The notes under the pieces: model-generated | Database searches by the model: none | What the model was told of the DNA's origin: nothing | Seen by the model: the letters and a program-made list of their open reading frames with translations, nothing else | Origin: Agrobacterium tumefaciens | GTDB lineage: Bacteria > Pseudomonadota > Alphaproteobacteria > Rhizobiales > Rhizobiaceae | Assembly (NCBI RefSeq): GCF_005221325.1 | Contig: NZ_CP039888.1 | Span: 496,001-560,000, forward strand | DNA length: 64,000 nt | Reading direction: 5' to 3' | Program-made: the position numbers and the translations under genes | In this document: positions 1-64,000 of the stretch, one piece after another | Position numbering within the stretch: position 1 is the first letter of the stretch | Layout: each line of letters starts with the position of its first letter

Positions 1-435
1 TTCCCGTTCCAGAAGCTTTGCCGCATCCGGCTTGGTGAAGAGCTTCGATTCGAAATCCAGCCCTGCCGAAAGCCCCATATAGCTATGGGTAGGCCTTGCG
101 AAACAATAGATGCAGCCATGTTCGCAGCCGCGATAGGGATTGATGGAACGGTCGAATGGGATATCGGGGGATTCGTTGCGGGTGATGATGCTGCGCGGCT
201 TTTCCACCTGCACTTCGGTGCGGAATTCCGGCATATCCTCGAGCGTCTGCCAGCCATCGTCGAAAACCTCGCGCTGCAAGGCCTCGAAGCGCCCGTCCGG
301 GTTCAACCCCGCGCCCCGGCCGCGACGACGGTCGATCTCGATGCGCAGGCGGGATGCATCGGCGAGCGCATTGGCAATATCAGGCATATGGCTCGGCTGG
401 AAGGCAGCCTGCCCGTCAAGCGTATGGTTTCTCAT
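1..435 (-). CDS. PA0069-family radical SAM protein (N-terminal part, cut by window edge)
   Basis: The frame is open from an ATG at 435 down to base 1, giving the first 145 residues; the rest lies outside the window. A radical SAM cluster motif is readable in [19 protein letters not shown], with cysteines spaced C-x3-C-x2-C. That motif and its context match the PA0069 family, which is related to spore photoproduct lyase-like radical SAM enzymes. The exact reaction is not known for this family. The start is supported by GGGAG about 8 bases upstream of the ATG. An alphaproteobacterial SOS-box sequence lies about 117 bp upstream (552-566), so DNA-damage control is possible but unproven. Confidence 0.85.
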
Positions 436-551
436 CTGGATGCTCCCAGAGCGCTGCACGCCATCAAGGCACGCTCAACGCCCTAAACCGTTTCCATCCG
501 GAGAGGCGTTTACTCGCCGTCCGAATGATTAAATTCCTACATCATGAATGA

Positions 552-566
552 GAACAATACAAGAAC
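552..566. promoter_or_regulatory. Putative alphaproteobacterial LexA (SOS) box
   Basis: The sequence reads GAAC, seven bases, GAAC, which is the direct-repeat operator known for alphaproteobacterial LexA. It lies in the intergenic region between the leftward radical SAM gene and the rightward glycosyltransferase gene. By chance this eight-base pattern is expected about twice in a window of this size on both strands, so position rather than sequence alone supports it. Confidence 0.45.
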
Positions 567-716
567 AAAATTATGAAAACGTGACGCATCTACAGCCTGC
601 GGTGAAGATATAGGGTGCGGGCTGGCACCGGAAGGCCGGGCAATCTGCGGTGCGGATTGCGGCCTTCCTTACCGCAATGAGTGCAGTGGCAATTTATTGT
701 GCGATGCGTTAGAGCT

Positions 717-1241
717 ATGCCTATGTTGACAGTTATAATGGAATGCCGGGATCAGGAACCGGAACTGGCGCACACGCTGTCTGCGCTTGTCACCGGGGCC
801 GTCGAAGGGCTTGTGAGCGATGTGGTGATCCTCGATCACGGTTCGCGCGATGGGTCGTCGCGCGTGGCCGATGCCGCCGGCTGCCGTTTTTATGGGCAGT
901 GGGACATTCAGGAGATCCTGCATTCCGCGCGTGGTGGCTGGCTGCTGCTGATCGAGCCCGGTGCACGCCCGCAGGCGGGCTGGATCGACGAAATTCTGGA
1001 ATATGTGGCGATCTGCGCCCTGCCTGCGCGCTTTTCGCCGTCGCGTTATCACCGGCGGAATGTTTTCAGCCGTGTGCTGCGCCGCGCGCCGCCGCTGGAA
1101 CACGGATATCTCCTGCCCAAGACACATGCGCTTTCGATCGCCAAATCGGGCATGAGCCTGACGCAGCTGGTTGGCGGGCAGAAACCGCGCCGGCTGAATG
1201 CGGAGATGGTGCCTGCCTGGGCGCTGAGGGCCTTGGTCTGA
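717..1241 (+). CDS. Small glycosyltransferase family 2-like protein
   Basis: The 174-residue product starts with a beta-strand (MLTVIMECRDQ) followed by helix and VVILDHGSRDGSS at residues 37-48, the nucleotide-sugar binding arrangement of GT-A/GT2 enzymes. It is shorter than usual GT2 proteins (over 220 residues), and a clear acceptor region is not visible, so activity is uncertain. The ATG at 717 was chosen because the fold starts directly after it; an in-frame ATG at 681 would add 12 unconserved-looking residues. It is convergent with the FAD oxidoreductase gene, with 15 bases between the stops. Substrate and pathway cannot be told. Confidence 0.7.
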   Translation: MPMLTVIMECRDQEPELAHTLSALVTGAVEGLVSDVVILDHGSRDGSSRVADAAGCRFYGQWDIQEILHSARGGWLLLIEPGARPQAGWIDEILEYVAICALPARFSPSRYHRRNVFSRVLRRAPPLEHGYLLPKTHALSIAKSGMSLTQLVGGQKPRRLNAEMVPAWALRALV

Positions 1242-1256
1242 CGTCAGGAGACTGTC

Positions 1257-2690
1257 TTACCCCACCAGAACCTTGCCGGGGTTCATGATGCCCGCGGGGT
1301 CGAAGGCGTGCTTGATGCGATGCATCAGCTCCATTTCGATGCCGGGCCGGATAGCGGCGAGTTCGTCGCGCTTCAGCTGACCAATGCCATGTTCGGCCGA
1401 AATCGAGCCGCCGAGCGACAGCACGATGCCGTGCACGATCTCGTTCATGTCCCGCCAGCGGTCCAGGAATTCGGCCTTGTCGGCACCGACCGGCTGGGAG
1501 ATGTTGTAGTGGATATTGCCATCGCCGAGATGGCCGAAGGCGCAGATGCGGGCGCCGGGAATTGCGGCGAGCACGGCCTTTTCCGCCGTGGCCATGAATT
1601 CCGGTATTTTCGACACCGGAACGGAAACGTCGTGCTTGATCGATCCGCCCTCGGGCTTCTGCGCGTCCGACATGCTTTCGCGCATGTGCCAGAGCGCCTG
1701 ACGCTGGGCTTCCGATGAGGCGATCACCGCATCCTCGACCAGCCCGGCCTCAAAACCGCGCTCCAGCAGCGATTGCATCATCGTGTCCGCCGTCTCGGCC
1801 GAATCGGAGGTGGAGATATCGATGAGGGCGTACCAGTCATGCGGCTGGCCCAGAGGGTCGCGCACGCCGGGAATGTGCCTGGCGGTGAATTCGACGCCGA
1901 TTCGTGGCATGAGTTCGAAGCCGGTCAGCGCCGTGCCGCAGAGGTTGGAGGCCATTTCGAACAGTTTCAGCGCATCCTCGGTGGAGGCAAGCCCGGCAAA
2001 GGCCACCTGATGGCCAAGCGGCTTGGGAAAAAGCTTCAGCACCGCGCCGGTGATGACACCCAGCGTGCCCTCGGAGCCGATGAAGAGATCGCGCAGATCG
2101 TAACCCGTATTGTCCTTCTTCAGCCGTCGCAGCCCGTTCCAGATTTCCCCCGTTGGCAGCACCACCTCGAGCCCGAGGCAGAGCTGACGCATATTGCCAT
2201 AGGCAAGCACCGCCGTGCCGCCGGCATTGGTGGCGAGATTGCCGCCGATGCGGCAGGACCCTTGAGAACCGAGCGATAGCGGGAACATGCGCTCCACGGA
2301 ATCGGCCGCCTTGTGTATATCGTCGAGAATGCAGCCGGCATCGGCGACGATGGTGTTGGCAACGGGGTCGATGTCGCGGATGCGGTTCATGCGCTCCAGC
2401 GACAGGATGATGTCGGTGCCATCAGCACGCGGCGTCTGGCCGCCCACGAGGCCGGTATTGCCGGTTTGCGGCACGATGGGTGTGCCGGTCTCGCTGGCGA
2501 GCTTCAGGATGGCCGCAACCTCCTCAACGGAACCGGGCTTGAGGAGCAGGGGTGAGGCACCGCGATAAAGTCCGCGATTCTCCACCAGGCGCGGCGCCAT
2601 TTCCGCCGGGTCGCGCACCGCATTTTTTTCGCCGACAATGGCGGTGAAGCGGTCGAGGATATCGGAGTAGGGGATGGCGGTGGTCGTCAT
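1257..2690 (-). CDS. FAD-binding 2-hydroxyacid dehydrogenase (GlcD / D-lactate dehydrogenase type)
   Basis: The 477-residue protein has a PCMH-type FAD domain, with the loop PQTGNTGLVGGQTP at about residues 74-87, and a C-terminal FAD-oxidase domain containing FGHLGDGNIHYN and the closing FDPAGIMNPGKVL. These are hallmarks of the GlcD/D-lactate/D-2-hydroxyglutarate dehydrogenase family, which oxidises 2-hydroxyacids and passes electrons to a cytochrome, quinone or ETF. The substrate cannot be assigned from sequence. Length is normal. The gene lies 50 bp downstream of the Sua5 gene on the same strand and could be co-transcribed. The ribosome binding site before the ATG at 2690 is weak (GAGA). 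Confidence 0.88.
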   Translation of the reverse strand: MTTTAIPYSDILDRFTAIVGEKNAVRDPAEMAPRLVENRGLYRGASPLLLKPGSVEEVAAILKLASETGTPIVPQTGNTGLVGGQTPRADGTDIILSLERMNRIRDIDPVANTIVADAGCILDDIHKAADSVERMFPLSLGSQGSCRIGGNLATNAGGTAVLAYGNMRQLCLGLEVVLPTGEIWNGLRRLKKDNTGYDLRDLFIGSEGTLGVITGAVLKLFPKPLGHQVAFAGLASTEDALKLFEMASNLCGTALTGFELMPRIGVEFTARHIPGVRDPLGQPHDWYALIDISTSDSAETADTMMQSLLERGFEAGLVEDAVIASSEAQRQALWHMRESMSDAQKPEGGSIKHDVSVPVSKIPEFMATAEKAVLAAIPGARICAFGHLGDGNIHYNISQPVGADKAEFLDRWRDMNEIVHGIVLSLGGSISAEHGIGQLKRDELAAIRPGIEMELMHRIKHAFDPAGIMNPGKVLVG

Positions 2691-2740
2691 GGGCGGCGTC
2701 TCGCTGTCTTTTGAAACTTGGGCGAAAGGGTTGGGTGCCG

Positions 2741-3718
2741 TCAGCCTCGCGGCGCGGCGGCGCGGGAAAGGCGGTCGTTGATCGCCTCTCCGAGGCCATG
2801 GGTGGGAATGGCGGTGATGGCGATGGTGGCCGCGCCGCTCGCATCGGCGGCTTTCAGATAATCGAAGAGGTTGGCGGCGGCCTCGGCAAGATCGCCGGAA
2901 GGGCTGAGGTCGAGAATGGTGCGCGCGGACTCTTCGCCGGAAACCGCAATGCCGCCGAAGCGGATCAGCGCTTCATCAGGCAGAACCGATGTGGCGCCGA
3001 GGCGGACGGTGGCGCCCGGCGCATAATGCGAGGCCAGCATTCCGGGCGCCTCGATGGCGGCGGACGCTTTTTTCGGTCGCTCGAGCCTGACGCCGGCCAC
3101 TCGCTCGATCTCTTCGGTGACGATGCCGCCAGGGCGAAGCAGCCGCACCCGGCCATCCTGATCCACCTTGACGATGGTGGATTCGACACCGACGGCGGCA
3201 GCGCCGCCATCGAGAATGAGATTGATCTTCTGCCCGAGATCGGCTTCCACATGGGCAGCACTCGTCGGGCTGATCTTGCCGGAACTATTGGCGCTGGGGG
3301 CGGCCAGCGGTCTGCCGAACCGGCGGATCAGGTCGCCGGCGAAACCCTGCGGCACGCGAATGCCGACCGTATCGAGCCCGGCCGTCGCCAGCGAATGAAT
3401 GTCGCTTTCCGCTTTCATCGGCAGAACCAGTGTCAGCGGACCGGGCCAGAAGGCCTCTGCGAGTTTCCGCGATATCGGGTCGAAAACCGCGTAATGCTCG
3501 GCCATGGCGGTATCGGCCATGTGGCAGATCAGCGGGTTGAACTGCGGCCGACCCTTGGTCTCGTAAATGCGGGTGATGGCCGCCGGACTGGTAGCGTCGG
3601 CGGCAAGGCCATAGACGGTTTCCGTCGGCAGCGCGATGGGCCTGCCGTCCGCAAGCTCCGTAACGGATGCCTGCAGGGCTGTTTCCCGCTCGTTTTCGAT
3701 GTTGATATGACGCGCCAT
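2741..3718 (-). CDS. L-threonylcarbamoyladenylate synthase (Sua5/YwlC type)
   Basis: Makes threonylcarbamoyl-AMP from threonine, bicarbonate and ATP, the first step of t6A37 tRNA modification. The YrdC fold is clear: ALPTETVYGLAADA at about residues 29-42, and later KGRPQFNPLICH and APSANSSGKISPTSA. A further C-terminal part with PGMLASHYAPGA makes this the two-domain Sua5 form (325 residues) rather than the short YrdC form. The ATG at 3718 has GAAAGG about 6 bases upstream and directly precedes the conserved region; an in-frame extension to 3742 lacks support. Confidence 0.93.
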   Translation of the reverse strand: MARHINIENERETALQASVTELADGRPIALPTETVYGLAADATSPAAITRIYETKGRPQFNPLICHMADTAMAEHYAVFDPISRKLAEAFWPGPLTLVLPMKAESDIHSLATAGLDTVGIRVPQGFAGDLIRRFGRPLAAPSANSSGKISPTSAAHVEADLGQKINLILDGGAAAVGVESTIVKVDQDGRVRLLRPGGIVTEEIERVAGVRLERPKKASAAIEAPGMLASHYAPGATVRLGATSVLPDEALIRFGGIAVSGEESARTILDLSPSGDLAEAAANLFDYLKAADASGAATIAITAIPTHGLGEAINDRLSRAAAPRG

Positions 3719-3781
3719 GATGCTGCCTTTCAGGGCGGTCAATAGCGTATTTCGGGCCGGGATGGAAAGTGCTGTCGCGTT

Positions 3782-4390
3782 TTATATCGCTTTGATGATC
3801 TTGCGCATCTCCTGCGAACGCGCGCCGAGCATCAGCACGTTTTTCAGCGCCACGCGCGGATCATGCGTCTGGAACAGCAGTCCGCCGCGATGGAAGGAGG
3901 TGTCGATGGCGATCTCCCGATCGGGAAGCGCATTGATGGCGACGGCGAAATACATGCGTGAGTAGCGCGCATCGATATTTTCGAAGAAATTTTCGGCCCC
4001 GCTCAGCTCGGCGAAGAAATTCGCGAAATAAAAGGACCAGAGCACATGACGCTCGGCATCGAAGCTGGTTTTCGCCGCCGTGACATGGCAATAGCCGAGA
4101 TGCGGCCGGTCATTGAGCAGATGGTGAAAAACCATCTTCGGGAAACGGATGGACTGGTGAAAGGTGTTGAGACGGCTATGGGTGGCGTCGGCGGCGGCTT
4201 CCAGCTTCCGCCCGGTCAGCGCAGCTACATCGTCATGGCTGTAATAGACGCGTTCCCTGGGTAGCCAGTGTTCTTCATAACGGCTGATACGACCCGTGCG
4301 CAGGAAGTCGGAATGCGCGGTCTTCGATCGTATCGGCGTGACCGAATGCCTTGCCGCATCGAAATAGCGTATGCGTGTCGCCTTCTCCAC
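3782..4390 (-). CDS. Conserved hypothetical protein (possibly DUF6656)
   Basis: A 202-residue soluble-looking protein with no signal peptide or membrane segment. It is rich in His, Arg and aromatic residues (for example HLGYCHVTAAKTSF and VLWSFYFANFFAEL). I do not recognise a catalytic motif. It resembles, from memory, small rhizobial proteins grouped as DUF6656, but this is not certain. Codon use looks like that of the neighbours, and the frame is intact. It is transcribed divergently from gbcA across a 332-bp gap. Function unknown. Confidence 0.65.
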   Translation of the reverse strand: MEKATRIRYFDAARHSVTPIRSKTAHSDFLRTGRISRYEEHWLPRERVYYSHDDVAALTGRKLEAAADATHSRLNTFHQSIRFPKMVFHHLLNDRPHLGYCHVTAAKTSFDAERHVLWSFYFANFFAELSGAENFFENIDARYSRMYFAVAINALPDREIAIDTSFHRGGLLFQTHDPRVALKNVLMLGARSQEMRKIIKAI

Positions 4391-4722
4391 CAGGAGCGCC
4401 CCCGTTGCTGTCGTTGCTGCAATATAGTTTAGGGCGCATTAACACTCCGTTGCGCCGCGCCTCCCGTTTTTTTATGGGTGGAGAGGAGAGCGGGCGTGAT
4501 CATGCGTCATATTGCGACGTCGTTTCCGGCGCTGAATAGCCGTCGGATTTCCCAGCGGAATGGGCAGCGAGGCCGAATTGCGCATGTCGCAATTTGTCGC
4601 CAATGCGGAAGCCGATGTCGCTGTTTGTGCTGCCGCAAATGACCGCCGGTGTTTAGATGAGGGCATGCTTCCGCAACCCCGCAAATGGTGCCGGGCAGGG
4701 CGGTTTGATCGAGGATTTGGCC
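4391..4722. other. Divergent intergenic region upstream of gbcA
   Basis: This 332-bp gap separates the hypothetical gene from gbcA. It should hold both promoters. The only structure I can point to is the inverted repeat at 4577-4593. A long reverse-strand open frame crosses the area, but it runs antisense through gbcA and is rejected as a gene. Confidence 0.5.
4577..4593. promoter_or_regulatory. Inverted repeat, possible operator of gbcAB
   Basis: ATTGCG, five bases, CGCAAT forms a perfect dyad about 130 bp upstream of the gbcA start. The size and spacing suit a dimeric transcription factor. The bound protein is unknown; no regulator gene lies next to gbcAB in this window. Confidence 0.3.
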
Positions 4723-5967
4723 ATGGAATTGCGTGACACCGTATTGCGCCAGCTGAAAAACCGCCGCGAAGGCTTCAGCCTGGAACAGCCTTTCTACACG
4801 GACCCGGATTATTTCAAGCTGGATATGGAAAACATCTGGTACCGCGACTGGCTGTTCGTCGGCCATGATTGCGAGGTGCCCAAGTCCGGCAACTACATGA
4901 CCGTTCAGGTCGGCGCATACTCGGTCGTCATCGTTCGCGGACGCGACGGGCAGATCCGCGCCCTGCAAAATTCCTGCCGCCATCGCGGTTCGCGCGTCTG
5001 CAGCGCGCAGAAGGGTCAGGCCGCCCGTCTCGTCTGTCCCTATCACCAGTGGACCTATGATCTGGATGGCAAGCTGCTGTTCGCACGCCATATGGGCGAG
5101 GAGTTCGACAAGGCGGAATTTGGCCTGAAGCCCGTCGCCTGCGAGACCGTTGCCGGTTACGTCTTCATCTGCCTTGCCGACCAGCCCGCCGATTTCGCGC
5201 CGATGCGCGCCGAGGTCGAAAGCTACATGGCCCCGCACCGCATCTGGGAAGCCAAGGTCGCGCATGAAAGCACCATCATCGAAAAGGGCAACTGGAAGCT
5301 CGTCTGGGAAAACAACCGCGAGTGCTACCATTGCGCCGCCAACCACCCCGAACTCTGCCGCACCTACCCTGAAAACCCGAGCGTGACGGGAACGGATGGC
5401 GGCGCGAGCGACCCCGAAATCGGCGGCCACTGGGCGCGCTGCGAGGCGGCCGGCCTGCCGAGCCGCTTCAAGATCGATCCGAAGGGCCAGTTCCGTGTTG
5501 CCCGCATGCCGCTGATCGGCGAGGCGGAAAGCTACACCATGTCCGGTAAACCCGCCGTGCGCCGGCCGCTGTCGCAGGATGTCAGCATCAGCCATATCGG
5601 CGCGCTGCTTCTGTTTCATTATCCGACGACCTGGAACCACTTCCTCGGCGACCACACCATCTCCTTCCGGGTGCTGCCGCTCAACGCCAACGAGACCATG
5701 GTCACCACCAAATGGCTGGTGCACAAGGACGCGGTCGAAGGCGTGGATTACGATCTCGAAGACCTCACCCACGTCTGGAACGAGACCAACGATCAGGACC
5801 GCCGTATCGTCGAGGAAAACGCTTTCGGTATCCGTTCGCCGGCCTACCAGCCCGGCCCCTATTCCCCGGAGGACGAGGGCGGCGTGATGCAGTTCGTCAA
5901 CTGGTATTCCAAATTCATGGTCGACCGGCTCTCCGGCGACAAGGCCCGGCTTTCGGCTGTAGCGTGA
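4723..5967 (+). CDS. gbcA: Glycine betaine demethylase oxygenase subunit (Rieske, GbcA-like)
   Basis: A ring-hydroxylating-type oxygenase alpha subunit of 414 residues. Rieske 2Fe-2S ligands are C85, H87, C105 and H108 (SCRHRG and CPYHQW). The mononuclear iron site follows at ENNRECYHCAANHPE, with H203 and H208. Close resemblance to GbcA, and the reductase partner 7 bp downstream, support conversion of glycine betaine to dimethylglycine plus formaldehyde in the cytoplasm. Stachydrine demethylase (Stc2) is a close relative and cannot be excluded. The ATG at 4723 has GAGG about 9 bases upstream; earlier in-frame codons add an unconserved stretch. Confidence 0.85.
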   Translation: MELRDTVLRQLKNRREGFSLEQPFYTDPDYFKLDMENIWYRDWLFVGHDCEVPKSGNYMTVQVGAYSVVIVRGRDGQIRALQNSCRHRGSRVCSAQKGQAARLVCPYHQWTYDLDGKLLFARHMGEEFDKAEFGLKPVACETVAGYVFICLADQPADFAPMRAEVESYMAPHRIWEAKVAHESTIIEKGNWKLVWENNRECYHCAANHPELCRTYPENPSVTGTDGGASDPEIGGHWARCEAAGLPSRFKIDPKGQFRVARMPLIGEAESYTMSGKPAVRRPLSQDVSISHIGALLLFHYPTTWNHFLGDHTISFRVLPLNANETMVTTKWLVHKDAVEGVDYDLEDLTHVWNETNDQDRRIVEENAFGIRSPAYQPGPYSPEDEGGVMQFVNWYSKFMVDRLSGDKARLSAVA

Positions 5968-5974
5968 TGCGAAG

Positions 5975-7057
5975 ATGAATATGGTTGTGACCTACAAGCA
6001 CATAGACGAGATGAAGCCGTGGAGCGACAAGCTCCAGCTGCTGGAATGCATTTCAGTGACGCCCGAGACATCGGACGTGATGACGTTTCTGTTCCGCTCC
6101 GAGGACCAGAACTGGTTCCGTTATCTGCCGGGCCAGTTCGTCACGCTGGAATTGCCCGTGGGTGCGGAGCCGGTTTACCGTACCTACACATTGTCCTCCA
6201 GCCCGTCACGGCCCTATGCGCTGTCGGTCACGGTCAAGGCGCAGGCCACCAGCATCGGCACGCGCTGGATGTTCGATAATCTGAAGCCCGGCATGAAAAT
6301 CCGGGCGCTCGGACCGCTCGGCGACTTCTCCTACGTCAAGCATCCCGGCGACAAATATCTGTTCATCTCGGCAGGCTCCGGCGTGACGCCGATGATGTCG
6401 ATGGTGCGCGACATGAGCGACCGCGCGCCGCAGAGCGACATCTCCTTCATCAACTGTTCACGCACGCCCGGCGATATCGTCTTCCGTCACGAGCTGGAAT
6501 ATCTCGCCCGTTTCATGCCGAACCTGTCGCTCGGCTTCATTGTCGAGAAATGCGGTCGTACCGATCTCTGGTCCGGCCTGAGGGGCATGGTCGACAAGGC
6601 CAAGATCGCGCTGCTCGCGCATGATTTCATGGATCGCACCGTCTTCTGTTGCGGTCCGGAGCCGTTCATGGCCGCCGTCCGCTCGATGCTCGACGCATCC
6701 GGCTTCGATATGAGCCGTTATCATCAGGAAAGCTTTGCGCCGGCCGCCCCGGTCAGTGTGGGTGAAACAGTTCTCACCGGTGCAGACGGCGAAGCATTGT
6801 CCATGGTGGGCTTCACCGTTTCTGGAAAAGAACTGCCCTGCCAGCCCGGCCAGACGGTTCTGATGACGGCGCGTGCCGCCGGCGTCCGCATCGGCGCCGC
6901 CTGCGAATCCGGCATCTGCGGCACCTGCCGGGTGCTGAAGCTTTCCGGCGAGGTGGAGATGAGCCACAATGGCGGCATTCTCGATGAGGAAATCGAGGAA
7001 GGTTATATTCTCGCCTGCTGCTCACGGCCGTTGACCGATGTGAAGGTGGAAGCCTGA
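5975..7057 (+). CDS. gbcB: Glycine betaine demethylase reductase subunit (GbcB-like)
   Basis: A 360-residue NAD(P)H:ferredoxin-type reductase. The order is a FAD-binding barrel (YRTYTLSSSPS motif), an NAD-binding domain (FISAGSGVTPMMSM), then a plant-type 2Fe-2S domain at the C terminus with CESGICGTC near residues 309-317 and the last cysteine in the ILACC stretch near 347. This is the architecture of the electron donors for GbcA-type Rieske oxygenases. It starts 7 bp after the gbcA stop, so the two are almost certainly one transcript. A perfect hairpin follows the stop at 7066-7095. Confidence 0.87.
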   Translation: MNMVVTYKHIDEMKPWSDKLQLLECISVTPETSDVMTFLFRSEDQNWFRYLPGQFVTLELPVGAEPVYRTYTLSSSPSRPYALSVTVKAQATSIGTRWMFDNLKPGMKIRALGPLGDFSYVKHPGDKYLFISAGSGVTPMMSMVRDMSDRAPQSDISFINCSRTPGDIVFRHELEYLARFMPNLSLGFIVEKCGRTDLWSGLRGMVDKAKIALLAHDFMDRTVFCCGPEPFMAAVRSMLDASGFDMSRYHQESFAPAAPVSVGETVLTGADGEALSMVGFTVSGKELPCQPGQTVLMTARAAGVRIGAACESGICGTCRVLKLSGEVEMSHNGGILDEEIEEGYILACCSRPLTDVKVEA

Positions 7058-7065
7058 CGTCGGCA

Positions 7066-7095
7066 TCTCCCAAAACTGTCATCGGTTTTGGGAGA
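7066..7095 (+). terminator. Hairpin after gbcB, possible terminator
   Basis: An 11-bp perfect stem (TCTCCCAAAAC with GTTTTGGGAGA) around an 8-base loop lies 8 bp after the gbcB stop. No clear T tract follows, so it may be a weak terminator or a transcript-end stabiliser. Confidence 0.5.
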
Positions 7096-7186
7096 CATGC
7101 GTAAGCTGATCGCGTTGGCTTTTTGAGAAAGACAAAGCAAGCTGGCTGCGTGTCATCTTTCCTGTCTTTCACCGGATAGTTGTCAT

Positions 7187-7211
7187 GGAACTAAATTTCC
7201 CTAAACTCGTT
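7187..7211 (+). promoter_or_regulatory. EcfG-type general stress promoter upstream of BA14K gene
   Basis: GGAAC, 16 bases, CGTT matches the known -35/-10 consensus of the alphaproteobacterial general stress sigma factor EcfG. It would start transcription near 7220, leaving a leader of about 105 bases before the ATG at 7326. Confidence 0.6.
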
Positions 7212-7325
7212 TGCACGTCATCGAATTCTTCTCGGGTGTAGAAACGGGGGCTGACCCTTATCTCCGACAAGAGCGAGTGGGTGAAAAGGCGCGGTCCAAC
7301 GCGCTGAAGCAAACGGAGGAAGATC

Positions 7326-7790
7326 ATGATGAATTTCCGGACAACGAGTGTCGCCACGGCGATGATCGTGTTCCTCACCAGCTTTACGCCGTCACAGGCG
7401 TTCCAGGCCCCTGTTCCGATGCCGAAGCCGGCGGTTTCCACTGACAATGTGGTGCCGGTGCAGTACCGGGAATGGGACCGCAGAGGCGACCGCAGGTACG
7501 GGGACCGGATGTATCGTCCGCGCCCGCCGCGTGACGGATATTACAATGGCCACCGGGGTTATCGCGATCGCCGTCCGGGCTACCGTTATCACAACGGCTA
7601 CTGGTTCCCGCTGGCAGCCTTTGCGGCCGGTGCGATCATCGGCGGCGCCATGCAGCAGCCGCGTCCGGCCTATGGCGGCAGCCATGCCTCCTGGTGTCAG
7701 AACCGCTGGCGTTCATATCGCGCTTACGACAACACCTATCAGCCGAACAGCGGTCCGCGCCGCATATGCGTATCGCCTTACAGCCGCTGA
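7326..7790 (+). CDS. BA14K family protein (secreted, Arg/Tyr/Gly-rich), copy 1
   Basis: A 154-residue protein with a signal peptide (cleavage likely after SQA near residue 25), a low-complexity Arg/Tyr/Asp/Gly middle, a hydrophobic segment [16 protein letters not shown], and a conserved C-terminal block with WCQNRWRSYRAYDNTYQP. The last block is the BA14K domain, named for a Brucella 14-kDa immunoreactive protein; its molecular role is not established. GGAGGAAG lies just upstream of the ATG pair at 7326/7329. An EcfG-type promoter lies 115 bp upstream. The next gene is a paralogue. A strong terminator follows. Confidence 0.88.
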   Translation: MMNFRTTSVATAMIVFLTSFTPSQAFQAPVPMPKPAVSTDNVVPVQYREWDRRGDRRYGDRMYRPRPPRDGYYNGHRGYRDRRPGYRYHNGYWFPLAAFAAGAIIGGAMQQPRPAYGGSHASWCQNRWRSYRAYDNTYQPNSGPRRICVSPYSR

Positions 7791-7802
7791 TAGTGGTTTT
7801 CG

Positions 7803-7829
7803 AAAGCCCGGATTTTGATCCGGGCTTTT
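7803..7829 (+). terminator. Intrinsic terminator after BA14K copy 1
   Basis: AAAGCCCGGAT, a TTTG loop, ATCCGGGCTTT, then T: a perfect 11-bp stem with a short T run, 13 bp after the stop codon. Confidence 0.85.
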
Positions 7830-8013
7830 GCTTTTGAGCTGCCGGATCGGGTAACCGAAGCGTGAATGGATCGTTAATGCTGGGTTCAGGCGAAAACGCC
7901 TAGCCTGCAACCTGGAATGTCCAGCCAGACCGAAAAACTGGCCGAACGAGATGAAAAAAGTGTTATTATTCACGGAGAACGGCCTGTTGACCGTCGTGAA
8001 TGGAGGAAGTCAG

Positions 8014-8538
8014 ATGAAAAGCTATATCAAGAATATCATGGCTGTCGGTCTTTCTGCGATCGTGGTTGCGGGAGCGATTGTTCCGGCGGAAGCGGCAATG
8101 CCATTGCCGACCGCGCCGAAGAGCGTCGAGACCGCAGGCAACGACGCTGGCAATATCGTGAATGTGCAATATTGGCGTGATCGCGATGGTCGCGGCGGCT
8201 GGGGCGGCGAACGTCGCGGCTGGTATGGCGGCCATCGCGGTTATCGCGACTACCGCCCGGGCTACCGTCACCATGACGGTTATTGGTTCCCGCTCGCAGC
8301 CTTTGCGACGGGTGCGATCATCGGCGGCGCCCTGTCGCAGCCGCGTGAAGTCTACCGTCCGGTCCCGGAATATCGTCCGCGTCCCGTCTATCGCGAATAC
8401 CGCCCGGTCCGCCGTGGCGGCATGAGCCAGGCGCATGTGAACTGGTGCTATGGCCGCTATCGGTCCTACGATGCTTATAGCAACACGTTCCAGCCTTACC
8501 ACGGCCCGCGCCAGCCCTGCTATTCGCCTTACAGCTGA
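8014..8538 (+). CDS. BA14K family protein, copy 2
   Basis: A 174-residue paralogue of the gene at 7326. It has a signal peptide ending near AEA, then Arg/Gly-rich sequence, the same hydrophobic core [16 protein letters not shown], an extra Pro/Arg/Tyr insert ([19 protein letters not shown]) and the C-terminal BA14K block [20 protein letters not shown]. Start at 8014 is set by GGAGGAAG immediately upstream; the frame is open to 7951, but that start has no ribosome binding site. No EcfG-type promoter was seen before this copy, and copy 1 has its own terminator, so the two may be regulated differently. Function unknown; envelope-associated role inferred. Confidence 0.88.
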
Positions 8539-8566
8539 TTTTAGAATGGCAGGCTGAAATTGACAG

Positions 8567-8596
8567 AGCCGTCCGGTCACCACCGGGCGGCTTTTT
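8567..8596. terminator. Intrinsic terminator between convergent genes
   Basis: An 11-bp stem (AGCCGTCCGGT with ACCGGGCGGCT, one G-T pair) and a T run follow BA14K copy 2. It abuts the end of the leftward transporter gene and may serve both directions. Confidence 0.8.
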
Positions 8597-8600
8597 GCTG

Positions 8601-9596
8601 TTACAATATTCGCGCGCGCTTCAGGACGAACCAGGCGAGCGCCACCGAGATCACGATGAAGATGCTGGCTGCCATGGTGCCGCCGGTGCCGACGGTAAAC
8701 GGCAGTTCATCCGTATTCATGCCGAAGAAGCCGGTCACCAGCGATGGCGGCAGCAGGAATGCCGTCATCAGCGACAGGATATAAAGGTGCCGGTTGGTTT
8801 CCGACGAGAGTTTGGAATCGATTTCTTCATGCAGCAGCCTTGCGCGCTCCTGCAGCGCATAGACGTCGTGATCGACGGCCTCAAGCCGTCCCATCAGGCG
8901 CGAAGCGACATCCTCGAAACCGTCAGGCATCTCGTCGTCATCGACGGCCGAAGCGCGCCGCATCAGGGTGAGCACGGTGCGCAAATGCCGGTGCAGGCGA
9001 ACGACCGTTCGGCGCAGCGGAGCAAGGCGCCGCCGCTCGTCGCGGTTCTCGCTGTCATAGACCATGTCCTCGATGGCGTTGAGTTCCTCCGTCGTCTCCA
9101 TCACCAGATTGATGAGCGAGCGCTGGAATTCGGCAACGAGACCCTCGAAGACATGCGATGGCGTGAGGTAGCGGTTGGAATTCTTGTCGACCGCCGCCTT
9201 CAGCCGGTCCACCGAATGCAGAGGCTGCAGGCGGGTGGTGATGATGAAACGGTCGCTCACCGCAAAATGCAGCCAGCCGAAATCGCGGGTTTCCTTGTCG
9301 AACTCGCGCTGGAAATCGACCAGCGTGCCATAGAGCGATTTTTCATCGACCACGATGGAAGGATGCGTCTCATGGGTGGTGAGGCTTGCCCTTGCGGCTG
9401 GGTCAAGGCCGACGATCGTTTCGAGGAAGCCGGCAACCCGCTGGTCGGCGAGATTGAGATGCAGCCAATAGAACCCCTCATATCCGGTCATCTCGTCGAA
9501 GCCGGCATCGGGCGCCAGCCGGCGGCACGGAGCTTTTCCGGGCTGGAAGTGATAGGCCCAGACGAGGCCGGGAATGGTGGGCGTTATGAGATCCAT
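8601..9596 (-). CDS. CorA/ZntB-family metal ion transporter
   Basis: A 331-residue CorA-superfamily channel. A long cytoplasmic N-terminal part rich in helices is followed by two C-terminal membrane segments (near residues 268-290 and 306-327), with the pore signature GMN in TGFFGMNTDELP at about residues 292-294. The loop after GMN (TDELPF) is closer to ZntB-type proteins than to classic CorA, which has YGMNFExMPEL. Members form pentamers in the inner membrane and move divalent cations, Mg2+ or Zn2+; which one cannot be decided here. Confidence 0.87.
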   Translation of the reverse strand: MDLITPTIPGLVWAYHFQPGKAPCRRLAPDAGFDEMTGYEGFYWLHLNLADQRVAGFLETIVGLDPAARASLTTHETHPSIVVDEKSLYGTLVDFQREFDKETRDFGWLHFAVSDRFIITTRLQPLHSVDRLKAAVDKNSNRYLTPSHVFEGLVAEFQRSLINLVMETTEELNAIEDMVYDSENRDERRRLAPLRRTVVRLHRHLRTVLTLMRRASAVDDDEMPDGFEDVASRLMGRLEAVDHDVYALQERARLLHEEIDSKLSSETNRHLYILSLMTAFLLPPSLVTGFFGMNTDELPFTVGTGGTMAASIFIVISVALAWFVLKRARIL

Positions 9597-9747
9597 CTTG
9601 GCAGTCCTGACCGGCGGGATGGGAGGAGGGGAGGCGTCCGTCGTTCCGGTGTGGGAGCGGCAGCGGCGAGGCGCATATCAGCGCATGCTGAGCAAATTCA
9701 TATGACAGTTTTATAACAAGCCTGTCGAAATCGCGGGAATTTTCAAA

Positions 9748-9763
9748 TTGACGTTTACGTAAA
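9748..9763. promoter_or_regulatory. LiuR-like operator upstream of acyl-CoA dehydrogenase
   Basis: TTGACGTTTACGTAAA reads on the other strand as TTTACGTAAACGTCAA. That resembles, from memory, the operator of LiuR/MerR-type regulators of branched-chain amino acid and acyl-CoA degradation. It lies 54 bp before the ATG at 9818, in promoter position. No MerR gene lies in this window. Confidence 0.45.
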
Positions 9764-9817
9764 AATCATTTAGCCCGAGGGCAGTAGCAAGATGCAAGAG
9801 CTTCGGGAGGAGGCAGC

Positions 9818-11602
9818 ATGTATAGCGCGCCGGTGGATGATATCGCCTTTACACTCAAGCATGTAGCGGGTCTTGAAGACGCGCTCTCAAAGGGCGTGCT
9901 GGGTGATCTCGGTGAAGATCTGGTGGATGCCATTCTGCAGGAAGCCGGCCGTTTCGCCACGGAACAGGTCGCCCCGCTCGCCGATATTGGTGATCGCCAG
10001 GGCGCGAAGCTTGCCGATGGCAAGGTCACGACGCCGGATGGTTGGGCCGATCTTTACCGCCGGTGGGCGGAAGCTGGCTGGAACAGCCTGACGGCGCCTG
10101 AGGAATTCGGCGGTCAGAACCTGCCGCATATGCTGAATGTCGCAGCGCTGGAAATGTGGAATTCCGGCTCCATGGCTTTCGCGCTGGCGCCGACGCTCAC
10201 CATGGGCGCGGTGGAAGCCATCGTTACCCATGGCAGCAATGATCTGAAGCGCATCTATCTGCCGAAACTCGTGTCCGGCGAATGGACCGGCACCATGAAC
10301 CTCACCGAACCGCACGCAGGTTCGGACCTCGGCGTGCTGAAGACCCGGGCGGAGCGCAATGGGGACGGCACCTATCGCATCTTCGGCCAGAAGATTTTCA
10401 TCACCTGGGGCGAACATGATGCGGCCGATAATATCATCCACCTCGTTCTCGCCCGTCTGCCGGATGCGCCGGCCGGAACGCGCGGTATCTCGCTGTTCCT
10501 CGTGCCGAAATTCCTGCCCGATGAAAACGGCGCACCGGGCAGCCGCAACGACCTGTTTTGCCATTCGCTGGAACACAAGCTCGGCATTCACGGCTCGCCC
10601 ACCTGCACGATGATCTTCGGTGACGGCAAGTTCGGTGACGAAAAGGGCGCTCTCGGCTGGCTGATCGGCGAGGAGAACAAGGGCCTTGCCTGCATGTTCA
10701 CCATGATGAACAACGCCCGCCTTGCCGTCGGCATGCAGGGTGTGGCGATCTGCGAGGCTGCGACCCAGAAGGCGATCGAATACGCGAAAGAGCGTACGCA
10801 GGGCAAGGCGCCCGGCTGGCAGGGCTCCGGCATGAGCCCGATCATCGAACATCCCGATATCGCCAGAACGCTTCTGACGATGAAGGCACTGACGCAAGGA
10901 TCACGGGCGATTTCCTTCAGCTGCGCCCATGCCATCGACATGGCGCATGCGACCGAAGACGCCTCCCAGCGCGCTCACTGGCAGGAGCGCGCTGCCCTTC
11001 TCACTCCGATTGCCAAGTCCTTCTCCACCGATGCCGGTGTGGATGTCGCCTCCATGGGCATTCAGGTGCATGGCGGCATGGGCTTCATCGAGGAAACCGG
11101 CGCGGCACGCTATCTGCGCGATGCCCGTATCGCGCCGATCTACGAAGGCACCAACGGCATTCAGGCCATCGATCTGGTGTTGCGCAAGCTGCCGCTCTCC
11201 GAGGGTGCACAGGTGCGCGGTTTCATTGGCGAATTGCGCGAGATCGCCACCCGGACAGCCGCTTCGAACCGCGACGATCTCGGTGAGAGCGCCCGTTATC
11301 TCGAAACAAGCCTCGACGATCTGGAAACGACGACCGACTGGCTGCTCTCCCGCATCAAGGCAGGCGAAACCGAAACCGCGCTCGCCGGTGCCACAGCCTA
11401 TCAGCGCCTCTTCGGTCTGGCGCTCACTGGCGCCTATCTCGCCAAGGGCGCATTGGTCTCCGTCGATGATGGCAGGGGCGGGCATCGCGCAGCACTTTGC
11501 CGTTTCACGGCGGAAAACCTGCTGGCAGAAACGGCGGCGCTGAAGGATCGTGTTATCGCTGGCGCGGCAAGCCTTGCCGCCGCCCGCACCCTGTTGGCTT
11601 GA
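9818..11602 (+). CDS. Acyl-CoA dehydrogenase with C-terminal extension domain
   Basis: A 594-residue FAD enzyme that introduces the alpha-beta double bond into acyl-CoA. The usual N-terminal, middle (MNLTEPHAGSDLG, IFITWGEHD) and C-terminal domains are present; VHGGMGFIEETGAARYLRDA and IYEGTNGIQAIDL mark the active-site end. About 130 further residues form the C-terminal domain seen in the 590-600 residue class, which also includes methylmercaptopropionyl-CoA dehydrogenases (DmdC). Substrate cannot be assigned. The ATG has GGGAGGAGG 5 bases upstream. The enoyl-CoA hydratase 10 bp downstream makes a beta-oxidation pair. A LiuR-like operator precedes the gene. Confidence 0.92.
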   Translation: MYSAPVDDIAFTLKHVAGLEDALSKGVLGDLGEDLVDAILQEAGRFATEQVAPLADIGDRQGAKLADGKVTTPDGWADLYRRWAEAGWNSLTAPEEFGGQNLPHMLNVAALEMWNSGSMAFALAPTLTMGAVEAIVTHGSNDLKRIYLPKLVSGEWTGTMNLTEPHAGSDLGVLKTRAERNGDGTYRIFGQKIFITWGEHDAADNIIHLVLARLPDAPAGTRGISLFLVPKFLPDENGAPGSRNDLFCHSLEHKLGIHGSPTCTMIFGDGKFGDEKGALGWLIGEENKGLACMFTMMNNARLAVGMQGVAICEAATQKAIEYAKERTQGKAPGWQGSGMSPIIEHPDIARTLLTMKALTQGSRAISFSCAHAIDMAHATEDASQRAHWQERAALLTPIAKSFSTDAGVDVASMGIQVHGGMGFIEETGAARYLRDARIAPIYEGTNGIQAIDLVLRKLPLSEGAQVRGFIGELREIATRTAASNRDDLGESARYLETSLDDLETTTDWLLSRIKAGETETALAGATAYQRLFGLALTGAYLAKGALVSVDDGRGGHRAALCRFTAENLLAETAALKDRVIAGAASLAAARTLLA

Positions 11603-11612
11603 GGAGTTTCAG

Positions 11613-12371
11613 ATGTCGGACGATCATATTCTTGTCGAGCCGGTTGGTCATGCGCCGGAGGTTCTGGCCATCCGCTTCAACCGGCCGGAGAAGAAAAACG
11701 CCATCACCGATGCCATGTATCTGCGCATGGCCGAAGCCCTGCATGCCGCCAATGCGAACCCCGAAATTCGGGTAGTCGCATTTCTTGGCACGGAAGGCTG
11801 CTTTTCCGCTGGCAATGATATGGCCGATTTCCTGGCCTTCGCCATGTCGGGCGGCAAGGGCAAGCTTGCGGCACTTGAGTTTCTGAAAGCGCTGGTCGCC
11901 TTCGAAAAGCCTCTGGTTTCAGGAGTGGACGGGCTCGCCATCGGCATCGGCACGACGCTGAACCTGCATTGCGACCTGACGGTCGCCTCCAGCCGCAGCC
12001 TGTTCAAGACGCCCTTCGTGGATCTGGCGCTGGTGCCGGAAGCAGCCTCCAGCCTGCTGGTGCCGAAACTCATCGGCCACCAGCGCGCTTTTGCGCTGCT
12101 TGCCATGGGCGAGGGTTTTTCGGCCGAACAGGCGATGCAGGCCGGCCTGATCTGGAAGGTTGTCGCGTCAGAACATGTCGAAACCGAAACGCTGGCGCTC
12201 GCCATCCGCCTCGCCGCCAAACCGCAGCAGGCGCTGAAGATCGCCCGCGACCTGGTCCGCGGCAACCCGCAGGACATACTTGCCCGCATCGAAGAGGAAG
12301 GCCGCCACTTCATCGCGCAGTTGCAGAGTGCGGAAGCCCGTGCCGCCTTCGAGGCATTCATGCGCCGTTAA
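11613..12371 (+). CDS. Enoyl-CoA hydratase/isomerase family protein (crotonase)
   Basis: A 252-residue crotonase-fold protein. The oxyanion-hole segments are visible as FLGTEGCFSAGNDMADF and DGLAIGIGTTLNLHCDL. It acts on enoyl-CoA esters made by the dehydrogenase 10 bp upstream, most likely adding water in beta-oxidation. One catalytic glutamate position of classic hydratases reads VDLALVPEAASS here, so an acid residue is kept, although isomerase activity is possible. The start at 11613 follows GAGGAG, which overlaps the end of the upstream gene's stop region. Confidence 0.9.
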   Translation: MSDDHILVEPVGHAPEVLAIRFNRPEKKNAITDAMYLRMAEALHAANANPEIRVVAFLGTEGCFSAGNDMADFLAFAMSGGKGKLAALEFLKALVAFEKPLVSGVDGLAIGIGTTLNLHCDLTVASSRSLFKTPFVDLALVPEAASSLLVPKLIGHQRAFALLAMGEGFSAEQAMQAGLIWKVVASEHVETETLALAIRLAAKPQQALKIARDLVRGNPQDILARIEEEGRHFIAQLQSAEARAAFEAFMRR

Positions 12372-12430
12372 GCGTTCCGGCAGGAATTCCTTGCTGTTAA
12401 GCAACCGGGCAATATGGGTTGGGTTAAATA

Positions 12431-12784
12431 ATGCAACGTCATCGTCCGAAGGCCACCCGCATGCGTCACGCCGTGTTCGCCCTGTCCGTCTTCCTCTGCG
12501 CCGCCACTGTTACCGAAGCGGCGGCGATATCACGCCCTCCGGCCGCTTCCACCGGCAATGTCGTTCTGGCGCAATCGGTCATTATCGAAGATGATAGCCA
12601 GGACTATAACTCCAGCAACAATCGCGACCGCCAGCGCCGCGCGCGTTTCGTCTGCGTCATTACCCCGCCGGAGAGCGCCAATCGCCGCCGGCCCTATATC
12701 TGCCCGCTGGAACGGGGCCGCGTCGGCGGTTCCTGCCGCTGCTCGGGCGTGGTCGGCAGCGGCACGGTCGATACCGCCTGGTGA
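12431..12784 (+). CDS. Small secreted hypothetical protein, Cys-containing
   Basis: A 117-residue protein with a signal peptide; the hydrophobic core RHAVFALSVFLCAATVTEA ends near AAA. The mature part is basic and polar, and ends with CVITPPE, YICPLERG and SCRCSGVVGSG, holding four cysteines that could form two periplasmic disulfides. I recognise no family with certainty. An alternative start at 12461 would still keep the signal peptide. Its stop touches the stop of the convergent methyltransferase gene. Function unknown. Confidence 0.65.
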   Translation: MQRHRPKATRMRHAVFALSVFLCAATVTEAAAISRPPAASTGNVVLAQSVIIEDDSQDYNSSNNRDRQRRARFVCVITPPESANRRRPYICPLERGRVGGSCRCSGVVGSGTVDTAW

Positions 12785-14035
12785 TTATTTCTCCAGCACA
12801 GCCACCGCTTCCACATGCGGTGACCACAGGAACTGGTCGACCGGCGTGACACGGGTGACGCGATAGCCGCCTTCCGTGAGGATGGCGAGATCCCGTGCGA
12901 GCGTCAGCGGATTGCAGCTCACTGCAACGATCCTTTTCACCGTGCTGCGGGCCAGCTCCTTGCACTGGAATTCCGCACCGGCACGCGGCGGATCGAAGAT
13001 GACAGCATCGTAATTCTTGAGTTCGCTTGTCATCAGCGGCCGGCGGAAGAGATCGCGCTTCTCGACACTCACGGGCTTCAGGCCCTGCGTATTGCGGGCG
13101 GCAAAATCGAGTGCCTTCAGCGGCTTGTCTTCCGCTTCCACCGCATGCACCCGGCCGATGCGCGCGAGCCGCAGCGCAAAGGTGCCGGAACCACAGAAGA
13201 GATCGGCAATGCGTTTGGATTTGCCGACATGGGCAAGCACCAGCTCCGCCATCGCGTCTTCGGCCTGCTTCGTTGCCTGCGTAAAGCCGCCGGCCGGCGG
13301 TGAAACCGGAACGCCGCCGAATTCGATGATCGGCTTTTGCGGTTCGATCAGGATTTCACCCGACAGCGAAACGCGGGCAATGCCGCGCATGGCAAGAACC
13401 GTTTCCGTGAGCGTGCGCCGCTGCTTGTCGTTGACCGACTTGATGCCCTCGACGGAAATATCGAGACCGGAGAGCGTTTCGAGAACGGTGATGCGGAACG
13501 GCTCGGCATTCGCCACCATGGAAAGCCCGATGGCTCTGATAGCATCGAGCCGTGAGACGATGCCGGGCGAGGTGACGGGACATTCCTCGATGGCGACGAT
13601 GTGATGGCTGTTCGCCTGGCTGAAGCCCAGCAGCAGGCCCTTTTCCGTCCGGCGGGCAGCAAACACCGCACGACGGCGCTCGCCGGGACGACAGATGACG
13701 AGATCGTCTACATCAGGCGTCAGGCCCTTCGATTTCAGCGCGGACACCACCAATTCCCGCTTGTAGGCATGGTAAGGCGCATCGGCGAAATGCTGCAGCG
13801 AACAGCCGCCGCAGGTGCCGTTCTTTCCCTCGGGGCCGAAGTGGCGGCAGGCGGGTTCACGTCGGTCTGCCGAGGCCTGCGCTATCGACATGACGGTGCC
13901 GAGCTCCTTGACCTTGGCGATGGCGACCGTTTCGCCGGGCAGCGCGAAAGGCACATAGACCGGACCGTCGGGACAGTGTGCGATGCCATCGCCCTGCGCG
14001 CCGAGGCTCTTGATGGTGACCGTCTGGGTGCTCAT
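12785..14035 (-). CDS. 23S rRNA (uracil-C5)-methyltransferase family protein (RlmD/RumA-like)
   Basis: A 416-residue SAM-dependent m5U methyltransferase. An N-terminal TRAM domain (residues about 1-55) precedes a 4Fe-4S motif with C63, C75 and C78 (CRHFGPEGKNGTCGGCSLQH). The Rossmann domain has DLFCGSGTFALRLA, and the catalytic cysteine is C374 in VSCNPLTLARDL. RlmD methylates U1939 of 23S rRNA; the exact target here is inferred from the family. The start codon overlaps the stop of the tlyA-like gene by four bases (14032-14035), so the two RNA methyltransferases are co-translated. The stop abuts that of the convergent small secreted protein. Confidence 0.9.
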   Translation of the reverse strand: MSTQTVTIKSLGAQGDGIAHCPDGPVYVPFALPGETVAIAKVKELGTVMSIAQASADRREPACRHFGPEGKNGTCGGCSLQHFADAPYHAYKRELVVSALKSKGLTPDVDDLVICRPGERRRAVFAARRTEKGLLLGFSQANSHHIVAIEECPVTSPGIVSRLDAIRAIGLSMVANAEPFRITVLETLSGLDISVEGIKSVNDKQRRTLTETVLAMRGIARVSLSGEILIEPQKPIIEFGGVPVSPPAGGFTQATKQAEDAMAELVLAHVGKSKRIADLFCGSGTFALRLARIGRVHAVEAEDKPLKALDFAARNTQGLKPVSVEKRDLFRRPLMTSELKNYDAVIFDPPRAGAEFQCKELARSTVKRIVAVSCNPLTLARDLAILTEGGYRVTRVTPVDQFLWSPHVEAVAVLEK

Positions 14036-14784
14036 GGCTTTTCGCCTCCGAGAAGAAATTCGACATTGCCGTCGCCGCCGGAAATCGGCGAGGGAATGAG
14101 GCCGAGGCTTTTCCAGCCCATGTCTTCGGTCAGCCAGCGTTCCAGCTCGGCCGCCACGGCGGGCGCAGTTTCCGGCTCCTTCAGAAGCCCGGCCTTGCTG
14201 ATGGCATCGCGTCCCGCCTCGAATTGCGGCTTGACTAGCAGAACCGCCAGAGCACCTGGTTCCGCAAGCTCGAGCGCCGGAGCAAGCGCAAGCTTCAGCG
14301 AAATAAAGGACACGTCGGAAACGATAAAGCCGATGGGTCGCTCATCGATATCGTCAGCGGTGAGGAAGCGGGCATTCAGCCCTTCCAGACTGGTGACGCG
14401 CGGATCGTTCTCGATCCTTGGATGGATTTGCCCGTGGCCGACATCGATGGCGACGACGTGTTTCGCGCCGCGATGCAACAGCACCTCGGTGAAGCCGCCG
14501 GTGGATGCGCCGACGTCAAGGCAGTCAAGGCCCCTCGGATCGAGCTTGAAATGATCGAGCGCGGCCGTGAGCTTGAGGGCGGCGCGCGAGACGTAAGCCT
14601 GCGCCGGATCGGTAATGGCGATCTTGACGTTTGCAGCGACTGTCTGGCTCGGTTTGGTGACGATCTTGCCGTTCACGCTCACGGTGCCGCGCGAAACCGC
14701 ATCGCGCGCACGCGAGCGGCTGGCAAAGTGGCCACGCGACACAAGAAGCTGGTCTAGCCGTTCATTTTCAGATGTTTTGGACAT
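14032..14784 (-). CDS. tlyA: TlyA-family rRNA 2'-O-methyltransferase (S4 + FtsJ domains)
   Basis: A 250-residue protein with an N-terminal S4 RNA-binding domain (ERLDQLLVSRGHFASRSRARD, about residues 7-27) and an FtsJ-like SAM domain with CLDVGASTGGFTEVLLHRGA. TlyA proteins, often mislabelled hemolysin A, methylate ribose positions in 16S/23S rRNA. It overlaps the RlmD-like gene by four bases on the same strand. In many alphaproteobacteria tlyA follows xseB-dxs; here dxs lies 6.5 kb away, with unrelated genes between. Confidence 0.9.
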   Translation of the reverse strand: MSKTSENERLDQLLVSRGHFASRSRARDAVSRGTVSVNGKIVTKPSQTVAANVKIAITDPAQAYVSRAALKLTAALDHFKLDPRGLDCLDVGASTGGFTEVLLHRGAKHVVAIDVGHGQIHPRIENDPRVTSLEGLNARFLTADDIDERPIGFIVSDVSFISLKLALAPALELAEPGALAVLLVKPQFEAGRDAISKAGLLKEPETAPAVAAELERWLTEDMGWKSLGLIPSPISGGDGNVEFLLGGEKP

Positions 14785-15061
14785 GATCCCGTGTCAATGA
14801 CCGCCAAACCCCGCAGATGCAAGCGATTTATCGCTGGAACCGCCCCACAAGCCCTCCGGGAGAGAAAAGAAATAGCCTCGGGTATCAGGAAAACGACATA
14901 TGAGATTAATCCAATATAAAGTCTTCTAATGCACTTTGTCCGCAAGGCCCGTGCGGCCGGTCGGAACCTGCCATGACGGCGTCTCCCCCATTTTCCAGAA
15001 ATTGCGGCCGTTGCAGCGCAGACGTTTGCTCCGTGGCATCGGGTCGCCGAGAGAGTTTGCG

Positions 15062-17083
15062 ATGTCGCTGAAAAATCTCCCCATTAACCTGAAGCTCATA
15101 GCCACCTTCTGTGCCTTGATGGGCGTGTGTCTGCTTGCGTCTGCGGTCGTGTTCTGGCAGACGCGGGGGAGCGAGCTTGTCACGATCGAAAACAACCGCA
15201 CCAAGGACATCATTCAGGCTGTGGATGGTGCGACGGCCGCCATGCTGGAACAGGCCGTCAACCAGCGCGGTTTCCTGCTATTCCGCAGCGACAGCACCTA
15301 TAATGATGTCTTCGCCCAGCGCGACCTGATGCTGAAGAAGCTCAGTGACGCCCGCGCCCTGGCGGCCGGCCAGCCTGATATCCTGAAGTCCATCGACGAT
15401 ATGGAAAAATCCGCGACCGTCTTCTTCAAGGAACTGGCCGAGCCGCAGATCGCCGCCCGCAAGACGACGGAAGCGCCGATTTCCGAAATCATCGAGATCG
15501 GCCGTAACCAGGCGAAGGGACAGCTTGATGGCTTCCGCGCTTCCGCCGCCAAGATCAAGGAACAGCTGAACGGCCTGTCCACCATCTACGCCGCTGAACA
15601 GCAGGCTGCTGCCCGCAATCTGGAATACGCGCTTCTCGGCGGCGGTGCCGTCGCCGGCCTGCTCGCCGTTATCCTGATCTGGGCTCTGTCGCGCTCCATC
15701 GTCACGCCGATCGTCGGCATGACGGCGGCCATGAGCCGGCTTGCCGATGGCGATCTGACGACGGAAGTGCCCGCCACGGATCGTGGCGACGAAGTCGGCA
15801 AGATGGCGAAGGCCGTTCTGGTCTTCAAGGAAGCCGGTCTCGAAAAATCCCGCCTTGCCGGCGAGACTGACCGCATGCGCTCCGCGACGGAGGCCGAACG
15901 CCGCCGCAACGAGGAAGAAAAGGCGCGTGACGAAGCCGCCAGCGCTTTTGCCAGCGCCGAGCTTGGCAAGGGCCTCGCCGCACTTGCGGATGGCGATCTT
16001 TCCTATCGCATTGAAACGCCTTTTGTGCCTGCCATTGATCCGGTTCGCGTCAATTTCAACAGCGCAGTCGAAAAGCTGCAGCAGGCGCTGCGCACGGTTG
16101 GTGAAAACGCTGCCGCCATCAATGCCGGGGCTTCGGAAATGCTCTCTGCCGCCGACGACCTGTCGCGCCGGACCGAACAGCAGGCGGCCTCCATCGAGGA
16201 AACCGCCGCGGCTCTGGAAGAAGTCACCACCACCGTGCGCGATAGTGCCCGCGGTGCGGAAGATGCCGGCAATCTGGTCCAGCGCGCCCGCGCCGGTGCG
16301 GAGAAGTCCGGTGTTGTGGTTCGCAAGGCGGTTGCCGCCATGCGCGAAATCGAGAAATCCTCGGGTGAAATCGGCAATATCATCGGCGTCATCGACGATA
16401 TCGCCTTCCAGACCAACCTTCTGGCGCTGAATGCCGGTGTGGAAGCCGCCCGCGCCGGTGATGCCGGCAAGGGTTTTGCCGTTGTCGCACAGGAAGTTCG
16501 CGAACTTGCCCAGCGCTCCGCCAATGCCGCCAAGGAAATCAAGACGCTGATCGGCGCTTCCAGCCAGCAGGTGGAAAACGGCGTCAATCTGGTCGATGAG
16601 ACCGGCAAGGCTCTGGAACTCATCGTGTCGGAAGTCGAAGAGATCAACGCCCATGTCAGCGCCATCGTCGTTGCCGCCCGCGAACAGGCGACCGGCCTGC
16701 AGGAAATCAACACCGCCGTGAACACCATGGATCAGGGCACGCAGCAGAATGCCGCCATGGTGGAACAGCAGACCGCCGCCAGCCATTCGCTGGCCCGCGA
16801 AGCCGAAGCGCTGAACGGCCTGCTTGGCCAGTTCCGGATGGGCGGCACGCGCGCCGCCGTCGCCGGTGCCGGCGGATATTCCGCGCCGCGCCAGTCTTCC
16901 GCCAGGCCCGCCTTCCAGCCTGCGCCCGCTGGGCCGGTCCGCAAGGCTCCGGTCAAGTCGGCTTCCGCAACCGCACGGCCGGTCGCTTCTCCCGCCCGCG
17001 CACTTGGCCAGAGCCTCGCCCGCGCCTTCGGCGGCGCTGCCGAAGCACCGGCTGCCAAGGATCAGGACTGGACGGAATTCTGA
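15062..17083 (+). CDS. Methyl-accepting chemotaxis protein
   Basis: A 673-residue membrane receptor. TM1 is near residues 9-31; a helical periplasmic sensor of about 150 residues follows, then TM2 ([20 protein letters not shown], near 190-209), HAMP regions and a cytoplasmic coiled coil. The signalling tip contains [21 protein letters not shown], binding CheA/CheW. After an Ala/Pro-rich linker the chain ends in DWTEF, which resembles the xWxxF pentapeptide that tethers CheR and CheB. The ligand is unknown. The ATG at 15062 directly precedes TM1, with GAGAGA upstream. A strong terminator follows. No other chemotaxis genes are in the window. Confidence 0.93.
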
Positions 17084-17109
17084 GACCGGTTTTTAGACTG
17101 AGCAATAGA

Positions 17110-17135
17110 AAACGGGGCCGCAAGGCCCCGCTTTT
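17110..17135. terminator. Intrinsic terminator after chemotaxis receptor gene
   Basis: CGGGGCC, GCAA loop, GGCCCCG followed by CTTTT, 30 bp after the stop. It sits between convergent genes and could act in both directions. Confidence 0.85.
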
Positions 17136-17164
17136 GCGTCGTCTCTTGAGACGGGTAACATCGC

Positions 17165-18127
17165 CTATGTTCCCTGCAGCCGGAACATCCGTGCGAAAAA
17201 CTGCTCGTCAGACAGGCGATGAAGCAGGGCGGCAATGACGGTGGTCGCGGCAATGGCGAAAACAAGCCGCCCGATGAGAACACCATAGACATCGGCGCCC
17301 AGCGACATCACCACGAGCGTGTCTTCAATCACGCTATGGGCAAAACCCATGAACACGCAGGACAGAAACACCTGGCGTGGGGAGATCGCCCCCGATTGCG
17401 CCTCGCGGATCAGGAAACCCGCGCCATAGGAAATCCCCAGAAATAGACCGATGGCGGTGAGATGTTCCGCCTCGCCGCGAATGCCGGCAAGACGCAGGAG
17501 CGGTGAAAGCGCCTTCATCATCAGCGCCAGCAGGCCGGTCACGCGAAGGATTTCAAGTCCGAACGACAAAGCGAGAAGGATGACCAGCATCCAGACCATG
17601 GTTTCCCCGAGACCGAGGAAATAGCCGGCCCAATCAGGCGTGGCGCTCATTGCAATCCAGGCAGGGTTCACCGGTGCCGACAACCATCCCGTCGCTTCCA
17701 GAAGCTGGTGCAGGAGAAACGCATAAAGCAGCCCGCCGCCGATGCGCAGTACCGTGGAAACGAGTATGCCCGGTCCCGCCCTGGCGATGATCTTCTGCTC
17801 GATGGGCAGGGCATGGGCAAAGAGGATGAGTGCGGAAAAAACGGTGATATCCGCAACGCTCAATGACGATGCGGGCACGAGCGTGAAGATGAGCGGCACC
17901 GCGCCCCATATGCCGACCAGCATCGCCGTCAGCCAGGCAAGACCGAGTTCCGGGGGAAGCCCGATGAGGCTCATGACGGGCGCAAAGGCAGGCGCCACCG
18001 CCTCGATTGCCCCCATTCTCGAAAAAACTTCGGTCAATATGGCGATCGGAACCGTGATCCGCACCAGCACCCAGTAAATTGCGAGCGTTTCCCGCGTTTT
18101 CTGCCTGATGGTTGCGAAAAATGGCAT
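17165..18127 (-). CDS. Nucleoside-recognition (Gate) domain membrane protein
   Basis: A 320-residue polytopic inner-membrane protein with about eight hydrophobic segments. Two similar halves carry small-residue-rich loops such as FLGISYGAGFLIREA and FMGFAHSVIEDTLVVMSLG, which resemble the Gate (nucleoside recognition) domain found in nucleoside transporters and SpoVV/YjiH-type proteins. The substrate is unknown. GGGAG lies about 8 bases before the ATG at 18127. It is divergent from an Lrp-type regulator whose putative operator lies in the shared 119-bp gap, so the transporter is a likely target of that regulator. Confidence 0.75.
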   Translation of the reverse strand: MPFFATIRQKTRETLAIYWVLVRITVPIAILTEVFSRMGAIEAVAPAFAPVMSLIGLPPELGLAWLTAMLVGIWGAVPLIFTLVPASSLSVADITVFSALILFAHALPIEQKIIARAGPGILVSTVLRIGGGLLYAFLLHQLLEATGWLSAPVNPAWIAMSATPDWAGYFLGLGETMVWMLVILLALSFGLEILRVTGLLALMMKALSPLLRLAGIRGEAEHLTAIGLFLGISYGAGFLIREAQSGAISPRQVFLSCVFMGFAHSVIEDTLVVMSLGADVYGVLIGRLVFAIAATTVIAALLHRLSDEQFFARMFRLQGT

Positions 18128-18201
18128 GTGAGGCTCCCTGAAACTTGTCCCTCTTCTCTAGGCTGAAGCCTTTCGCATTTGTGGTCAGAGATTGCATTAT
18201 C

Positions 18202-18218
18202 TTGCAATTTTATTGCAA
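18202..18218. promoter_or_regulatory. Palindromic operator in Lrp/transporter divergent promoter
   Basis: TTGCAAT, TTT, ATTGCAA is a perfect dyad, and a further TTGCA copy lies at 18192, about one helical turn to the left. This pattern suits an Lrp/AsnC-family protein, which binds phased dyads. It lies 29 bp before the regulator start and 75 bp before the transporter start. Confidence 0.6.
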
Positions 18219-18246
18219 ATACACTGAAGGGAGTTATGCTGCCGGC

Positions 18247-18699
18247 ATGGATCGGATCGACCGGAAACTACTGAATATTCTGCAGGGTGACGCCTCGCGC
18301 ACCAATGTGGACATGGCCGATGAGGTGGGGCTGTCGCCTTCCAGCTGCCTGCGCCGTCTGCAGCGCCTGCGTGCATCTGGCGTGATCGACCGCATTGTCG
18401 CGATCCTCAACCCCGCCAAGGCGGGACGCGTTCTCAAGGCGCTGGTGACGGTGGAGCTGAAACTGCATGGAGAGCAGCATATGCGCCGCTTTCTGGACAT
18501 TGCGAGCGCCGAAGAGGCCGTATCCCACGCTTATGCGGTCACCGGCGCAACCGATGTCGTGCTGATGCTGCGGCTGCGCGACATGGAGGAATTCGACGCC
18601 CTGTGCGACCGGCTTTTCCGCGACCAGCACAATGTCGCGCGCTTCTTCACCATGGTTGTCATCAAGACGGCGAAAGAGGAAACGGCCATCAGGCTTTGA
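18247..18699 (+). CDS. Lrp/AsnC family transcriptional regulator
   Basis: A 150-residue protein with an N-terminal winged helix-turn-helix (MDRIDRKLLNILQGDASRTN, then VGLSPSSCLRRLQRL) and a C-terminal RAM effector domain (TGATDVVLMLRLRDMEEFDAL). Such proteins form octamers and usually respond to amino acids. The ATG at 18247 begins the typical MD-IDRKLL start; AAGGGAG lies upstream with a longish gap of about 13 bases. The palindrome in the divergent promoter suggests autoregulation and control of the transporter-like gene at 17165-18127. Confidence 0.9.
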   Translation: MDRIDRKLLNILQGDASRTNVDMADEVGLSPSSCLRRLQRLRASGVIDRIVAILNPAKAGRVLKALVTVELKLHGEQHMRRFLDIASAEEAVSHAYAVTGATDVVLMLRLRDMEEFDALCDRLFRDQHNVARFFTMVVIKTAKEETAIRL

Positions 18700-18788
18700 A
18701 ACTGATGGCATTTCATCAGGGGAAGCGTTTGACCGTCTCCTTAAACCCAAGGAAAGCCGCATCGGGCTTTCGGAAAGGCAGTTTTCAG

Positions 18789-19172
18789 ATGGCCTCTCGT
18801 GTTAAGTTAAGACTTCTGGATGGCGCCTATGGGGTGGCCCGGCTCGGTGCGGATGCATCCATTCCAGCCTGGGCCGATGGCGCAGGTTTTCTCAGCATCA
18901 GCCGGACTGACGACGAGCTTTCCATCGTCTGCCGTCAGGAACGGATCCCTGATGATGTTCGGGCCGATACCGGCTGGAACTGCCTCAAACTTCAGGGCCC
19001 GTTCGCCTTTGATGAGACGGGCATCGTGCTTTCGGTGATTGGACCGCTATCGACCAACGATATCGGAATATTCGTGGTTTCGACTTTCGATGGCGACCAC
19101 CTGCTGGTGAAATCGAATGATCTGAAGAAAACGGTCGACCTGCTGGCAAATGCAGGGCATTCACTCCTTTAA
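18789..19172 (+). CDS. ACT domain-containing protein
   Basis: A 127-residue protein with two ACT-like halves. The second half reads GPFAFDETGIVLSVIGPLSTNDIGIFVVSTF, typical of the small stand-alone ACT proteins (CASTOR/ACT_7 type) that bind amino acids. No catalytic domain is attached. It lies 89 bp after the Lrp gene on the same strand, so a shared theme of amino acid sensing is possible but only inferred. Confidence 0.8.
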   Translation: MASRVKLRLLDGAYGVARLGADASIPAWADGAGFLSISRTDDELSIVCRQERIPDDVRADTGWNCLKLQGPFAFDETGIVLSVIGPLSTNDIGIFVVSTFDGDHLLVKSNDLKKTVDLLANAGHSLL

Positions 19173-19213
19173 AAATCCATTTCGCCACGAGGGCTTTTCT
19201 GAAGAGGTGCGTT

Positions 19214-19585
19214 TTGAACAGTGAAATCGAACTCCCGGTGCAAAAGCAGCTAGAGGCTTATAATGCCCGCGACATCGATGCATTTATGGCCTGGTGGGCG
19301 GATGATTGTCAGTACTACGCGTTCCCGGCGACGCTTCTGGCAGGAAACGCGGCCGAGATAAGAGAACGCCACATCGAGCGCTTCAAGGAGCCGGATCTCC
19401 ATGGGAAACTGCTGACGCGCGTTACTGTCGGAAATGTCGTCATCGACCACGAAACGGTCACGCGGAACTTTCCGGAAGGAAAGGGAGAGATCGACGTTGC
19501 CTGCATCTATGAAGTCGAAAACGGCAAGATCGCCAAGGCGTGGTTCAAAATAGGCGAGCCGCGGATAGTGTCGCAAAAATCCTAG
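19214..19585 (+). CDS. NTF2-like / SnoaL-type protein (TTG start)
   Basis: A 123-residue protein with the cone-shaped NTF2 fold signature: QLEAYNARDIDAFMAWWADD near the start, then GNAAEIRERHIERF and IYEVENGKIAKAWFKIG at the end. Family members include steroid isomerases and many small-molecule binders; no substrate can be named. The start is a TTG at 19214, with GAAGAGG 6-7 bases upstream; there is no suitable ATG in frame. It ends 53 bp from the convergent ABM-domain gene. Confidence 0.78.
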   Translation: MNSEIELPVQKQLEAYNARDIDAFMAWWADDCQYYAFPATLLAGNAAEIRERHIERFKEPDLHGKLLTRVTVGNVVIDHETVTRNFPEGKGEIDVACIYEVENGKIAKAWFKIGEPRIVSQKS

Positions 19586-19638
19586 CGTGCGCAGAGGGCC
19601 CGCGCCTCGCGTGCGCGGCTTCTTCACGATCTATTTTG

Positions 19639-19947
19639 TCACGCGGCATGATCCGCCCGCATGGGATGCCAGACGGAAATATCCCGCGGCGCATCCAGAA
19701 GATCGGGCAGGGCATCGTGCCATGCCTGCCGATAGGGGCGGTGGATTTGAACGTCGATAACGTCCTGATGGTCGCTCCAGGTTTCGTGCAGCAGGAAGCG
19801 GTTCTCGTTTTCACCATCGCGGTGCAGGGTCGCGTTCACGAAGGTCTCTTCGTGTCGCATGGCGTCGAGCAGCGCGTTCAGCAATTCGAGAAAACGCTCG
19901 CGCTGGCCGGGGCGCACCTGAAAGCCGATGAGATAGGTGGTATGCAC
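19639..19947 (-). CDS. Antibiotic biosynthesis monooxygenase (ABM) domain protein
   Basis: A 102-residue dimeric alpha-beta barrel protein of the ABM/quinol monooxygenase type: FQVRPGQRERFLELLNALLDAM at the start, then DGENENRFLLHETWSDHQDVIDVQ. These are cofactor-free or stress-related enzymes of uncertain substrate. The start is set at a GTG (19947) because AGGAG lies 8 bases upstream; an in-frame extension to 20013 would run back into the upstream gene. The gene starts 5 bp after the XRE regulator's stop, so the two are likely co-transcribed. Confidence 0.78.
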   Translation of the reverse strand: MHTTYLIGFQVRPGQRERFLELLNALLDAMRHEETFVNATLHRDGENENRFLLHETWSDHQDVIDVQIHRPYRQAWHDALPDLLDAPRDISVWHPMRADHAA

Positions 19948-19952
19948 GGGGC

Positions 19953-20747
19953 TTACTCCTTGGTGCCTTGCATCAGTGCCGCGCGGGTTGCCGCATCGGC
20001 GGGATAGAAACACTCCAGCACCAGCTCCGACAGCGTCACATCCGTGGCGGTGCCGAAAACGGTGGTGGTTGAAATGAAGCTCAGAATAGCGCCCGAAGAC
20101 GGATCACGAAGCTGGAGCGGTATCGCCAATGGATCGGCTCCGGCGGTATGGGCAGAAAGCTTCGGTGCGGGATAGGTCGCAAGCTCCGCATGCAGGCGGG
20201 AAAGCACGTCGTCTCCCGTCTCTTCCACCTGGCGTCTCAGCCGTTCCAGCAGGTGGTGTCGCCATTCGGCAAAATTGACGATGCGGGAGCTCAGGCCCTG
20301 CGGATGCAGGCTCAGCCGCAGCGCGTTCAGCGGCGGTTGAAGCAGCTCTGCGGAAACACCGGCAAGCAGCGATGTGATCGCATCATTGGCGAGAACCACG
20401 TTCCAGTGCCGGTCAACGGCAAGGGCGGGGAAGGGCATGTGGCCATGCACCACGTTTTCGACGGCTTGCCGGGCGGCCGCCATGTCAGGTGCATCCAGCG
20501 ACCGTTCGGAATGAACAGGTGCATAACCCGCCGCCAGCATCAGCCGGTTGGCGGCGCGGGCCGGCATGGAAAGCTGATCCGCCAGCCTCACCAGCATTTC
20601 GCGACTGGGAGAGGATCGCCCGCTTTCCACAAAACTCAGATGGCGCGTGGATATTTCCGCCTCTAGCGCCAGATCGAGCTGGCTCAATCTGCGGCGGGCT
20701 CGCCATTCTTTCAGCACCTGGCCGACATGTTCTCGATGATGTGTCAT
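19953..20747 (-). CDS. XRE-type helix-turn-helix regulator with MmyB-like ligand domain
   Basis: A 264-residue regulator. The N-terminal HTH reads VLKEWRARRRLSQLDLALEA followed by SFVESGRSSPSREML. The C-terminal part (ALAVDRHWNVVLANDAI, then FAEWRHHLLERLRRQV) matches the MmyB-like PAS-related ligand-binding domain found in this class. It is divergent from a small NTF2-like gene (20855) and upstream of the ABM gene, a common arrangement for regulators that control neighbouring small redox or detoxification enzymes. The ligand is unknown. Confidence 0.88.
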   Translation of the reverse strand: MTHHREHVGQVLKEWRARRRLSQLDLALEAEISTRHLSFVESGRSSPSREMLVRLADQLSMPARAANRLMLAAGYAPVHSERSLDAPDMAAARQAVENVVHGHMPFPALAVDRHWNVVLANDAITSLLAGVSAELLQPPLNALRLSLHPQGLSSRIVNFAEWRHHLLERLRRQVEETGDDVLSRLHAELATYPAPKLSAHTAGADPLAIPLQLRDPSSGAILSFISTTTVFGTATDVTLSELVLECFYPADAATRAALMQGTKE

Positions 20748-20854
20748 GCCCAGCAGCCTAGCAGAAGATATCGCTAATACGATTACGTCAGAGGTAATTG
20801 TTCCGCTTCCCGACCCTCGGCATGCTCAGGCCGTCAACCCAAAGGAGCGCAATC

Positions 20855-21217
20855 ATGACACAGCATCTCGCAATCGCCGAAACCTATCTCGCGGTCTGGA
20901 ACGAGGAGGACGGCGAACGCCGCAAGCAGATGGTGAACAAGGCATGGGCCGAAACCGCCCGTTATATCGACCCCCTGATGCAGGGTGAGGGCCAGAACGG
21001 AATAGCCGCGATGATCGAGGCGGCGCGGCAGAAATTTCCGGGATATCGCTTCGTGCTGGCCGGCACCCCGGATGGACACGGCGATTTCACCCGTTTCTCA
21101 TGGCGTCTGATTTCGCCTGACGGCGACGATGTCGCCGGCGGCACCGATGTCGTCAGCCGCGATGCCGAGGGAAGGATCGACAATGTCGTCGGTTTTCTTG
21201 ATGGCGCGGCGGGATAA
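20855..21217 (+). CDS. NTF2-like / SnoaL-type protein
   Basis: A 120-residue NTF2-fold protein (IAETYLAVWNEEDGERRKQM, then GQNGIAAMIEAARQKFPGYRF and ISPDGDDVAGGTDVV). It is only distantly similar to the other NTF2-like gene at 19214. AAAGGAG lies about 6 bases before the ATG at 20855. It is divergent from the XRE regulator across 107 bp and is a good candidate for its target. Substrate unknown. Confidence 0.8.
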   Translation: MTQHLAIAETYLAVWNEEDGERRKQMVNKAWAETARYIDPLMQGEGQNGIAAMIEAARQKFPGYRFVLAGTPDGHGDFTRFSWRLISPDGDDVAGGTDVVSRDAEGRIDNVVGFLDGAAG

Positions 21218-21229
21218 AAACGGTGACGA

Positions 21230-21253
21230 GAGGCGGGACCATCTACCCGCCTC
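21230..21253. terminator. Hairpin between NTF2-like gene and dxs
   Basis: GAGGCGGG and CCCGCCTC form a perfect 8-bp stem around an 8-base loop, between two convergent stops. No T tract follows, so termination is only possible. Confidence 0.35.
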
Positions 21254-21274
21254 CTTCACCTCAGGAAGCGAGCT

Positions 21275-23185
21275 TCAGCCGGCAAATCCCACACCGGCCT
21301 GACGTTGGCCGAGCGCATTGAACACGGTGGAAACGATGCCGGCCCGGTCAAGGCCGGCATTGGCATACATGGTCTCGGGCTTGGCCTGCTCCACCCACTG
21401 GTCGGGCAGGGTCAGCGTCCGGACCTTCGGGCCATGGTCGAGCAGGCCGGCGCTGGCCATGAAATGCAGCACATGCGCGCCGAAACCGCCAACAGAACCT
21501 TCCTCGATCGTCACCAGCACCTCATGATGGGCGGCGAGCTGGCGGATGAGGTCGAGATCGAGCGGCTTGGCGAAGCGCGCATCGGCAACCGTGGTGGAAA
21601 GGCCTGCGGCATCGAGATCTTCGGCGGCCGCAAGGCATTCCGCCAACCGGGTGCCGAAGGAGAGGAGGGCAACCTTGGTACCTTCCTTGATGATACGGCC
21701 TTTGCCGATTGCAAGAATCTCGCCGCGCGCGGGCATCTCGACGCCGACACCTTCGCCGCGCGGATAACGGAAGGAGATCGGGCCTTCGTCGTAAGCCGCT
21801 GCCGTGCGGACCATATGTTTCAGTTCCGCCTCGTCCGATGCAGCCATCACCACCATGCCGGGCAGGGTGGCAAGGAAAGTCGTGTCGAACGAACCGGCAT
21901 GGGTCGGTCCATCGGCCCCGACAAAGCCGGCGCGGTCGATCGGGAAGCGCACGGGCAGGCTCTGGATGGCCACATCATGCACCAGCTGGTCGTAACCGCG
22001 TTGCAGGAAGGTGGAATAAAGCGCGCAGAACGGCTTATAACCGTCAGCCGCGAGCCCCGCCGCAAAGGTGACGGCATGCTGCTCGGCAATGCCGACATCG
22101 AAAGTGCGGGCCGGGAAAAGCTCGGCCATCTTGTCGAGGCCTGTGCCGTTCGGCATGGCGGCGGTGACGCCGATGATCTTGTCGTCGAGCGTGGCTTCCT
22201 GGATCAGCGCTTCGGCAAACACGCTGGTATAGCTCGGCGCGTTCGGCTTGGCTTTCGCCTGCGCACCGGTGATGACGTCGAATTTATTGACGCCGTGATA
22301 TTTGTCGGCTGCGGCTTCCGCCGGCGCGTAACCCTTGCCCTTCTGCGTCACCACATGGATGAGGACGGGGCCCTTCTGATTGTCGCGCACATTGCGCAGC
22401 ACGGGCAGCAGGTGATCGAAGGAATGGCCGTCGATCGGGCCGATGTGATAAAAGCCAAGCTCCTCGAACAGCGTGCCGCCGGTTACGTAACCGCGCGCAT
22501 GGGTCACGGCGCGGGTAATGGCGCGGTCGATGGTCTTGCCGAGATAGGCGGTGAGTTTCTTGCCGAAATCACGGAAGCCCATATAGGTGCGGCCGGAGGC
22601 AAGACGCGCCAGATAAGCGCTCATTGCGCCCGTCGGCGGCGCAATCGACATGTCGTTGTCGTTGAGGATGACGATCAGCCGTGCATCGAGCGCACCGGCG
22701 TTGTTCAGCGCCTCGAAAGCCATGCCCGCTGACATCGAGCCGTCACCGATGACGGCGATCACCTTGCGGTCGCTGCCGTCAAGTCCCGCTGCCACGGCCA
22801 TGCCGAGGCCGGCGGAAATGGAGGTGGAGGAATGGCCGGCGCCAAAATCGTCATAGTCGCTTTCGGCCCGCCGGGTGAAACCGGAAAGCCCGTTTTCCTG
22901 CCGTAGCGTGCGGATGCGCTCGCGGCGGCCGGTCAGGATCTTGTGCGGATAACATTGGTGGCCGACATCGAAGATCAGCCGGTCTTCCGGCGTATTGAAA
23001 ACCTTGTGAATGGCAATCGTCAGTTCCACCACGCCGAGGCCGGCACCCAGATGGCCACCGGTCTTCGACACGGCGTCAATCATCTCGTCGCGCAGTTCCC
23101 GTGCCAGTTCCGGCAGGTCGCGATCATCGATCTCCTTGAGATCGGAGGGAAAATTCACCCGGTCGAGCAATGGTGTCTGTGGCAT
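21275..23185 (-). CDS. dxs: 1-deoxy-D-xylulose-5-phosphate synthase
   Basis: First enzyme of the MEP isoprenoid pathway: condenses pyruvate and glyceraldehyde 3-phosphate using thiamine diphosphate. The TPP motif is [20 protein letters not shown]; the transketolase parts [14 protein letters not shown] and [18 protein letters not shown] are also clear. The start at 23185 gives 636 residues, the usual length, and precedes the conserved [12 protein letters not shown]. An in-frame TTG at 23191 or ATG at 23245 are alternatives; no start has a good ribosome binding site. ispH, the last enzyme of the same pathway, lies at 49727. Confidence 0.95.
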
Positions 23186-23293
23186 TCCGGTCAATCGTTC
23201 GGCCTTTTCTGGTGGTCCCCGAGGGGCATGCGAGAGCGTCTTCATCGTGAAAGCGGCGGGTCAGCCCTGCATGTCGTATACTTCTATAGAATT

Positions 23294-24217
23294 TCAACCT
23301 TCCGGCAAAGGGACAAACTCTTCTTCGTCGCCGGGAACGATATCGAAGCGTCCGGTTCTCCACTCCTGTTTGGCCTGTTCTATGCGTTCTTTTGATGACG
23401 AAACGAAGTTCCACCAGATGTAACGGCGCTGATTGAGGGCTGCCCCGCCAAAAATCATGATGTGACAGCCGTTGCTGCCGGCCTGCAGCGTGATGTCGTC
23501 ACCCGGCCGGAAGACGAGCAGCTGGTCGGCGGCGAAAATATCGCCGGCCACATCGAGCGACCCGGACAGAATATAGATCGCCCGCTCCTCATGATCGGCG
23601 GAGAAGGGAAATTTTACGCCGGGTTCCAGTGAGAGATCGACATAAAGCGTATCGGTAAAGGCCGAAACCGGGGAGGTGAGGCCTTCGAATTCGCCGATCA
23701 CCACCCGGCCGGTCGCGCCCTTGAGGTCGATCAACGGCATGTCTTCCTTCGCCGTGTGGGCAAAGGCCGGGGCGATTTCTTCCATATGGTCGGGCAGGGC
23801 AAGCCAGGTCTGCAGGCCGGACATGGAAAGCGGATGGCCACGCAGGTTTTCCGGCGTGCGCTCCGAATGCACGATGCCGCGCCCGGCCGTCATCAGGTTG
23901 ATATCGCCGGGGCGGATGACGAGCTCGGTGCCGAGACTGTCGCGATGCTTGATTTCGCCGTCGAACAGATAGGTGACGGTGGAAAGCCCGATATGCGGAT
24001 GCGGCTTCACATCCAGCGCCTCGCCCGCCTTCAGGATCGCCGGGCCCATACGGTCGAAAAAGATGAACGGCCCGACAAGCCGCCGCTGCCGTGTCGGCAG
24101 CGCGCGGCGCACGGCAAAGCCGCCAATATCGCTGGTTCGGGGAATGATCAGGTTCTCGATGGCATCGCAGGCAAAGGCGTCACCCGCGACGGGATCGTTA
24201 CCGGGAAAGAAGGACAT
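23294..24217 (-). CDS. Pirin family protein
   Basis: A 307-residue bicupin. The metal-binding N-terminal cupin has HPHIGLSTVTYLFDG and, further on, GRGIVHSERTPE, giving the three His plus Glu ligands of pirins. Bacterial pirins may act as quercetinases or bind metabolic enzymes; the role here is unknown. It lies between xseB and dxs on the same strand, with 101 bp and about 108 bp gaps. Confidence 0.9.
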   Translation of the reverse strand: MSFFPGNDPVAGDAFACDAIENLIIPRTSDIGGFAVRRALPTRQRRLVGPFIFFDRMGPAILKAGEALDVKPHPHIGLSTVTYLFDGEIKHRDSLGTELVIRPGDINLMTAGRGIVHSERTPENLRGHPLSMSGLQTWLALPDHMEEIAPAFAHTAKEDMPLIDLKGATGRVVIGEFEGLTSPVSAFTDTLYVDLSLEPGVKFPFSADHEERAIYILSGSLDVAGDIFAADQLLVFRPGDDITLQAGSNGCHIMIFGGAALNQRRYIWWNFVSSSKERIEQAKQEWRTGRFDIVPGDEEEFVPLPEG

Positions 24218-24318
24218 GGCTTGCTCCTCGTAGCGTTACACGAAAGCTTACCACGAACGGAATGTGGTGGGAGCGCCGGAATGGTGAACGTAGCGTCACA
24301 CCGTTCAACAGGACGTGT

Positions 24319-24579
24319 TTATTCCCCGTCCAGCGGCTCCACACCCTGCGGCTTGCCCGCACGGTCGAGGCGAATCTTCTCGATCCGCTTCTCGGCGGCG
24401 TTCAGCAGCGTCTCGCAATGCTTCTTCAGGGCTTCGCCGCGCTCGTAGATGGCGATGGATTCATCCAGCGCCACGTCTCCGCGTTCCAGGCGTGCGACAA
24501 TGCTTTCCAGCTCGGCGACGGCTTTTTCGAAAGAATAACCGCTGACATCGGCTGTGTTGGCATTTTCCGTCATGTTCAA
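24319..24579 (-). CDS. xseB: Exodeoxyribonuclease VII small subunit
   Basis: An 86-residue protein matching Xse[21 protein letters not shown], then [19 protein letters not shown]. It binds the large subunit XseA to form the single-strand exonuclease used in mismatch and damage repair; xseA is not in this window. The start overlaps the stop of the deacetylase gene by four bases, so they are translationally coupled. The order xseB then dxs is common in this class of bacteria; here pirin lies between. Confidence 0.93.
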
Positions 24580-25511
24580 CCCTTCATCATTCTCAAAATA
24601 TGCATGGCTGCCGATTCCGCCAGCCCTTCCAGATCATAACCGCCTTCCAGCAGGCTGACGACCCGGTTGGATGCGTATTTATCGGCCATTTCCAGAAGCC
24701 GGCCCGTTGCCCAGTCGAAATCCTCGCCGACAAGGTTGATCTGCGCCAGCGGATCGCGGTGATGCGCATCGAAACCGGCGGAGATGAGGATGAGGTCAGG
24801 CGAAAAATCGGCAATGGCCGGCAGCACGCGGGATTTGAACGCTTCGCGGAAATATTCGCTGCCGGTATTGGGCGAAAGCGGGGCGTTGACGATGTTGTTC
24901 TTCACACCGGTTTCGTTTTTATCGCCGCTCCACGGGTAAAGCGGCATCTGGTGGGTGGAACAGAACAGCACTGACGTATCGTTCCAGAAGATATCCTGCG
25001 TGCCGTTGCCGTGATGTACGTCCCAGTCGATGATGGCGATGCGCTCTGCACCATGCGCCTTCTGCGCATGGCGGGCGGCGATTGCCACATTGTTGAAGAG
25101 ACAGAAGCCCATGGCCTTGGCGATTTCGGCATGGTGGCCGGGCGGACGGGCGGCGACGAAGACATTGTCGGCAGCGCCGGTAAACACGTCATCCACCGCT
25201 ACCATGGCAGCACCGATGCCGGTCAGCGCAGCTTGCAGGCTTTTCGGCGAAACGTAAGTGTCGGACTCGATCCGGTTGATCTCGCCATCCTCTTCGGGGA
25301 TCTGGCGCATGACGGCAAGGAGATGCTCTTCCGGATGCGCCAGAAGCACCGCATCCTCATTGGCCTGCGGCGCTTCCTTCCGTTCCAGCCGCGCGAAATT
25401 CGGGTGTTCAAGCGCGATATTCAATGACCGCAGGCGGTCCGGCCGCTCGGGGTGGCCGGAAGGCGTGATATGCTCAAGGAAGATCGGATGTTCGTAAAGA
25501 CGGGTCGCCAT
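24576..25511 (-). CDS. Histone deacetylase-like amidohydrolase
   Basis: A 311-residue arginase/deacetylase-fold enzyme. The zinc and charge-relay residues are seen in [36 protein letters not shown] and [14 protein letters not shown]. Bacterial members remove acyl groups from amines such as acetylpolyamines or from proteins; the substrate is unknown. It overlaps xseB by four bases, and its start lies 24 bases before the bioY stop side of the operon upstream. Confidence 0.92.
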
Positions 25512-25535
25512 TCTTTCCTCCTGGAGAAAGCTTGA

Positions 25536-26099
25536 TCAGGCGCGCTGCGGCAGAAGCGGATAACCGGCCATGACGGCGCGGCCGGCAAGGGCTGCCAGTA
25601 CGGCCTTTAGCGCATCGCCCGGAATGAACAGGAGCGAGCCCATGAAAGCCTTCTCAAAGCCAAGCCCGACGACCAGCGCCAGATAGGTGATGCCGAAAGC
25701 ATAAAGCACGACAACGCCGCCGATCAGGCTGGCGATGAAGAAACCGACGCCCTGCGCCAGTGCCGACTGGCCGCGATGGACGAATTTTTCCGAAAGCGTG
25801 CCGGTGACGAAAACGGCTGCGATCCAGCCGATGAGGAAGCCCGTCGTCGGCGTGGTGAAGATGGAAAGACCGCCGCGTCCACCAGAAAGCACAGGAAGGC
25901 CGATGGCGGCAATCAGGATGGTCAGCAGAACCGCGAGCGTGCCGCGTTTTGCCCCCAGCACCACGCCGGCCAGCATGACGCCGAGCGACTGCGCGGTGAT
26001 GGGCACCGGAATGAAACCGAGCGTGATCGGCGGCAGCAGCCCGAGTGCGATGATGATGGCGGAAAATAGCGAAATCAGCACAAGGTCGCGGGTCGTCAT
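25536..26099 (-). CDS. bioY: Biotin transporter substrate-binding component BioY
   Basis: A 187-residue membrane S component of an ECF transporter that binds biotin, with about six hydrophobic segments and the BioY-like stretches LGVMLAGVVLGAKRGTLAVLL and GLPVLSGGRGGLSIFTTPTTGFLIGW. The ATG at 26099 has CCGGAG about 11 bases upstream, inside bioN; an in-frame TTG at 26108 is less likely. With bioN and bioM just upstream it completes the BioMNY uptake system of rhizobia. Confidence 0.93.
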   Translation of the reverse strand: MTTRDLVLISLFSAIIIALGLLPPITLGFIPVPITAQSLGVMLAGVVLGAKRGTLAVLLTILIAAIGLPVLSGGRGGLSIFTTPTTGFLIGWIAAVFVTGTLSEKFVHRGQSALAQGVGFFIASLIGGVVVLYAFGITYLALVVGLGFEKAFMGSLLFIPGDALKAVLAALAGRAVMAGYPLLPQRA

Positions 26100-26104
26100 G
26101 GCGC

Positions 26105-26737
26105 TCAAAACTCCGGATGGTTATCTGGAGCCAAGCTTTGGCCTCTGAAACCGCGCGCGTCAATGGCGTCGGCAATGGCATCGGCATCCTTCAACGTCAT
26201 AATGACGAGCGGCACGATGATGGTGGCCATCCCCACGGGCAGGCCGCGCGCCCGGTGCGCATCACCCACCGCATGGTAGCGGTTGACGATCTCCGGCACG
26301 AAACGCACGACGAGCCCGACCGCAAGCCCGATATCGGCGGCCTTCACCAGCCCCAGCCTTTCCAGCGGGGCGGCGGCAAGGGTGATCTCATCCATGAACT
26401 GCGAAATGCTGACGGTGATGGTGACGGCGGTGGCGAGAAACGCAAGCGCCGTCAGCCGCAGAAGATTGACGCTCGCATCCTGGGCCGGAAGCAGGAGGTA
26501 GCTGAAGGCGGCGACGAGGAAGATGGTCAGCATCACCGGCCGCAGCCGCAGGCCGGTTTCGCGGAGGGGAAGCCGTGTCTCACGCAGAATGATGGCGGCC
26601 AGACCCACGGCGCTTCCCAAAAGCAGCAGGTCGCGGGTGAGGAACAGCGCAATGCTGAAGCCCATGAGGGTCAGGAGCTTGATGCGTGGCGAAACGCGGT
26701 AGAGCCAGCCGGTGCCTTCGACATGCAACGACTTCAT
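26105..26737 (-). CDS. bioN: ECF transporter transmembrane protein BioN
   Basis: A 210-residue T component of an energy-coupling factor transporter. Hydrophobic segments fill residues about 20-125, followed by the coupling helix region with RYHAVGDAHRARGLPVG and DAIADAIDARGF, the Ala-Arg-Gly signatures that contact the ATPase. The start overlaps the bioM stop by four bases (26734-26737). It links the ATPase BioM to the substrate binder BioY. Confidence 0.92.
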   Translation of the reverse strand: MKSLHVEGTGWLYRVSPRIKLLTLMGFSIALFLTRDLLLLGSAVGLAAIILRETRLPLRETGLRLRPVMLTIFLVAAFSYLLLPAQDASVNLLRLTALAFLATAVTITVSISQFMDEITLAAAPLERLGLVKAADIGLAVGLVVRFVPEIVNRYHAVGDAHRARGLPVGMATIIVPLVIMTLKDADAIADAIDARGFRGQSLAPDNHPEF

Positions 26738-27414
26738 CGCGATGCCACCTCCAGATAGCGCGCCACCGCCTCTTCGGGGGCTGCATCGGCAACCAGCGCG
26801 CCACCGTGGAAAACCAGAACGCGATCGAAATCTTGAAGCAGCGGCAGGTCGTGGGTGATGACGATCAGCAACTGCGACAGCACCGCCATGGTTCTTTCCA
26901 CCGTCGCGCGATTCCTGAGATCGAGTTGGTTGGTCGGCTCGTCGAGAATGAGGATTTGCGGTTCGGTGACCAGAAGCGCCGCAAGCGCCGCAAGCTGTAA
27001 TTCGCCGCCGGAAAGCTCATGCGCGCGCCGGTCTTCCAGGTGAGCAATGCCGAGCCGGGCAAGGACTGCTTTGACCCTCGCGTCGGTTTCTGCCCTGCCG
27101 AGGCCGAGCCGCTTGAGACCGAAGGCGACGTCGTCGCGCACGATCGGCAGGATGATCTGGTTCTGTGGATTCTGGAAAATGAAGCCGACCGCCTGCAACA
27201 CCGCCTTGGCATCCGCCACGGTGTCGAGCCCGTTGACCGTCACCTTGCCCTTGCTCGGCTTGGTCAGTCCGTTGATCAGCCTCGCGAAGGTGGTCTTGCC
27301 GGAGCCGTTGAGGCCGATCACACCGATGCGCCGCTCGGTCAATGACAAAGACAGCGGCTGCAAGGCCTGCCGACCTTCGAAAGCGACACCGGCGGCGTCG
27401 AAACGGATTTCCAA
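26734..27414 (-). CDS. bioM: Biotin ECF transporter ATPase BioM (TTG start)
   Basis: A 226-residue ABC ATPase: Walker A GLNGSGKTT, signature LSGGELQLAALAAL, Walker B ILILDEPTN, and a switch histidine in VITHDL. It energises biotin uptake through BioN/BioY. I place the start at a TTG (27414) because GAGGAT lies 6-7 bases upstream and the conserved ABC domain begins there; an ATG at 27456 would add 14 residues but has no ribosome binding site. The promoter region is shared with the divergent ycaQ-like gene and contains an SOS box. Confidence 0.9.
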   Translation of the reverse strand: MEIRFDAAGVAFEGRQALQPLSLSLTERRIGVIGLNGSGKTTFARLINGLTKPSKGKVTVNGLDTVADAKAVLQAVGFIFQNPQNQIILPIVRDDVAFGLKRLGLGRAETDARVKAVLARLGIAHLEDRRAHELSGGELQLAALAALLVTEPQILILDEPTNQLDLRNRATVERTMAVLSQLLIVITHDLPLLQDFDRVLVFHGGALVADAAPEEAVARYLEVASR

Positions 27415-27474
27415 GCTTTTATCCTCGCGCTCGTTTCCGGTTCTATACCCCGTCATCAACAGAAGTAAAACAAG

Positions 27475-27489
27475 GAACAAAAAAAGAAC
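27475..27489. promoter_or_regulatory. LexA (SOS) box upstream of ycaQ-like DNA glycosylase gene
   Basis: GAAC, seven A bases, GAAC matches the alphaproteobacterial LexA operator. It lies 38 bp before the ATG of a predicted DNA-crosslink glycosylase, in promoter position, and 61 bp from the bioM start. Function and place agree, which makes it more credible than the sequence alone. Confidence 0.65.
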
Positions 27490-27526
27490 ATTGCAATCGC
27501 GAAAAAGCCGTTCTACCTTCGCGACC

Positions 27527-28720
27527 ATGGCGATCAAGGTTTCGAACGAAGCGGCAAGGCGGATTTTTCTGGCACGGCAGGGGCTTTCCTCTCCGCCCGG
27601 CAAGGCGCTTTCCAAGAGCGACCTGCTGCAACTCATCACCGATATCGGTTTTGTGCAGGTGGACAGCATAGGCACGGTGGAGCGCGCCCACCACCAGATT
27701 ATTTTTTCCCGCAACCAGACCTACAGGCGTGACCATCTGACCACGCTTTTGGAAAAGGACCGGGCTTTGTTCGAGCACTGGACACATGACGCTTCCATCG
27801 TGCCGACGGAATTTTATCCCTATTGGAAGCACCGCTTCCGCCGCCGCGAGCCGATCATTCAGGAGCGCTGGCGCAAATGGCATGGCGAGGGTTTCGACGC
27901 GGCCTTCGGCGAAACGCTGGAGCGCATCGCCGCCACCGGCCCTGTTCTGGCGCGGGAGCTGAAGGAGGAAGGGCACCAGTCCGGCGGCTGGTGGAACTGG
28001 CATCCGTCCAAGACGGCACTCGAATATCTCTGGCACACGGGCAAGCTTGCCATCGCCGGCCGCGTGAATTTCCAGAAGGTCTATGATCTGGCCGAACGGG
28101 TCATTCCCGGTGAGCATCACGAGACCGAGGTGGAACACGCCGAATTCGTCGACTGGGCCTGCCGCGAAGCGCTGAAGCGGCTGGGTTTCGCCACCCACGG
28201 CGAAATCGCCGCATTTTTCGATCTCGTCACCCCGCAGGAGGCGAGGGACTGGGTCAAAAACCATCGTGATGAACTCTGCGAGGTCTCGCTTCTTGCAAGC
28301 GATGGCGACACTGCTCGCCCGTCCTATGCCTTTGCCGATTTCACCGCCGACCTAACCGACGTTCCGGAACCCTCATCCCGCGTCCGCGTCCTCAGCCCCT
28401 TCGATCCGCTGTTACGCGATCGCAACCGCACGGAGCGGCTGTTCGGTTTTTATTACCGCATCGAGGTCTTTGTGCCGGAGCCGAAACGGCAATATGGCTA
28501 TTATGTCTTCCCGCTTCTGGAGGGCGACCGCGTGATCGGTCGCATCGACATGAAGGCGGATCGCAAGCGCAGTACGCTGGATGTTCGTCGCCTCTGGCTG
28601 GAGCCCGGCGTACGCGCCTCCGCCGGTCGGCTGGAGAAGCTCGACGCGGAATTGTCGCGGCTTGCGAAATTCACGGGGGTGGAGAGCGTGAATTATCTGG
28701 AGGGCTGGCGGGAAGAGTAG
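27527..28720 (+). CDS. YcaQ-type winged-helix DNA glycosylase (interstrand crosslink repair)
   Basis: A 397-residue protein of the HTH_42 family. E. coli YcaQ (AlkX) and Streptomyces AlkZ unhook interstrand crosslinks using a QxQ/QxD catalytic motif; here GFVQVDSIGTVERAHH gives Q44-x-D46. Later family blocks, LFEHWTHDASIVPTEFYPYWKHR and VLSPFDPLLRDRNRTERLFGF, are present. The ATG at 27527 starts the conserved region; no good ribosome binding site is seen. The SOS box at 27475-27489 supports a repair role. Confidence 0.88.
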   Translation: MAIKVSNEAARRIFLARQGLSSPPGKALSKSDLLQLITDIGFVQVDSIGTVERAHHQIIFSRNQTYRRDHLTTLLEKDRALFEHWTHDASIVPTEFYPYWKHRFRRREPIIQERWRKWHGEGFDAAFGETLERIAATGPVLARELKEEGHQSGGWWNWHPSKTALEYLWHTGKLAIAGRVNFQKVYDLAERVIPGEHHETEVEHAEFVDWACREALKRLGFATHGEIAAFFDLVTPQEARDWVKNHRDELCEVSLLASDGDTARPSYAFADFTADLTDVPEPSSRVRVLSPFDPLLRDRNRTERLFGFYYRIEVFVPEPKRQYGYYVFPLLEGDRVIGRIDMKADRKRSTLDVRRLWLEPGVRASAGRLEKLDAELSRLAKFTGVESVNYLEGWREE

Positions 28721-28817
28721 GGAGTTTTTCGCACGGATGATTGCGAGACAGATACCTCCAGACACGACGTTTGCCGATCCGGGATACCGCATTGTCGCAC
28801 GGCATTGCGGCATATTT

Positions 28818-28933
28818 CTTCTCCCCGCCGGGGAGAAGGTGGCCCGAAGGGTCGGATGAGGGGGGCGGCAGAGATATGCGGAGAGCTTGCTCCCTTATCC
28901 CGCTACCGCGGACTTCTCCCCCTCGGGGAGAAG
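28818..28933. repeat. Rhizobial palindromic intergenic repeat (two palindromes)
   Basis: Two copies of CTTCTCCCC, three bases, GGGGAGAAG lie at 28818-28838 and 28913-28933, bracketing about 75 bp that begins with GTGGCCCGAAGGGTCGG. This matches, from memory, RIME-type mosaic elements of Rhizobiaceae. It fills the gap between convergent ycaQ and ribB, and may end transcripts from both. A single copy of the same palindrome occurs at 48410-48431. Confidence 0.8.
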
Positions 28934-28961
28934 AAACAAGCGGAACCTGCTCGCCTCAAAA

Positions 28962-30062
28962 TCACCCGATATCCGTCGCGGAAATCTTGATGCCGAACCC
29001 TTCCAGCCCGACATAATGCCGCTCGCGTGTCGTCATCAGCTTGATCGAGCTGATGCCAAGGTCTTTCAGAATCTGTGCGCCGAGACCGATTTCCAGCCAC
29101 TCATTCTCGCGCGAACGAGCCTGCGCATGCGCCTCATCGGGTTCGCGCGCCTTGCGCCGTCCGGAGACCTGGCCGACGCCGACGGAGCCTTCGCGCAGAT
29201 AGACGATGACACCGCGGCCTTCCTCAGCAATCTTCTGCATATAATGCTGTACCGGCTGGCGGTCTCCGAACACGTCATCGGCGACGTTTTCCGGATGCAG
29301 GCGGACGGGAATATCGACGCCGTCCCTGATGTCACCGAAAATCACCGCCATATGCTGCATCGGATCCCAGGGCAGGGAATAGGTCTGCGCCTTGGCCGGT
29401 CCGAACGGCGTTTCGATGGTGAAGGAAGATTCCATCTCCACCAGCGTTTCCTTGCGCTGGCGATAAGCGATCAGATCGGCGACCGAAACATGCTTCATGC
29501 TGTGCTTTTCGGCGAAGTCCAGAACCTGCGGGCCGCGCATCACGCTGCCGTCGTCATTCACCAGCTCGCTGATGACGCCGATGGGCGGCAGTCCGGCGAG
29601 CTTGCAGAGATCGACCGCCGCTTCGGTATGGCCGGAGCGCATCAATACGCCACCCTCACGGGAAATCAGCGGGAAAATATGGCCCGGCCGGGTAAAATCG
29701 GACGCGCCGACATTGGGATTGGCGAGATTGCGCACCGTCAATGTACGGTCGTCGGCGGAAATGCCTGTCGTGGTGCCGTGCTTGAAATCGACGCTGACAG
29801 TAAAGGCCGTCGTGTGCGCGCTATCATTTTCCGCCACCATGGCATTGAGGTTCAGCCGCTTGGCTTCCTCGCGTGGCATGGGGGCGCAGACGATGCCTGA
29901 CGTGTGGCGCACGATCAGCGCCATTTTTTCCGGCGTGCAGTGAACCGCCGAAATGATCAGGTCGCCTTCGTTCTCGCGGTCGTCATCATCGGTCACGACG
30001 ACGATTTCGCCGGCTTCGAAAGCGCGGATGGCGTCGACAACGCGTTTCTGGTCATAGGCCAT
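28962..30062 (-). CDS. ribB: 3,4-dihydroxy-2-butanone 4-phosphate synthase with degenerate GTP cyclohydrolase II domain
   Basis: A 366-residue riboflavin-pathway enzyme. Residues about 1-205 are RibB: DDDDRENEGDLI, TSGIVCAPM and RSGHTEAAVDL hold the metal and catalytic residues, converting ribulose 5-phosphate to dihydroxybutanone phosphate. Residues about 206-366 look like RibA, but the zinc-binding cysteine cluster is missing: where active enzymes have cysteines, this one reads VRLHPENVADDVFGDRQP. So GTP cyclohydrolase II activity is unlikely, and ribA should be elsewhere. GAGGGG lies about 8 bases before the ATG at 30062. Confidence 0.92.
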   Translation of the reverse strand: MAYDQKRVVDAIRAFEAGEIVVVTDDDDRENEGDLIISAVHCTPEKMALIVRHTSGIVCAPMPREEAKRLNLNAMVAENDSAHTTAFTVSVDFKHGTTTGISADDRTLTVRNLANPNVGASDFTRPGHIFPLISREGGVLMRSGHTEAAVDLCKLAGLPPIGVISELVNDDGSVMRGPQVLDFAEKHSMKHVSVADLIAYRQRKETLVEMESSFTIETPFGPAKAQTYSLPWDPMQHMAVIFGDIRDGVDIPVRLHPENVADDVFGDRQPVQHYMQKIAEEGRGVIVYLREGSVGVGQVSGRRKAREPDEAHAQARSRENEWLEIGLGAQILKDLGISSIKLMTTRERHYVGLEGFGIKISATDIG

Positions 30063-30081
30063 GGCGATATCCCCTCACTTC

Positions 30082-30106
30082 AGAGCAACGGTTCGTTGCT
30101 CTTTTT
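30082..30106 (+). terminator. Hairpin with T tract between ribB and aroC (plus-strand sense)
   Basis: AGAGCAACG, GTT, CGTTGCTCT followed by TTTT is a textbook terminator on the plus strand, although both flanking genes run leftward. On the minus strand the same hairpin falls in the ribB leader, about 20 bases before the start, and could affect translation or RNA stability. Confidence 0.4.
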
Positions 30107-30153
30107 GTTTCTTTAGCGGATTGTCCGAAAACCGCTTCACACTTTTCGGTCCG

Positions 30154-31248
30154 CTAAAGCCGGCCGGTCTGGCCGCGGTCCCTCAGATAATGGTCGGCAA
30201 CGGTGCAGGCGATCATCGCTTCACCGATCGGAACGGCGCGGATGCCGACGCAGGGGTCGTGGCGGCCCTTGGTGCGCACATCGACATTATTGCCGTCGGT
30301 ATCGATGGACAGGCGTTCCGTCAGAATGGAGGAGGTCGGCTTGATGGCGAAGCGGGCGATAACTGGCTCGCCGGTTGCGATGCCGCCCAGAATGCCGCCG
30401 GCATGATTGGAGAGGAAAATCGGCTTGCCGTCATTGCCCATGCGCATCTGGTCGGCATTTTCTTCGCCGGAAAGCTCGGCCGAGGCAAAACCTTCGCCGA
30501 TTTCCACACCCTTGACGGCGTTGATCGACATCAGGCTGGAGGCGATATCCTGATCGAGCTTGGCATAGATGGGCGCGCCGATGCCGGCCGGAACCCCTTC
30601 CGCCACCACTTCGACCACTGCGCCGATCGACGATCCCGACTTGCGGATGCCATCGAGATATTCTTCCCAGACGGGCACCATGGCCGGATCGGGGCAGAAG
30701 AACGGGTTCTGGTCGACCTGATCCCAATCCCAGTTGTCGCGGTTGATCTTGTGTTTGCCGATCTGCACCAGCGCGCCGCGCACATTGAGGCTGGGCACCA
30801 CCTTGCGGGCGATTGCTCCGGCGGCGACGCGGGCTGCCGTTTCGCGTGCAGAGGAGCGTCCACCGCCGCGATAATCGCGAATGCCGTATTTTAGGTCATA
30901 GGTGAAGTCCGCATGGCCGGGACGGAAACTTTTGGCGATCTCACCGTAATCCTTGGAGCGCTGGTCGGTATTTTCGATCAGCATGGAAATCGGCGTGCCG
31001 GTCGTCGTCATCGTCTCGCCGTCCTGATCCAGCATCACGCCGGAAAGAACCTTCACGATGTCATCCTCGCGCCGCTGGGTCACGAAGCGGCTCTGGCCGG
31101 GCTTGCGCTTGTCCATCCAGTGCTGCACCTCGGCAAGGGTAAACCGGATGCCGGGCGGGCAACCATCCACCACACAGCCAAGTGCCGGCCCGTGGCTTTC
31201 ACCCCAGGTGGTAACGCGAAAAAGATGACCGAAACTGTTATGCGACAT
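30154..31248 (-). CDS. aroC: Chorismate synthase
   Basis: A 364-residue enzyme that makes chorismate from EPSP with reduced FMN, the last step of the shikimate pathway. Family signatures are clear: [20 protein letters not shown] near the start, [21 protein letters not shown], and FAIKPTSSI followed by [14 protein letters not shown] near the end. Length is normal. The ATG at 31248 ([17 protein letters not shown]) is the usual beginning; an upstream TTG at 31257 is less likely. Confidence 0.97.
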
Positions 31249-31685
31249 AGTTCTCAAGACCGGAAACAGGGCGCCTGTGGACGGCGCCGTTTAAAACAAG
31301 CGGATTTGTCTTAGTGGAAAATCCGGGCAAGGCAAAAGCCTTTCTTTCATCGCAAACGGGATAAGAAGGTGACGTACCGTTCACGACTTGGGAAAGGATG
31401 AAAAACGACAGTCCCAGCCGTGGGCAGTGGAAAGTGATTCGACGGTATCGACGGGTTTTCCGAGGTGACGAAATTGTAAAAGAGCCGAGGTTTTCCACCT
31501 TAAACCGGAGTTTTCCAATATTGCCGGGAAATGCAGTGTAAAAATCACTAACGGCTTGAACAGGATTTGAAATCCGTTCATCAATTGGGCCGAAAATGTC
31601 ATGGTTGCGGGCAATTTCCGCCACATTCGAAAGGCAATTCTTCATGCATGTAAGGTTTTCACGCAAATTAACGAAAGCTAGATCG
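31249..31685. other. 437-bp intergenic region, no recognised feature
   Basis: Divergent gap between aroC and the DUF1344-like gene, more A+T-rich than the surrounding genes. No clear RNA, repeat or conserved promoter was recognised. A leftward open frame covers it but has poor codon use and no homology I can see. Confidence 0.5.
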
Positions 31686-31946
31686 ATGCGTATGATGATT
31701 GCCGCCCTTCTGGCCGCCGCCAACCTCCTGATGCCCATCAACGGCTTCGCCCAGAGCGTCGACGTGGAAGGCACGATCAGCAAGATCGATGCGAATGGGC
31801 TGAGCATTACCCTCAATGACGGCAAGACCTATCGCGTGCCGGAAGAGTTCAATTTCGAAGGTTTGAAAACGGGCGTGAAGGTCGTGGTTTTCTACACGGA
31901 AGTGGATGGGAAACGCGTGGTCGACGATCTTCAGGTCGTTGAGTGA
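31686..31946 (+). CDS. Small secreted DUF1344-like protein
   Basis: An 86-residue exported protein: signal peptide MRMMIAALLAAANLLMPINGFAQ, then a small beta-barrel-like domain (VDVEGTISKIDANGLSITLNDG, then VPEEFNFEGLKTGVKVVVFY). This pattern fits DUF1344, short periplasmic proteins of rhizobia with unknown role. The ATG at 31686 directly precedes the signal core; the frame stays open upstream but without a ribosome binding site. It ends 82 bp before the IS110 element. Confidence 0.78.
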   Translation: MRMMIAALLAAANLLMPINGFAQSVDVEGTISKIDANGLSITLNDGKTYRVPEEFNFEGLKTGVKVVVFYTEVDGKRVVDDLQVVE

Positions 31947-32032
31947 GGCTGCGATTGCGGCTTTGCCTGTGACGGGGTGAACCCCTGTAATCTTGTTCGG
32001 GAAGCACCAATATTTCCGTCATGCCGGACTTG

Positions 32033-32213
32033 TGTGGACGTAATATGGTTTACTGGAGCATTGGCCGGGATGCGCATCCCGGCCAATGCAGGCAGGAGGC
32101 CGTATTTCCGGACTGGTTGAAACAGCCGAGATCAAGCAAGGCCCTGCCTGCTCCCTTTGACCCCGAACGGTTGCTCGGGCTTTCGCCCGCACCACAAGCC
32201 TGGGAGCAAGGCC
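32033..32213 (+). ncRNA. Predicted IS110 bridge RNA with target- and donor-binding loops
   Basis: The region folds into a 5' palindromic stem (32058-32089) and two looped stems. Stem one (32088-32101 with 32140-32151, AG bulge) holds left target guide CCGGACT (32108-32114), hairpin GGTTG-AAA-CAGCC, and right target guide GATCAAG (32130-32136). CCGGACT equals the genome at 32024-32030, and GATCAAG is complementary to CTTGATC at 33166-33172. Stem two (GCTCCC 32150-32155 with GGGAGC 32202-32207) holds left donor guide ACGGTTGCT (32167-32175), identical to the element's right end (33159-33167), hairpin CGGGC-TTTC-GCCCG, and right donor guide CACAAG (32193-32198), complementary to CTTGTG at 32029-32034. 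Confidence 0.85.
32058..32089. repeat. Perfect 32-bp palindrome in the IS110 left end
   Basis: GCATTGGCCGGGATGC is followed at once by its exact reverse complement (32074-32089). It would form the first stem of the bridge RNA, or a cruciform at the DNA level. Confidence 0.85.
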
Positions 32214-33152
32214 ATGATACAGGAACTTCTCTTCGTCGGCATCGATGTTTCCAAAGCCCGCTTCGATATCGTTGTGCATCCTTCCGGCAAGTGCTGGAGT
32301 ATAGGCAGTTCACCTGCACAGATCGCGGCTCTCATTGAGCGCCTTCAGGCGCTTGGACAGGTCATCGTTGGGCTGGAGGCATCTGGCGGTTACGAGCGCA
32401 GGCTGGCTGACAGTCTGCATGCGGCAGGCCTGAAGGTTTATATCCTGCCGCCCGCAAGGGTTCGCAACTTTGCCAGGGCCATGGGCCAGCTGGCAAAGAC
32501 CGATAGGATCGACGCCGCCGTGATCGCCCGCTATCTGGCGACGGTACACAATAGTCTCACGCCCTATGAGCCAGACGCTGCCCGCAGCAGCCTCAGCGCT
32601 CTGGCGGCTCATAGACGCAGGCTGGTCGCCGAAAAGAGCGGCCTGACGAGCCAGCTCGATACCATCGAAGAGCCGCTGGTGCGTGAGATGCTGGAGGTGC
32701 GTCTGCGTACCATCGCCACTGATATCGCCACCCTCGACCGCGCCATGCGCGACCTGCTGAAGGCGACACCCGCCCTGCGAAAACGTCACGACAGGATGTG
32801 TGAGGTCACCGGTGTCGGCCCGATGCTAGCCACCGCGCTCCTTGCCGATCTGCCCGAACTTGGCACCGTTTCGTCAAAGGTCATCGCTGCCCTGGTCGGC
32901 GTCGCACCGCATGCGCGCCAATCCGGATCCTCCAACCGCCAGGGCAAATGCTCCGGCGGCCGCAAGCATCTGCGCGACATCGCCTACATGGCCGCCCTCA
33001 GTGCCATCAAGATAAAAGACCCGGTCCTCGGCGCTTTCTACCAGCGCCTGCGCAGCAAAGGAAAACCCTTCAAGCTGGCCATAGTCGCAACAATCCGAAA
33101 ACTCGTCACGATCCTCAACGCCATCGCCAGAACAGACCCCGCGTTTAACTGA
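32214..33152 (+). CDS. IS110-family transposase (bridge RNA-guided recombinase)
   Basis: A 312-residue recombinase. The RuvC-like N-terminal domain has the DEDD tetrad at D11 (GIDVSK), E55 (GLEASGGYE), D97 and D100 (KTDRIDAAVIARY). The C-terminal transposase-20 domain has the helix-hairpin-helix EVTGVGPMLATALLADLPELG and a serine-containing block APHARQSGSSNRQGKCSGGR, where the nucleophile is likely S237 or a neighbour. Length is slightly shorter than IS621 (326 residues), and no disruption is visible, so it looks functional. GGGAG lies about 6 bases before the ATG at 32214, within the 3' stem of the predicted bridge RNA. Confidence 0.95.
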   Translation: MIQELLFVGIDVSKARFDIVVHPSGKCWSIGSSPAQIAALIERLQALGQVIVGLEASGGYERRLADSLHAAGLKVYILPPARVRNFARAMGQLAKTDRIDAAVIARYLATVHNSLTPYEPDAARSSLSALAAHRRRLVAEKSGLTSQLDTIEEPLVREMLEVRLRTIATDIATLDRAMRDLLKATPALRKRHDRMCEVTGVGPMLATALLADLPELGTVSSKVIAALVGVAPHARQSGSSNRQGKCSGGRKHLRDIAYMAALSAIKIKDPVLGAFYQRLRSKGKPFKLAIVATIRKLVTILNAIARTDPAFN

Positions 33153-33289
33153 GCATCCACGGTTGCTTGATCCGGCATCCAGCCGACGCGTGTCTGCGCG
33201 GCGGGATGAGTCTTTTCAGTCCAAGGACTTGGGCTGGCTGGATTCTGGCTCAAGGCCGGAATGACGGGAGAGGGGGCGACCGATGCGCC

Positions 33290-33883
33290 TCATGAAATCC
33301 ACTCCGCGCTATTCCCATCGATTTCGACCTTCAATATCTGGTCCTGCGGAATCTGCGTCCTCGACGCCTCATCCTTGTCCATGCCGGATACCAGACGGAA
33401 GATCGAGCGGATGACGCCGCCGTGGCACACGCAGACGGTTGGTCTTTCCACGGAGGAAAGCCATGCGCCGATGCGCCAGGAGAGGATTTCATAGCTTTCA
33501 GCGTCCTGGCCGGGGGGAATGAAGTCCCACTTGTTGGCCTTGCGCGCCTTCACCCGGTCGGGAAACTCTTTTTTGAGTTCCGGCAGGGTCTGCCCCTCCC
33601 AGTCGCCGAAGGACACTTCGATCAGGCGGTCGTCGGTGCGGTAGGCAAGGGGGTCGAGGCCCATCGCGTCGCGCATCAGTTCCATGGTCTCGCGCGTGCG
33701 CCCGAGCGGGCTTGCCACGTAATCGAAGTCCGTGGCCCGTTCGCCCAGAAGACGGGCGAGAAGCCTGCCATTGCCGACCGCCTGCTGGCGGCCGAAATCA
33801 TTGAGCGGAATATCTTTCTGGCCCTGAAGCCGGCGTATCGCATTCCAGTCCGTTTGTCCGTGCCGGATCACATAGACGAGCAA
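33290..33883 (-). CDS. Histidine phosphatase family protein (phosphoglycerate mutase-like)
   Basis: A 197-residue phosphatase with the catalytic RHG motif in YVIRHGQTDWN at residues 5-15, LGRTRETMEL, the acid residue in LIEVSFGDWEGQ, and the second histidine in VCVCHGGVIRSI. Members remove phosphate from small molecules or sugar phosphates; the substrate cannot be told. It lies 32 bp downstream of fabI on the same strand and is probably co-transcribed. Confidence 0.9.
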   Translation of the reverse strand: MLVYVIRHGQTDWNAIRRLQGQKDIPLNDFGRQQAVGNGRLLARLLGERATDFDYVASPLGRTRETMELMRDAMGLDPLAYRTDDRLIEVSFGDWEGQTLPELKKEFPDRVKARKANKWDFIPPGQDAESYEILSWRIGAWLSSVERPTVCVCHGGVIRSIFRLVSGMDKDEASRTQIPQDQILKVEIDGNSAEWIS

Positions 33884-33915
33884 GGCGATACCCCTGTTTC
33901 AGATGTTCGGCGCAG

Positions 33916-34734
33916 TCAGTCCTTGACCACCGAAATATCAGGCGCATCCACCGCTTTCATGCCGATGGTGTGATAACCGGAATCGACATGGTGGATTTCG
34001 CCGGTCACGGCGGTCGAAAGGTCGGACAGCAGGTAAAGCGCCGACTTGCCGACTTCCTCGATGGTAACGGTGCGCTTCAGCGGCGCATTATATTCGTTCC
34101 ACTTCAGAATGTAACGGAAGTCGCCGATACCGGAAGCGGCAAGCGTCTTGATCGGGCCGGCGGAAACAGCATTGACGCGGATGCCGCGATTGCCGAGGTC
34201 GACGGCGAGATAACGCACGCTGGCTTCAAGAGCGGCCTTGGCCACGCCCATGACGTTGTAATTCGGCATGACCTTTTCTGCACCGTAATAGGTGAGCGTG
34301 ATGATCGAGCCACCGTCATTCATGATCGGCTCCGCACGCTTGGCCACAGCAGCCAGCGAGAACACGGAAATATCCATGGTGCGGTTGAAGTTGTCGCGGC
34401 TGGTATCGAGATAACGGCCGGTCAGCTCATCCTTGTCGGAGAAAGCAATGGCGTGCACGACGAAGTCGATTTTGCCCCAGTGCTTTTCCAGCGAGGCAAA
34501 AACGGCGTCGATCGTTTCGAGATCGGTCACATCGCAATGGCCGGCCATGAAGGCGCCGAGTTCCTGCGCCAAGGGCTCGACGCGCTTCTTCAGCGCATCG
34601 CCCTGCCAGGTGAGTGCGAGTTCCGCGCCTGCATCCGCGCAGGCCTTGGCAATGCCCCAAGCGATTGAACGGTTATTGGCGACGCCCATGATGAGGCCGC
34701 GTTTGCCAGCCATGAGACCGGATGCCTGAGCCAT
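33916..34734 (-). CDS. fabI: Enoyl-[acyl-carrier-protein] reductase (NADH), FabI
   Basis: A 272-residue short-chain dehydrogenase-type enzyme that reduces enoyl-ACP in the last step of the fatty acid elongation cycle. FabI features: GKRGLIMGVANNRSIAWGIA (nucleotide binding), LTLTWQGDALKKR-like region, and the catalytic Y-x6-K in YNVMGVAKAAL. Length is usual. Rhizobia often carry two fabI genes; only one is here. The histidine phosphatase gene follows closely. Intact active site predicts triclosan sensitivity, from family knowledge. Confidence 0.95.
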   Translation of the reverse strand: MAQASGLMAGKRGLIMGVANNRSIAWGIAKACADAGAELALTWQGDALKKRVEPLAQELGAFMAGHCDVTDLETIDAVFASLEKHWGKIDFVVHAIAFSDKDELTGRYLDTSRDNFNRTMDISVFSLAAVAKRAEPIMNDGGSIITLTYYGAEKVMPNYNVMGVAKAALEASVRYLAVDLGNRGIRVNAVSAGPIKTLAASGIGDFRYILKWNEYNAPLKRTVTIEEVGKSALYLLSDLSTAVTGEIHHVDSGYHTIGMKAVDAPDISVVKD

Positions 34735-34865
34735 TTTGTGCTCCCTAATACTTTTGATCGGCCCTGCCTATGGCATAGGCTGCAATCCTGTTCAAGATTG
34801 CCAAAGATCATCAACTGTTAGGGACCGTAACAAAGGGTGCTTTGTCCCGGCTATTCGCAAAACTT

Positions 34866-35981
34866 TCACAAATACAGGCCTTCACGCATGTGCCGCATCA
34901 GGTCGGTTACCTTCTCATCCGGCTTTTCGAGCAGGACGATGCGCAATTCGATGACGAGATCGCCTGAACCGCCCTTGCCATCTGCAAGGCCTTTGCCGGC
35001 AAGCCGCAGCACGCGGTCCGAGCCGGACCATGCCGGAATGGTGATATTTTCTTCGCCGAGCGGTGTCGCGACTTTCGCTTCGCAGCCGAGAACCGCGTCG
35101 CTGAGCGAGATCGGCAAGGTCGTGTGGATATCGAAGCCACGAAGGGAAAAGGCGTCATCCCGGGCGGCCAGCAAGGTCACGGCAAGATCACCGCGCGCCA
35201 GGTTGGGAAGCTTCAGCCCCTGTCCCTTCAGCCGCACAACGTGCCCGTCCGCCATGCCGGCTTCGAGCTGGAAGCGGATTTCGCGTTCGTCGGCAAGCTG
35301 CAGGGTGACCCACTTGTGTTCCAGAAGATCGGCGACCGTGACGGTAGCTTCCGCCGTTATATCAGGCACTTTTTCCGTGGCCGGTTGCGCGGGGCGGAAA
35401 CGGCGTACGAGGGCGTTGAACAGATTGACGGCCAGCGAGGCGGGTGCGTTCCTGTCATCGCCGGCGCCGGGCTGGGCAGCGTCACCGGCGGCGGGTATAT
35501 CGCCTTTTGCGGTGCTTGCCGCAGCCTTCACCGCGTCCGCAGCCTGCTGCACCTTGGGATCGTTCTGGGCGTCCGCACCAAAAATCCGCTCGACGATATC
35601 TTCGGCGGTTTCCGCCTTGGCGTCGGTTTTCTGGCCAGTCTGCGCCCGGTTGCGGGCATCCGCGCGGGCCAGTTCCTCCATCAGCTTTTCCGCGGCTTTA
35701 GCACGTTCGGCGGCCTCACGCGCGGCTTCCCGCTGCTGCATGATGGTTTCGCCACGCTGCTTCTTCTCCGCCGCTCTGCGGGCCTGATCGTAAAGATCGC
35801 GCTTTTTCGGGTCTTTCAGAAGATCGTAGGCCTGCCCGATCTCGGCGAATCGCGCCGAAGCATCGGGGTCGTCGCGATTGGCGTCCGGATGGACGGTTTT
35901 CGCCTTCGTGCGCCAGGCGGCCTTGATGTCCTCGTGGCGGGCGTCACGTTTCACACCGAGGATAGAATAAGGATCGCGCAT
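34866..35981 (-). CDS. DnaJ-type co-chaperone (J domain plus C-terminal substrate domain)
   Basis: A 371-residue protein. The J domain is at the N terminus (DPYSILGVKRDARHEDIK, HPD at residues 31-33, FAEIGQAYDLLKDPKKRDLYD). A long charged, Ala-rich helical linker follows, with no zinc-finger cysteines. The C-terminal part (VTVADLLEHKWVTLQL, then SDAVLGCEAKVATPLGEENI and RLAGKGLADGKGG) is the DnaJ substrate-binding domain, as in CbpA. It stimulates a DnaK-type Hsp70. The start is set at the ATG 35981; an upstream GTG at 35990 is possible. Neither has a clear ribosome binding site. Confidence 0.9.
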   Translation of the reverse strand: MRDPYSILGVKRDARHEDIKAAWRTKAKTVHPDANRDDPDASARFAEIGQAYDLLKDPKKRDLYDQARRAAEKKQRGETIMQQREAAREAAERAKAAEKLMEELARADARNRAQTGQKTDAKAETAEDIVERIFGADAQNDPKVQQAADAVKAAASTAKGDIPAAGDAAQPGAGDDRNAPASLAVNLFNALVRRFRPAQPATEKVPDITAEATVTVADLLEHKWVTLQLADEREIRFQLEAGMADGHVVRLKGQGLKLPNLARGDLAVTLLAARDDAFSLRGFDIHTTLPISLSDAVLGCEAKVATPLGEENITIPAWSGSDRVLRLAGKGLADGKGGSGDLVIELRIVLLEKPDEKVTDLMRHMREGLYL

Positions 35982-36190
35982 GCGAAACACCAGTTACGTT
36001 GGCTCAGTCTGCCGCCGCTCATGGCGCAATCCTGAAACTAACCCCTCCGAAAAGGGATGCCCGCGATCATTCGCCTGCACGCCCTCGGTTTAATCAACGC
36101 CGACTGTTGCAATAAGTTGCTAATCACTCCTTTACGGAGGGAGCGTGCCGAGCCCGGGCCGGTTCTATTCCATATGGCAGGGTAAACAGA

Positions 36191-36640
36191 TTATTTCTGC
36201 TCGAAGCGGGTCATCAACCATTCGCCGGTTTCCGACAGGCAGGCCTGTCCGGCATAGCTCGCAACACCCTCGAAGGAGTGGCGTGTCGTCTTGAAATCGC
36301 GGCAGACGAAACCGCTGGACTTGTCTTCATGAATGGCGGTGACCACGCCGGCGCTGCCGGTTGCGGCATTGGCCCAGGGCAGGGGCTGGTCGGCAAGCTT
36401 GGCGAGATCGGCTGAGGTTACCGCGTTGCGAATGGTCGCATCATCGGTCTGGGAGCCGTTGTTCTGCTGGTTGGGAACGGAAGCCGTTGAAAGCGAGCGA
36501 TCGACCTTGTCGCCGCCGAACAGGTCGAGGCTGACGCAACCGCTCAGCACCACAAGCATTGACACGACGGCGGAAACTTCCGCTACCGACGAAAGGAGGC
36601 TCTTTGTTCGACTGTTCGACTTTGCTATGACGGTCACCAT
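36191..36640 (-). CDS. Outer membrane lipoprotein, RT0821/Lpp0805 surface-antigen type
   Basis: A 149-residue lipoprotein: the N-terminal hydrophobic segment ends with the lipobox LSGC ([19 protein letters not shown]), so it should be acylated and placed in the envelope. The C-terminal domain ([17 protein letters not shown], then [23 protein letters not shown]) resembles the RT0821/Lpp0805 surface protein family of alphaproteobacteria. Role unknown. It is divergent from pdxH, with 56 bp between the starts. The start at 36640 follows GAAAG; earlier in-frame codons are unlikely. Confidence 0.75.
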
Positions 36641-36696
36641 CTTTCGCCAGAGATCATCTCTGGGGTCCAAATCAGCTCGGGAGCATTTTAGTCAAT

Positions 36697-37317
36697 ATGT
36701 CGGAAACGGGGTTAACATCCAGTGACTTCACGGAAGAAAATGAACCGTTCACGCTTTTTGCCGAATGGCTGAAGGATGCGACGGCTTCCGAAATCAACGA
36801 TCCTAACGCGGTTGCGCTTGCAACCGTGGACGAAAACGGCCTGCCGAATGTGCGCATGGTGCTGCTGAAAGGTGTCGATGACCGCGGCTTCGTTTTCTAC
36901 ACGAATTTCGAAAGCCAGAAGGGTCAGGAGATCCTCGGCCAGAAAAAAGCGGCCATGTGTTTCCACTGGAAGAGCCTGCGCAGGCAGGTGCGCCTGCGCG
37001 GCGAGGTCGAGATCGTCAGCGACGAGGAGGCGGATGCCTATTACGCCTCGCGCCCGCGCGGCAGCCGCATTGGCGCCTGGGCTTCCAAACAGTCACGGCC
37101 GCTGGAAGGCCGTTTCGCGCTGGAAAAAGCGGTGGCCGAATATACCGCCAGATATGCGATCGGCGAAATTCCACGCCCGTCCTACTGGTCCGGTTTCCGC
37201 ATCCGCCCCGTCAGCATCGAATTCTGGCACGACCGCAAGTTCCGCCTGCACGACCGCGTCGAATTCCGCCGCGAGACGCCGGATGAAGCGTGGTCCAAGG
37301 TCCGCATGTACCCTTAA
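36697..37317 (+). CDS. pdxH: Pyridoxamine 5'-phosphate oxidase
   Basis: A 206-residue FMN enzyme that oxidises pyridoxine or pyridoxamine 5'-phosphate to pyridoxal 5'-phosphate. Signatures: [39 protein letters not shown], and the C-terminal [24 protein letters not shown] with RRE. Length and ending (VRMYP) match the family. It is divergent from the lipoprotein gene and ends in a strong hairpin shared with the convergent permease gene. Confidence 0.96.
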
Positions 37318-37327
37318 AGGCCTTCAG

Positions 37328-37348
37328 GGCAGGCCATCGTGGCCTGCC
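37328..37348. terminator. Terminator after pdxH
   Basis: GGCAGGCCA, TCG, TGGCCTGCC followed by TATTT: a perfect 9-bp stem 10 bp after the pdxH stop. Its last base touches the end of the convergent permease gene. Confidence 0.75.
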
Positions 37349-38127
37349 TATTTCAGCAGCGAATCAAACAGCGGCAGGCCGATCACGGCGGAAATGGCGA
37401 TCAACCCGTAGCAGATGCGCCGGAACGCCGCTTCGTCGGCAAGCCCATGCAATCGCGCGCCGGCATAAAGGCCCACCGCGTAAAAGGGCAAGGCCAGCAG
37501 GAAAAACACAAAGACATCGACGGTGAACAGGCCGCTGACAAAATAGCTGGCGATGGAAAACACCGTCGAAACCGCGAAATAAAGAATGACATTGGCGCGC
37601 ACGAAAGCGCCTTTCAACGCCCCGCCCAGCCAATAGGCGACAACGGGCGGGCCGCCCAGTTGCGCAGCCCCCGAAAACAATCCGGCCAGAAGCCCGGTAA
37701 AGAGGGTGAGCGGTGTTTTCGGCCGGCCGCTGTAACGCCAGCCGGACAGCAGAAACAACAACAGCACGACGACCACCGCAGAGATGATCCAGCGCAGGGT
37801 CAAGGGATCGCCCTTTGAAAGCAGCAGGGTTCCAAGCGGTACGCCGACAAAAGCGCCGGCCGCCATGGTGAAGACCTCGCGCCGGTCCGCCATGCGAAAG
37901 GCGGGCGGAATCATGCCGAGCGTCAGGACGCCGTCCACGACAAGCAGCACCGCCGAGGCGATACGCGGGCCGACAATGGCGCTCGCAAGCGGAATGAAGA
38001 TGAGCGCTGCACCAAAACCGGAAAAACCACGGGCAAGGCCGGCAAGGCACGCGGCCCCCGCAAACATGGCAAGCAGCATGGGACTATGCGCGGTGATGAG
38101 CGCAGAGAAGAAATCGAGATGGGACAT
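37348..38127 (-). CDS. Sulfite exporter TauE/SafE family permease
   Basis: A 259-residue inner-membrane protein with about seven or eight hydrophobic segments. The N-terminal repeat carries ARGFSGFGAALIFIPLAS and the second repeat GLLAGLFSGAAQLGGPPVVAYWL, the two conserved small-residue motifs of the TauE/SafE family. Members export sulfite, sulfoacetate or other organic anions; the substrate is unknown. The ATG at 38127 is preferred; a GTG at 38139 is in frame. Confidence 0.88.
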   Translation of the reverse strand: MSHLDFFSALITAHSPMLLAMFAGAACLAGLARGFSGFGAALIFIPLASAIVGPRIASAVLLVVDGVLTLGMIPPAFRMADRREVFTMAAGAFVGVPLGTLLLSKGDPLTLRWIISAVVVVLLLFLLSGWRYSGRPKTPLTLFTGLLAGLFSGAAQLGGPPVVAYWLGGALKGAFVRANVILYFAVSTVFSIASYFVSGLFTVDVFVFFLLALPFYAVGLYAGARLHGLADEAAFRRICYGLIAISAVIGLPLFDSLLK

Positions 38128-38278
38128 GGGTGACAGCACGGTTTCGAATACCTGTTCCTATCGCGCCCGCAGGCGTCTGGCGCATAAGTTTCCGTTCAAG
38201 GTCGCAAAACATCCTTTCGGATCGACGCGGACGGAGAATCGTGGTTAGAGTTGTAGTGCACGAACAAAGGATGAACAA

Positions 38279-38584
38279 ATGCTTGCTGCCATGATGAACC
38301 AGTTCGAAGAGGCCTCGCAAAAATATGCCGGTGAAAACGGGATCATCCGCGACCCGGACTGGTACATGCTGAAGCTTCAGGAGGAAGTTGGCGAGGTCAC
38401 GCAGGCCTGGAACCGATTGACGGGTCGGGGGCGCAACAAAGACAGGAGCAAAGAGGAGATGAAGCGGGATCTGGCCGACGAAACTGCCGATCTTCTCGGC
38501 CATGTGCTGCTGCTGGCGCATTATAACGGTCTCGATATCCAGGGAGCCATCGAGCGAAAATGGCATTTCAAGGCGGCGGTCTGA
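38279..38584 (+). CDS. MazG-like nucleotide pyrophosphohydrolase
   Basis: A 101-residue all-alpha NTP pyrophosphohydrolase of the MazG type. The metal-binding acids are in LQEEVGEVTQAW and LADETADLLGHVL, the E-x-x-E and E-x-x-D pairs of the family. It probably hydrolyses non-canonical or excess nucleoside triphosphates. AAAGG lies about 8 bases before the ATG at 38279. Its 3' end overlaps the end of the convergent HAD hydrolase gene by 17 bp. Confidence 0.82.
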   Translation: MLAAMMNQFEEASQKYAGENGIIRDPDWYMLKLQEEVGEVTQAWNRLTGRGRNKDRSKEEMKRDLADETADLLGHVLLLAHYNGLDIQGAIERKWHFKAAV

Positions 38585-39260
38585 CGGTCTCCCGAAAAGG
38601 CTGTGCGACCTGCAGCAGGCCCGCCACCGCATGCAGATCGCTCGAGACGGCGATGCACTTCTCCCGCATTTCCTCGGTCGGCGGTGCGACATCCGGCACC
38701 ATGATGGTCATCATGCCAGCCGACGTTGCCGAGCGGACGCCGGAATAGGAATCCTCCAGCGCAAGGCAGCGTTGCGGCTCAAGGCCAAGGCGTTTTGCGG
38801 CGGTGAGATAGGGCATCGGCGCAGGCTTCGGCTCGGTGTAATCGCCGCGTGCGACGATGGTGTCAAAGCGCTTGAGAAGATCGTAAGGGCCGAGATGGCG
38901 TGTGACCGAATCGTGCCGCGATGAGGTGGCGATGGCACGGCGGATATGAAGCCGGTCAAGGAGATCGAGGATTTCGACGACGCCGGGTTTCAGCGCCACT
39001 CCATCAGCCATCATCAGGCCAAGATGCCGGAGCCAGGCATCCCGAAAGGCCTCCATCGGAAAATCCGCGCCGTAATCGGCAAAGATGGTGCCGGTAATGA
39101 CATCCCACGGACTACCGCAAACCTTCTGATAGGTCTCGACCTTCATGCCATGGCCCCCTTCCTCAGAAGCCGCCAGAAATGAATCGCGATAAAGCGCCTC
39201 GCTTTCGATCAGCAATCCGTCCATGTCGAAAACAACCGCGTGCGGCAGAAAAGGCAGCAT
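38568..39260 (-). CDS. HAD-superfamily hydrolase (beta-phosphoglucomutase/phosphatase type)
   Basis: A 230-residue HAD enzyme. Motif I is VVFDMDGLLIES (D11, D13), motif II AIATSSR, motif III lysine in KPAPMPYLTAAKRL, and motif IV CLALEDSYSGVRSATSAGM. This set and the helical cap after motif I fit subfamily IA phosphatases or phosphoglucomutases. Substrate unknown. It follows the VOC-protein gene by 6 bp and probably shares its transcript. The 3' end overlaps the MazG-like gene on the other strand. Confidence 0.88.
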   Translation of the reverse strand: MLPFLPHAVVFDMDGLLIESEALYRDSFLAASEEGGHGMKVETYQKVCGSPWDVITGTIFADYGADFPMEAFRDAWLRHLGLMMADGVALKPGVVEILDLLDRLHIRRAIATSSRHDSVTRHLGPYDLLKRFDTIVARGDYTEPKPAPMPYLTAAKRLGLEPQRCLALEDSYSGVRSATSAGMMTIMVPDVAPPTEEMREKCIAVSSDLHAVAGLLQVAQPFRETVRPPP

Positions 39261-39266
39261 GGTCGC

Positions 39267-39752
39267 TCAACCGAACCGGAAAGGGCGTTCACCGAGGCTT
39301 TCGAACGGGCGGATCAGATACCCATCCGGATCGGCGACGATGAATTGCCGGTTGCCCACTTCGACCGTACCGCGCCTGTACCATTTTTCCTCCGGCGCCA
39401 GCACGAGACCGATCGAAGATCGCTCCAGCCGGTAAAGAACGGGTTGCAGGGAAGGAACGGCGAGCTGCAGGTTCATGCCGCGGCCAAACGGTGTGTCGAG
39501 CGAAGCATGGCCCGCCACGAAGGTCCGGGTCGCGCCGATCTGGTCGATCATCAGCTGCGCATCACCCAGCGCCAGATAGGCGAAACCCTCTTCGGGGCGC
39601 TCATAAACCACATGAAAACCGATCAGATCGCAATAAAATGCGCGGCTCTTCTGCCAGTCGCTGACGGCAAGCTCGGGAACGAGGGCATTTCGTATGATGG
39701 CCAGGGTCTCCTTTGTCACGCAGGCCCGGCGATGGGATGGGTGGCCCGCCAT
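39267..39752 (-). CDS. VOC-family protein (glyoxalase/bleomycin resistance type)
   Basis: A 161-residue vicinal-oxygen-chelate fold protein: LVPELAVSDWQKSRAFYCDLIGF at the start of the first module, FAYLALGDAQLMI, then FIVADPDGYLIRPFE near the end. It resembles bleomycin-binding proteins, but the ligand is unknown and resistance should not be assumed. The ATG at 39752 has no ribosome binding site; a GTG at 39719 would trim 11 residues ahead of the fold and is an equal candidate. Confidence 0.8.
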   Translation of the reverse strand: MAGHPSHRRACVTKETLAIIRNALVPELAVSDWQKSRAFYCDLIGFHVVYERPEEGFAYLALGDAQLMIDQIGATRTFVAGHASLDTPFGRGMNLQLAVPSLQPVLYRLERSSIGLVLAPEEKWYRRGTVEVGNRQFIVADPDGYLIRPFESLGERPFRFG

Positions 39753-39873
39753 AAGCGATGATATTATCGTCTTCCCCGCGGCACGCCAGAGGAAACCTCA
39801 TCATGGCAGCCATGTGTGAGGTTGTGGGGTGGGACGCTGCGGGGAGGATTGTCGCCGCGCCTGCGACACTGAA

Positions 39874-41289
39874 CTACGCCTTCGTACCACCCACGGTGAT
39901 CTGGTCCATGCGCAGATGCGGCTGGCCGACCCCGACCGGCACCCATTGCCCGGCCTTGCCGCAATTGCCGATGCCGGTATCCAGCTTGGAATCATTACCG
40001 ATCATCGAGACGCGCTTCATCGCATCCGGCCCGTTGCCGATCAGCATCGCGCCCTTCACCGGCGCACCGATCTTGCCGTTCTCGATGAGGTAGGCCTCGG
40101 TGCAGCCGAATACGAATTTGCCTGAGGTGATGTCCACCTGGCCGCCGCCGAAGGAAACGGCGTAGATGCCCTTCTTTACGGAAGCGATGATCTCTTCCGG
40201 CGTCTTGTCGCCTGAGAGCATGTAGGTATTGGTCATGCGCGGCATCGGCACATAGGCATAACCCTGGCGGCGACCGTTGCCGGTCGCTTTCGCGCCCATC
40301 AGCCGGGCGTTCTGGCGGTCCTGCATATAGCCCACCAGCCTGCCATTCTCGATCAGCACATTATAGGCCGAGGGCGTGCCCTCGTCATCGATGGTCAGCG
40401 AACCGCGGCGGCTGTCGATGGTGCCGTCATCCACGACGGTCACGCCGGGGGCGGCCACCATCTCGCCCATCAGGCCGGCAAAGGCGGATGTCTTCTTGCG
40501 GTTGAAATCGCCTTCCAGACCGTGGCCGACTGCCTCATGCAGCATCACACCTGGCCAGCCGGAGCCGAGCACGACATCCATGGTACCGGCCGGCGCATCG
40601 ATGGCGGTGAGGTTGACGAGCGCCTGCCGCAGCGCTTCATCTGCGCCGCGCTGCCAGTTTTCCGTGGTAATGAAATCGCCGAAACCGACGCGGCCGCCAA
40701 TGCCATAGGAGCCGCTTTCCTGCCGGTCGCCTTCGCCCGCCACCACGGAGATGTTGATGCGGGTCATGGGGCGGATGTCACTCACCCGATGGCCATCGGC
40801 GCGCAGAATATCCACCACCTGCCAGCTTGCGGAAATCGTCGCCGTCACCTGCCGGACGTTTGGGTCCTTATCACGCAGATAGGCGTCGATATCGGTGAGA
40901 AGTTTCACCTTTTCCTCAAAGCTCGGGCTGCCGATCGGGTTCTCATCGCCGTAAAGCTTCTTGTTGGTGCGTTGCGGGGCGGCGGCATAGGAGCCGGAAT
41001 AACCTCTGGTGACAGCGCCGACAGCATCCGAAGCGCGCTTCAGCGCACCTTCAGAAAGCTCGCCGGCATGGGCATAACCCACCGTCTCGCCGGCAACGGC
41101 GCGCAGGCCAAAACCCTGGTCGGTGTTGAAGGACCCGCCTTTCAGGCGGCCATTGTCGAAGGTCAGCGATTCTGCCTGGGCATGTTCAATGAAAAGCTCG
41201 CCATCATCGGCCCCGGCAAGCGCCTCGCCAACGAGCTTGCGCAATTGCGTTTCATCGCAATCGAAGAGTTTTACAAGGTCGTCGGTCAT
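39874..41289 (-). CDS. tldD: Metalloprotease TldD
   Basis: A 471-residue protein of the TldD/PmbA family. The zinc motif HEAVGHGLEGDF is present, and the C-terminal block VFGCTEAYLIENGKIGAPVKGAMLIG is typical. With TldE (PmbA, not in this window) it forms a protease that degrades unfolded peptides and matures some modified peptides. The ATG at 41289 (MTDDLVKLFDCD) has GGAG about 7 bases upstream; a longer frame to 41355 lacks support. Placement near ialB and ctaC is common in rhizobia, from memory. Confidence 0.94.
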   Translation of the reverse strand: MTDDLVKLFDCDETQLRKLVGEALAGADDGELFIEHAQAESLTFDNGRLKGGSFNTDQGFGLRAVAGETVGYAHAGELSEGALKRASDAVGAVTRGYSGSYAAAPQRTNKKLYGDENPIGSPSFEEKVKLLTDIDAYLRDKDPNVRQVTATISASWQVVDILRADGHRVSDIRPMTRINISVVAGEGDRQESGSYGIGGRVGFGDFITTENWQRGADEALRQALVNLTAIDAPAGTMDVVLGSGWPGVMLHEAVGHGLEGDFNRKKTSAFAGLMGEMVAAPGVTVVDDGTIDSRRGSLTIDDEGTPSAYNVLIENGRLVGYMQDRQNARLMGAKATGNGRRQGYAYVPMPRMTNTYMLSGDKTPEEIIASVKKGIYAVSFGGGQVDITSGKFVFGCTEAYLIENGKIGAPVKGAMLIGNGPDAMKRVSMIGNDSKLDTGIGNCGKAGQWVPVGVGQPHLRMDQITVGGTKA

Positions 41290-41365
41290 GGGAGGCTCCA
41301 AACTGAATAGTGTCTGGCAAGCATGTAGGATCGTGCGCCGCCGGTGGCAAGCCAAAGCGTCATCA

Positions 41366-41674
41366 TCAAGTCAGCTTGAAAATGAAATGAACCACGATGA
41401 AAGCAGCGACGCAAACCACCAGTTGATGCAGGATCATCGGGAACGTCAGCCGTGACCAATGTTTGCTCGAATCCGGCACGATGCGTTGCCAATGAAGGTA
41501 AGCAAGCTGGGTGCCGGATGTAACCGACAGCGCAAGCTCAATCATCTGCCAGTCCTTGGGAGAATCAAACAAAATCCCGACTTTGCGAGCGTAACCCGCA
41601 ATAAAGGCAAGTGCGACGTAAAAAAAGGCAACGCCGCATATGAAGCGAAAGCTGGCGAGCTTGTTTTCTCTCAT
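41366..41674 (-). CDS. Small hypothetical membrane protein
   Basis: A 102-residue protein with three hydrophobic segments (residues about 9-28, 44-60 and 78-100), predicted to sit in the inner membrane. No family recognised. It starts 18 bases downstream of a perfect inverted repeat (41692-41718) that may terminate ialB or act as its operator. Codon use is somewhat more A-rich than the neighbours. Function unknown. Confidence 0.6.
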   Translation of the reverse strand: MRENKLASFRFICGVAFFYVALAFIAGYARKVGILFDSPKDWQMIELALSVTSGTQLAYLHWQRIVPDSSKHWSRLTFPMILHQLVVCVAAFIVVHFIFKLT

Positions 41675-41691
41675 GCTTTTCAGTAATTGCT

Positions 41692-41718
41692 AAAACTATA
41701 CTTTTATAGTATAGTTTT
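41692..41718 (-). terminator. A+T-rich inverted repeat after ialB
   Basis: AAAACTATAC and GTATAGTTTT form a perfect 10-bp stem around seven bases, 25 bp after the ialB stop on the minus strand. The T-rich end of the stem suits a terminator; an operator for the small membrane protein downstream is the alternative. Confidence 0.5.
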
Positions 41719-41743
41719 CTCGCCAAAAAGCAAGGCTCTCTGC

Positions 41744-42268
41744 TCAAGGAAGCGCATCATAACCTTCAGCAAAGCCCGAAAGCTCGATCGGAATGCCCAC
41801 CCGGTCCTGATCGACGGATTCGCGCAGCGCAAAGACGGCGTTCTTGCCGGCGCGCAGCACTTTCAGCAGCTCGTCATCAATATCGACTTCCACATAGCAG
41901 CCTTCGGAGAAGCAGCGGGTGAAATAGGCGCGGCCGATATTGTTATTGTCGATGTAAAGTTCCATGCCATCCTTCAAAAGCACGCCGAGCGGCGCGAGGA
42001 TGCGCAGGATACGCGACTTGCGGTCGGCGGTTTTCAGGATGACCACCGAAAGTCCCACTTCCGGGCGGTCGTCGGCGATCACGTTCTGCATCAGCGCGCA
42101 TTGTTCTTCGGTTGCGCCTGCCGGCTTGTCGCAGATGACCGACCATGCGCCATGCGTCGACTTCGGCGTGCCGGGCGGCTGCTGTTGCGCCAGCGCCGCA
42201 GCGGCGGGGGCGATGATGGCAAGACCGGCGGCGGCAAGAAAAGTGCGCGCGAGCGGGGAAAGACGCAT
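41744..42268 (-). CDS. Invasion-associated locus B (IalB) family protein
   Basis: A 174-residue exported protein. The signal peptide runs to about LAQ at residue 28; the mature part has WSVICDKPAGATEEQCALMQ, KDGMELYIDNNNIGRAYFTRCFSEGCYVEVDID, with two cysteine pairs. This is the IalB fold, named from a Bartonella erythrocyte-entry locus but widespread in harmless rhizobia; its role in the periplasm is not established. AGAGG lies about 6 bases before the ATG. Confidence 0.88.
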   Translation of the reverse strand: MRLSPLARTFLAAAGLAIIAPAAAALAQQQPPGTPKSTHGAWSVICDKPAGATEEQCALMQNVIADDRPEVGLSVVILKTADRKSRILRILAPLGVLLKDGMELYIDNNNIGRAYFTRCFSEGCYVEVDIDDELLKVLRAGKNAVFALRESVDQDRVGIPIELSGFAEGYDALP

Positions 42269-42667
42269 GGATACCTCTGGGATTCGAATCAGTGCGGCTA
42301 TTTTGACGCCATAATCCGGAAAAAAAAGCCTAGAGCTTTCAATTCCAGCCGAGTTGGGCGGAAATAGGACCTGTCGGCCCGCATGGGCGTCCGATTTGCC
42401 CGGCGCGTCGTTCGTTATTCGCCGATCAAACCGGCTGGAAGATGGGGCTTTGTCGCATTTGGGCTGTTCGAAATCGCGCTCAGTGGGTCAGCTCGGACAC
42501 AGGGTGCGGGAAAGTCGGCCGTGGATTGATCAATGGCAAAATTGGGGCGCATCCGTGTCCCGACGCATATTGCGGCAGAGGGCAAACTGTGGTTTGAAGT
42601 TAGTACCATTAGCATGGATTCTGCGTCTGTGATTGATCTAGATCAGACGCGTGAGGGAGAGGGTACC
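42269..42667. other. 399-bp promoter region between ialB and ctaC
   Basis: Divergent intergenic region expected to hold the promoters of ialB and the cytochrome oxidase operon. It contains an FNR/FixK-like box (42633-42646) and a short palindrome TTGATCAA at 42526. No RNA or small gene was recognised. Confidence 0.55.
42633..42646. promoter_or_regulatory. FNR/FixK-like box just upstream of ctaC
   Basis: TTGATCTAGATCAG matches the consensus TTGAT-N4-ATCAA with one mismatch in the last base. It is centred about 28 bp before the GTG start. Such a downstream position would suit repression of the aa3 oxidase at low oxygen, when rhizobia switch to cbb3 or bd oxidases. Confidence 0.55.
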
Positions 42668-45297
<2,630 letters not shown>

Positions 45298-45686
45298 TGC
45301 GCGGGCTGGAAGGCGCAGGCTCGGCCTGCGCATTCCAGCTGCTGAAAAAGAGGGACGGCGCGGTTGGGTCCGTGCCGTTTCCCGAACGGGCAGCTTCTCC
45401 TGCTGCGTGACATTTTGTCCAAGCGATGCTTTCCGTCCGACGTGATACATGCCCGGACATGATAAATGCCAAATCTGGCCTTTATGAAAAGCAAGCGCAG
45501 ACGAATGGCGGCAGGGCGCGGCGATTGGCCGGCACATGATGACATCGGTTTAGGCCGGTGTCGCGCCTGCGAGGACGTTCGGGACCGATGAATTGACGCA
45601 TCGCGCATGCCGGAAATCCCATTCGTTTTTCGGGCCGGTGCAAGGGGTGTCGTAGCAGGCGGCATCTGAAGGAAACAGGACAGGAC
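45298..45686. other. 389-bp gap between ctaD and ctaB
   Basis: Begins with a strong hairpin (45305-45339). The rest shows no gene or repeat that I recognise; a separate promoter for ctaB and the assembly genes is plausible. Confidence 0.5.
45305..45339 (+). terminator. Strong hairpin after ctaD (terminator or attenuator)
   Basis: GCTGGAA-G-GCGCAGGC, loop TCG, GCCTGCGC-A-TTCCAGC: 15 pairs with one mismatch, 8 bp after the ctaD stop. No T tract follows. It may protect the abundant ctaCD message or partly end it before ctaB. Confidence 0.5.
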
Positions 45687-46640
45687 ATGACCGTTATCGA
45701 CGATCGCGACATGATGGGCGCAGAAAGCTCCGAACTTTCGGAAGCCGGCGCACGCGATTATTTCGAGTTGCTGAAGCCGCGCGTCATGTCGCTCGTCGTC
45801 TTCATAGCCTTTGCCGGCCTCGTGCTGGCGCCGGGTGAAATCAACCCTATTCTCGGGCTTATTGCCATTCTCTGTATCGCCGTCGGCGCCGGTGCGTCGG
45901 GTGCGCTCAACATGTGGTACGATGCCGATATTGATGCCGTGATGAGCCGCACCGCCAAGCGGCCGATCCCGTCGGGCCGCATCGCGCCGCGCGAGGCGCT
46001 GGCCTTCGGCCTGACGCTGTCGGCCTTCTCGGTGGTCATCCTCGGGCTTGCGGTCAACTGGTTCTCGGCCGGCCTGCTTGCCTTCACCATCTTCTTTTAC
46101 GCCGTCGTTTATACGATGTGGCTGAAGCGTTCGACGCCGCAGAACATCGTCATTGGCGGTGCTGCCGGCGCTTTCCCGCCCATGCTCGGCTGGGCCTGCG
46201 TTACAGGCGGCGTTTCGCTTGATAGCATCATCCTGTTCCTCATCATCTTTCTGTGGACACCGGCGCATTTCTGGGCGCTGGCGCTGTTCAAGATGCGCGA
46301 TTACGGCTCTGTCGGCATTCCGATGATGCCGAATGTGGCGGGCGAGCGTTCCACCAAGAACCAGATGATCGTTTATGCGGTACTGACCGCGGCGGCGGCT
46401 GTTGCGCCTTATTTCACGGGTCTGGCGAGTGTCGGTTACGGTATTTTCGCCGCCGTGCTCAGCGCAATCTTCGTCTACTGTTCGTTCGATGTCCGGCGCA
46501 TGCCTGAAGGCGACGAGAAGATGTTGCCCGCCAAGAAGATGTTCGCCTATTCGGTGCTTTATCTCTTCGCGATTTTCTCTGGCCTTCTGGCCGATCATTT
46601 CGCGCCGGCCATGAAGGCCGTGATTTCGGGAGTCCTTTAA
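45687..46640 (+). CDS. ctaB: Protoheme IX farnesyltransferase (heme O synthase)
   Basis: A 317-residue UbiA-family prenyltransferase of the inner membrane that adds a farnesyl group to heme B, making heme O on the way to heme A of the aa3 oxidase. The Asp-rich motif [21 protein letters not shown] binds the prenyl diphosphate, and the second motif [17 protein letters not shown] is typical of heme O synthases. GAAGGAAACAGGACAGGAC precedes the ATG. The stop overlaps the start of the next small gene (TAATG). Confidence 0.95.
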
Positions 46641-46771
46641 TGGAAACGGTGGAACTGAGCGCGGCGCAGAAAAAATCGAGACGCGGGCGCAATATTGCGC
46701 TTGGCGTCCTGCTCGCCGGTCTGGTGGTGCTGTTCTACGTCATCACCATCATCAAGATCGGCTCGCATTGA
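46640..46771 (+). CDS. Small single-span membrane protein (CoxF-like)
   Basis: A 43-residue protein starting at the ATG that overlaps the ctaB stop. It has a basic N-terminal part (AAQKKSRRGRN) and one membrane helix (IALGVLLAGLVVLFYVITII). A small gene at this place between ctaB and ctaG is a regular part of rhizobial oxidase clusters and is called coxF. Its role in oxidase assembly is inferred from position only. Confidence 0.8.
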   Translation: METVELSAAQKKSRRGRNIALGVLLAGLVVLFYVITIIKIGSH

Positions 46772-46801
46772 CGGTCTGAGTATAGGAGAGGAGGGGAGGA
46801 G

Positions 46802-47419
46802 ATGGCGAATATGGAAGCAGAAACAGCGCGGACCGGCTCGCAGCGGGTGAGCAACCGGTCGATCCTCGTGCTCTGTCTCGTATTTTTCTGCGCCATGATC
46901 GGCATGGCCTATGCCGCCGTGCCGTTATACAGCCTGTTCTGCCGCGTCACCGGTTACAACGGCACGACGCAGCGCGTGGAGCAATATTCCGACGTCATCC
47001 TCGACAAGACCATCAACGTCACTTTCGACGCTAATACATCGAATGGCCTCAACTGGGATTTCCGCCCGGTCGACAAGAAGGTCACGCCGAAGATCGGCGA
47101 AACGGTGAAGGTCACTTTCAAGGCTACGAACCGTTCACCCGTCGCAACCACCGGTACGGCGGTGTTCAACGTCACGCCGATGGAAGCGGGCGCCTATTTC
47201 AACAAGGTGGAGTGTTTCTGCTTCACCGAAACGACGCTGCAACCGGGCGAAACGCTGGAAATGCCGGTGGTGTTTTTCGTCGATCCCGACATCGCCACGG
47301 CGCGCGAAACCAAAAGCGTTCATACTTTAACGCTGTCCTATACGTTTTATCCGGCCAAAACCGAAAAACCGGTTGCGTCCTTGCCGGTAAAGACAGAATC
47401 TGGCGACAGCAAATTGTAA
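46802..47419 (+). CDS. ctaG: Cytochrome c oxidase assembly protein CtaG (Cox11 family)
   Basis: A 205-residue copper chaperone: one N-terminal membrane anchor ([22 protein letters not shown], anchor near residues 20-40) and a periplasmic immunoglobulin-like domain. The copper-binding cysteines are in [15 protein letters not shown], and the typical [10 protein letters not shown] motif precedes. It delivers copper to the CuB site of CtaD. An unusually long purine-rich run, AGGAGAGGAGGGGAGGAG, forms the ribosome binding site right before the ATG at 46802. Confidence 0.95.
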
Positions 47420-47479
47420 GAGGAGATCCGGGTCTTTGAGGGGGCCGGATCAGGGAAGAGATAGCAGGGGATTGTCGTA

Positions 47480-48355
47480 ATGGCAGATACGCATCAGAAG
47501 AACCACGACTACCACATCATAGACCCGAGCCCGTGGCCGCTTCTGGCCTCGATCGGCGCCTTCGTCATGACCTTCGGCGGCGTCTGCTACATGCGTTACC
47601 TGTCGGGCGGCTCCTTCAAGCTGTTCGGTGCCGAAATGGCCAATCCCTGGCTGTTCTATATCGGTCTCGTTATCGTGCTCTACGTCATGTACGCGTGGTG
47701 GGCGGACACGATTAAGGAAGCCAATGAGGGCAGCCATACCCGCGTGGTTTCGCTGCATCTGCGTTACGGCATGATCATGTTCATCGCCTCCGAGGTGATG
47801 TTCTTTGTCGCCTGGTTCTGGGCCTATTTCGATGCCAGCCTCTTCCCGCATGAGGCCATCCAGGCGTCGCGCCTTGAATATACCGGCGGTCAATGGCCAC
47901 CGAAGGGCATCGAGGTCATCGATCCCTGGCATCTGCCGCTCTACAATACTGTCATCCTGCTTCTCTCGGGCACCTGCGTCACCTGGGCGCACCACGCCCT
48001 GCTGCATAATGACCGCAAGGGCCTGATCTCGGGTCTGGCACTGACCGTCGCGCTCGGCGTCCTGTTCTCCACCGTGCAGGTCTACGAGTACATTCACGCA
48101 CCATTCGACTTCAAGAATTCGATCTACGGCGCGACCTTCTTCATGGCCACCGGTTTCCACGGTTTCCATGTCTTCGTCGGCACGGTCTTCCTGCTGGTCT
48201 GCCTGTTCCGCGCCATCGCCGGCGGTTTCACGCCAAAGCAGCATTTCGGTTTCGAGGCGGCGGCCTGGTACTGGCACTTCGTTGACGTCGTCTGGCTGTT
48301 CCTGTTCTTCGCCATCTATATCTGGGGTGGCTGGGGCGCACCGCTGCACGGTTAA
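47480..48355 (+). CDS. ctaE: Cytochrome c oxidase subunit III
   Basis: A 291-residue subunit with seven membrane helices. Signatures: HHIIDPSPWPLLASIGAF-like start (YHIIDPSPWPLLAS), RYGMIMFIASEVMFFVAWFWAYF and the C-terminal AAWYWHFVDVVWLFLFFAIYIWGGWG. It stabilises subunit I and proton uptake. It ends about 54 bp before a palindromic repeat copy (48410-48431). Confidence 0.96.
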   Translation: MADTHQKNHDYHIIDPSPWPLLASIGAFVMTFGGVCYMRYLSGGSFKLFGAEMANPWLFYIGLVIVLYVMYAWWADTIKEANEGSHTRVVSLHLRYGMIMFIASEVMFFVAWFWAYFDASLFPHEAIQASRLEYTGGQWPPKGIEVIDPWHLPLYNTVILLLSGTCVTWAHHALLHNDRKGLISGLALTVALGVLFSTVQVYEYIHAPFDFKNSIYGATFFMATGFHGFHVFVGTVFLLVCLFRAIAGGFTPKQHFGFEAAAWYWHFVDVVWLFLFFAIYIWGGWGAPLHG

Positions 48356-48409
48356 CTTACGCCGTGTAGCCACCACATTGCTTCTCAGTCGAGCGAGCGC
48401 CACGTATTT

Positions 48410-48431
48410 CTTCTCCCCGCCCGGGGAGAAG
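48410..48431. repeat. Single rhizobial palindrome copy
   Basis: CTTCTCCCC, GCCC, GGGGAGAAG followed by AAACAAGG: the same palindrome as at 28818-28838 and 28913-28933. It lies between ctaE and the DUF983 gene and may act as a transcript-end structure. Confidence 0.8.
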
Positions 48432-48519
48432 AAACAAGGTGCAATCACGAGAGCATATGCGACTGCCCGAAGCTCTACGTACTCTTTGAGGTTTTTGCCA
48501 GCGGGAGCGGGAGGTCCTC

Positions 48520-48906
48520 ATGTCTGAAACACCAAACGGCAATTTCGCTCCTGTCGATCCCATCAAGGTGGGCTTGAAAGGCTGCTGCCCCCGTTGCGGC
48601 AATGGCCGGCTGTTCGATGGTTTTTTGACACCGAAACCCGCCTGCAGCGCCTGCGGGCTGGATTACGGCTTTGCCGATGCGGGTGATGGCCCGGCCGTTT
48701 TCGTCATGCTGATCGTCGGTTTTCTGGTCGTCGGGCTGGCGCTCTGGGTTGATCAGCGTTTTGCCCCGCCCGTCTGGGTGCATGTCATGCTCTGGTTGCC
48801 GTTTACGGTGATTGTCTCCCTCGTGCTGCTGCGCAAGCTGAAAGGGATCATGATTGCGCTGCAATACCGCAACAATGCAAGCGAAGGCAGGCTTGATCGT
48901 GAATGA
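48520..48906 (+). CDS. DUF983 family zinc-ribbon membrane protein
   Basis: A 128-residue protein with a zinc-ribbon (CCPRCGNGRLFDGFL, then CSACGLDYG) followed by two membrane helices (residues about 63-82 and 89-110). DUF983 proteins are regular members of alphaproteobacterial cytochrome oxidase clusters; their function is not established. It overlaps the start of the SURF1 gene by a few bases. Confidence 0.9.
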   Translation: MSETPNGNFAPVDPIKVGLKGCCPRCGNGRLFDGFLTPKPACSACGLDYGFADAGDGPAVFVMLIVGFLVVGLALWVDQRFAPPVWVHVMLWLPFTVIVSLVLLRKLKGIMIALQYRNNASEGRLDRE

Positions 48907-49651
48907 CGTTTCCCACATGAAGGCGGCGGAACGGCGGGTCTGGTTCGCCGCGCCGCTGGTGCTGCTGGCGCTTGCCATCCTTCTCGGACTCGGCACCTGG
49001 CAGGTGAAACGGCTCTACTGGAAAGAGGCCCTGATGGCCGACATCGAGGAGCGGCGGAACGCAAGCCCGGTCACACTCTCCGATATCGAGGCCATCGCGA
49101 AAAGCGGCGGCGAGATAGAATACCGCAAGGTCAGGCTATCAGGCACTTTCGATCACACGCGCGAGCGGCATTTCTTCGCCACCCATAAGGGCCAGACCGG
49201 TTATTATATCTATACGCCCCTGACGCTCGCCGATGGCCGCATCCTTTTCGTCAATCGCGGCTTCGTGCCCTTCGAGATGAAGGACCCGGCCAAACGGCCC
49301 GATGGCCAGGTGAGCGGTGAGGTGACGATAACCGGGCTGGCGCGTGCGCCGCTGGTTGCAAAGCCGTCCTCGCTGTTGCCGGACAATGATATCGCCAAGA
49401 ATATCTTCTATTGGAAGGATCTGGCGGCGATGGCGTCCAGCGCCGAAGTCCCGTCCGACCGGCTGGTCAAACTCTTCGTGGATGCCGACAATGCGCCCAA
49501 TCCCGGCGGCTGGCCGCAGGGCGGTGTGACGCTGATAGATTTGCCCAACAATCACCTGCAATATGCGATAACGTGGTATGGTCTGGCGGCGGCCCTTGTC
49601 ATCGTCGTCGGTTTTGCCTATTTCCGGAACGGTAAGGCGCAGGGTGACTGA
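48899..49651 (+). CDS. SURF1 family cytochrome oxidase biogenesis protein
   Basis: A 250-residue protein with membrane helices at both ends (APLVLLALAILLGLGTWQVKR near the start, YAITWYGLAAALVIVVGFAYF at the end) and a periplasmic domain with KGQTGYYIYTPLTLADGRIL and LFVNRGFVPFE. SURF1 helps insert heme A into CtaD. I place the start at a GTG (48899), with GAAGG upstream, overlapping the DUF983 stop; an ATG at 48917 is the alternative. Confidence 0.9.
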   Translation: MNDVSHMKAAERRVWFAAPLVLLALAILLGLGTWQVKRLYWKEALMADIEERRNASPVTLSDIEAIAKSGGEIEYRKVRLSGTFDHTRERHFFATHKGQTGYYIYTPLTLADGRILFVNRGFVPFEMKDPAKRPDGQVSGEVTITGLARAPLVAKPSSLLPDNDIAKNIFYWKDLAAMASSAEVPSDRLVKLFVDADNAPNPGGWPQGGVTLIDLPNNHLQYAITWYGLAAALVIVVGFAYFRNGKAQGD

Positions 49652-49726
49652 AGAGCGCGCCGTCCAGTAGGGCGGTTTATCGGGCAAGACTACGGTGCTG
49701 GCCAAGGAGCACGCCAAGGAGCTGGA

Positions 49727-50773
49727 ATGAACATCGCCGTTTCCAAACCCCCTTTGACGATAAGGCTGTGCGGACCGCGCGGCTTTTGTGCGGGCGTGGA
49801 CCGGGCGATTCAGATCGTCGTGCTGGCGTTGAAGGCCTATGGCGCGCCGGTCTATGTCCGCCATGAAATCGTGCATAATCGGTATGTCGTTGAAGGGCTG
49901 GAAGCCAAAGGCGCGATTTTCGTCGAGGAATTGCATGAAATCCCGGCCGAGCATCGCGAGCAGCCGGTGGTCTTTTCCGCCCATGGCGTGCCGAAATCCG
50001 TGCCTGAAGATGCGCAGGCGCGTAACCTGTTTTATCTCGACGCGACTTGCCCGCTGGTTTCCAAGGTCCATAAGCAGGCCATGCGCCACCAGCGCCTCGG
50101 CCGCCATGTGGTGCTGATCGGCCATGCCGGTCACCCCGAGGTCATCGGCACCATGGGCCAGCTGCCCGAAGGCACGGTCTCGCTGGTCGAGACGGTGGAA
50201 GATGCGGGCGTTTATGAACCGGTCGACCGTGAAAATCTCGGTTTCGTCACCCAGACGACGCTTTCGGTCGATGATACCGCCGGCGTCATCGCCAGGCTTC
50301 AGGAACGTTTCCCGGCCATTCAGGCGCCCGCCGCCGACAGCATCTGTTACGCAACCACAAACCGTCAGGATGCGGTGAAGCAGGCGGCCCCCGGCTGCGA
50401 CCTCTTCATCGTCGTTGGCGCCCCCAATTCTTCCAATTCCAAGCGGCTGGTGGAAGTGGCGCTGCGGGCCGGCGCCAAGCACTCGGTGCTGGTGCAGCGG
50501 GCCTCGGAAATCGACTGGGACGAAATCGGCGATATCCGCACGGTCGGCCTTTCAGCCGGTGCTTCGGCGCCGGAAGTCATCGTTGATGAGATCATCGAGG
50601 CCTTCAAGGCGCGTTTCGATACCACGCTCGATCTCGCCGTGACGGTTGAGGAAACGGAACATTTCCTCGTCAACCGCGAACTGCGCAGCATCGAACTGAC
50701 GACGGATGATATGGCTTTCGTGAACGGCAATGCCAGCAATGCGCTGCCGCCCAAAGCTGTCGTCGGTATCTGA
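49727..50773 (+). CDS. ispH: 4-hydroxy-3-methylbut-2-enyl diphosphate reductase
   Basis: A 348-residue 4Fe-4S enzyme, last step of the MEP pathway, giving isopentenyl and dimethylallyl diphosphate. The three cluster cysteines are in GFCAGVDRA (C21), [11 protein letters not shown] and [10 protein letters not shown]; the conserved HGVPKSVPE and [11 protein letters not shown] substrate-binding segments are present. It follows the oxidase cluster by 75 bp on the same strand and precedes thrB and rnhA, an order common in rhizobia. Confidence 0.96.
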
Positions 50774-50858
50774 AGCGGGATGAGGCCGGGTGTGGGGCAT
50801 TCCCACGCGTCATCCTCCCCCGAGATTTTCATTCCATCCTTCATCAAGAGATTTAAAG

Positions 50859-51827
50859 TTGGCAGTTTATACGGATATCACCGAAGATGATCTGAGGAAT
50901 TTCCTCACGCAATATGACGTCGGCAACCTCACTTCCTATAAGGGTATTGCCGAAGGCGTCGAAAACTCCAATTTCCTGCTGCACACCACCAAGGACCCGC
51001 TGATCCTGACGCTTTATGAAAAGCGTGTGGAAAAAAACGATCTGCCTTTTTTCCTCGGCCTCATGCAGCATCTGGCCGCCAAGGGCCTGTCCTGCCCCTT
51101 GCCGCTGCCGCGCAAGGATGGCGAATTGCTGGGCGAATTGTCGGGTCGGCCGGCGGCGCTCATTTCCTTCCTTGAAGGCATGTGGCTGAGAAAGCCGGAA
51201 GCGAAACATTGCCGGGAAGTCGGCAAGGCGCTGGCCGCCATGCATCTGGCGGGCGAGGGGTTCGAAATCAAACGGCCGAATGCGCTTTCCGTCGAGGGCT
51301 GGAAGGTGTTGTGGGACAAGTCCGAAGCCCGCGCCGACGAGGTGGAGAAGGGCCTGAAAGACGAGATTCGCCCGGAGATCGATTATCTCGCCGCCCATTG
51401 GCCGAAAGATTTGCCGGCCGGCGTCATCCATGCCGATCTGTTCCAGGACAACGTGTTCTTCCTTGGCGATGAACTGTCCGGCCTGATCGATTTTTATTTC
51501 GCCTGCAACGACCTGCTAGCTTATGACGTGTCGATCTGCCTCAATGCCTGGTGCTTCGAAAAGGATGGCGCTTATAACGTCACCAAGGGCAAGGCGCTGC
51601 TGGAAGGCTATCAGTCCGTACGGCCGCTGAGCGGAGCGGAGCTGGAAGTGCTGCCGCTTCTGGCGCGCGGTTCGGCGCTGCGTTTCTTCCTGACCCGGCT
51701 TTACGACTGGCTGACGACGCCGGCCGGCGCGCTGGTCGTCAAGAAAGACCCGCTGGAATATCTGCGCAAGCTGCGGTTCCACCGCACGATCGCCAATGTC
51801 GCCGAATATGGGTTGGCGGGCGAATGA
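50859..51827 (+). CDS. thrB: Homoserine kinase (ThrB type II, TTG start)
   Basis: A 322-residue kinase of the aminoglycoside phosphotransferase-like fold, phosphorylating homoserine on the way to threonine. The catalytic loop is [14 protein letters not shown] and the metal loop [15 protein letters not shown]. The start is a TTG at 50859 with AAGAG 8 bases upstream, giving the usual [15 protein letters not shown] beginning and the usual length; the frame stays open upstream, but this part is not conserved. The stop overlaps rnhA by four bases. Confidence 0.93.
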
Positions 51828-52264
51828 AGCATGTCGACATTTTCACCGATGGCGCCTGCTCCGGCAATCCCGGGCCGGGTGGCTGGGGCGCCGTGCTGCG
51901 TTATGGCGAGGTGGAGAAGGAACTCTCCGGCGGCGAGGCCGAGACCACCAATAACCGCATGGAACTGCTGGCGGCGATCTCGGCGCTCAACGCGTTGAAA
52001 AGCCCCTGCGAGGTCGATCTTTATACCGACAGCGCCTATGTGAAGGACGGCATCACCAAGTGGATTTTCGGCTGGAAAAAGAAGGGCTGGAAAACCGCCG
52101 ATAACAAGCCGGTCAAGAATGTCGAGCTGTGGCAGGCGCTGGAGGCGGCGCAGGAGCGCCACAAGGTCACCCTGCATTGGGTGAAGGGCCATGCCGGCCA
52201 CCCCGAAAACGAGCGCGCCGACGAACTGGCGCGCAAGGGCATGGAGCCCTTCAAACGCCGGTAA
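51824..52264 (+). CDS. rnhA: Ribonuclease HI
   Basis: A 146-residue enzyme that cuts RNA in RNA-DNA hybrids. The four catalytic acids are visible: [18 protein letters not shown] (D8), RMELLAA (E46), LYTDSAYV (D68) and [10 protein letters not shown] (D132). It overlaps thrB by four bases (ATGA), an arrangement widespread in rhizobia. Confidence 0.96.
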
Positions 52265-52424
52265 CGCAAGCCTGCTTTATTCCGGGTATGACTGGCCCCA
52301 AGTGGGCCGACGCTCAATCCCGATTTGGGGCCGATTGGGCCCGATTGGGGGTTGTGAAAACGGAAACCCGACTTATCTTGTCGTCAAACAGCTTGGACGG
52401 CGTTCCAGCGGAGGAGACATTCGG

Positions 52425-52733
52425 ATGATCCTGCATTGTGTATTTCTACGCTTCAAGGCTGCGACGGCATCCTCTGAAAAACACGCTGTTTTCGAGGCGA
52501 TTGCGGCCCTGAAGGACGAGATACCGGGGATCGTGGACGTGAAATACGGCCAGAACATCTCGCCCGAAGGCCTGAATGGCGGTTTCGTTGACGGTTTTAT
52601 CGTCACGCTGGAAAGCCCCGAAGCCCGCGATGACTACCTTGCCCATCCCAAGCACATGGAAGTCGGGGAACGCCTCGTCTCGCTGACCGATGGCGGCCTT
52701 GCCGGGCTTCTGGTGTTCGACATGAATGTATAA
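52425..52733 (+). CDS. Dabb family (stress-responsive alpha-beta barrel) protein
   Basis: A 102-residue dimeric barrel protein: ILHCVFLRFKAATASSEKH with the conserved first-strand histidine, then GIVDVKYGQNISPEGLNGGF and ARDDYLAHPKHMEVGERL. This is the Dabb domain found in stress-responsive proteins of plants and bacteria; reaction unknown. GGAGGAG lies about 8 bases before the ATG at 52425. It is convergent with the autotransporter gene. Confidence 0.85.
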   Translation: MILHCVFLRFKAATASSEKHAVFEAIAALKDEIPGIVDVKYGQNISPEGLNGGFVDGFIVTLESPEARDDYLAHPKHMEVGERLVSLTDGGLAGLLVFDMNV

Positions 52734-52747
52734 AGGGAAGCAACCGG

Positions 52748-55325
52748 TCAGAAGGTGATCTTCCAGCCGGTCCGAACCCATAGGTTGGGATCGTCACCCT
52801 CTGTGGTGACATTGAGGTTCAGCGACGCCGTCCCGCCCGCCATATCGAATTCCGCGCCAAGGCCTGCACGCAGCCAGAAGCGGTCAATATCTTGCCCGGC
52901 GAAAGAAAATCCCATCAGCCCGTCAATGGCGCCCGTCGTCGCTGCCGTCTTCTTTTCCAGCCGATAGGCCGCCTCGGCTCGTGCCATGAGGCGGATGGAG
53001 TCGCTGAGATCGGTAACGCCATCGAGACCGGCGCGAATGATGGTGGATTGCTCGCCGCTCGCATCGAAAATGGCCGGAAACGCGCCGCCGGTCTCCGCAT
53101 AAGCGCCCATCTCGGCTTTGGCATAGGTCACCCCTGCATAAGGCGTCAGGTTCCATCCGCTGATTGAGAGCGCGTCCAGCCAGTCGAACCGCAGTTTCGC
53201 CGCCCAGACATTGAGATCGGTTTCCCCCCGCGAATAATCCACGCTCGATCGACATCCTGCCGGTTGCATAATAGCCGCCAATGGTGGCATGAAGCCCGCC
53301 GGTGAGCGGCAGGCTGATCTCGGGCGCGATGTAGAAGCCCCTGTGAATGAAGTCGCCGCCGGTATCGATATCGCGTTGGTCGTAAAGGCCGCCGAAGGCG
53401 ATACGCGCCGTCGTTCCACCTTCGAGCCCGATGCCATAACCGATATCGGCAATGCCGAAACCGCCGGCTGTGCCATATCCATCATTATAGCCGATATCGC
53501 TGACGACGGAGAAAGATTGCCGGCCCGGCTCCAGCAGGCTGTGCATGGGCGCGCCATGGGCGCCGTCAAGAACAGTATTGGCAATGGTGAGGCCGATACC
53601 GGTATGCGGCTTGGCTGCCAGCGTCCGGGCATATTGATCGAGATCGATGATGCCGGAACGCGCGGGAAGGACGGAATGGCCAGTCGTGGGGGCCGAACCG
53701 GGTGGGGAAACAGAAGATGCGTTAGATGCAGGAGGTGCCGTGGTTGCGGGAGATGTGGAGGCAGCGGAAGAGCCGGAGGGCGGGGCGGACGTTGAGGATG
53801 TAGATGACGCAGACGATGAAGAAGACGCTGAAGTGCCGGAAGATGTCGAAGGAGTGGTCGAGGTGCCTGACCCACTGGTGAGGTCGATCCCTCGCGGCTG
53901 TCTGCCGCCGTTACCCGGATTTCCGGATGTCACCGCATCCACGTCGTCCAATGTGGTGCGCGGCTGCGATGTGCCGGGGTCCGCAAGCACGATACGGGCG
54001 ATGTAAGGCGTGTTGTTTTTCGTTTGGCCGACAATGATATTGCCGTCGGCACTGACGCCGGTGGCGTTGTGGGTGAAATCGGCGGCGACGGTGACGCCGT
54101 TGCTGCGCAGCCAGTCCTCGACGGAAACCATGCCCGTCGTCTCCGTCCAGCGGAAGCCGCGCTGCCTGCTGCCGGCCTGCGAAGCGCCGACGATCACCGA
54201 ACCGTCGGCGTTCATGGCATACGGGCTGGACCCGCCACTGCCGCCAATCGAGCCGAGTGGCTGCATCACGCCGGTGGTTGCGTTCCAGCGAAAGCCGTGC
54301 CATTCGTCCACGGCAAACATCGCATCGCCTCCGAACGAAATATCGTCTATGAAAGACGGGAAAGACGATGAGGTGTCGCCATCGCCCATCCTGTCCTCCA
54401 GTTCCTCGAAAGGGATAAAAACGAGGAATCTAGACTCTGCTGCGACAATGGAGCCATCGGCGCTGACGGCGACGGCACGCGCATCGGATGAACCGGGAAG
54501 TGTTCCGATGTTCTGTGTAGCGCCGGTCGTTGCGGTCCAGCGGAAAGCATTGATATTGGTTGTCGTATGATATTCACCGACGACGACCGAACCATCGGCA
54601 TTGACGCCATTGGCGATGGAGGATTTTGAATCGGAGGGCATGTCGAGCGCCGTCATGATGCCTGTCGTTGCCGACCAGCGAAACGCTTTCTGCGTCTCGA
54701 TTGCCCCCGACCCGCCGACAACGACGGAACCATCGTCACTGACGTCCTTCGCCGTGGATTGGCGGTCGCCACTGAGTGTGCCGAGATTCCATACCCCCGT
54801 TGACGCGCTCCAGCGAAAAGCCTGACCGCTGCTCAGGGTCCCGACAAAGACCGAGCCATCGGAATTCACTTTCTCGGCGCGGCCTCGGCCTGCACCGGTC
54901 ATGTCATCGACATAAAAAAGGCCGCCCGTCGCAACATCCCAACGGAAGGATCGTGGTCCACTGTTGGTGCTTGAATATCCGACGGCGACAGAACCGTTGG
55001 CGCTGATGTCGTTGACGACGAAACTTCCCGTCTCACCCAGCCGTCGTACATAGGGATAATCTTGCGGATCGCCGGCATTTGCCGTCTCGCTCCATCCGGC
55101 TGTCATCAATATTGCGATCAGACCGGAAAAATATCCCGAAAGAGCGATAGCACTGGCCGGAAGAGATTGGGCAACACTTTGTGCAAATGCCCTCAAGTCG
55201 GCATCACCACGACAGTTATTTTTGCGCGCAAATATGCATTGATGTGCAAAAAAACGATTTCTCCGGGTCAGGTCGCCAGGTCTAGGGCTGAAAAAAGGGG
55301 TCGGCCTGTGCCGTTTCTCAGGCAT
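52748..55325 (-). pseudogene. HAF-repeat autotransporter, frameshifted in the beta domain
   Basis: Starts at the ATG 55325 with a long charged N-terminal extension and a hydrophobic signal core (GLIAILMTAGWSETANA). Then come about seven HAF-type repeats with the pattern DGSVVVG and AFRWxxTTG, a Ser/Thr/Pro-rich linker (residues about 520-600), and an autotransporter beta domain. Around 53224-53229 (six C on the plus strand) the frame breaks: the N-terminal frame reads on to 52923, but the beta strands (ETDLNVWAAKLRFDW through the final WVRTGWKITF) continue in the +1 frame to 52748. Removing one G restores about 858 residues ending in Phe. Pseudogene, slippage-switched gene or sequencing error are all possible. 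Confidence 0.85.
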
Positions 55326-55539
55326 GGTTGTTCCGCGCCACCGGTGCAGTAATCCTTCGCATCAACACCCCTGGGGATTTTTATCTACGTGATGCAGGTG
55401 GATATTGGAGCAATTGTAATGCGCATCAGCTCAGATATTTGAATATAATAAAAGCAGAATATTCGTATAAACTAAAATTACGCATGTAAATATTTGCTTT
55501 TTCCAAGTATAATTTTTATGCGTAGCGCACGATTCGTCA

Positions 55540-55568
55540 AGGCCCGCGAAGGATAAGTTCGCGGGCCT
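55540..55568. terminator. Hairpin downstream of peroxiredoxin gene
   Basis: AGGCCCGCGAA, seven bases, TTCGCGGGCCT: a perfect 11-bp stem about 45 bp after the peroxiredoxin stop (minus strand). T tract is poor. The remaining gap, 55326-55539, is A+T-rich with no recognised feature and should hold the autotransporter promoter. Confidence 0.6.
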
Positions 55569-55613
55569 GCTTAATATTTGATGTATGAAGTTGTGTATCT
55601 AAGAATAAGCTTC

Positions 55614-56099
55614 TTAAAGCTGCTCAATCATCGCCGCCGCGGCCGAAACCGTCGCCTGGCCGGGGTTTTCTTCGACGTTGAGCGACTTCACCACGCCGTC
55701 TTCAACCAGCATGGAATAACGCTTGGAACGGACGCCGAGACCGCCGCCGGAAAGGTCGGCATCAAGGCCGAGCGCCTTGGTGAAGGAGGCGTCCCAGTCG
55801 GCGAGGAAGTGGATTTTGCCCTGGCCGCCTGACGATTGCGCCCAGGCGCCCATCACATGCCAGTCATTGACGGAGATGACGGCGATGTCATCCACGCCCT
55901 TGGAAAGAATGGCGTCGCGGTTTTCGAGATAGCCCGGCAGATGGTTCAGCGAGCAGGTGGGGGTGAATGCGCCGGGAACGGCAAAGAGAACCACCTTCTT
56001 GCCGCCGAAAAGCGCGTCCGTGGTGGTTTCCACCGGGCCATCGGCCGTCTTTTCCTTGAAGGTTGCGGAAGGCAGTTTTTCGCCGATCTTGATGGTCAT
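55614..56099 (-). CDS. Peroxiredoxin (Prx5/AhpE-like, thiol peroxidase)
   Basis: A 161-residue peroxiredoxin of the Prx5 class. The peroxidatic cysteine lies in VPGAFTPTCSLNHLPGY, about residue 50. It reduces hydrogen peroxide and organic peroxides with glutathione or glutaredoxin, from family knowledge. The ATG at 56099 has AGGAG about 9 bases upstream; the longer frame to 56162 is unlikely. No oxidative-stress operator was recognised upstream. Confidence 0.92.
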   Translation of the reverse strand: MTIKIGEKLPSATFKEKTADGPVETTTDALFGGKKVVLFAVPGAFTPTCSLNHLPGYLENRDAILSKGVDDIAVISVNDWHVMGAWAQSSGGQGKIHFLADWDASFTKALGLDADLSGGGLGVRSKRYSMLVEDGVVKSLNVEENPGQATVSAAAAMIEQL

Positions 56100-56222
56100 A
56101 TCCGTGCTCCTGTGGCCGTTCGGTTCGCGCGAACTATAGAGCACGGAAATGAAATCTGTCATGCGGTTTTCGAGGTAAATTCCAGAGGTGGAACACCCGC
56201 TCCGCGACGACCGAACAAACGC

Positions 56223-57074
56223 TCAGGGCTTTGGAAAATTCAGCACCGTTTCCATCGCCCGGTCGCCGGATTTGACCAGGATGGGCCAGCTGTTACCCTG
56301 CACCTGATAGGTTTTCGGCAGGCCCTTGATGTTCATGTAGAAGGAGAGCTTGCGCTTGTCGCGCACCAGGTTCTGCGGCTCGTAATAGGCAAAACCGGAA
56401 GGGCCGGCGATGAAGATCTCGGTCTCCTTGGGCGCATTTTCCGGAAGCTGCAGCTGCACGCCGAGCATGGTCTTGTCGGGCGTGATGTGGAAATCGATGA
56501 CCTTGAAATCGTCGGAGGCCGCTTCGGGCAGGGTCTCGCGTGCCTCTTCGAGAAGGCGGCGTTCCTCGCTGTCATCATCAGCAGCGGCATTGCCGCGGCT
56601 GATGGAAAATTTCGCCTCGAAGGGAATGCAGATATTCTGGCACACGCCGATGAAGGCGGTGAAATCGATCGTCCCGCTCGCCGCCGGATCGGCGGCCTTC
56701 AGCTGGAAGGGAAGGCTGACGGCGTGGTCATAACCGATATCGGTGATGTCACCGTTTTCGATCAGTTTCGGGACCGGATAGGCCATGGTGATCAGGCTGA
56801 CGCCGCTCGCCGGATCGGGCGTGATCTGCGGCGGGATGCCCGCTTCGCCCGGTTCGCGCCAATAGGTTATCCAGCCGTCCTTCGGCTCGATCTGCAACAC
56901 GCCGCGCACCACGCCGTCCGCATCCATGGCAAGGCTCGCCACCCGCATCTGGCCGCCTTCGCTTCTCGCCCAGTCGGTAATTTCGGCCCGGGCGGCTTGT
57001 GCGCCGCCGAGGAGGACGGCAAATGCGGCCGCAAGGCGAAGATGTGAAAATCGAAAGAATATCCTGACGCTCAT
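56223..57074 (-). CDS. Periplasmic DsbD alpha-domain-like protein
   Basis: A 283-residue exported protein: signal peptide ending near ARA (residue 30), then a domain with GWITYWREPGEAGIPPQI and FIGVCQNICIPFEAKF. The last block has the Cys pair of the N-terminal domain of protein-disulfide reductase DsbD (DsbC-family PF11412-type), but the membrane and thioredoxin parts of DsbD are absent. Possibly a thiol carrier or metal-handling protein in the periplasm; function inferred only from the domain. Divergent from yqgE. Confidence 0.82.
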   Translation of the reverse strand: MSVRIFFRFSHLRLAAAFAVLLGGAQAARAEITDWARSEGGQMRVASLAMDADGVVRGVLQIEPKDGWITYWREPGEAGIPPQITPDPASGVSLITMAYPVPKLIENGDITDIGYDHAVSLPFQLKAADPAASGTIDFTAFIGVCQNICIPFEAKFSISRGNAAADDDSEERRLLEEARETLPEAASDDFKVIDFHITPDKTMLGVQLQLPENAPKETEIFIAGPSGFAYYEPQNLVRDKRKLSFYMNIKGLPKTYQVQGNSWPILVKSGDRAMETVLNFPKP

Positions 57075-57235
57075 GCTTCCCGTCTAACCCAACATGGCCC
57101 GGCGGACCAGTTACGAATTCGTGGGGTTCATCATTTTCGGTTGATTGATCGGGCGCTATGCCGCATCCTGTACCTTGTCGAAGTGCGAACACCGTTTTTC
57201 GTTCAATGACGAAATTCGGTCTGCTGGAGGCGCCG

Positions 57236-57841
57236 GTGAGCTTTTCAACCCTGATGGATAAACGCGAACGTGGCTTTCTCGATGGTCAGTTCCTCATGGC
57301 GATGCCGGGGCTGGACGACGGCAATTTTGCCCGTGCGGTGATCTATATCTGCGCCCATTCGGATGCCGGCGCCATGGGTTTCATCATCAACCGCCCGCAA
57401 CAGATCACCTTCACGGACATTCTGCTGCATCTGAAACTGGTGGACAGCAACGACGCCATCATGCTGCCCAACCGCACCCGCGAATTTCCGATCCAGTGCG
57501 GCGGCCCGGTCGAATCCGGCCGCGGTTTCGTGCTGCATTCGGATGATTACTTAAGCGAATCCAGCATTCCGGTCAGCGATGATATTTCGCTGACGGCTAC
57601 GCTCGATATCGTCCGTGCCATCTCCAATGGTCGCGGCCCGCAAAAGGCGACCATGATGCTCGGTTATGCCGGCTGGGGTCCGGGCCAGCTGGAAAACGAA
57701 ATCGCCAATAATGGCTGGCTGAATTGCCCGGCCGCAGAAGAGCTGATCTTTGACCGGGGCCTGGACAATAAATATGAGCGGGCGCTGGCTCTGATGGGTG
57801 TGGATGCCCGCATGCTCTCCACGGATGCCGGGCACGCCTGA
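57236..57841 (+). CDS. YqgE/AlgH family protein (UPF0301)
   Basis: A 201-residue conserved protein: [26 protein letters not shown] at the start, then [15 protein letters not shown], and [23 protein letters not shown] near the end. The family is widespread and linked to alginate regulation in Pseudomonas, but its molecular function is unknown. The start is placed at a GTG (57236) because GGAGG lies 6 bases upstream; an ATG at 57206 in frame would add 10 residues. Confidence 0.9.
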
Positions 57842-57870
57842 GCCCCTCTTGTTCGCGGCGGTTTTTTGCT

Positions 57871-57896
57871 GGAACCAAATCCTGATCACTGACGTT
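57871..57896 (+). promoter_or_regulatory. EcfG-type general stress promoter upstream of csbD-like gene
   Basis: GGAAC, 17 bases, CGTT matches the EcfG -35/-10 consensus. Transcription would start near 57903, about 45 bases before the ATG at 57948. The downstream gene belongs to a stress-response family, which supports the call. Confidence 0.7.
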
Positions 57897-57947
57897 ACTC
57901 ACCCGGAAAGCCGGACAGACAGTACGGCTCAACTAGGGAGCAGTAAT

Positions 57948-58139
57948 ATGGGTAGCACATCTGACAAGATCGCCGGTAAGGCCAATGAAGTTGCTGGTAA
58001 GGTGAAGAAGAACGTCGGCGAAGCGACCGGTAACAATGAATTGCGAGCCAAGGGTGCCGCCCAGGAAACGAAGGGCAAGGTGCAGACCTCTGTTGGCAAG
58101 GCGAAGGATGCCGTCAAAGGCGCCGTTGACCGCATGTAA
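57948..58139 (+). CDS. CsbD family stress-response protein
   Basis: A 63-residue Lys/Ala/Gly-rich, highly hydrophilic protein of the CsbD type ([20 protein letters not shown], then [20 protein letters not shown]). CsbD is a general stress protein under sigma B control in Bacillus; here an EcfG-type promoter lies just upstream, the alphaproteobacterial counterpart. The molecular function is unknown. AGGGAG lies about 8 bases before the ATG; a perfect hairpin follows the stop. Confidence 0.92.
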
Positions 58140-58181
58140 TATTGCATGAAGTGATGCGCCCCTCCCACAGCAGGGCGCGTG

Positions 58182-58209
58182 GAGCGCATGTGTTCTCGCA
58201 CATGCGCTC
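58182..58209 (+). terminator. Hairpin after csbD-like gene
   Basis: GAGCGCATGTG, TTCTCG, CACATGCGCTC: a perfect 11-bp stem 42 bp after the stop, followed by TTGT. Likely terminator. Confidence 0.65.
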
Positions 58210-58306
58210 TTGTCGTGTATGGGCCAAGGTGACCGGGCGTCACGCCGTCACTTCCGCATTTTATGTCTGCCTTTCCTCCACCCGTTCCATCGCAAGGGTT
58301 TCACCC

Positions 58307-59401
58307 ATGAAGCTTTTCTCCTGCGCAGCCTGCGGCCAGCCCGTTCATTTCGACAATCGCTTTTGTGTCTCCTGCGGCCATCGGCTGGCCTTCGTGCCGG
58401 AACGGCTTTCCATGGAAGCGCTGGCGCCTGCGGGTGAACCCAACTGGCAGATCGTCGCGGAGCCGGAAAGACAGGTGCGGTTTTGCGCCAATGAGGTGAA
58501 TGATATCTGCAACTGGTCGGTGCCGGCGGAAAGCGCCAGCGCCTTTTGCCCGGCCTGCAGCCACAATCGTCTTGTGCCCGACATCGCGACGGAGCAGGGG
58601 ATTGAGCAGTGGCGCCGCATCAGCCAGGCGCAGCGGCATCTGTTTTATTCGATCCTGAAGCTTGGCCTGCCGCATCCCAACCGCGATGCTGATCCCGCCG
58701 GCGGTCTCGTTTTCGACTTTCTGGTGGATGAGGTCGCACCTGACGGTTCCGTCATTCCCGCCATGACCGGTCACGATGAAGGCCTGATCGCCATCCGCGC
58801 CGCCGAGGCTGATGATGCGACGCGCGAACAGGTGCGCGCCAATATGAATGAGCCCTACCGTACCATGCTCGGCCATTTCCGCCACGAGGTCGGGCACTTC
58901 ATCTGGAACAAGCTGGTGCGCGACGCGAACCGGCTGGAAGCGTGCCGCGCCGTCTTTGGCGACGAGCGCGAGGATTACGGCGCTGCCCTGCAACGTAATT
59001 ACGATGGCGGGCCAAGCCCCGACTGGCAGGAGAATTTCATCAGCTCCTATGCGTCGGTCCACCCATGGGAGGATTTCGCCGAATGTTTCGCCCATTATCT
59101 GCATATCGTCGATACGCTGGAGACGGCGCGCGCCTTCGGCGTGGCGATCGATCCGGATGGGCACGAGGAAATGGCGGCGGAGGTAACTTTCGACCCTTAC
59201 AATGCCCGCAGTGCCGCGCAGCTGGTCAAGGCGTGGATCCCACTCAGCGTCGCCATCAATTCCATTCAGCGCAGCATGGGGGAGGCGGACCTTTATCCCT
59301 TCGTGCTGACGCCGCCGGTGGTGGCGAAGATGGAGTTCGTTCACGACCTGCTGCATGGGAAGGTGGCGGTGGATGCGCCGCAGGCGGCGATGGGTCGGTG
59401 A
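58307..59401 (+). CDS. Zinc-ribbon putative metallopeptidase (DUF2248-like)
   Basis: A 364-residue cytoplasmic protein. The N-terminal part has rubredoxin-like zinc-ribbon cysteines (CAACGQPVHFDNRFCVSCGH and later FCPACSHNRL). The main domain carries the zinc protease motif HEVGH in FRHEVGHFIWNKL, with WEDFAECFAHYLHIVDTL downstream as a probable third-ligand region. This combination fits the family annotated as putative zinc-binding metallopeptidase. Substrate unknown. AAGGG lies upstream of the ATG at 58307. Confidence 0.85.
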   Translation: MKLFSCAACGQPVHFDNRFCVSCGHRLAFVPERLSMEALAPAGEPNWQIVAEPERQVRFCANEVNDICNWSVPAESASAFCPACSHNRLVPDIATEQGIEQWRRISQAQRHLFYSILKLGLPHPNRDADPAGGLVFDFLVDEVAPDGSVIPAMTGHDEGLIAIRAAEADDATREQVRANMNEPYRTMLGHFRHEVGHFIWNKLVRDANRLEACRAVFGDEREDYGAALQRNYDGGPSPDWQENFISSYASVHPWEDFAECFAHYLHIVDTLETARAFGVAIDPDGHEEMAAEVTFDPYNARSAAQLVKAWIPLSVAINSIQRSMGEADLYPFVLTPPVVAKMEFVHDLLHGKVAVDAPQAAMGR

Positions 59402-59458
59402 ACATGGATATCAGGGTTGAAAACCTGAAACTTTTTGGGGGCCAATTACCCCCTCCTT

Positions 59459-59545
59459 CGTCATCCTCGGGCCTGTCCCGAGGATCTGCAACCGATTGAT
59501 TTTATTCGACGTGATTAGATCCTCGGCACAGGGCCGAGGATGACG
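59459..59545. repeat. Long palindromic intergenic repeat (GTCATCCTCGG type)
   Basis: Two 28-base arms, 59459-59486 and 59518-59545, pair with two mismatches around a 31-base loop; each arm is itself a small palindrome (TCCTCGGGCCTGTCCCGAGGA in the left arm is one base over twenty, so see 59464-59484). It lies between convergent genes and has the same outer CGTCAT/ATGACG ends as the repeat hit by the IS110 element. Confidence 0.8.
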
Positions 59546-59586
59546 TCGCGTTTGGGGCGAGGGAGGCGCACGATCGCACCCTCCAA

Positions 59587-62502
59587 TCAAGAAGCCCGCT
59601 TCGTCGGCTGGAACCGTTCCCGCAGAAGCTTCAGCGCTGCATCCCCAGAAACCGGGGTGCCGAAAAGGAAGCTCTGGCCGAAATGGCAGTTCATGCGGGC
59701 CAGTTCCGCCGCATCCTCGGGTGTTTCAATGCCTTCCGCGACCACCTGCATGTCGAGCGCGCGCGCCATGGCGATGACCGAGCGTAGGAGCACGTTGCGC
59801 TTGTCACTGGTATTGGCCACCAGCGCCTTGTCGAGCTTGATCGTATCGAACGGGAAACGGGTGAGATAGGCAAGCGACGAATAACCGGTGCCGAAATCGT
59901 CCATTGCGAGGCTGAGGCCGGTTTCCTTGAGCTTGGAAAGCACAAGCCGCGCCTGTTCAGGGTTTTCCATGACGACGGATTCCGTCAGTTCCAGCTTCAG
60001 CTGCTGCGGATTGCAGCGCGTGCGGGTCAGCATGCCACGCACATCGTTGTACAATTCATTGTTCAGCAATTGCGCGCTGGAAATATTGACGGAAATGAAG
60101 ATCGGCATCTTCTCGATGGCATGTTGCCAGTCCATCAGGTCCGTCGCCGCACGCTCCAGTGCGAACATGCCGAGCGGCTCGATCAGACCGGAAGCCTCCG
60201 CGATGGGAATGAACTCGCTCGGCGGAATATTGCCGCGCTTCGGGTGTTCCCAGCGCATCAGGGCTTCAAAACCGGCAAGCTCGCCATCGTCAAGCTTGAC
60301 AATCGGCTGATAGGCCAGCGACAGTTCCTTGCGCTCGATGGCGCGGCGAAGGTCGCTTTCCATCTGCAGCCGGTCGGTGCCTGACGTGCGGAAGGCGGGG
60401 CGGAACGGCTCGACGCGGTTGCCGCCGGCGCGCTTGGCGCGGTACATGGCCAGTTCCGCGTCGCTCAAAAGCCCGGCCGCACTTTCCTGCTGGTCGATCC
60501 AAGAAACGAGGCCGATGGAGGCGGTGAGGATGATCTCGCGGTTGGCGAAATTGATCGGCACCATGATCGCCTTGTTCACCGCATCGGCAAAATCGGCCAC
60601 ACGCTGCGGATCGCGCTCCGACGTCAGGATCAGGCCGAACTCATCGCCGCCGAGACGCGCCAGCGTATCCTGCGGCTTTAGCAGGCGGCGCAGGCGGCGG
60701 GTGAGAGCAATGAGGATATTGTCGCCGGCAGCAATGCCGAGCGTGTCATTGACCAGCTTGTAACGGTCGATGTCGATCGCCATCACGGTCGGGCGCACGC
60801 CCTCGCTATCGGGCGAGAGATTGAGGATCGATTGCAGGCGGTCAAGGAAGACCTGCCGGTTCGGAAGCCCGGTCAGATTGTCGTTCATCGCATCCTGCAA
60901 CAGCCGCTCGACCGAATTCTTCTGCTCGGTAATATCGGTGATGGTGCCGACGCAGCGGATGATTTCGCCGTTGGAGCCGAGAACCGGACGGGCGCGGATT
61001 TGCAACCAGTGGAAATGACCATCCTCGGCGCGAATGCGGAATTCGTGGTTGAGACGGCCCTTGCGATGGTCGAGCAGCACGTCGAGCGTTGCCTTGAACC
61101 GGTCGCGGTCGTCAGGATGCAGGCGCGGCAGCCAGTTACGCGCAGCACCATGCATGGTGCCGGGCTCCAGCCCCAGACGGTTGGAAATGTCTGGCGTGGT
61201 GACGATGCGGTCGCGTGTCACATCCCAGTCCCAGACGGTATCGCCGCTGCCCGTCAACGCCAGCGATTGGCGTTCGAGATCGGAGAACAAACCCTGCTGG
61301 TACGCGCTGCCGGCAAAGGCATGCTGGATGACGGTGAAGCCGATCAGAAGCACGATCAGCACCAGCCCGCCGCCGAGCGCAGGTTGCACGATGTCGTTGT
61401 CCAGCTGCCCCGTTACCGTCAGCCAGCTGCCGAACAGCCAGACGAGGATGAGCGCCCAGGAGGGAACGAGCAGGATCGCCCGGTCGTAACGGTTGAAGCC
61501 GAGATAGATGATGAGCGCGATACCGGCGGTCGCCGTCAGCGCGAAGGAGACGCGGGCAATACCTGACGCAACCGAAGGATCGTAAATCGCAACGCCGAAC
61601 AGCAGCGCCAGACCCACCACCCAGGCAAAGGTCGCATAACCCAGATGCGCGTGCCATCGGTTGAGATTGAGATAGGTGAACAGGAAGACCACGAAGCTGG
61701 AGGCGAGAGCCACTTCGGCGCCCGCCCTCCATATTCGCTGATCGCTTGAAGTGACCGTGATGAGCTTTTCGAGAAAGCCGAAATCGACGCAGATATAGGC
61801 GAGTACCGCCCAGGCAAGTGCTGCCGACGCCGGCAGGACCGATGTTCCCTTGACCACGAAAAGGATGGTCAGGAGCACGGCCAGCAGGCCGGCAATGCCG
61901 AGCACGATGCCGCGATAGAGCGTGAACGCGTTGATCGTATCCTTGTAGGCTTCCGGTTCCCACAGATAGATCTGCGGCAGCTGCGGCGTGGAAAGCTCGG
62001 CCACAAAGGTGATGACGGAGCCCGGATTGAGCGTGATGCGGAAGACGTCAGCATCAGGGCTCGGCTGCCGGTCGAGCGCAAAGCCCTCGCTCGGCGTGAT
62101 GGCGATGATGCGCTGCGAACCGAGGTCGGGCCAGAACAGCTTGGAATTGACGAGACGGAAATGCGGCGCGACGATCACGCGCTCCAGCTGCTCTTCGGAG
62201 ACGTTGGCGAGCGCAAAGACCGCCCAGTCGCCCTGATGATCTTCGGAGCTGGCGCGCACTTCGATACGGCGGCGGATGCCGTCAGGGCCGGGCGCGGTCG
62301 AGACCTGGAAGGCTTCGCCCTGGTTGGCATAGATATCGGTCGTCGCGGTGAGGTCGAGAGCCGTGTCGTCACGGGAAATCTTCACTGGTTCGAAAGCGTA
62401 GGAATGAGAGGCAAAAAGCACGAAAAGCAGGAAAAACGGCACAGCCAGTGCGATTGCCGCCAGACGTTTCGACAGGCACGGCGCAGAGTGATTGTAGGTC
62501 AT
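59587..62502 (-). CDS. Membrane-bound GGDEF-EAL protein with 7TMR-DISM sensor and PAS domain
   Basis: A 971-residue cyclic-di-GMP enzyme. Order: signal/anchor helix, an exported beta-sandwich sensor (about residues 40-180), seven membrane helices (about 185-400, 7TMR-DISM), a PAS domain (WDWDVTRDRIVTTPDISNRLG), GGDEF (RLGGDEFGLIL, near residue 618) and EAL (FEALMRWEHP, near residue 746, with DDFGTGYSSLAYL). Both catalytic motifs look intact, so it may make and degrade c-di-GMP; direction in vivo is unknown. The ATG at 62502 overlaps the acetyltransferase stop by four bases. Confidence 0.93.
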   Translation of the reverse strand: MTYNHSAPCLSKRLAAIALAVPFFLLFVLFASHSYAFEPVKISRDDTALDLTATTDIYANQGEAFQVSTAPGPDGIRRRIEVRASSEDHQGDWAVFALANVSEEQLERVIVAPHFRLVNSKLFWPDLGSQRIIAITPSEGFALDRQPSPDADVFRITLNPGSVITFVAELSTPQLPQIYLWEPEAYKDTINAFTLYRGIVLGIAGLLAVLLTILFVVKGTSVLPASAALAWAVLAYICVDFGFLEKLITVTSSDQRIWRAGAEVALASSFVVFLFTYLNLNRWHAHLGYATFAWVVGLALLFGVAIYDPSVASGIARVSFALTATAGIALIIYLGFNRYDRAILLVPSWALILVWLFGSWLTVTGQLDNDIVQPALGGGLVLIVLLIGFTVIQHAFAGSAYQQGLFSDLERQSLALTGSGDTVWDWDVTRDRIVTTPDISNRLGLEPGTMHGAARNWLPRLHPDDRDRFKATLDVLLDHRKGRLNHEFRIRAEDGHFHWLQIRARPVLGSNGEIIRCVGTITDITEQKNSVERLLQDAMNDNLTGLPNRQVFLDRLQSILNLSPDSEGVRPTVMAIDIDRYKLVNDTLGIAAGDNILIALTRRLRRLLKPQDTLARLGGDEFGLILTSERDPQRVADFADAVNKAIMVPINFANREIILTASIGLVSWIDQQESAAGLLSDAELAMYRAKRAGGNRVEPFRPAFRTSGTDRLQMESDLRRAIERKELSLAYQPIVKLDDGELAGFEALMRWEHPKRGNIPPSEFIPIAEASGLIEPLGMFALERAATDLMDWQHAIEKMPIFISVNISSAQLLNNELYNDVRGMLTRTRCNPQQLKLELTESVVMENPEQARLVLSKLKETGLSLAMDDFGTGYSSLAYLTRFPFDTIKLDKALVANTSDKRNVLLRSVIAMARALDMQVVAEGIETPEDAAELARMNCHFGQSFLFGTPVSGDAALKLLRERFQPTKRAS

Positions 62503-63098
62503 GTATCGTACTTCGTTCCGCCGGAGCTTTGCTTGTCGGCAAGAAGGGAAAACATCATATGATCCCGCCATTGGCCATTGATTTTCAGATATTCCCGCAG
62601 GAGGCCTTCCCGCTGGAACCCGGCATTTTCGAGAAGCCGGATGCTTTTGAAGTTTTCCGGAATACAGGCTGCCTCGATACGGTGCAACTGAAGTCCGTTA
62701 AAGATGTAGGGTATTACCAATTTTAATGCGGCGGACATATGGCCTTGCGCGGCGTGGCGCTCGCCGGTCCAATATCCGATCATGCAGCTTTGTGCGGCCC
62801 CGCGCCGGATGTAACCGATGGTGATGCCACCGACGAGCAGCGTCTCCTTCTGAAACAGCAGAAACGAGACGGCGGTGCCGGAGGAAAACTCCTGGCCGTT
62901 GCGCACCACGCGCATGCGGAAGGCGCCTTCAGTCAGCTCGTCCGGGCGCCAGGTCGGCTCCCAGGGCTGAAGAAACTGCCGGCTTTCCGAGCGCAACACA
63001 TGCCATTGCTTGAAATCGCTGTAGCGCGGCAGTCTGAGGAGATGATCGGCGCTGCGCAGTTCGGGCGTGTCGCTATGTCGGGAAAGAAAACGCAGCAT
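62499..63098 (-). CDS. GNAT-family N-acetyltransferase (RimJ/RimL type)
   Basis: A 199-residue acetyltransferase. The fold is seen in VGGITIGYIRRGAAQSCMIGYWTG, RHAAQGHMSAALKLVIPYIF (acetyl-CoA loop) and RIEAACIPENFKSIRLLENAGFQREG, the last typical of RimJ enzymes that acetylate the N terminus of ribosomal protein S5. The substrate is inferred. It lies downstream of the M16 peptidase gene and overlaps the GGDEF-EAL gene by four bases, so the three may form one operon. Confidence 0.9.
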   Translation of the reverse strand: MLRFLSRHSDTPELRSADHLLRLPRYSDFKQWHVLRSESRQFLQPWEPTWRPDELTEGAFRMRVVRNGQEFSSGTAVSFLLFQKETLLVGGITIGYIRRGAAQSCMIGYWTGERHAAQGHMSAALKLVIPYIFNGLQLHRIEAACIPENFKSIRLLENAGFQREGLLREYLKINGQWRDHMMFSLLADKQSSGGTKYDT

Positions 63099-63191
63099 TC
63101 ACGATCCCTGTGCGGCAGACATCGCCATCCGCGAACGGGATGGCGAAAAAGGTGAGCGGTCTTCGCCTTTAAATCCCGCCCTCATATCGGT

Positions 63192-64000
63192 TTATCCGTT
63201 AGCCTTTATCCTTGCGGGCTGCTGCGCGGAAAGCGCGGCAGTGATGTCTGAAAGCGGCGGCAGATGTTCAAGCGGGCCAATTGCAGACAATGTCGGAACT
63301 GTATCGAAAAACAGCCGTCCTGCAAGATCGGTCAGGCGTTCCCGCGTGATGTGTTCCAGGCGCTCCATCATCTCCTCATTGGGGATGGGACGGCCGTAAA
63401 GCATCATCTGCCGGGCCATCTGGCCGGCGCGGGCCGCTGGGCTTTCCTGCCCCATCAGCAATTGCGCACGGATCTGCGCGCGGGCGCGGTTGATTTCCTC
63501 CTGATGGATAATCTGGGAAGACTTGCGCAATTCATCGACTATGACGGGCATCAGTTCGGGCAGGTCGTTGCCGCCGGTGGCCGCATGAACGCCGAAGATG
63601 CCGGTATCGGAAAAACCCCAATGGAAGGCATAGACGGAATAACACAGTCCACGCGCCTCGCGCACTTCCTGGAAGAGGCGCGATGACATGCCGCCGCCGA
63701 GAATATTGGCGAGAATCTGCGAACAATAGAAATCGCGGGCGTGATAGGCCTTGCCCTCGAAGCCGAGCAGCACCTGCGCGTCCATGAGGTCGCGCGTCTC
63801 GCGGATTTCTCCGCCTGTATAGATCGCCTTTTCCATGACGGGCGTTGCCGCCGGAACGAGCGGCAGCGAGGCAAAACGCTCTTCCACCTGCTTCACGAAG
63901 CTTTCATGATCGACCGCGCCGGCCGCGACGACGAAGATGCGGTCCGTCGTATAATTGCGGGCGAGATAATGCCGGATCTCTCCGCTGGTGAACGATTGCA
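63192..64000 (-). CDS. M16 family metallopeptidase, C-terminal part (cut by window edge)
   Basis: The frame is open from the right edge to the stop at 63192, giving the last 269 residues. It matches the C-terminal half of mitochondrial processing peptidase-like M16 proteins of alphaproteobacteria: QVLLGFEGKAYHARDFYCSQILANILGGGMSSRLFQEVREARGLCYSVYAF is represented by its start (QVLLGFEGKAYHARDF) and the GGGMSSRLFQEVRE block. The zinc motif HxxEH lies outside the window, so activity cannot be judged. The acetyltransferase gene follows 93 bp downstream. Confidence 0.9.
   Translation of the reverse strand, partial: QSFTSGEIRHYLARNYTTDRIFVVAAGAVDHESFVKQVEERFASLPLVPAATPVMEKAIYTGGEIRETRDLMDAQVLLGFEGKAYHARDFYCSQILANILGGGMSSRLFQEVREARGLCYSVYAFHWGFSDTGIFGVHAATGGNDLPELMPVIVDELRKSSQIIHQEEINRARAQIRAQLLMGQESPAARAGQMARQMMLYGRPIPNEEMMERLEHITRERLTDLAGRLFFDTVPTLSAIGPLEHLPPLSDITAALSAQQPARIKANG

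Follow-up and report, generated by a model that had tools for sequence, protein, structure and literature searches.

A predicted bridge RNA with four readable guides in an IS110-group insertion sequence of Agrobacterium tumefaciens

What directs the insertion sequence at this locus to its target site? The window (the whole 64,000-nucleotide stretch of Agrobacterium tumefaciens DNA that was analysed) contains a recombinase gene preceded by a non-coding end in which short segments spell the flanks and the ends of the element itself. The earlier note, made from the letters, had described an IS110 element with readable bridge-RNA guides, and this description was borne out by the guide statistics, four guide-matched copies and orthologous uninterrupted sites, together with guide/flank covariation in relatives, the catalytic residues, the family model and the fold. 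We consider it very probable that the locus holds an insertion sequence of the IS110 group and that the RNA from its left end acts as a bridge RNA, as predicted below. The element and its borders are as follows.

32029..33165, plus strand: IS110-group insertion sequence, 1137 bp, with the CT core counted once
33166-33167: second copy of the CT core
32022..32030, plus strand: left target half-site, TGCCGGA plus the CT core, identical in four of four copies and read from the empty-site alignment
33166..33172, plus strand: right target half-site, CT core plus TGATC, identical in four of four copies and read from the empty-site alignment
33159..33167, plus strand: left donor sequence (right end of the element), ACGGTTG plus the CT core
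32029..32035, plus strand: right donor sequence (left end of the element), CT core plus TGTGT

Four full copies, identical over 1161 bp and all bracketed by CCGGA and CTTGATCC, are present in the genome of the window (6.14 Mb, 6 contigs); the remaining four genome matches are 32-bp self-matches of the hairpin. Alignment of the copies with their flanks, a check that the earlier note had proposed, was run in this genome and placed all four at CCGGACT/CTTGATC sites. On the left, copy-to-copy identity stops at 32013-32016, 13-16 bp from the core, and on the right it stops at 33182-33184, 15-17 bp from the core; beyond these limits the sequences differ among the four copies, indicating four separate insertions into the same repeat. 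The neighbouring phosphatase gene is present in 39 of 39 searched genomes of the genus (own included); the survey for an empty site fetched 30 of these 39 loci (one own) and compared the 29 others. An uninterrupted CCGGACTTGATCCGG was found at the orthologous place in two of the 29 (G003 and G007); for the other 27, a script search out to 700 bp detected none. The joined flanks of the window align to both of these loci without a gap at the junction, indicating that the insertion was precise. By this alignment the CT core would be shared and nothing else duplicated, as is characteristic of the IS110 group, and the exact crossover is unreadable within CTTG because these four bases are common to donor and target.

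The end lengths also place the element in the IS110 group, which has a long non-coding left end and a short right end (the IS1111 group has the reverse): the non-coding left end is 183 nt (32031-32213) and the right end 13 nt (33153-33165). A 5-bp inverted repeat, TCCAC/GTGGA, surrounds the donor core (32034-32038, 33156-33160); such subterminal repeats are short or absent in the IS110 group and 7-17 bp long in the IS1111 group, and the element falls with the former. The repeat measures 4-6 bp in four of five relatives and is interrupted in that from Novosphingobium.

32214..33152, plus strand: IS110 recombinase, 312 aa, with D11, E55, D97, D100 and S237

An intact DEDD transposase had been claimed for this gene, and the tetrad and the serine could both be located in a protein that passes the family model. 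Pfam assigns PF01548 (DEDD_Tnp_IS110) and PF02371 (Transposase_20), and NCBIfam NF033542 (“IS110 family RNA-guided transposase”) scores 198.7 bits at a cut-off of 140. Nearly full-length sequence matches in the PDB are ISCro4 (E=7.5e-25) and IS621 (E=2.3e-21); D11, E55, D97, D100, and S237 align with D11, E60, D102, D105, and S241 of IS621, whose PDB chain numbering runs two higher. Among 47 aligned sequences (window included), E55, D97, and D100 are invariant, and D11 and S237 are conserved in at least 90%. The AlphaFold2 model built from 47 sequences (pLDDT 88.4, pTM 0.78) falls below a pLDDT of 50, in segments of at least three residues, only at 235-248, the serine loop. Its nearest folds are ISCro4 and IS621 chains (TM 0.72-0.74 by query length), followed by TIGR-Tas proteins. 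The recombinase combines a DEDD RuvC domain with a Transposase_20 domain bearing the catalytic serine, the combination by which the IS110 family is recognized. A TIGR-Tas system (an RNA-guided nuclease with a tandem guide array) was considered as a candidate and rejected, both by NF052498 (23.4 bits versus a cut-off of 100) and by fold, with TM values of 0.60-0.62 to TasR lying below those to IS621.

The upstream left end has the following predicted organization.

32058..32089, plus strand: 5' stem-loop of the predicted bridge RNA, with a 14-bp stem that the earlier note did not mention
32090..32149, plus strand: target-binding loop of the predicted bridge RNA
32106..32114, plus strand: left target guide TTCCGGACT, matching at 8 of 9 positions (7 contiguous, 32108-32114)
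32130..32136, plus strand: right target guide GATCAAG, matching at 7 of 7 positions
32137..32139, plus strand: predicted target-loop handshake guide CAA, complementary to donor TTG at 33163-33165
32150..32207, plus strand: donor-binding loop of the predicted bridge RNA
32167..32175, plus strand: left donor guide ACGGTTGCT, matching at 9 of 9 positions
32193..32198, plus strand: right donor guide CACAAG, 6 contiguous matches and 6 of 7 in the geometry

All guide coordinates given previously were exact. CCGGACT (32108-32114) equals the left flank at 32024-32030, and GATCAAG (32130-32136) is the reverse complement of the right flank at 33166-33172; ACGGTTGCT (32167-32175) equals the right end of the element at 33159-33167, and CACAAG (32193-32198) is the reverse complement of the left junction at 32029-32034. 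Guides were scored in the published IS621 geometry (9+7+9+7 positions in fixed order) on 14-bp sites with the CT core at positions 8-9, the target being TGCCGGACTTGATC and the donor ACGGTTGCTTGTGT. The guide order and CT core proposed to be those of IS621 were recovered, with 30 of 32 positions fitting this geometry. The null maximum was 25/32 for the best of 2000 dinucleotide-shuffled left ends and likewise 25/32 among 1284 real windows taken from both strands of the same 64 kb.

The predicted fold of the left end contains the two stems with inner hairpins that had been noticed before, and it is more stable than shuffled sequences (z -3.3, with 1 of 200 shuffles as good). In this model two loops would carry the left target, right target, left donor and right donor guides in that order, the arrangement that defines a bridge RNA. 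In the fold predicted for the free RNA, part of the left target guide pairs with a few bases that straddle the start of the right target guide, and the target loop is for this reason not drawn open. Six left ends (window, G022, two of G025, Shinella, and Novosphingobium) align with 92% mean column identity; the earlier note had held that loops not conserved in related elements would speak against it, and the left end proved to be conserved. Two-sided changes occur in these six sequences at 6 of 55 predicted pairs, of which the 5' hairpin accounts for five and the target-loop stem for one. Variation in the donor loop is too slight for covariation there to say much either way. Relatives do not conserve the left donor guide at its core position, which counts against the bridge-RNA reading. 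So does a search of 31900-33400 against Rfam, which gave no match above a gathering score; an antisense match to sX15, a Xanthomonas sRNA (window 32071-32218, E=0.043, 27.3 bits versus a gathering score of 55), is absent at six related loci and was taken as chance. The ribosome-binding site of the recombinase, GGAG (32203-32206), lies on the 3' side of the donor-loop stem. A translation switch that hides it was rejected: the site is paired with a probability of 0.88, a value that 11 of 30 shuffles also attain, and among ten distant IS110 loci only L111 clearly beats its shuffles (1/30).

The target repeat, an intergenic mosaic, contains two palindromes in inverted orientation at a distance of about 80-85 bp, and it resembles the Rhizobium-specific intergenic mosaic elements named in PMC2573895. 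Unoccupied CCGGNCTTGANCCGG palindromes number 45 in the own genome, comprising 33 C/G, 5 A/T, 3 G/C, and 4 mixed forms. All four insertions lie in the A/T form spelled by the guides, compared with 5 of the 45 empty palindromes (hypergeometric 0.0006, a value that is indicative only, since the palindrome pattern was defined with the sites already known). A second palindrome, empty and different from the guides, is present in all four occupied mosaics; it was identified as CCGGACTTGGTCCGG by script at L002 and as C/G type from the palindrome list at L003, and was read by eye at L001 and L004. From these sites, the element is predicted to be addressed to one arm of the inverted-repeat intergenic mosaic. 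In G000, eight oppositely oriented CCGGNCTTGANCCGG pairs, 83-85 bp apart and mostly C/G, represent the two arms of the mosaic.

Relatives of the element are few. At E ≤ 1e-60 among 151 genomes (own included), the protein was found only in G000, G022 (81%), and G025 (two copies, 70-71%), and the genome collection added Shinella kummerowiae (69%), a Novosphingobium MAG (69%), and Devosia limi (81%, contig-end pieces). The RNA model matches 5 of 39 congeneric genomes, namely, G000, G022, G025, G024 (three left ends cut by contig ends), and, weakly, G010 (24.7 bits, left out). Only the own genome was returned by an order-level protein search (397 genomes, E ≤ 1e-80), a phylum-level protein search (398 genomes, E ≤ 1e-60), and a class-level RNA-model search (385 genomes, E ≤ 1e-6, stricter filters). 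The 45 plasmid records listed all show less than 60% protein identity (best among those listed, 42%), and left-end DNA gave no match against plasmids; two phage records stand at 30-32% protein identity, and one of nine viral stretches carries a relative. Distant RNA-model matches are L048 (43.1 bits), L069 (24.7 bits), and L097 (24.9 bits), the last being the sole, weak model match among 30 viral loci with a 15-base motif. L038 1-400 (an IMG/VR contig, at a contig end) is a partial copy with 99% identity over the last 91 aa; its right flank, CTTGTGTAG (CTTGTGTAGCG), lies off the palindrome and is possibly an off-target or retargeted site.

The target guides of the relatives differ by none to three bases, and they mostly change with the flanks. 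In G025, guides TCGGGCT/GGTCAAG stand at TCGGG|CTTGACC in both sites (2/2), and in Devosia the right flanks are CTTGACC in 6/6 and the left flanks CGGGCT in 6/6, with position 3 right in 2/6. The right guide of G022, GCTCAAG, stands at CTTGAGC, and its left guide has A versus C beside the core, a mismatch. The left half is matched in Shinella and the right half, CTCGACC, has one mismatch; in Novosphingobium the left guide has T versus C at position 3, and the right guide GGTCAAG at CTTGATC forms a G.T wobble. G024, where left flanks alone were compared, is matched in two of three copies and mismatched beside the core in the other. When sites were averaged per element, 60 of 65 positions matched across the seven elements compared, a set that left out L048, L069, L097, and ten plasmid IS110 loci. 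In a permutation test, 24 of 5040 assignments were as good or better, the best reaching 61 versus the true 60; this result is support and not a probability, since the elements are related and some share guides. In this small and related sample, the target guides covary with the insertion sites. The mismatches in G022, G024, Shinella, and Novosphingobium, the better permuted assignment, and the L038 flank were counted against the bridge-RNA reading. One tentative account, which we regard as possible but would not yet favour, is that the lineage is being re-addressed in steps of a single half-guide. The left target guide would change separately from the right one as the element tracks the subtypes of the host's intergenic palindromes, mismatched intermediates (G022 and Novosphingobium) would stay mobile by tolerating either a core-side mismatch or G.T wobble pairing, and the handshake base of the donor loop would lag from a G-type ancestor.

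A mechanism may be proposed on the pattern of IS621, for which a circle, a rebuilt promoter, a bridge RNA, and CT-core recombination are described in PMC11208160 and PMC11208158. Excision would yield a circle, the junction of which would rebuild a promoter (TTGCTT-N17-TTTACT), and the left-end RNA would be expressed as a bridge RNA. One RNA loop would pair with the palindromic target site and the second with the joined ends of the element itself, each loop engaging both DNA strands, whereupon the DEDD and serine active site would exchange strands beside the shared CT core.

32049..32054, plus strand: -10-like TTTACT of the predicted junction promoter

In the circle, TTTACT would sit 17 nt after TTGCTT (33163-33165 joined to 32029-32031). 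Of the copies checked, from seven elements, 8/8 share TTTACT at the same distance from the core, with the right-end TTG compared for six of the seven. The handshake CAA, whose role is taken from PMC11208158, is constant in 8/8 copies checked. The donor-loop handshake CC fits targets ending in GG (G025, Shinella, and Devosia) and meets A at target position 7 here and in Novosphingobium; it is AC in G022 and cut off in G024. The C left unpaired with target A7 could pair with donor G7, which counts against the reading: a handshake base pairing with donor position 7 hinders exchange in IS621, according to the same source.

Could the palindrome instead be read by the recombinase itself, protein to DNA, with the left-end matches as remnants of an earlier insertion into related repeats? 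The target is palindromic, as protein-bound sequences often are, and other IS families also target REPs (PMC1525189); however, the guides occupy the order and loops of IS621, they change with the flanks in relatives though the whole left end is 92% identical, and A/T sites were taken although 33 empty C/G sites share the palindrome frame, all of which makes this explanation very unlikely. That homologous recombination among repeats, and not transposition, spread the four copies is hardly credible: the copies are identical and lie inside a dispersed repeat, but their identity stops 13-16 bp to the left and 15-17 bp to the right of the core, with differing sequence outside, and the insertion was precise, the same site being uninterrupted in two related genomes.

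The IS110 element may also possess a bridge RNA and yet have ceased to move. The donor-loop handshake base, unfavourable by IS621 rules, points in this direction, whereas the intact gene and guides and the four identical copies suggest recent movement, and we judge loss of mobility to be unlikely. The IS110-group element with its predicted bridge RNA would probably be active, a reading that the four identical copies and the intact gene fit.

The locus provides a compact alphaproteobacterial IS110 recombinase (312 aa) for which all guides are readable and the uninterrupted site is known. The 45 unoccupied palindromes of one frame, with 4/4 insertions in the guide-spelled subtype, amount to a natural specificity test and to a natural record of target choice between sites two bases apart. 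Target guides seem to change one half at a time, and the differences among relatives would help in studying the natural retargeting of bridge RNAs.

The guidance of IS110 elements by RNA (PMC11208160 and PMC11187229), natural retargeting, described for ISEc11/ISXne4 (PMC11187229), and REP targeting by IS110 elements, one of them rhizobial (PMC1525189), are already published. Among the titles and abstract openings searched, mostly without subscription journals and without ISfinder, none concerned this element or rhizobial mosaics as the target of a bridge RNA. IS621 of E. coli (PDB 8wt6; PMC11208160 and PMC11208158) likewise belongs to the IS110 group and has a long left end with an RNA of two loops, the same guide order, a CT core, DEDD and serine residues, insertion into an extragenic palindrome, and promoter-like boxes across the circle junction. 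The two differ in target and in protein (about a quarter identical, 23-25% in fold alignments); in the same sources the right target guide is 4 nt in IS621 versus 7 nt here, the right donor guide is discontiguous in IS621 versus 6 nt contiguous here, and the inverted repeat around the donor is 2-3 bp for the IS110 group versus 5 bp here. ISCro4 (PDB 9t56) is the closest solved relative by sequence and fold in comparisons of the protein. By description in passages of PMC1525189, which name no guide RNA for it, the IS110-family ISRm19 of the rhizobial Sinorhizobium meliloti, with 4/4 copies in REP sequences, is similar, and IS110-family elements of Pseudomonas, ISPpu9, ISPpu10, and ISPa11, have their copies in REPs (7/7, 7/7, and 6/6) and differ in host and repeat; ISPa11 is of the IS1111 group (PMC11187229). 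Set beside these systems, the element is a clean addition to the known IS110 family and not a new kind of system.
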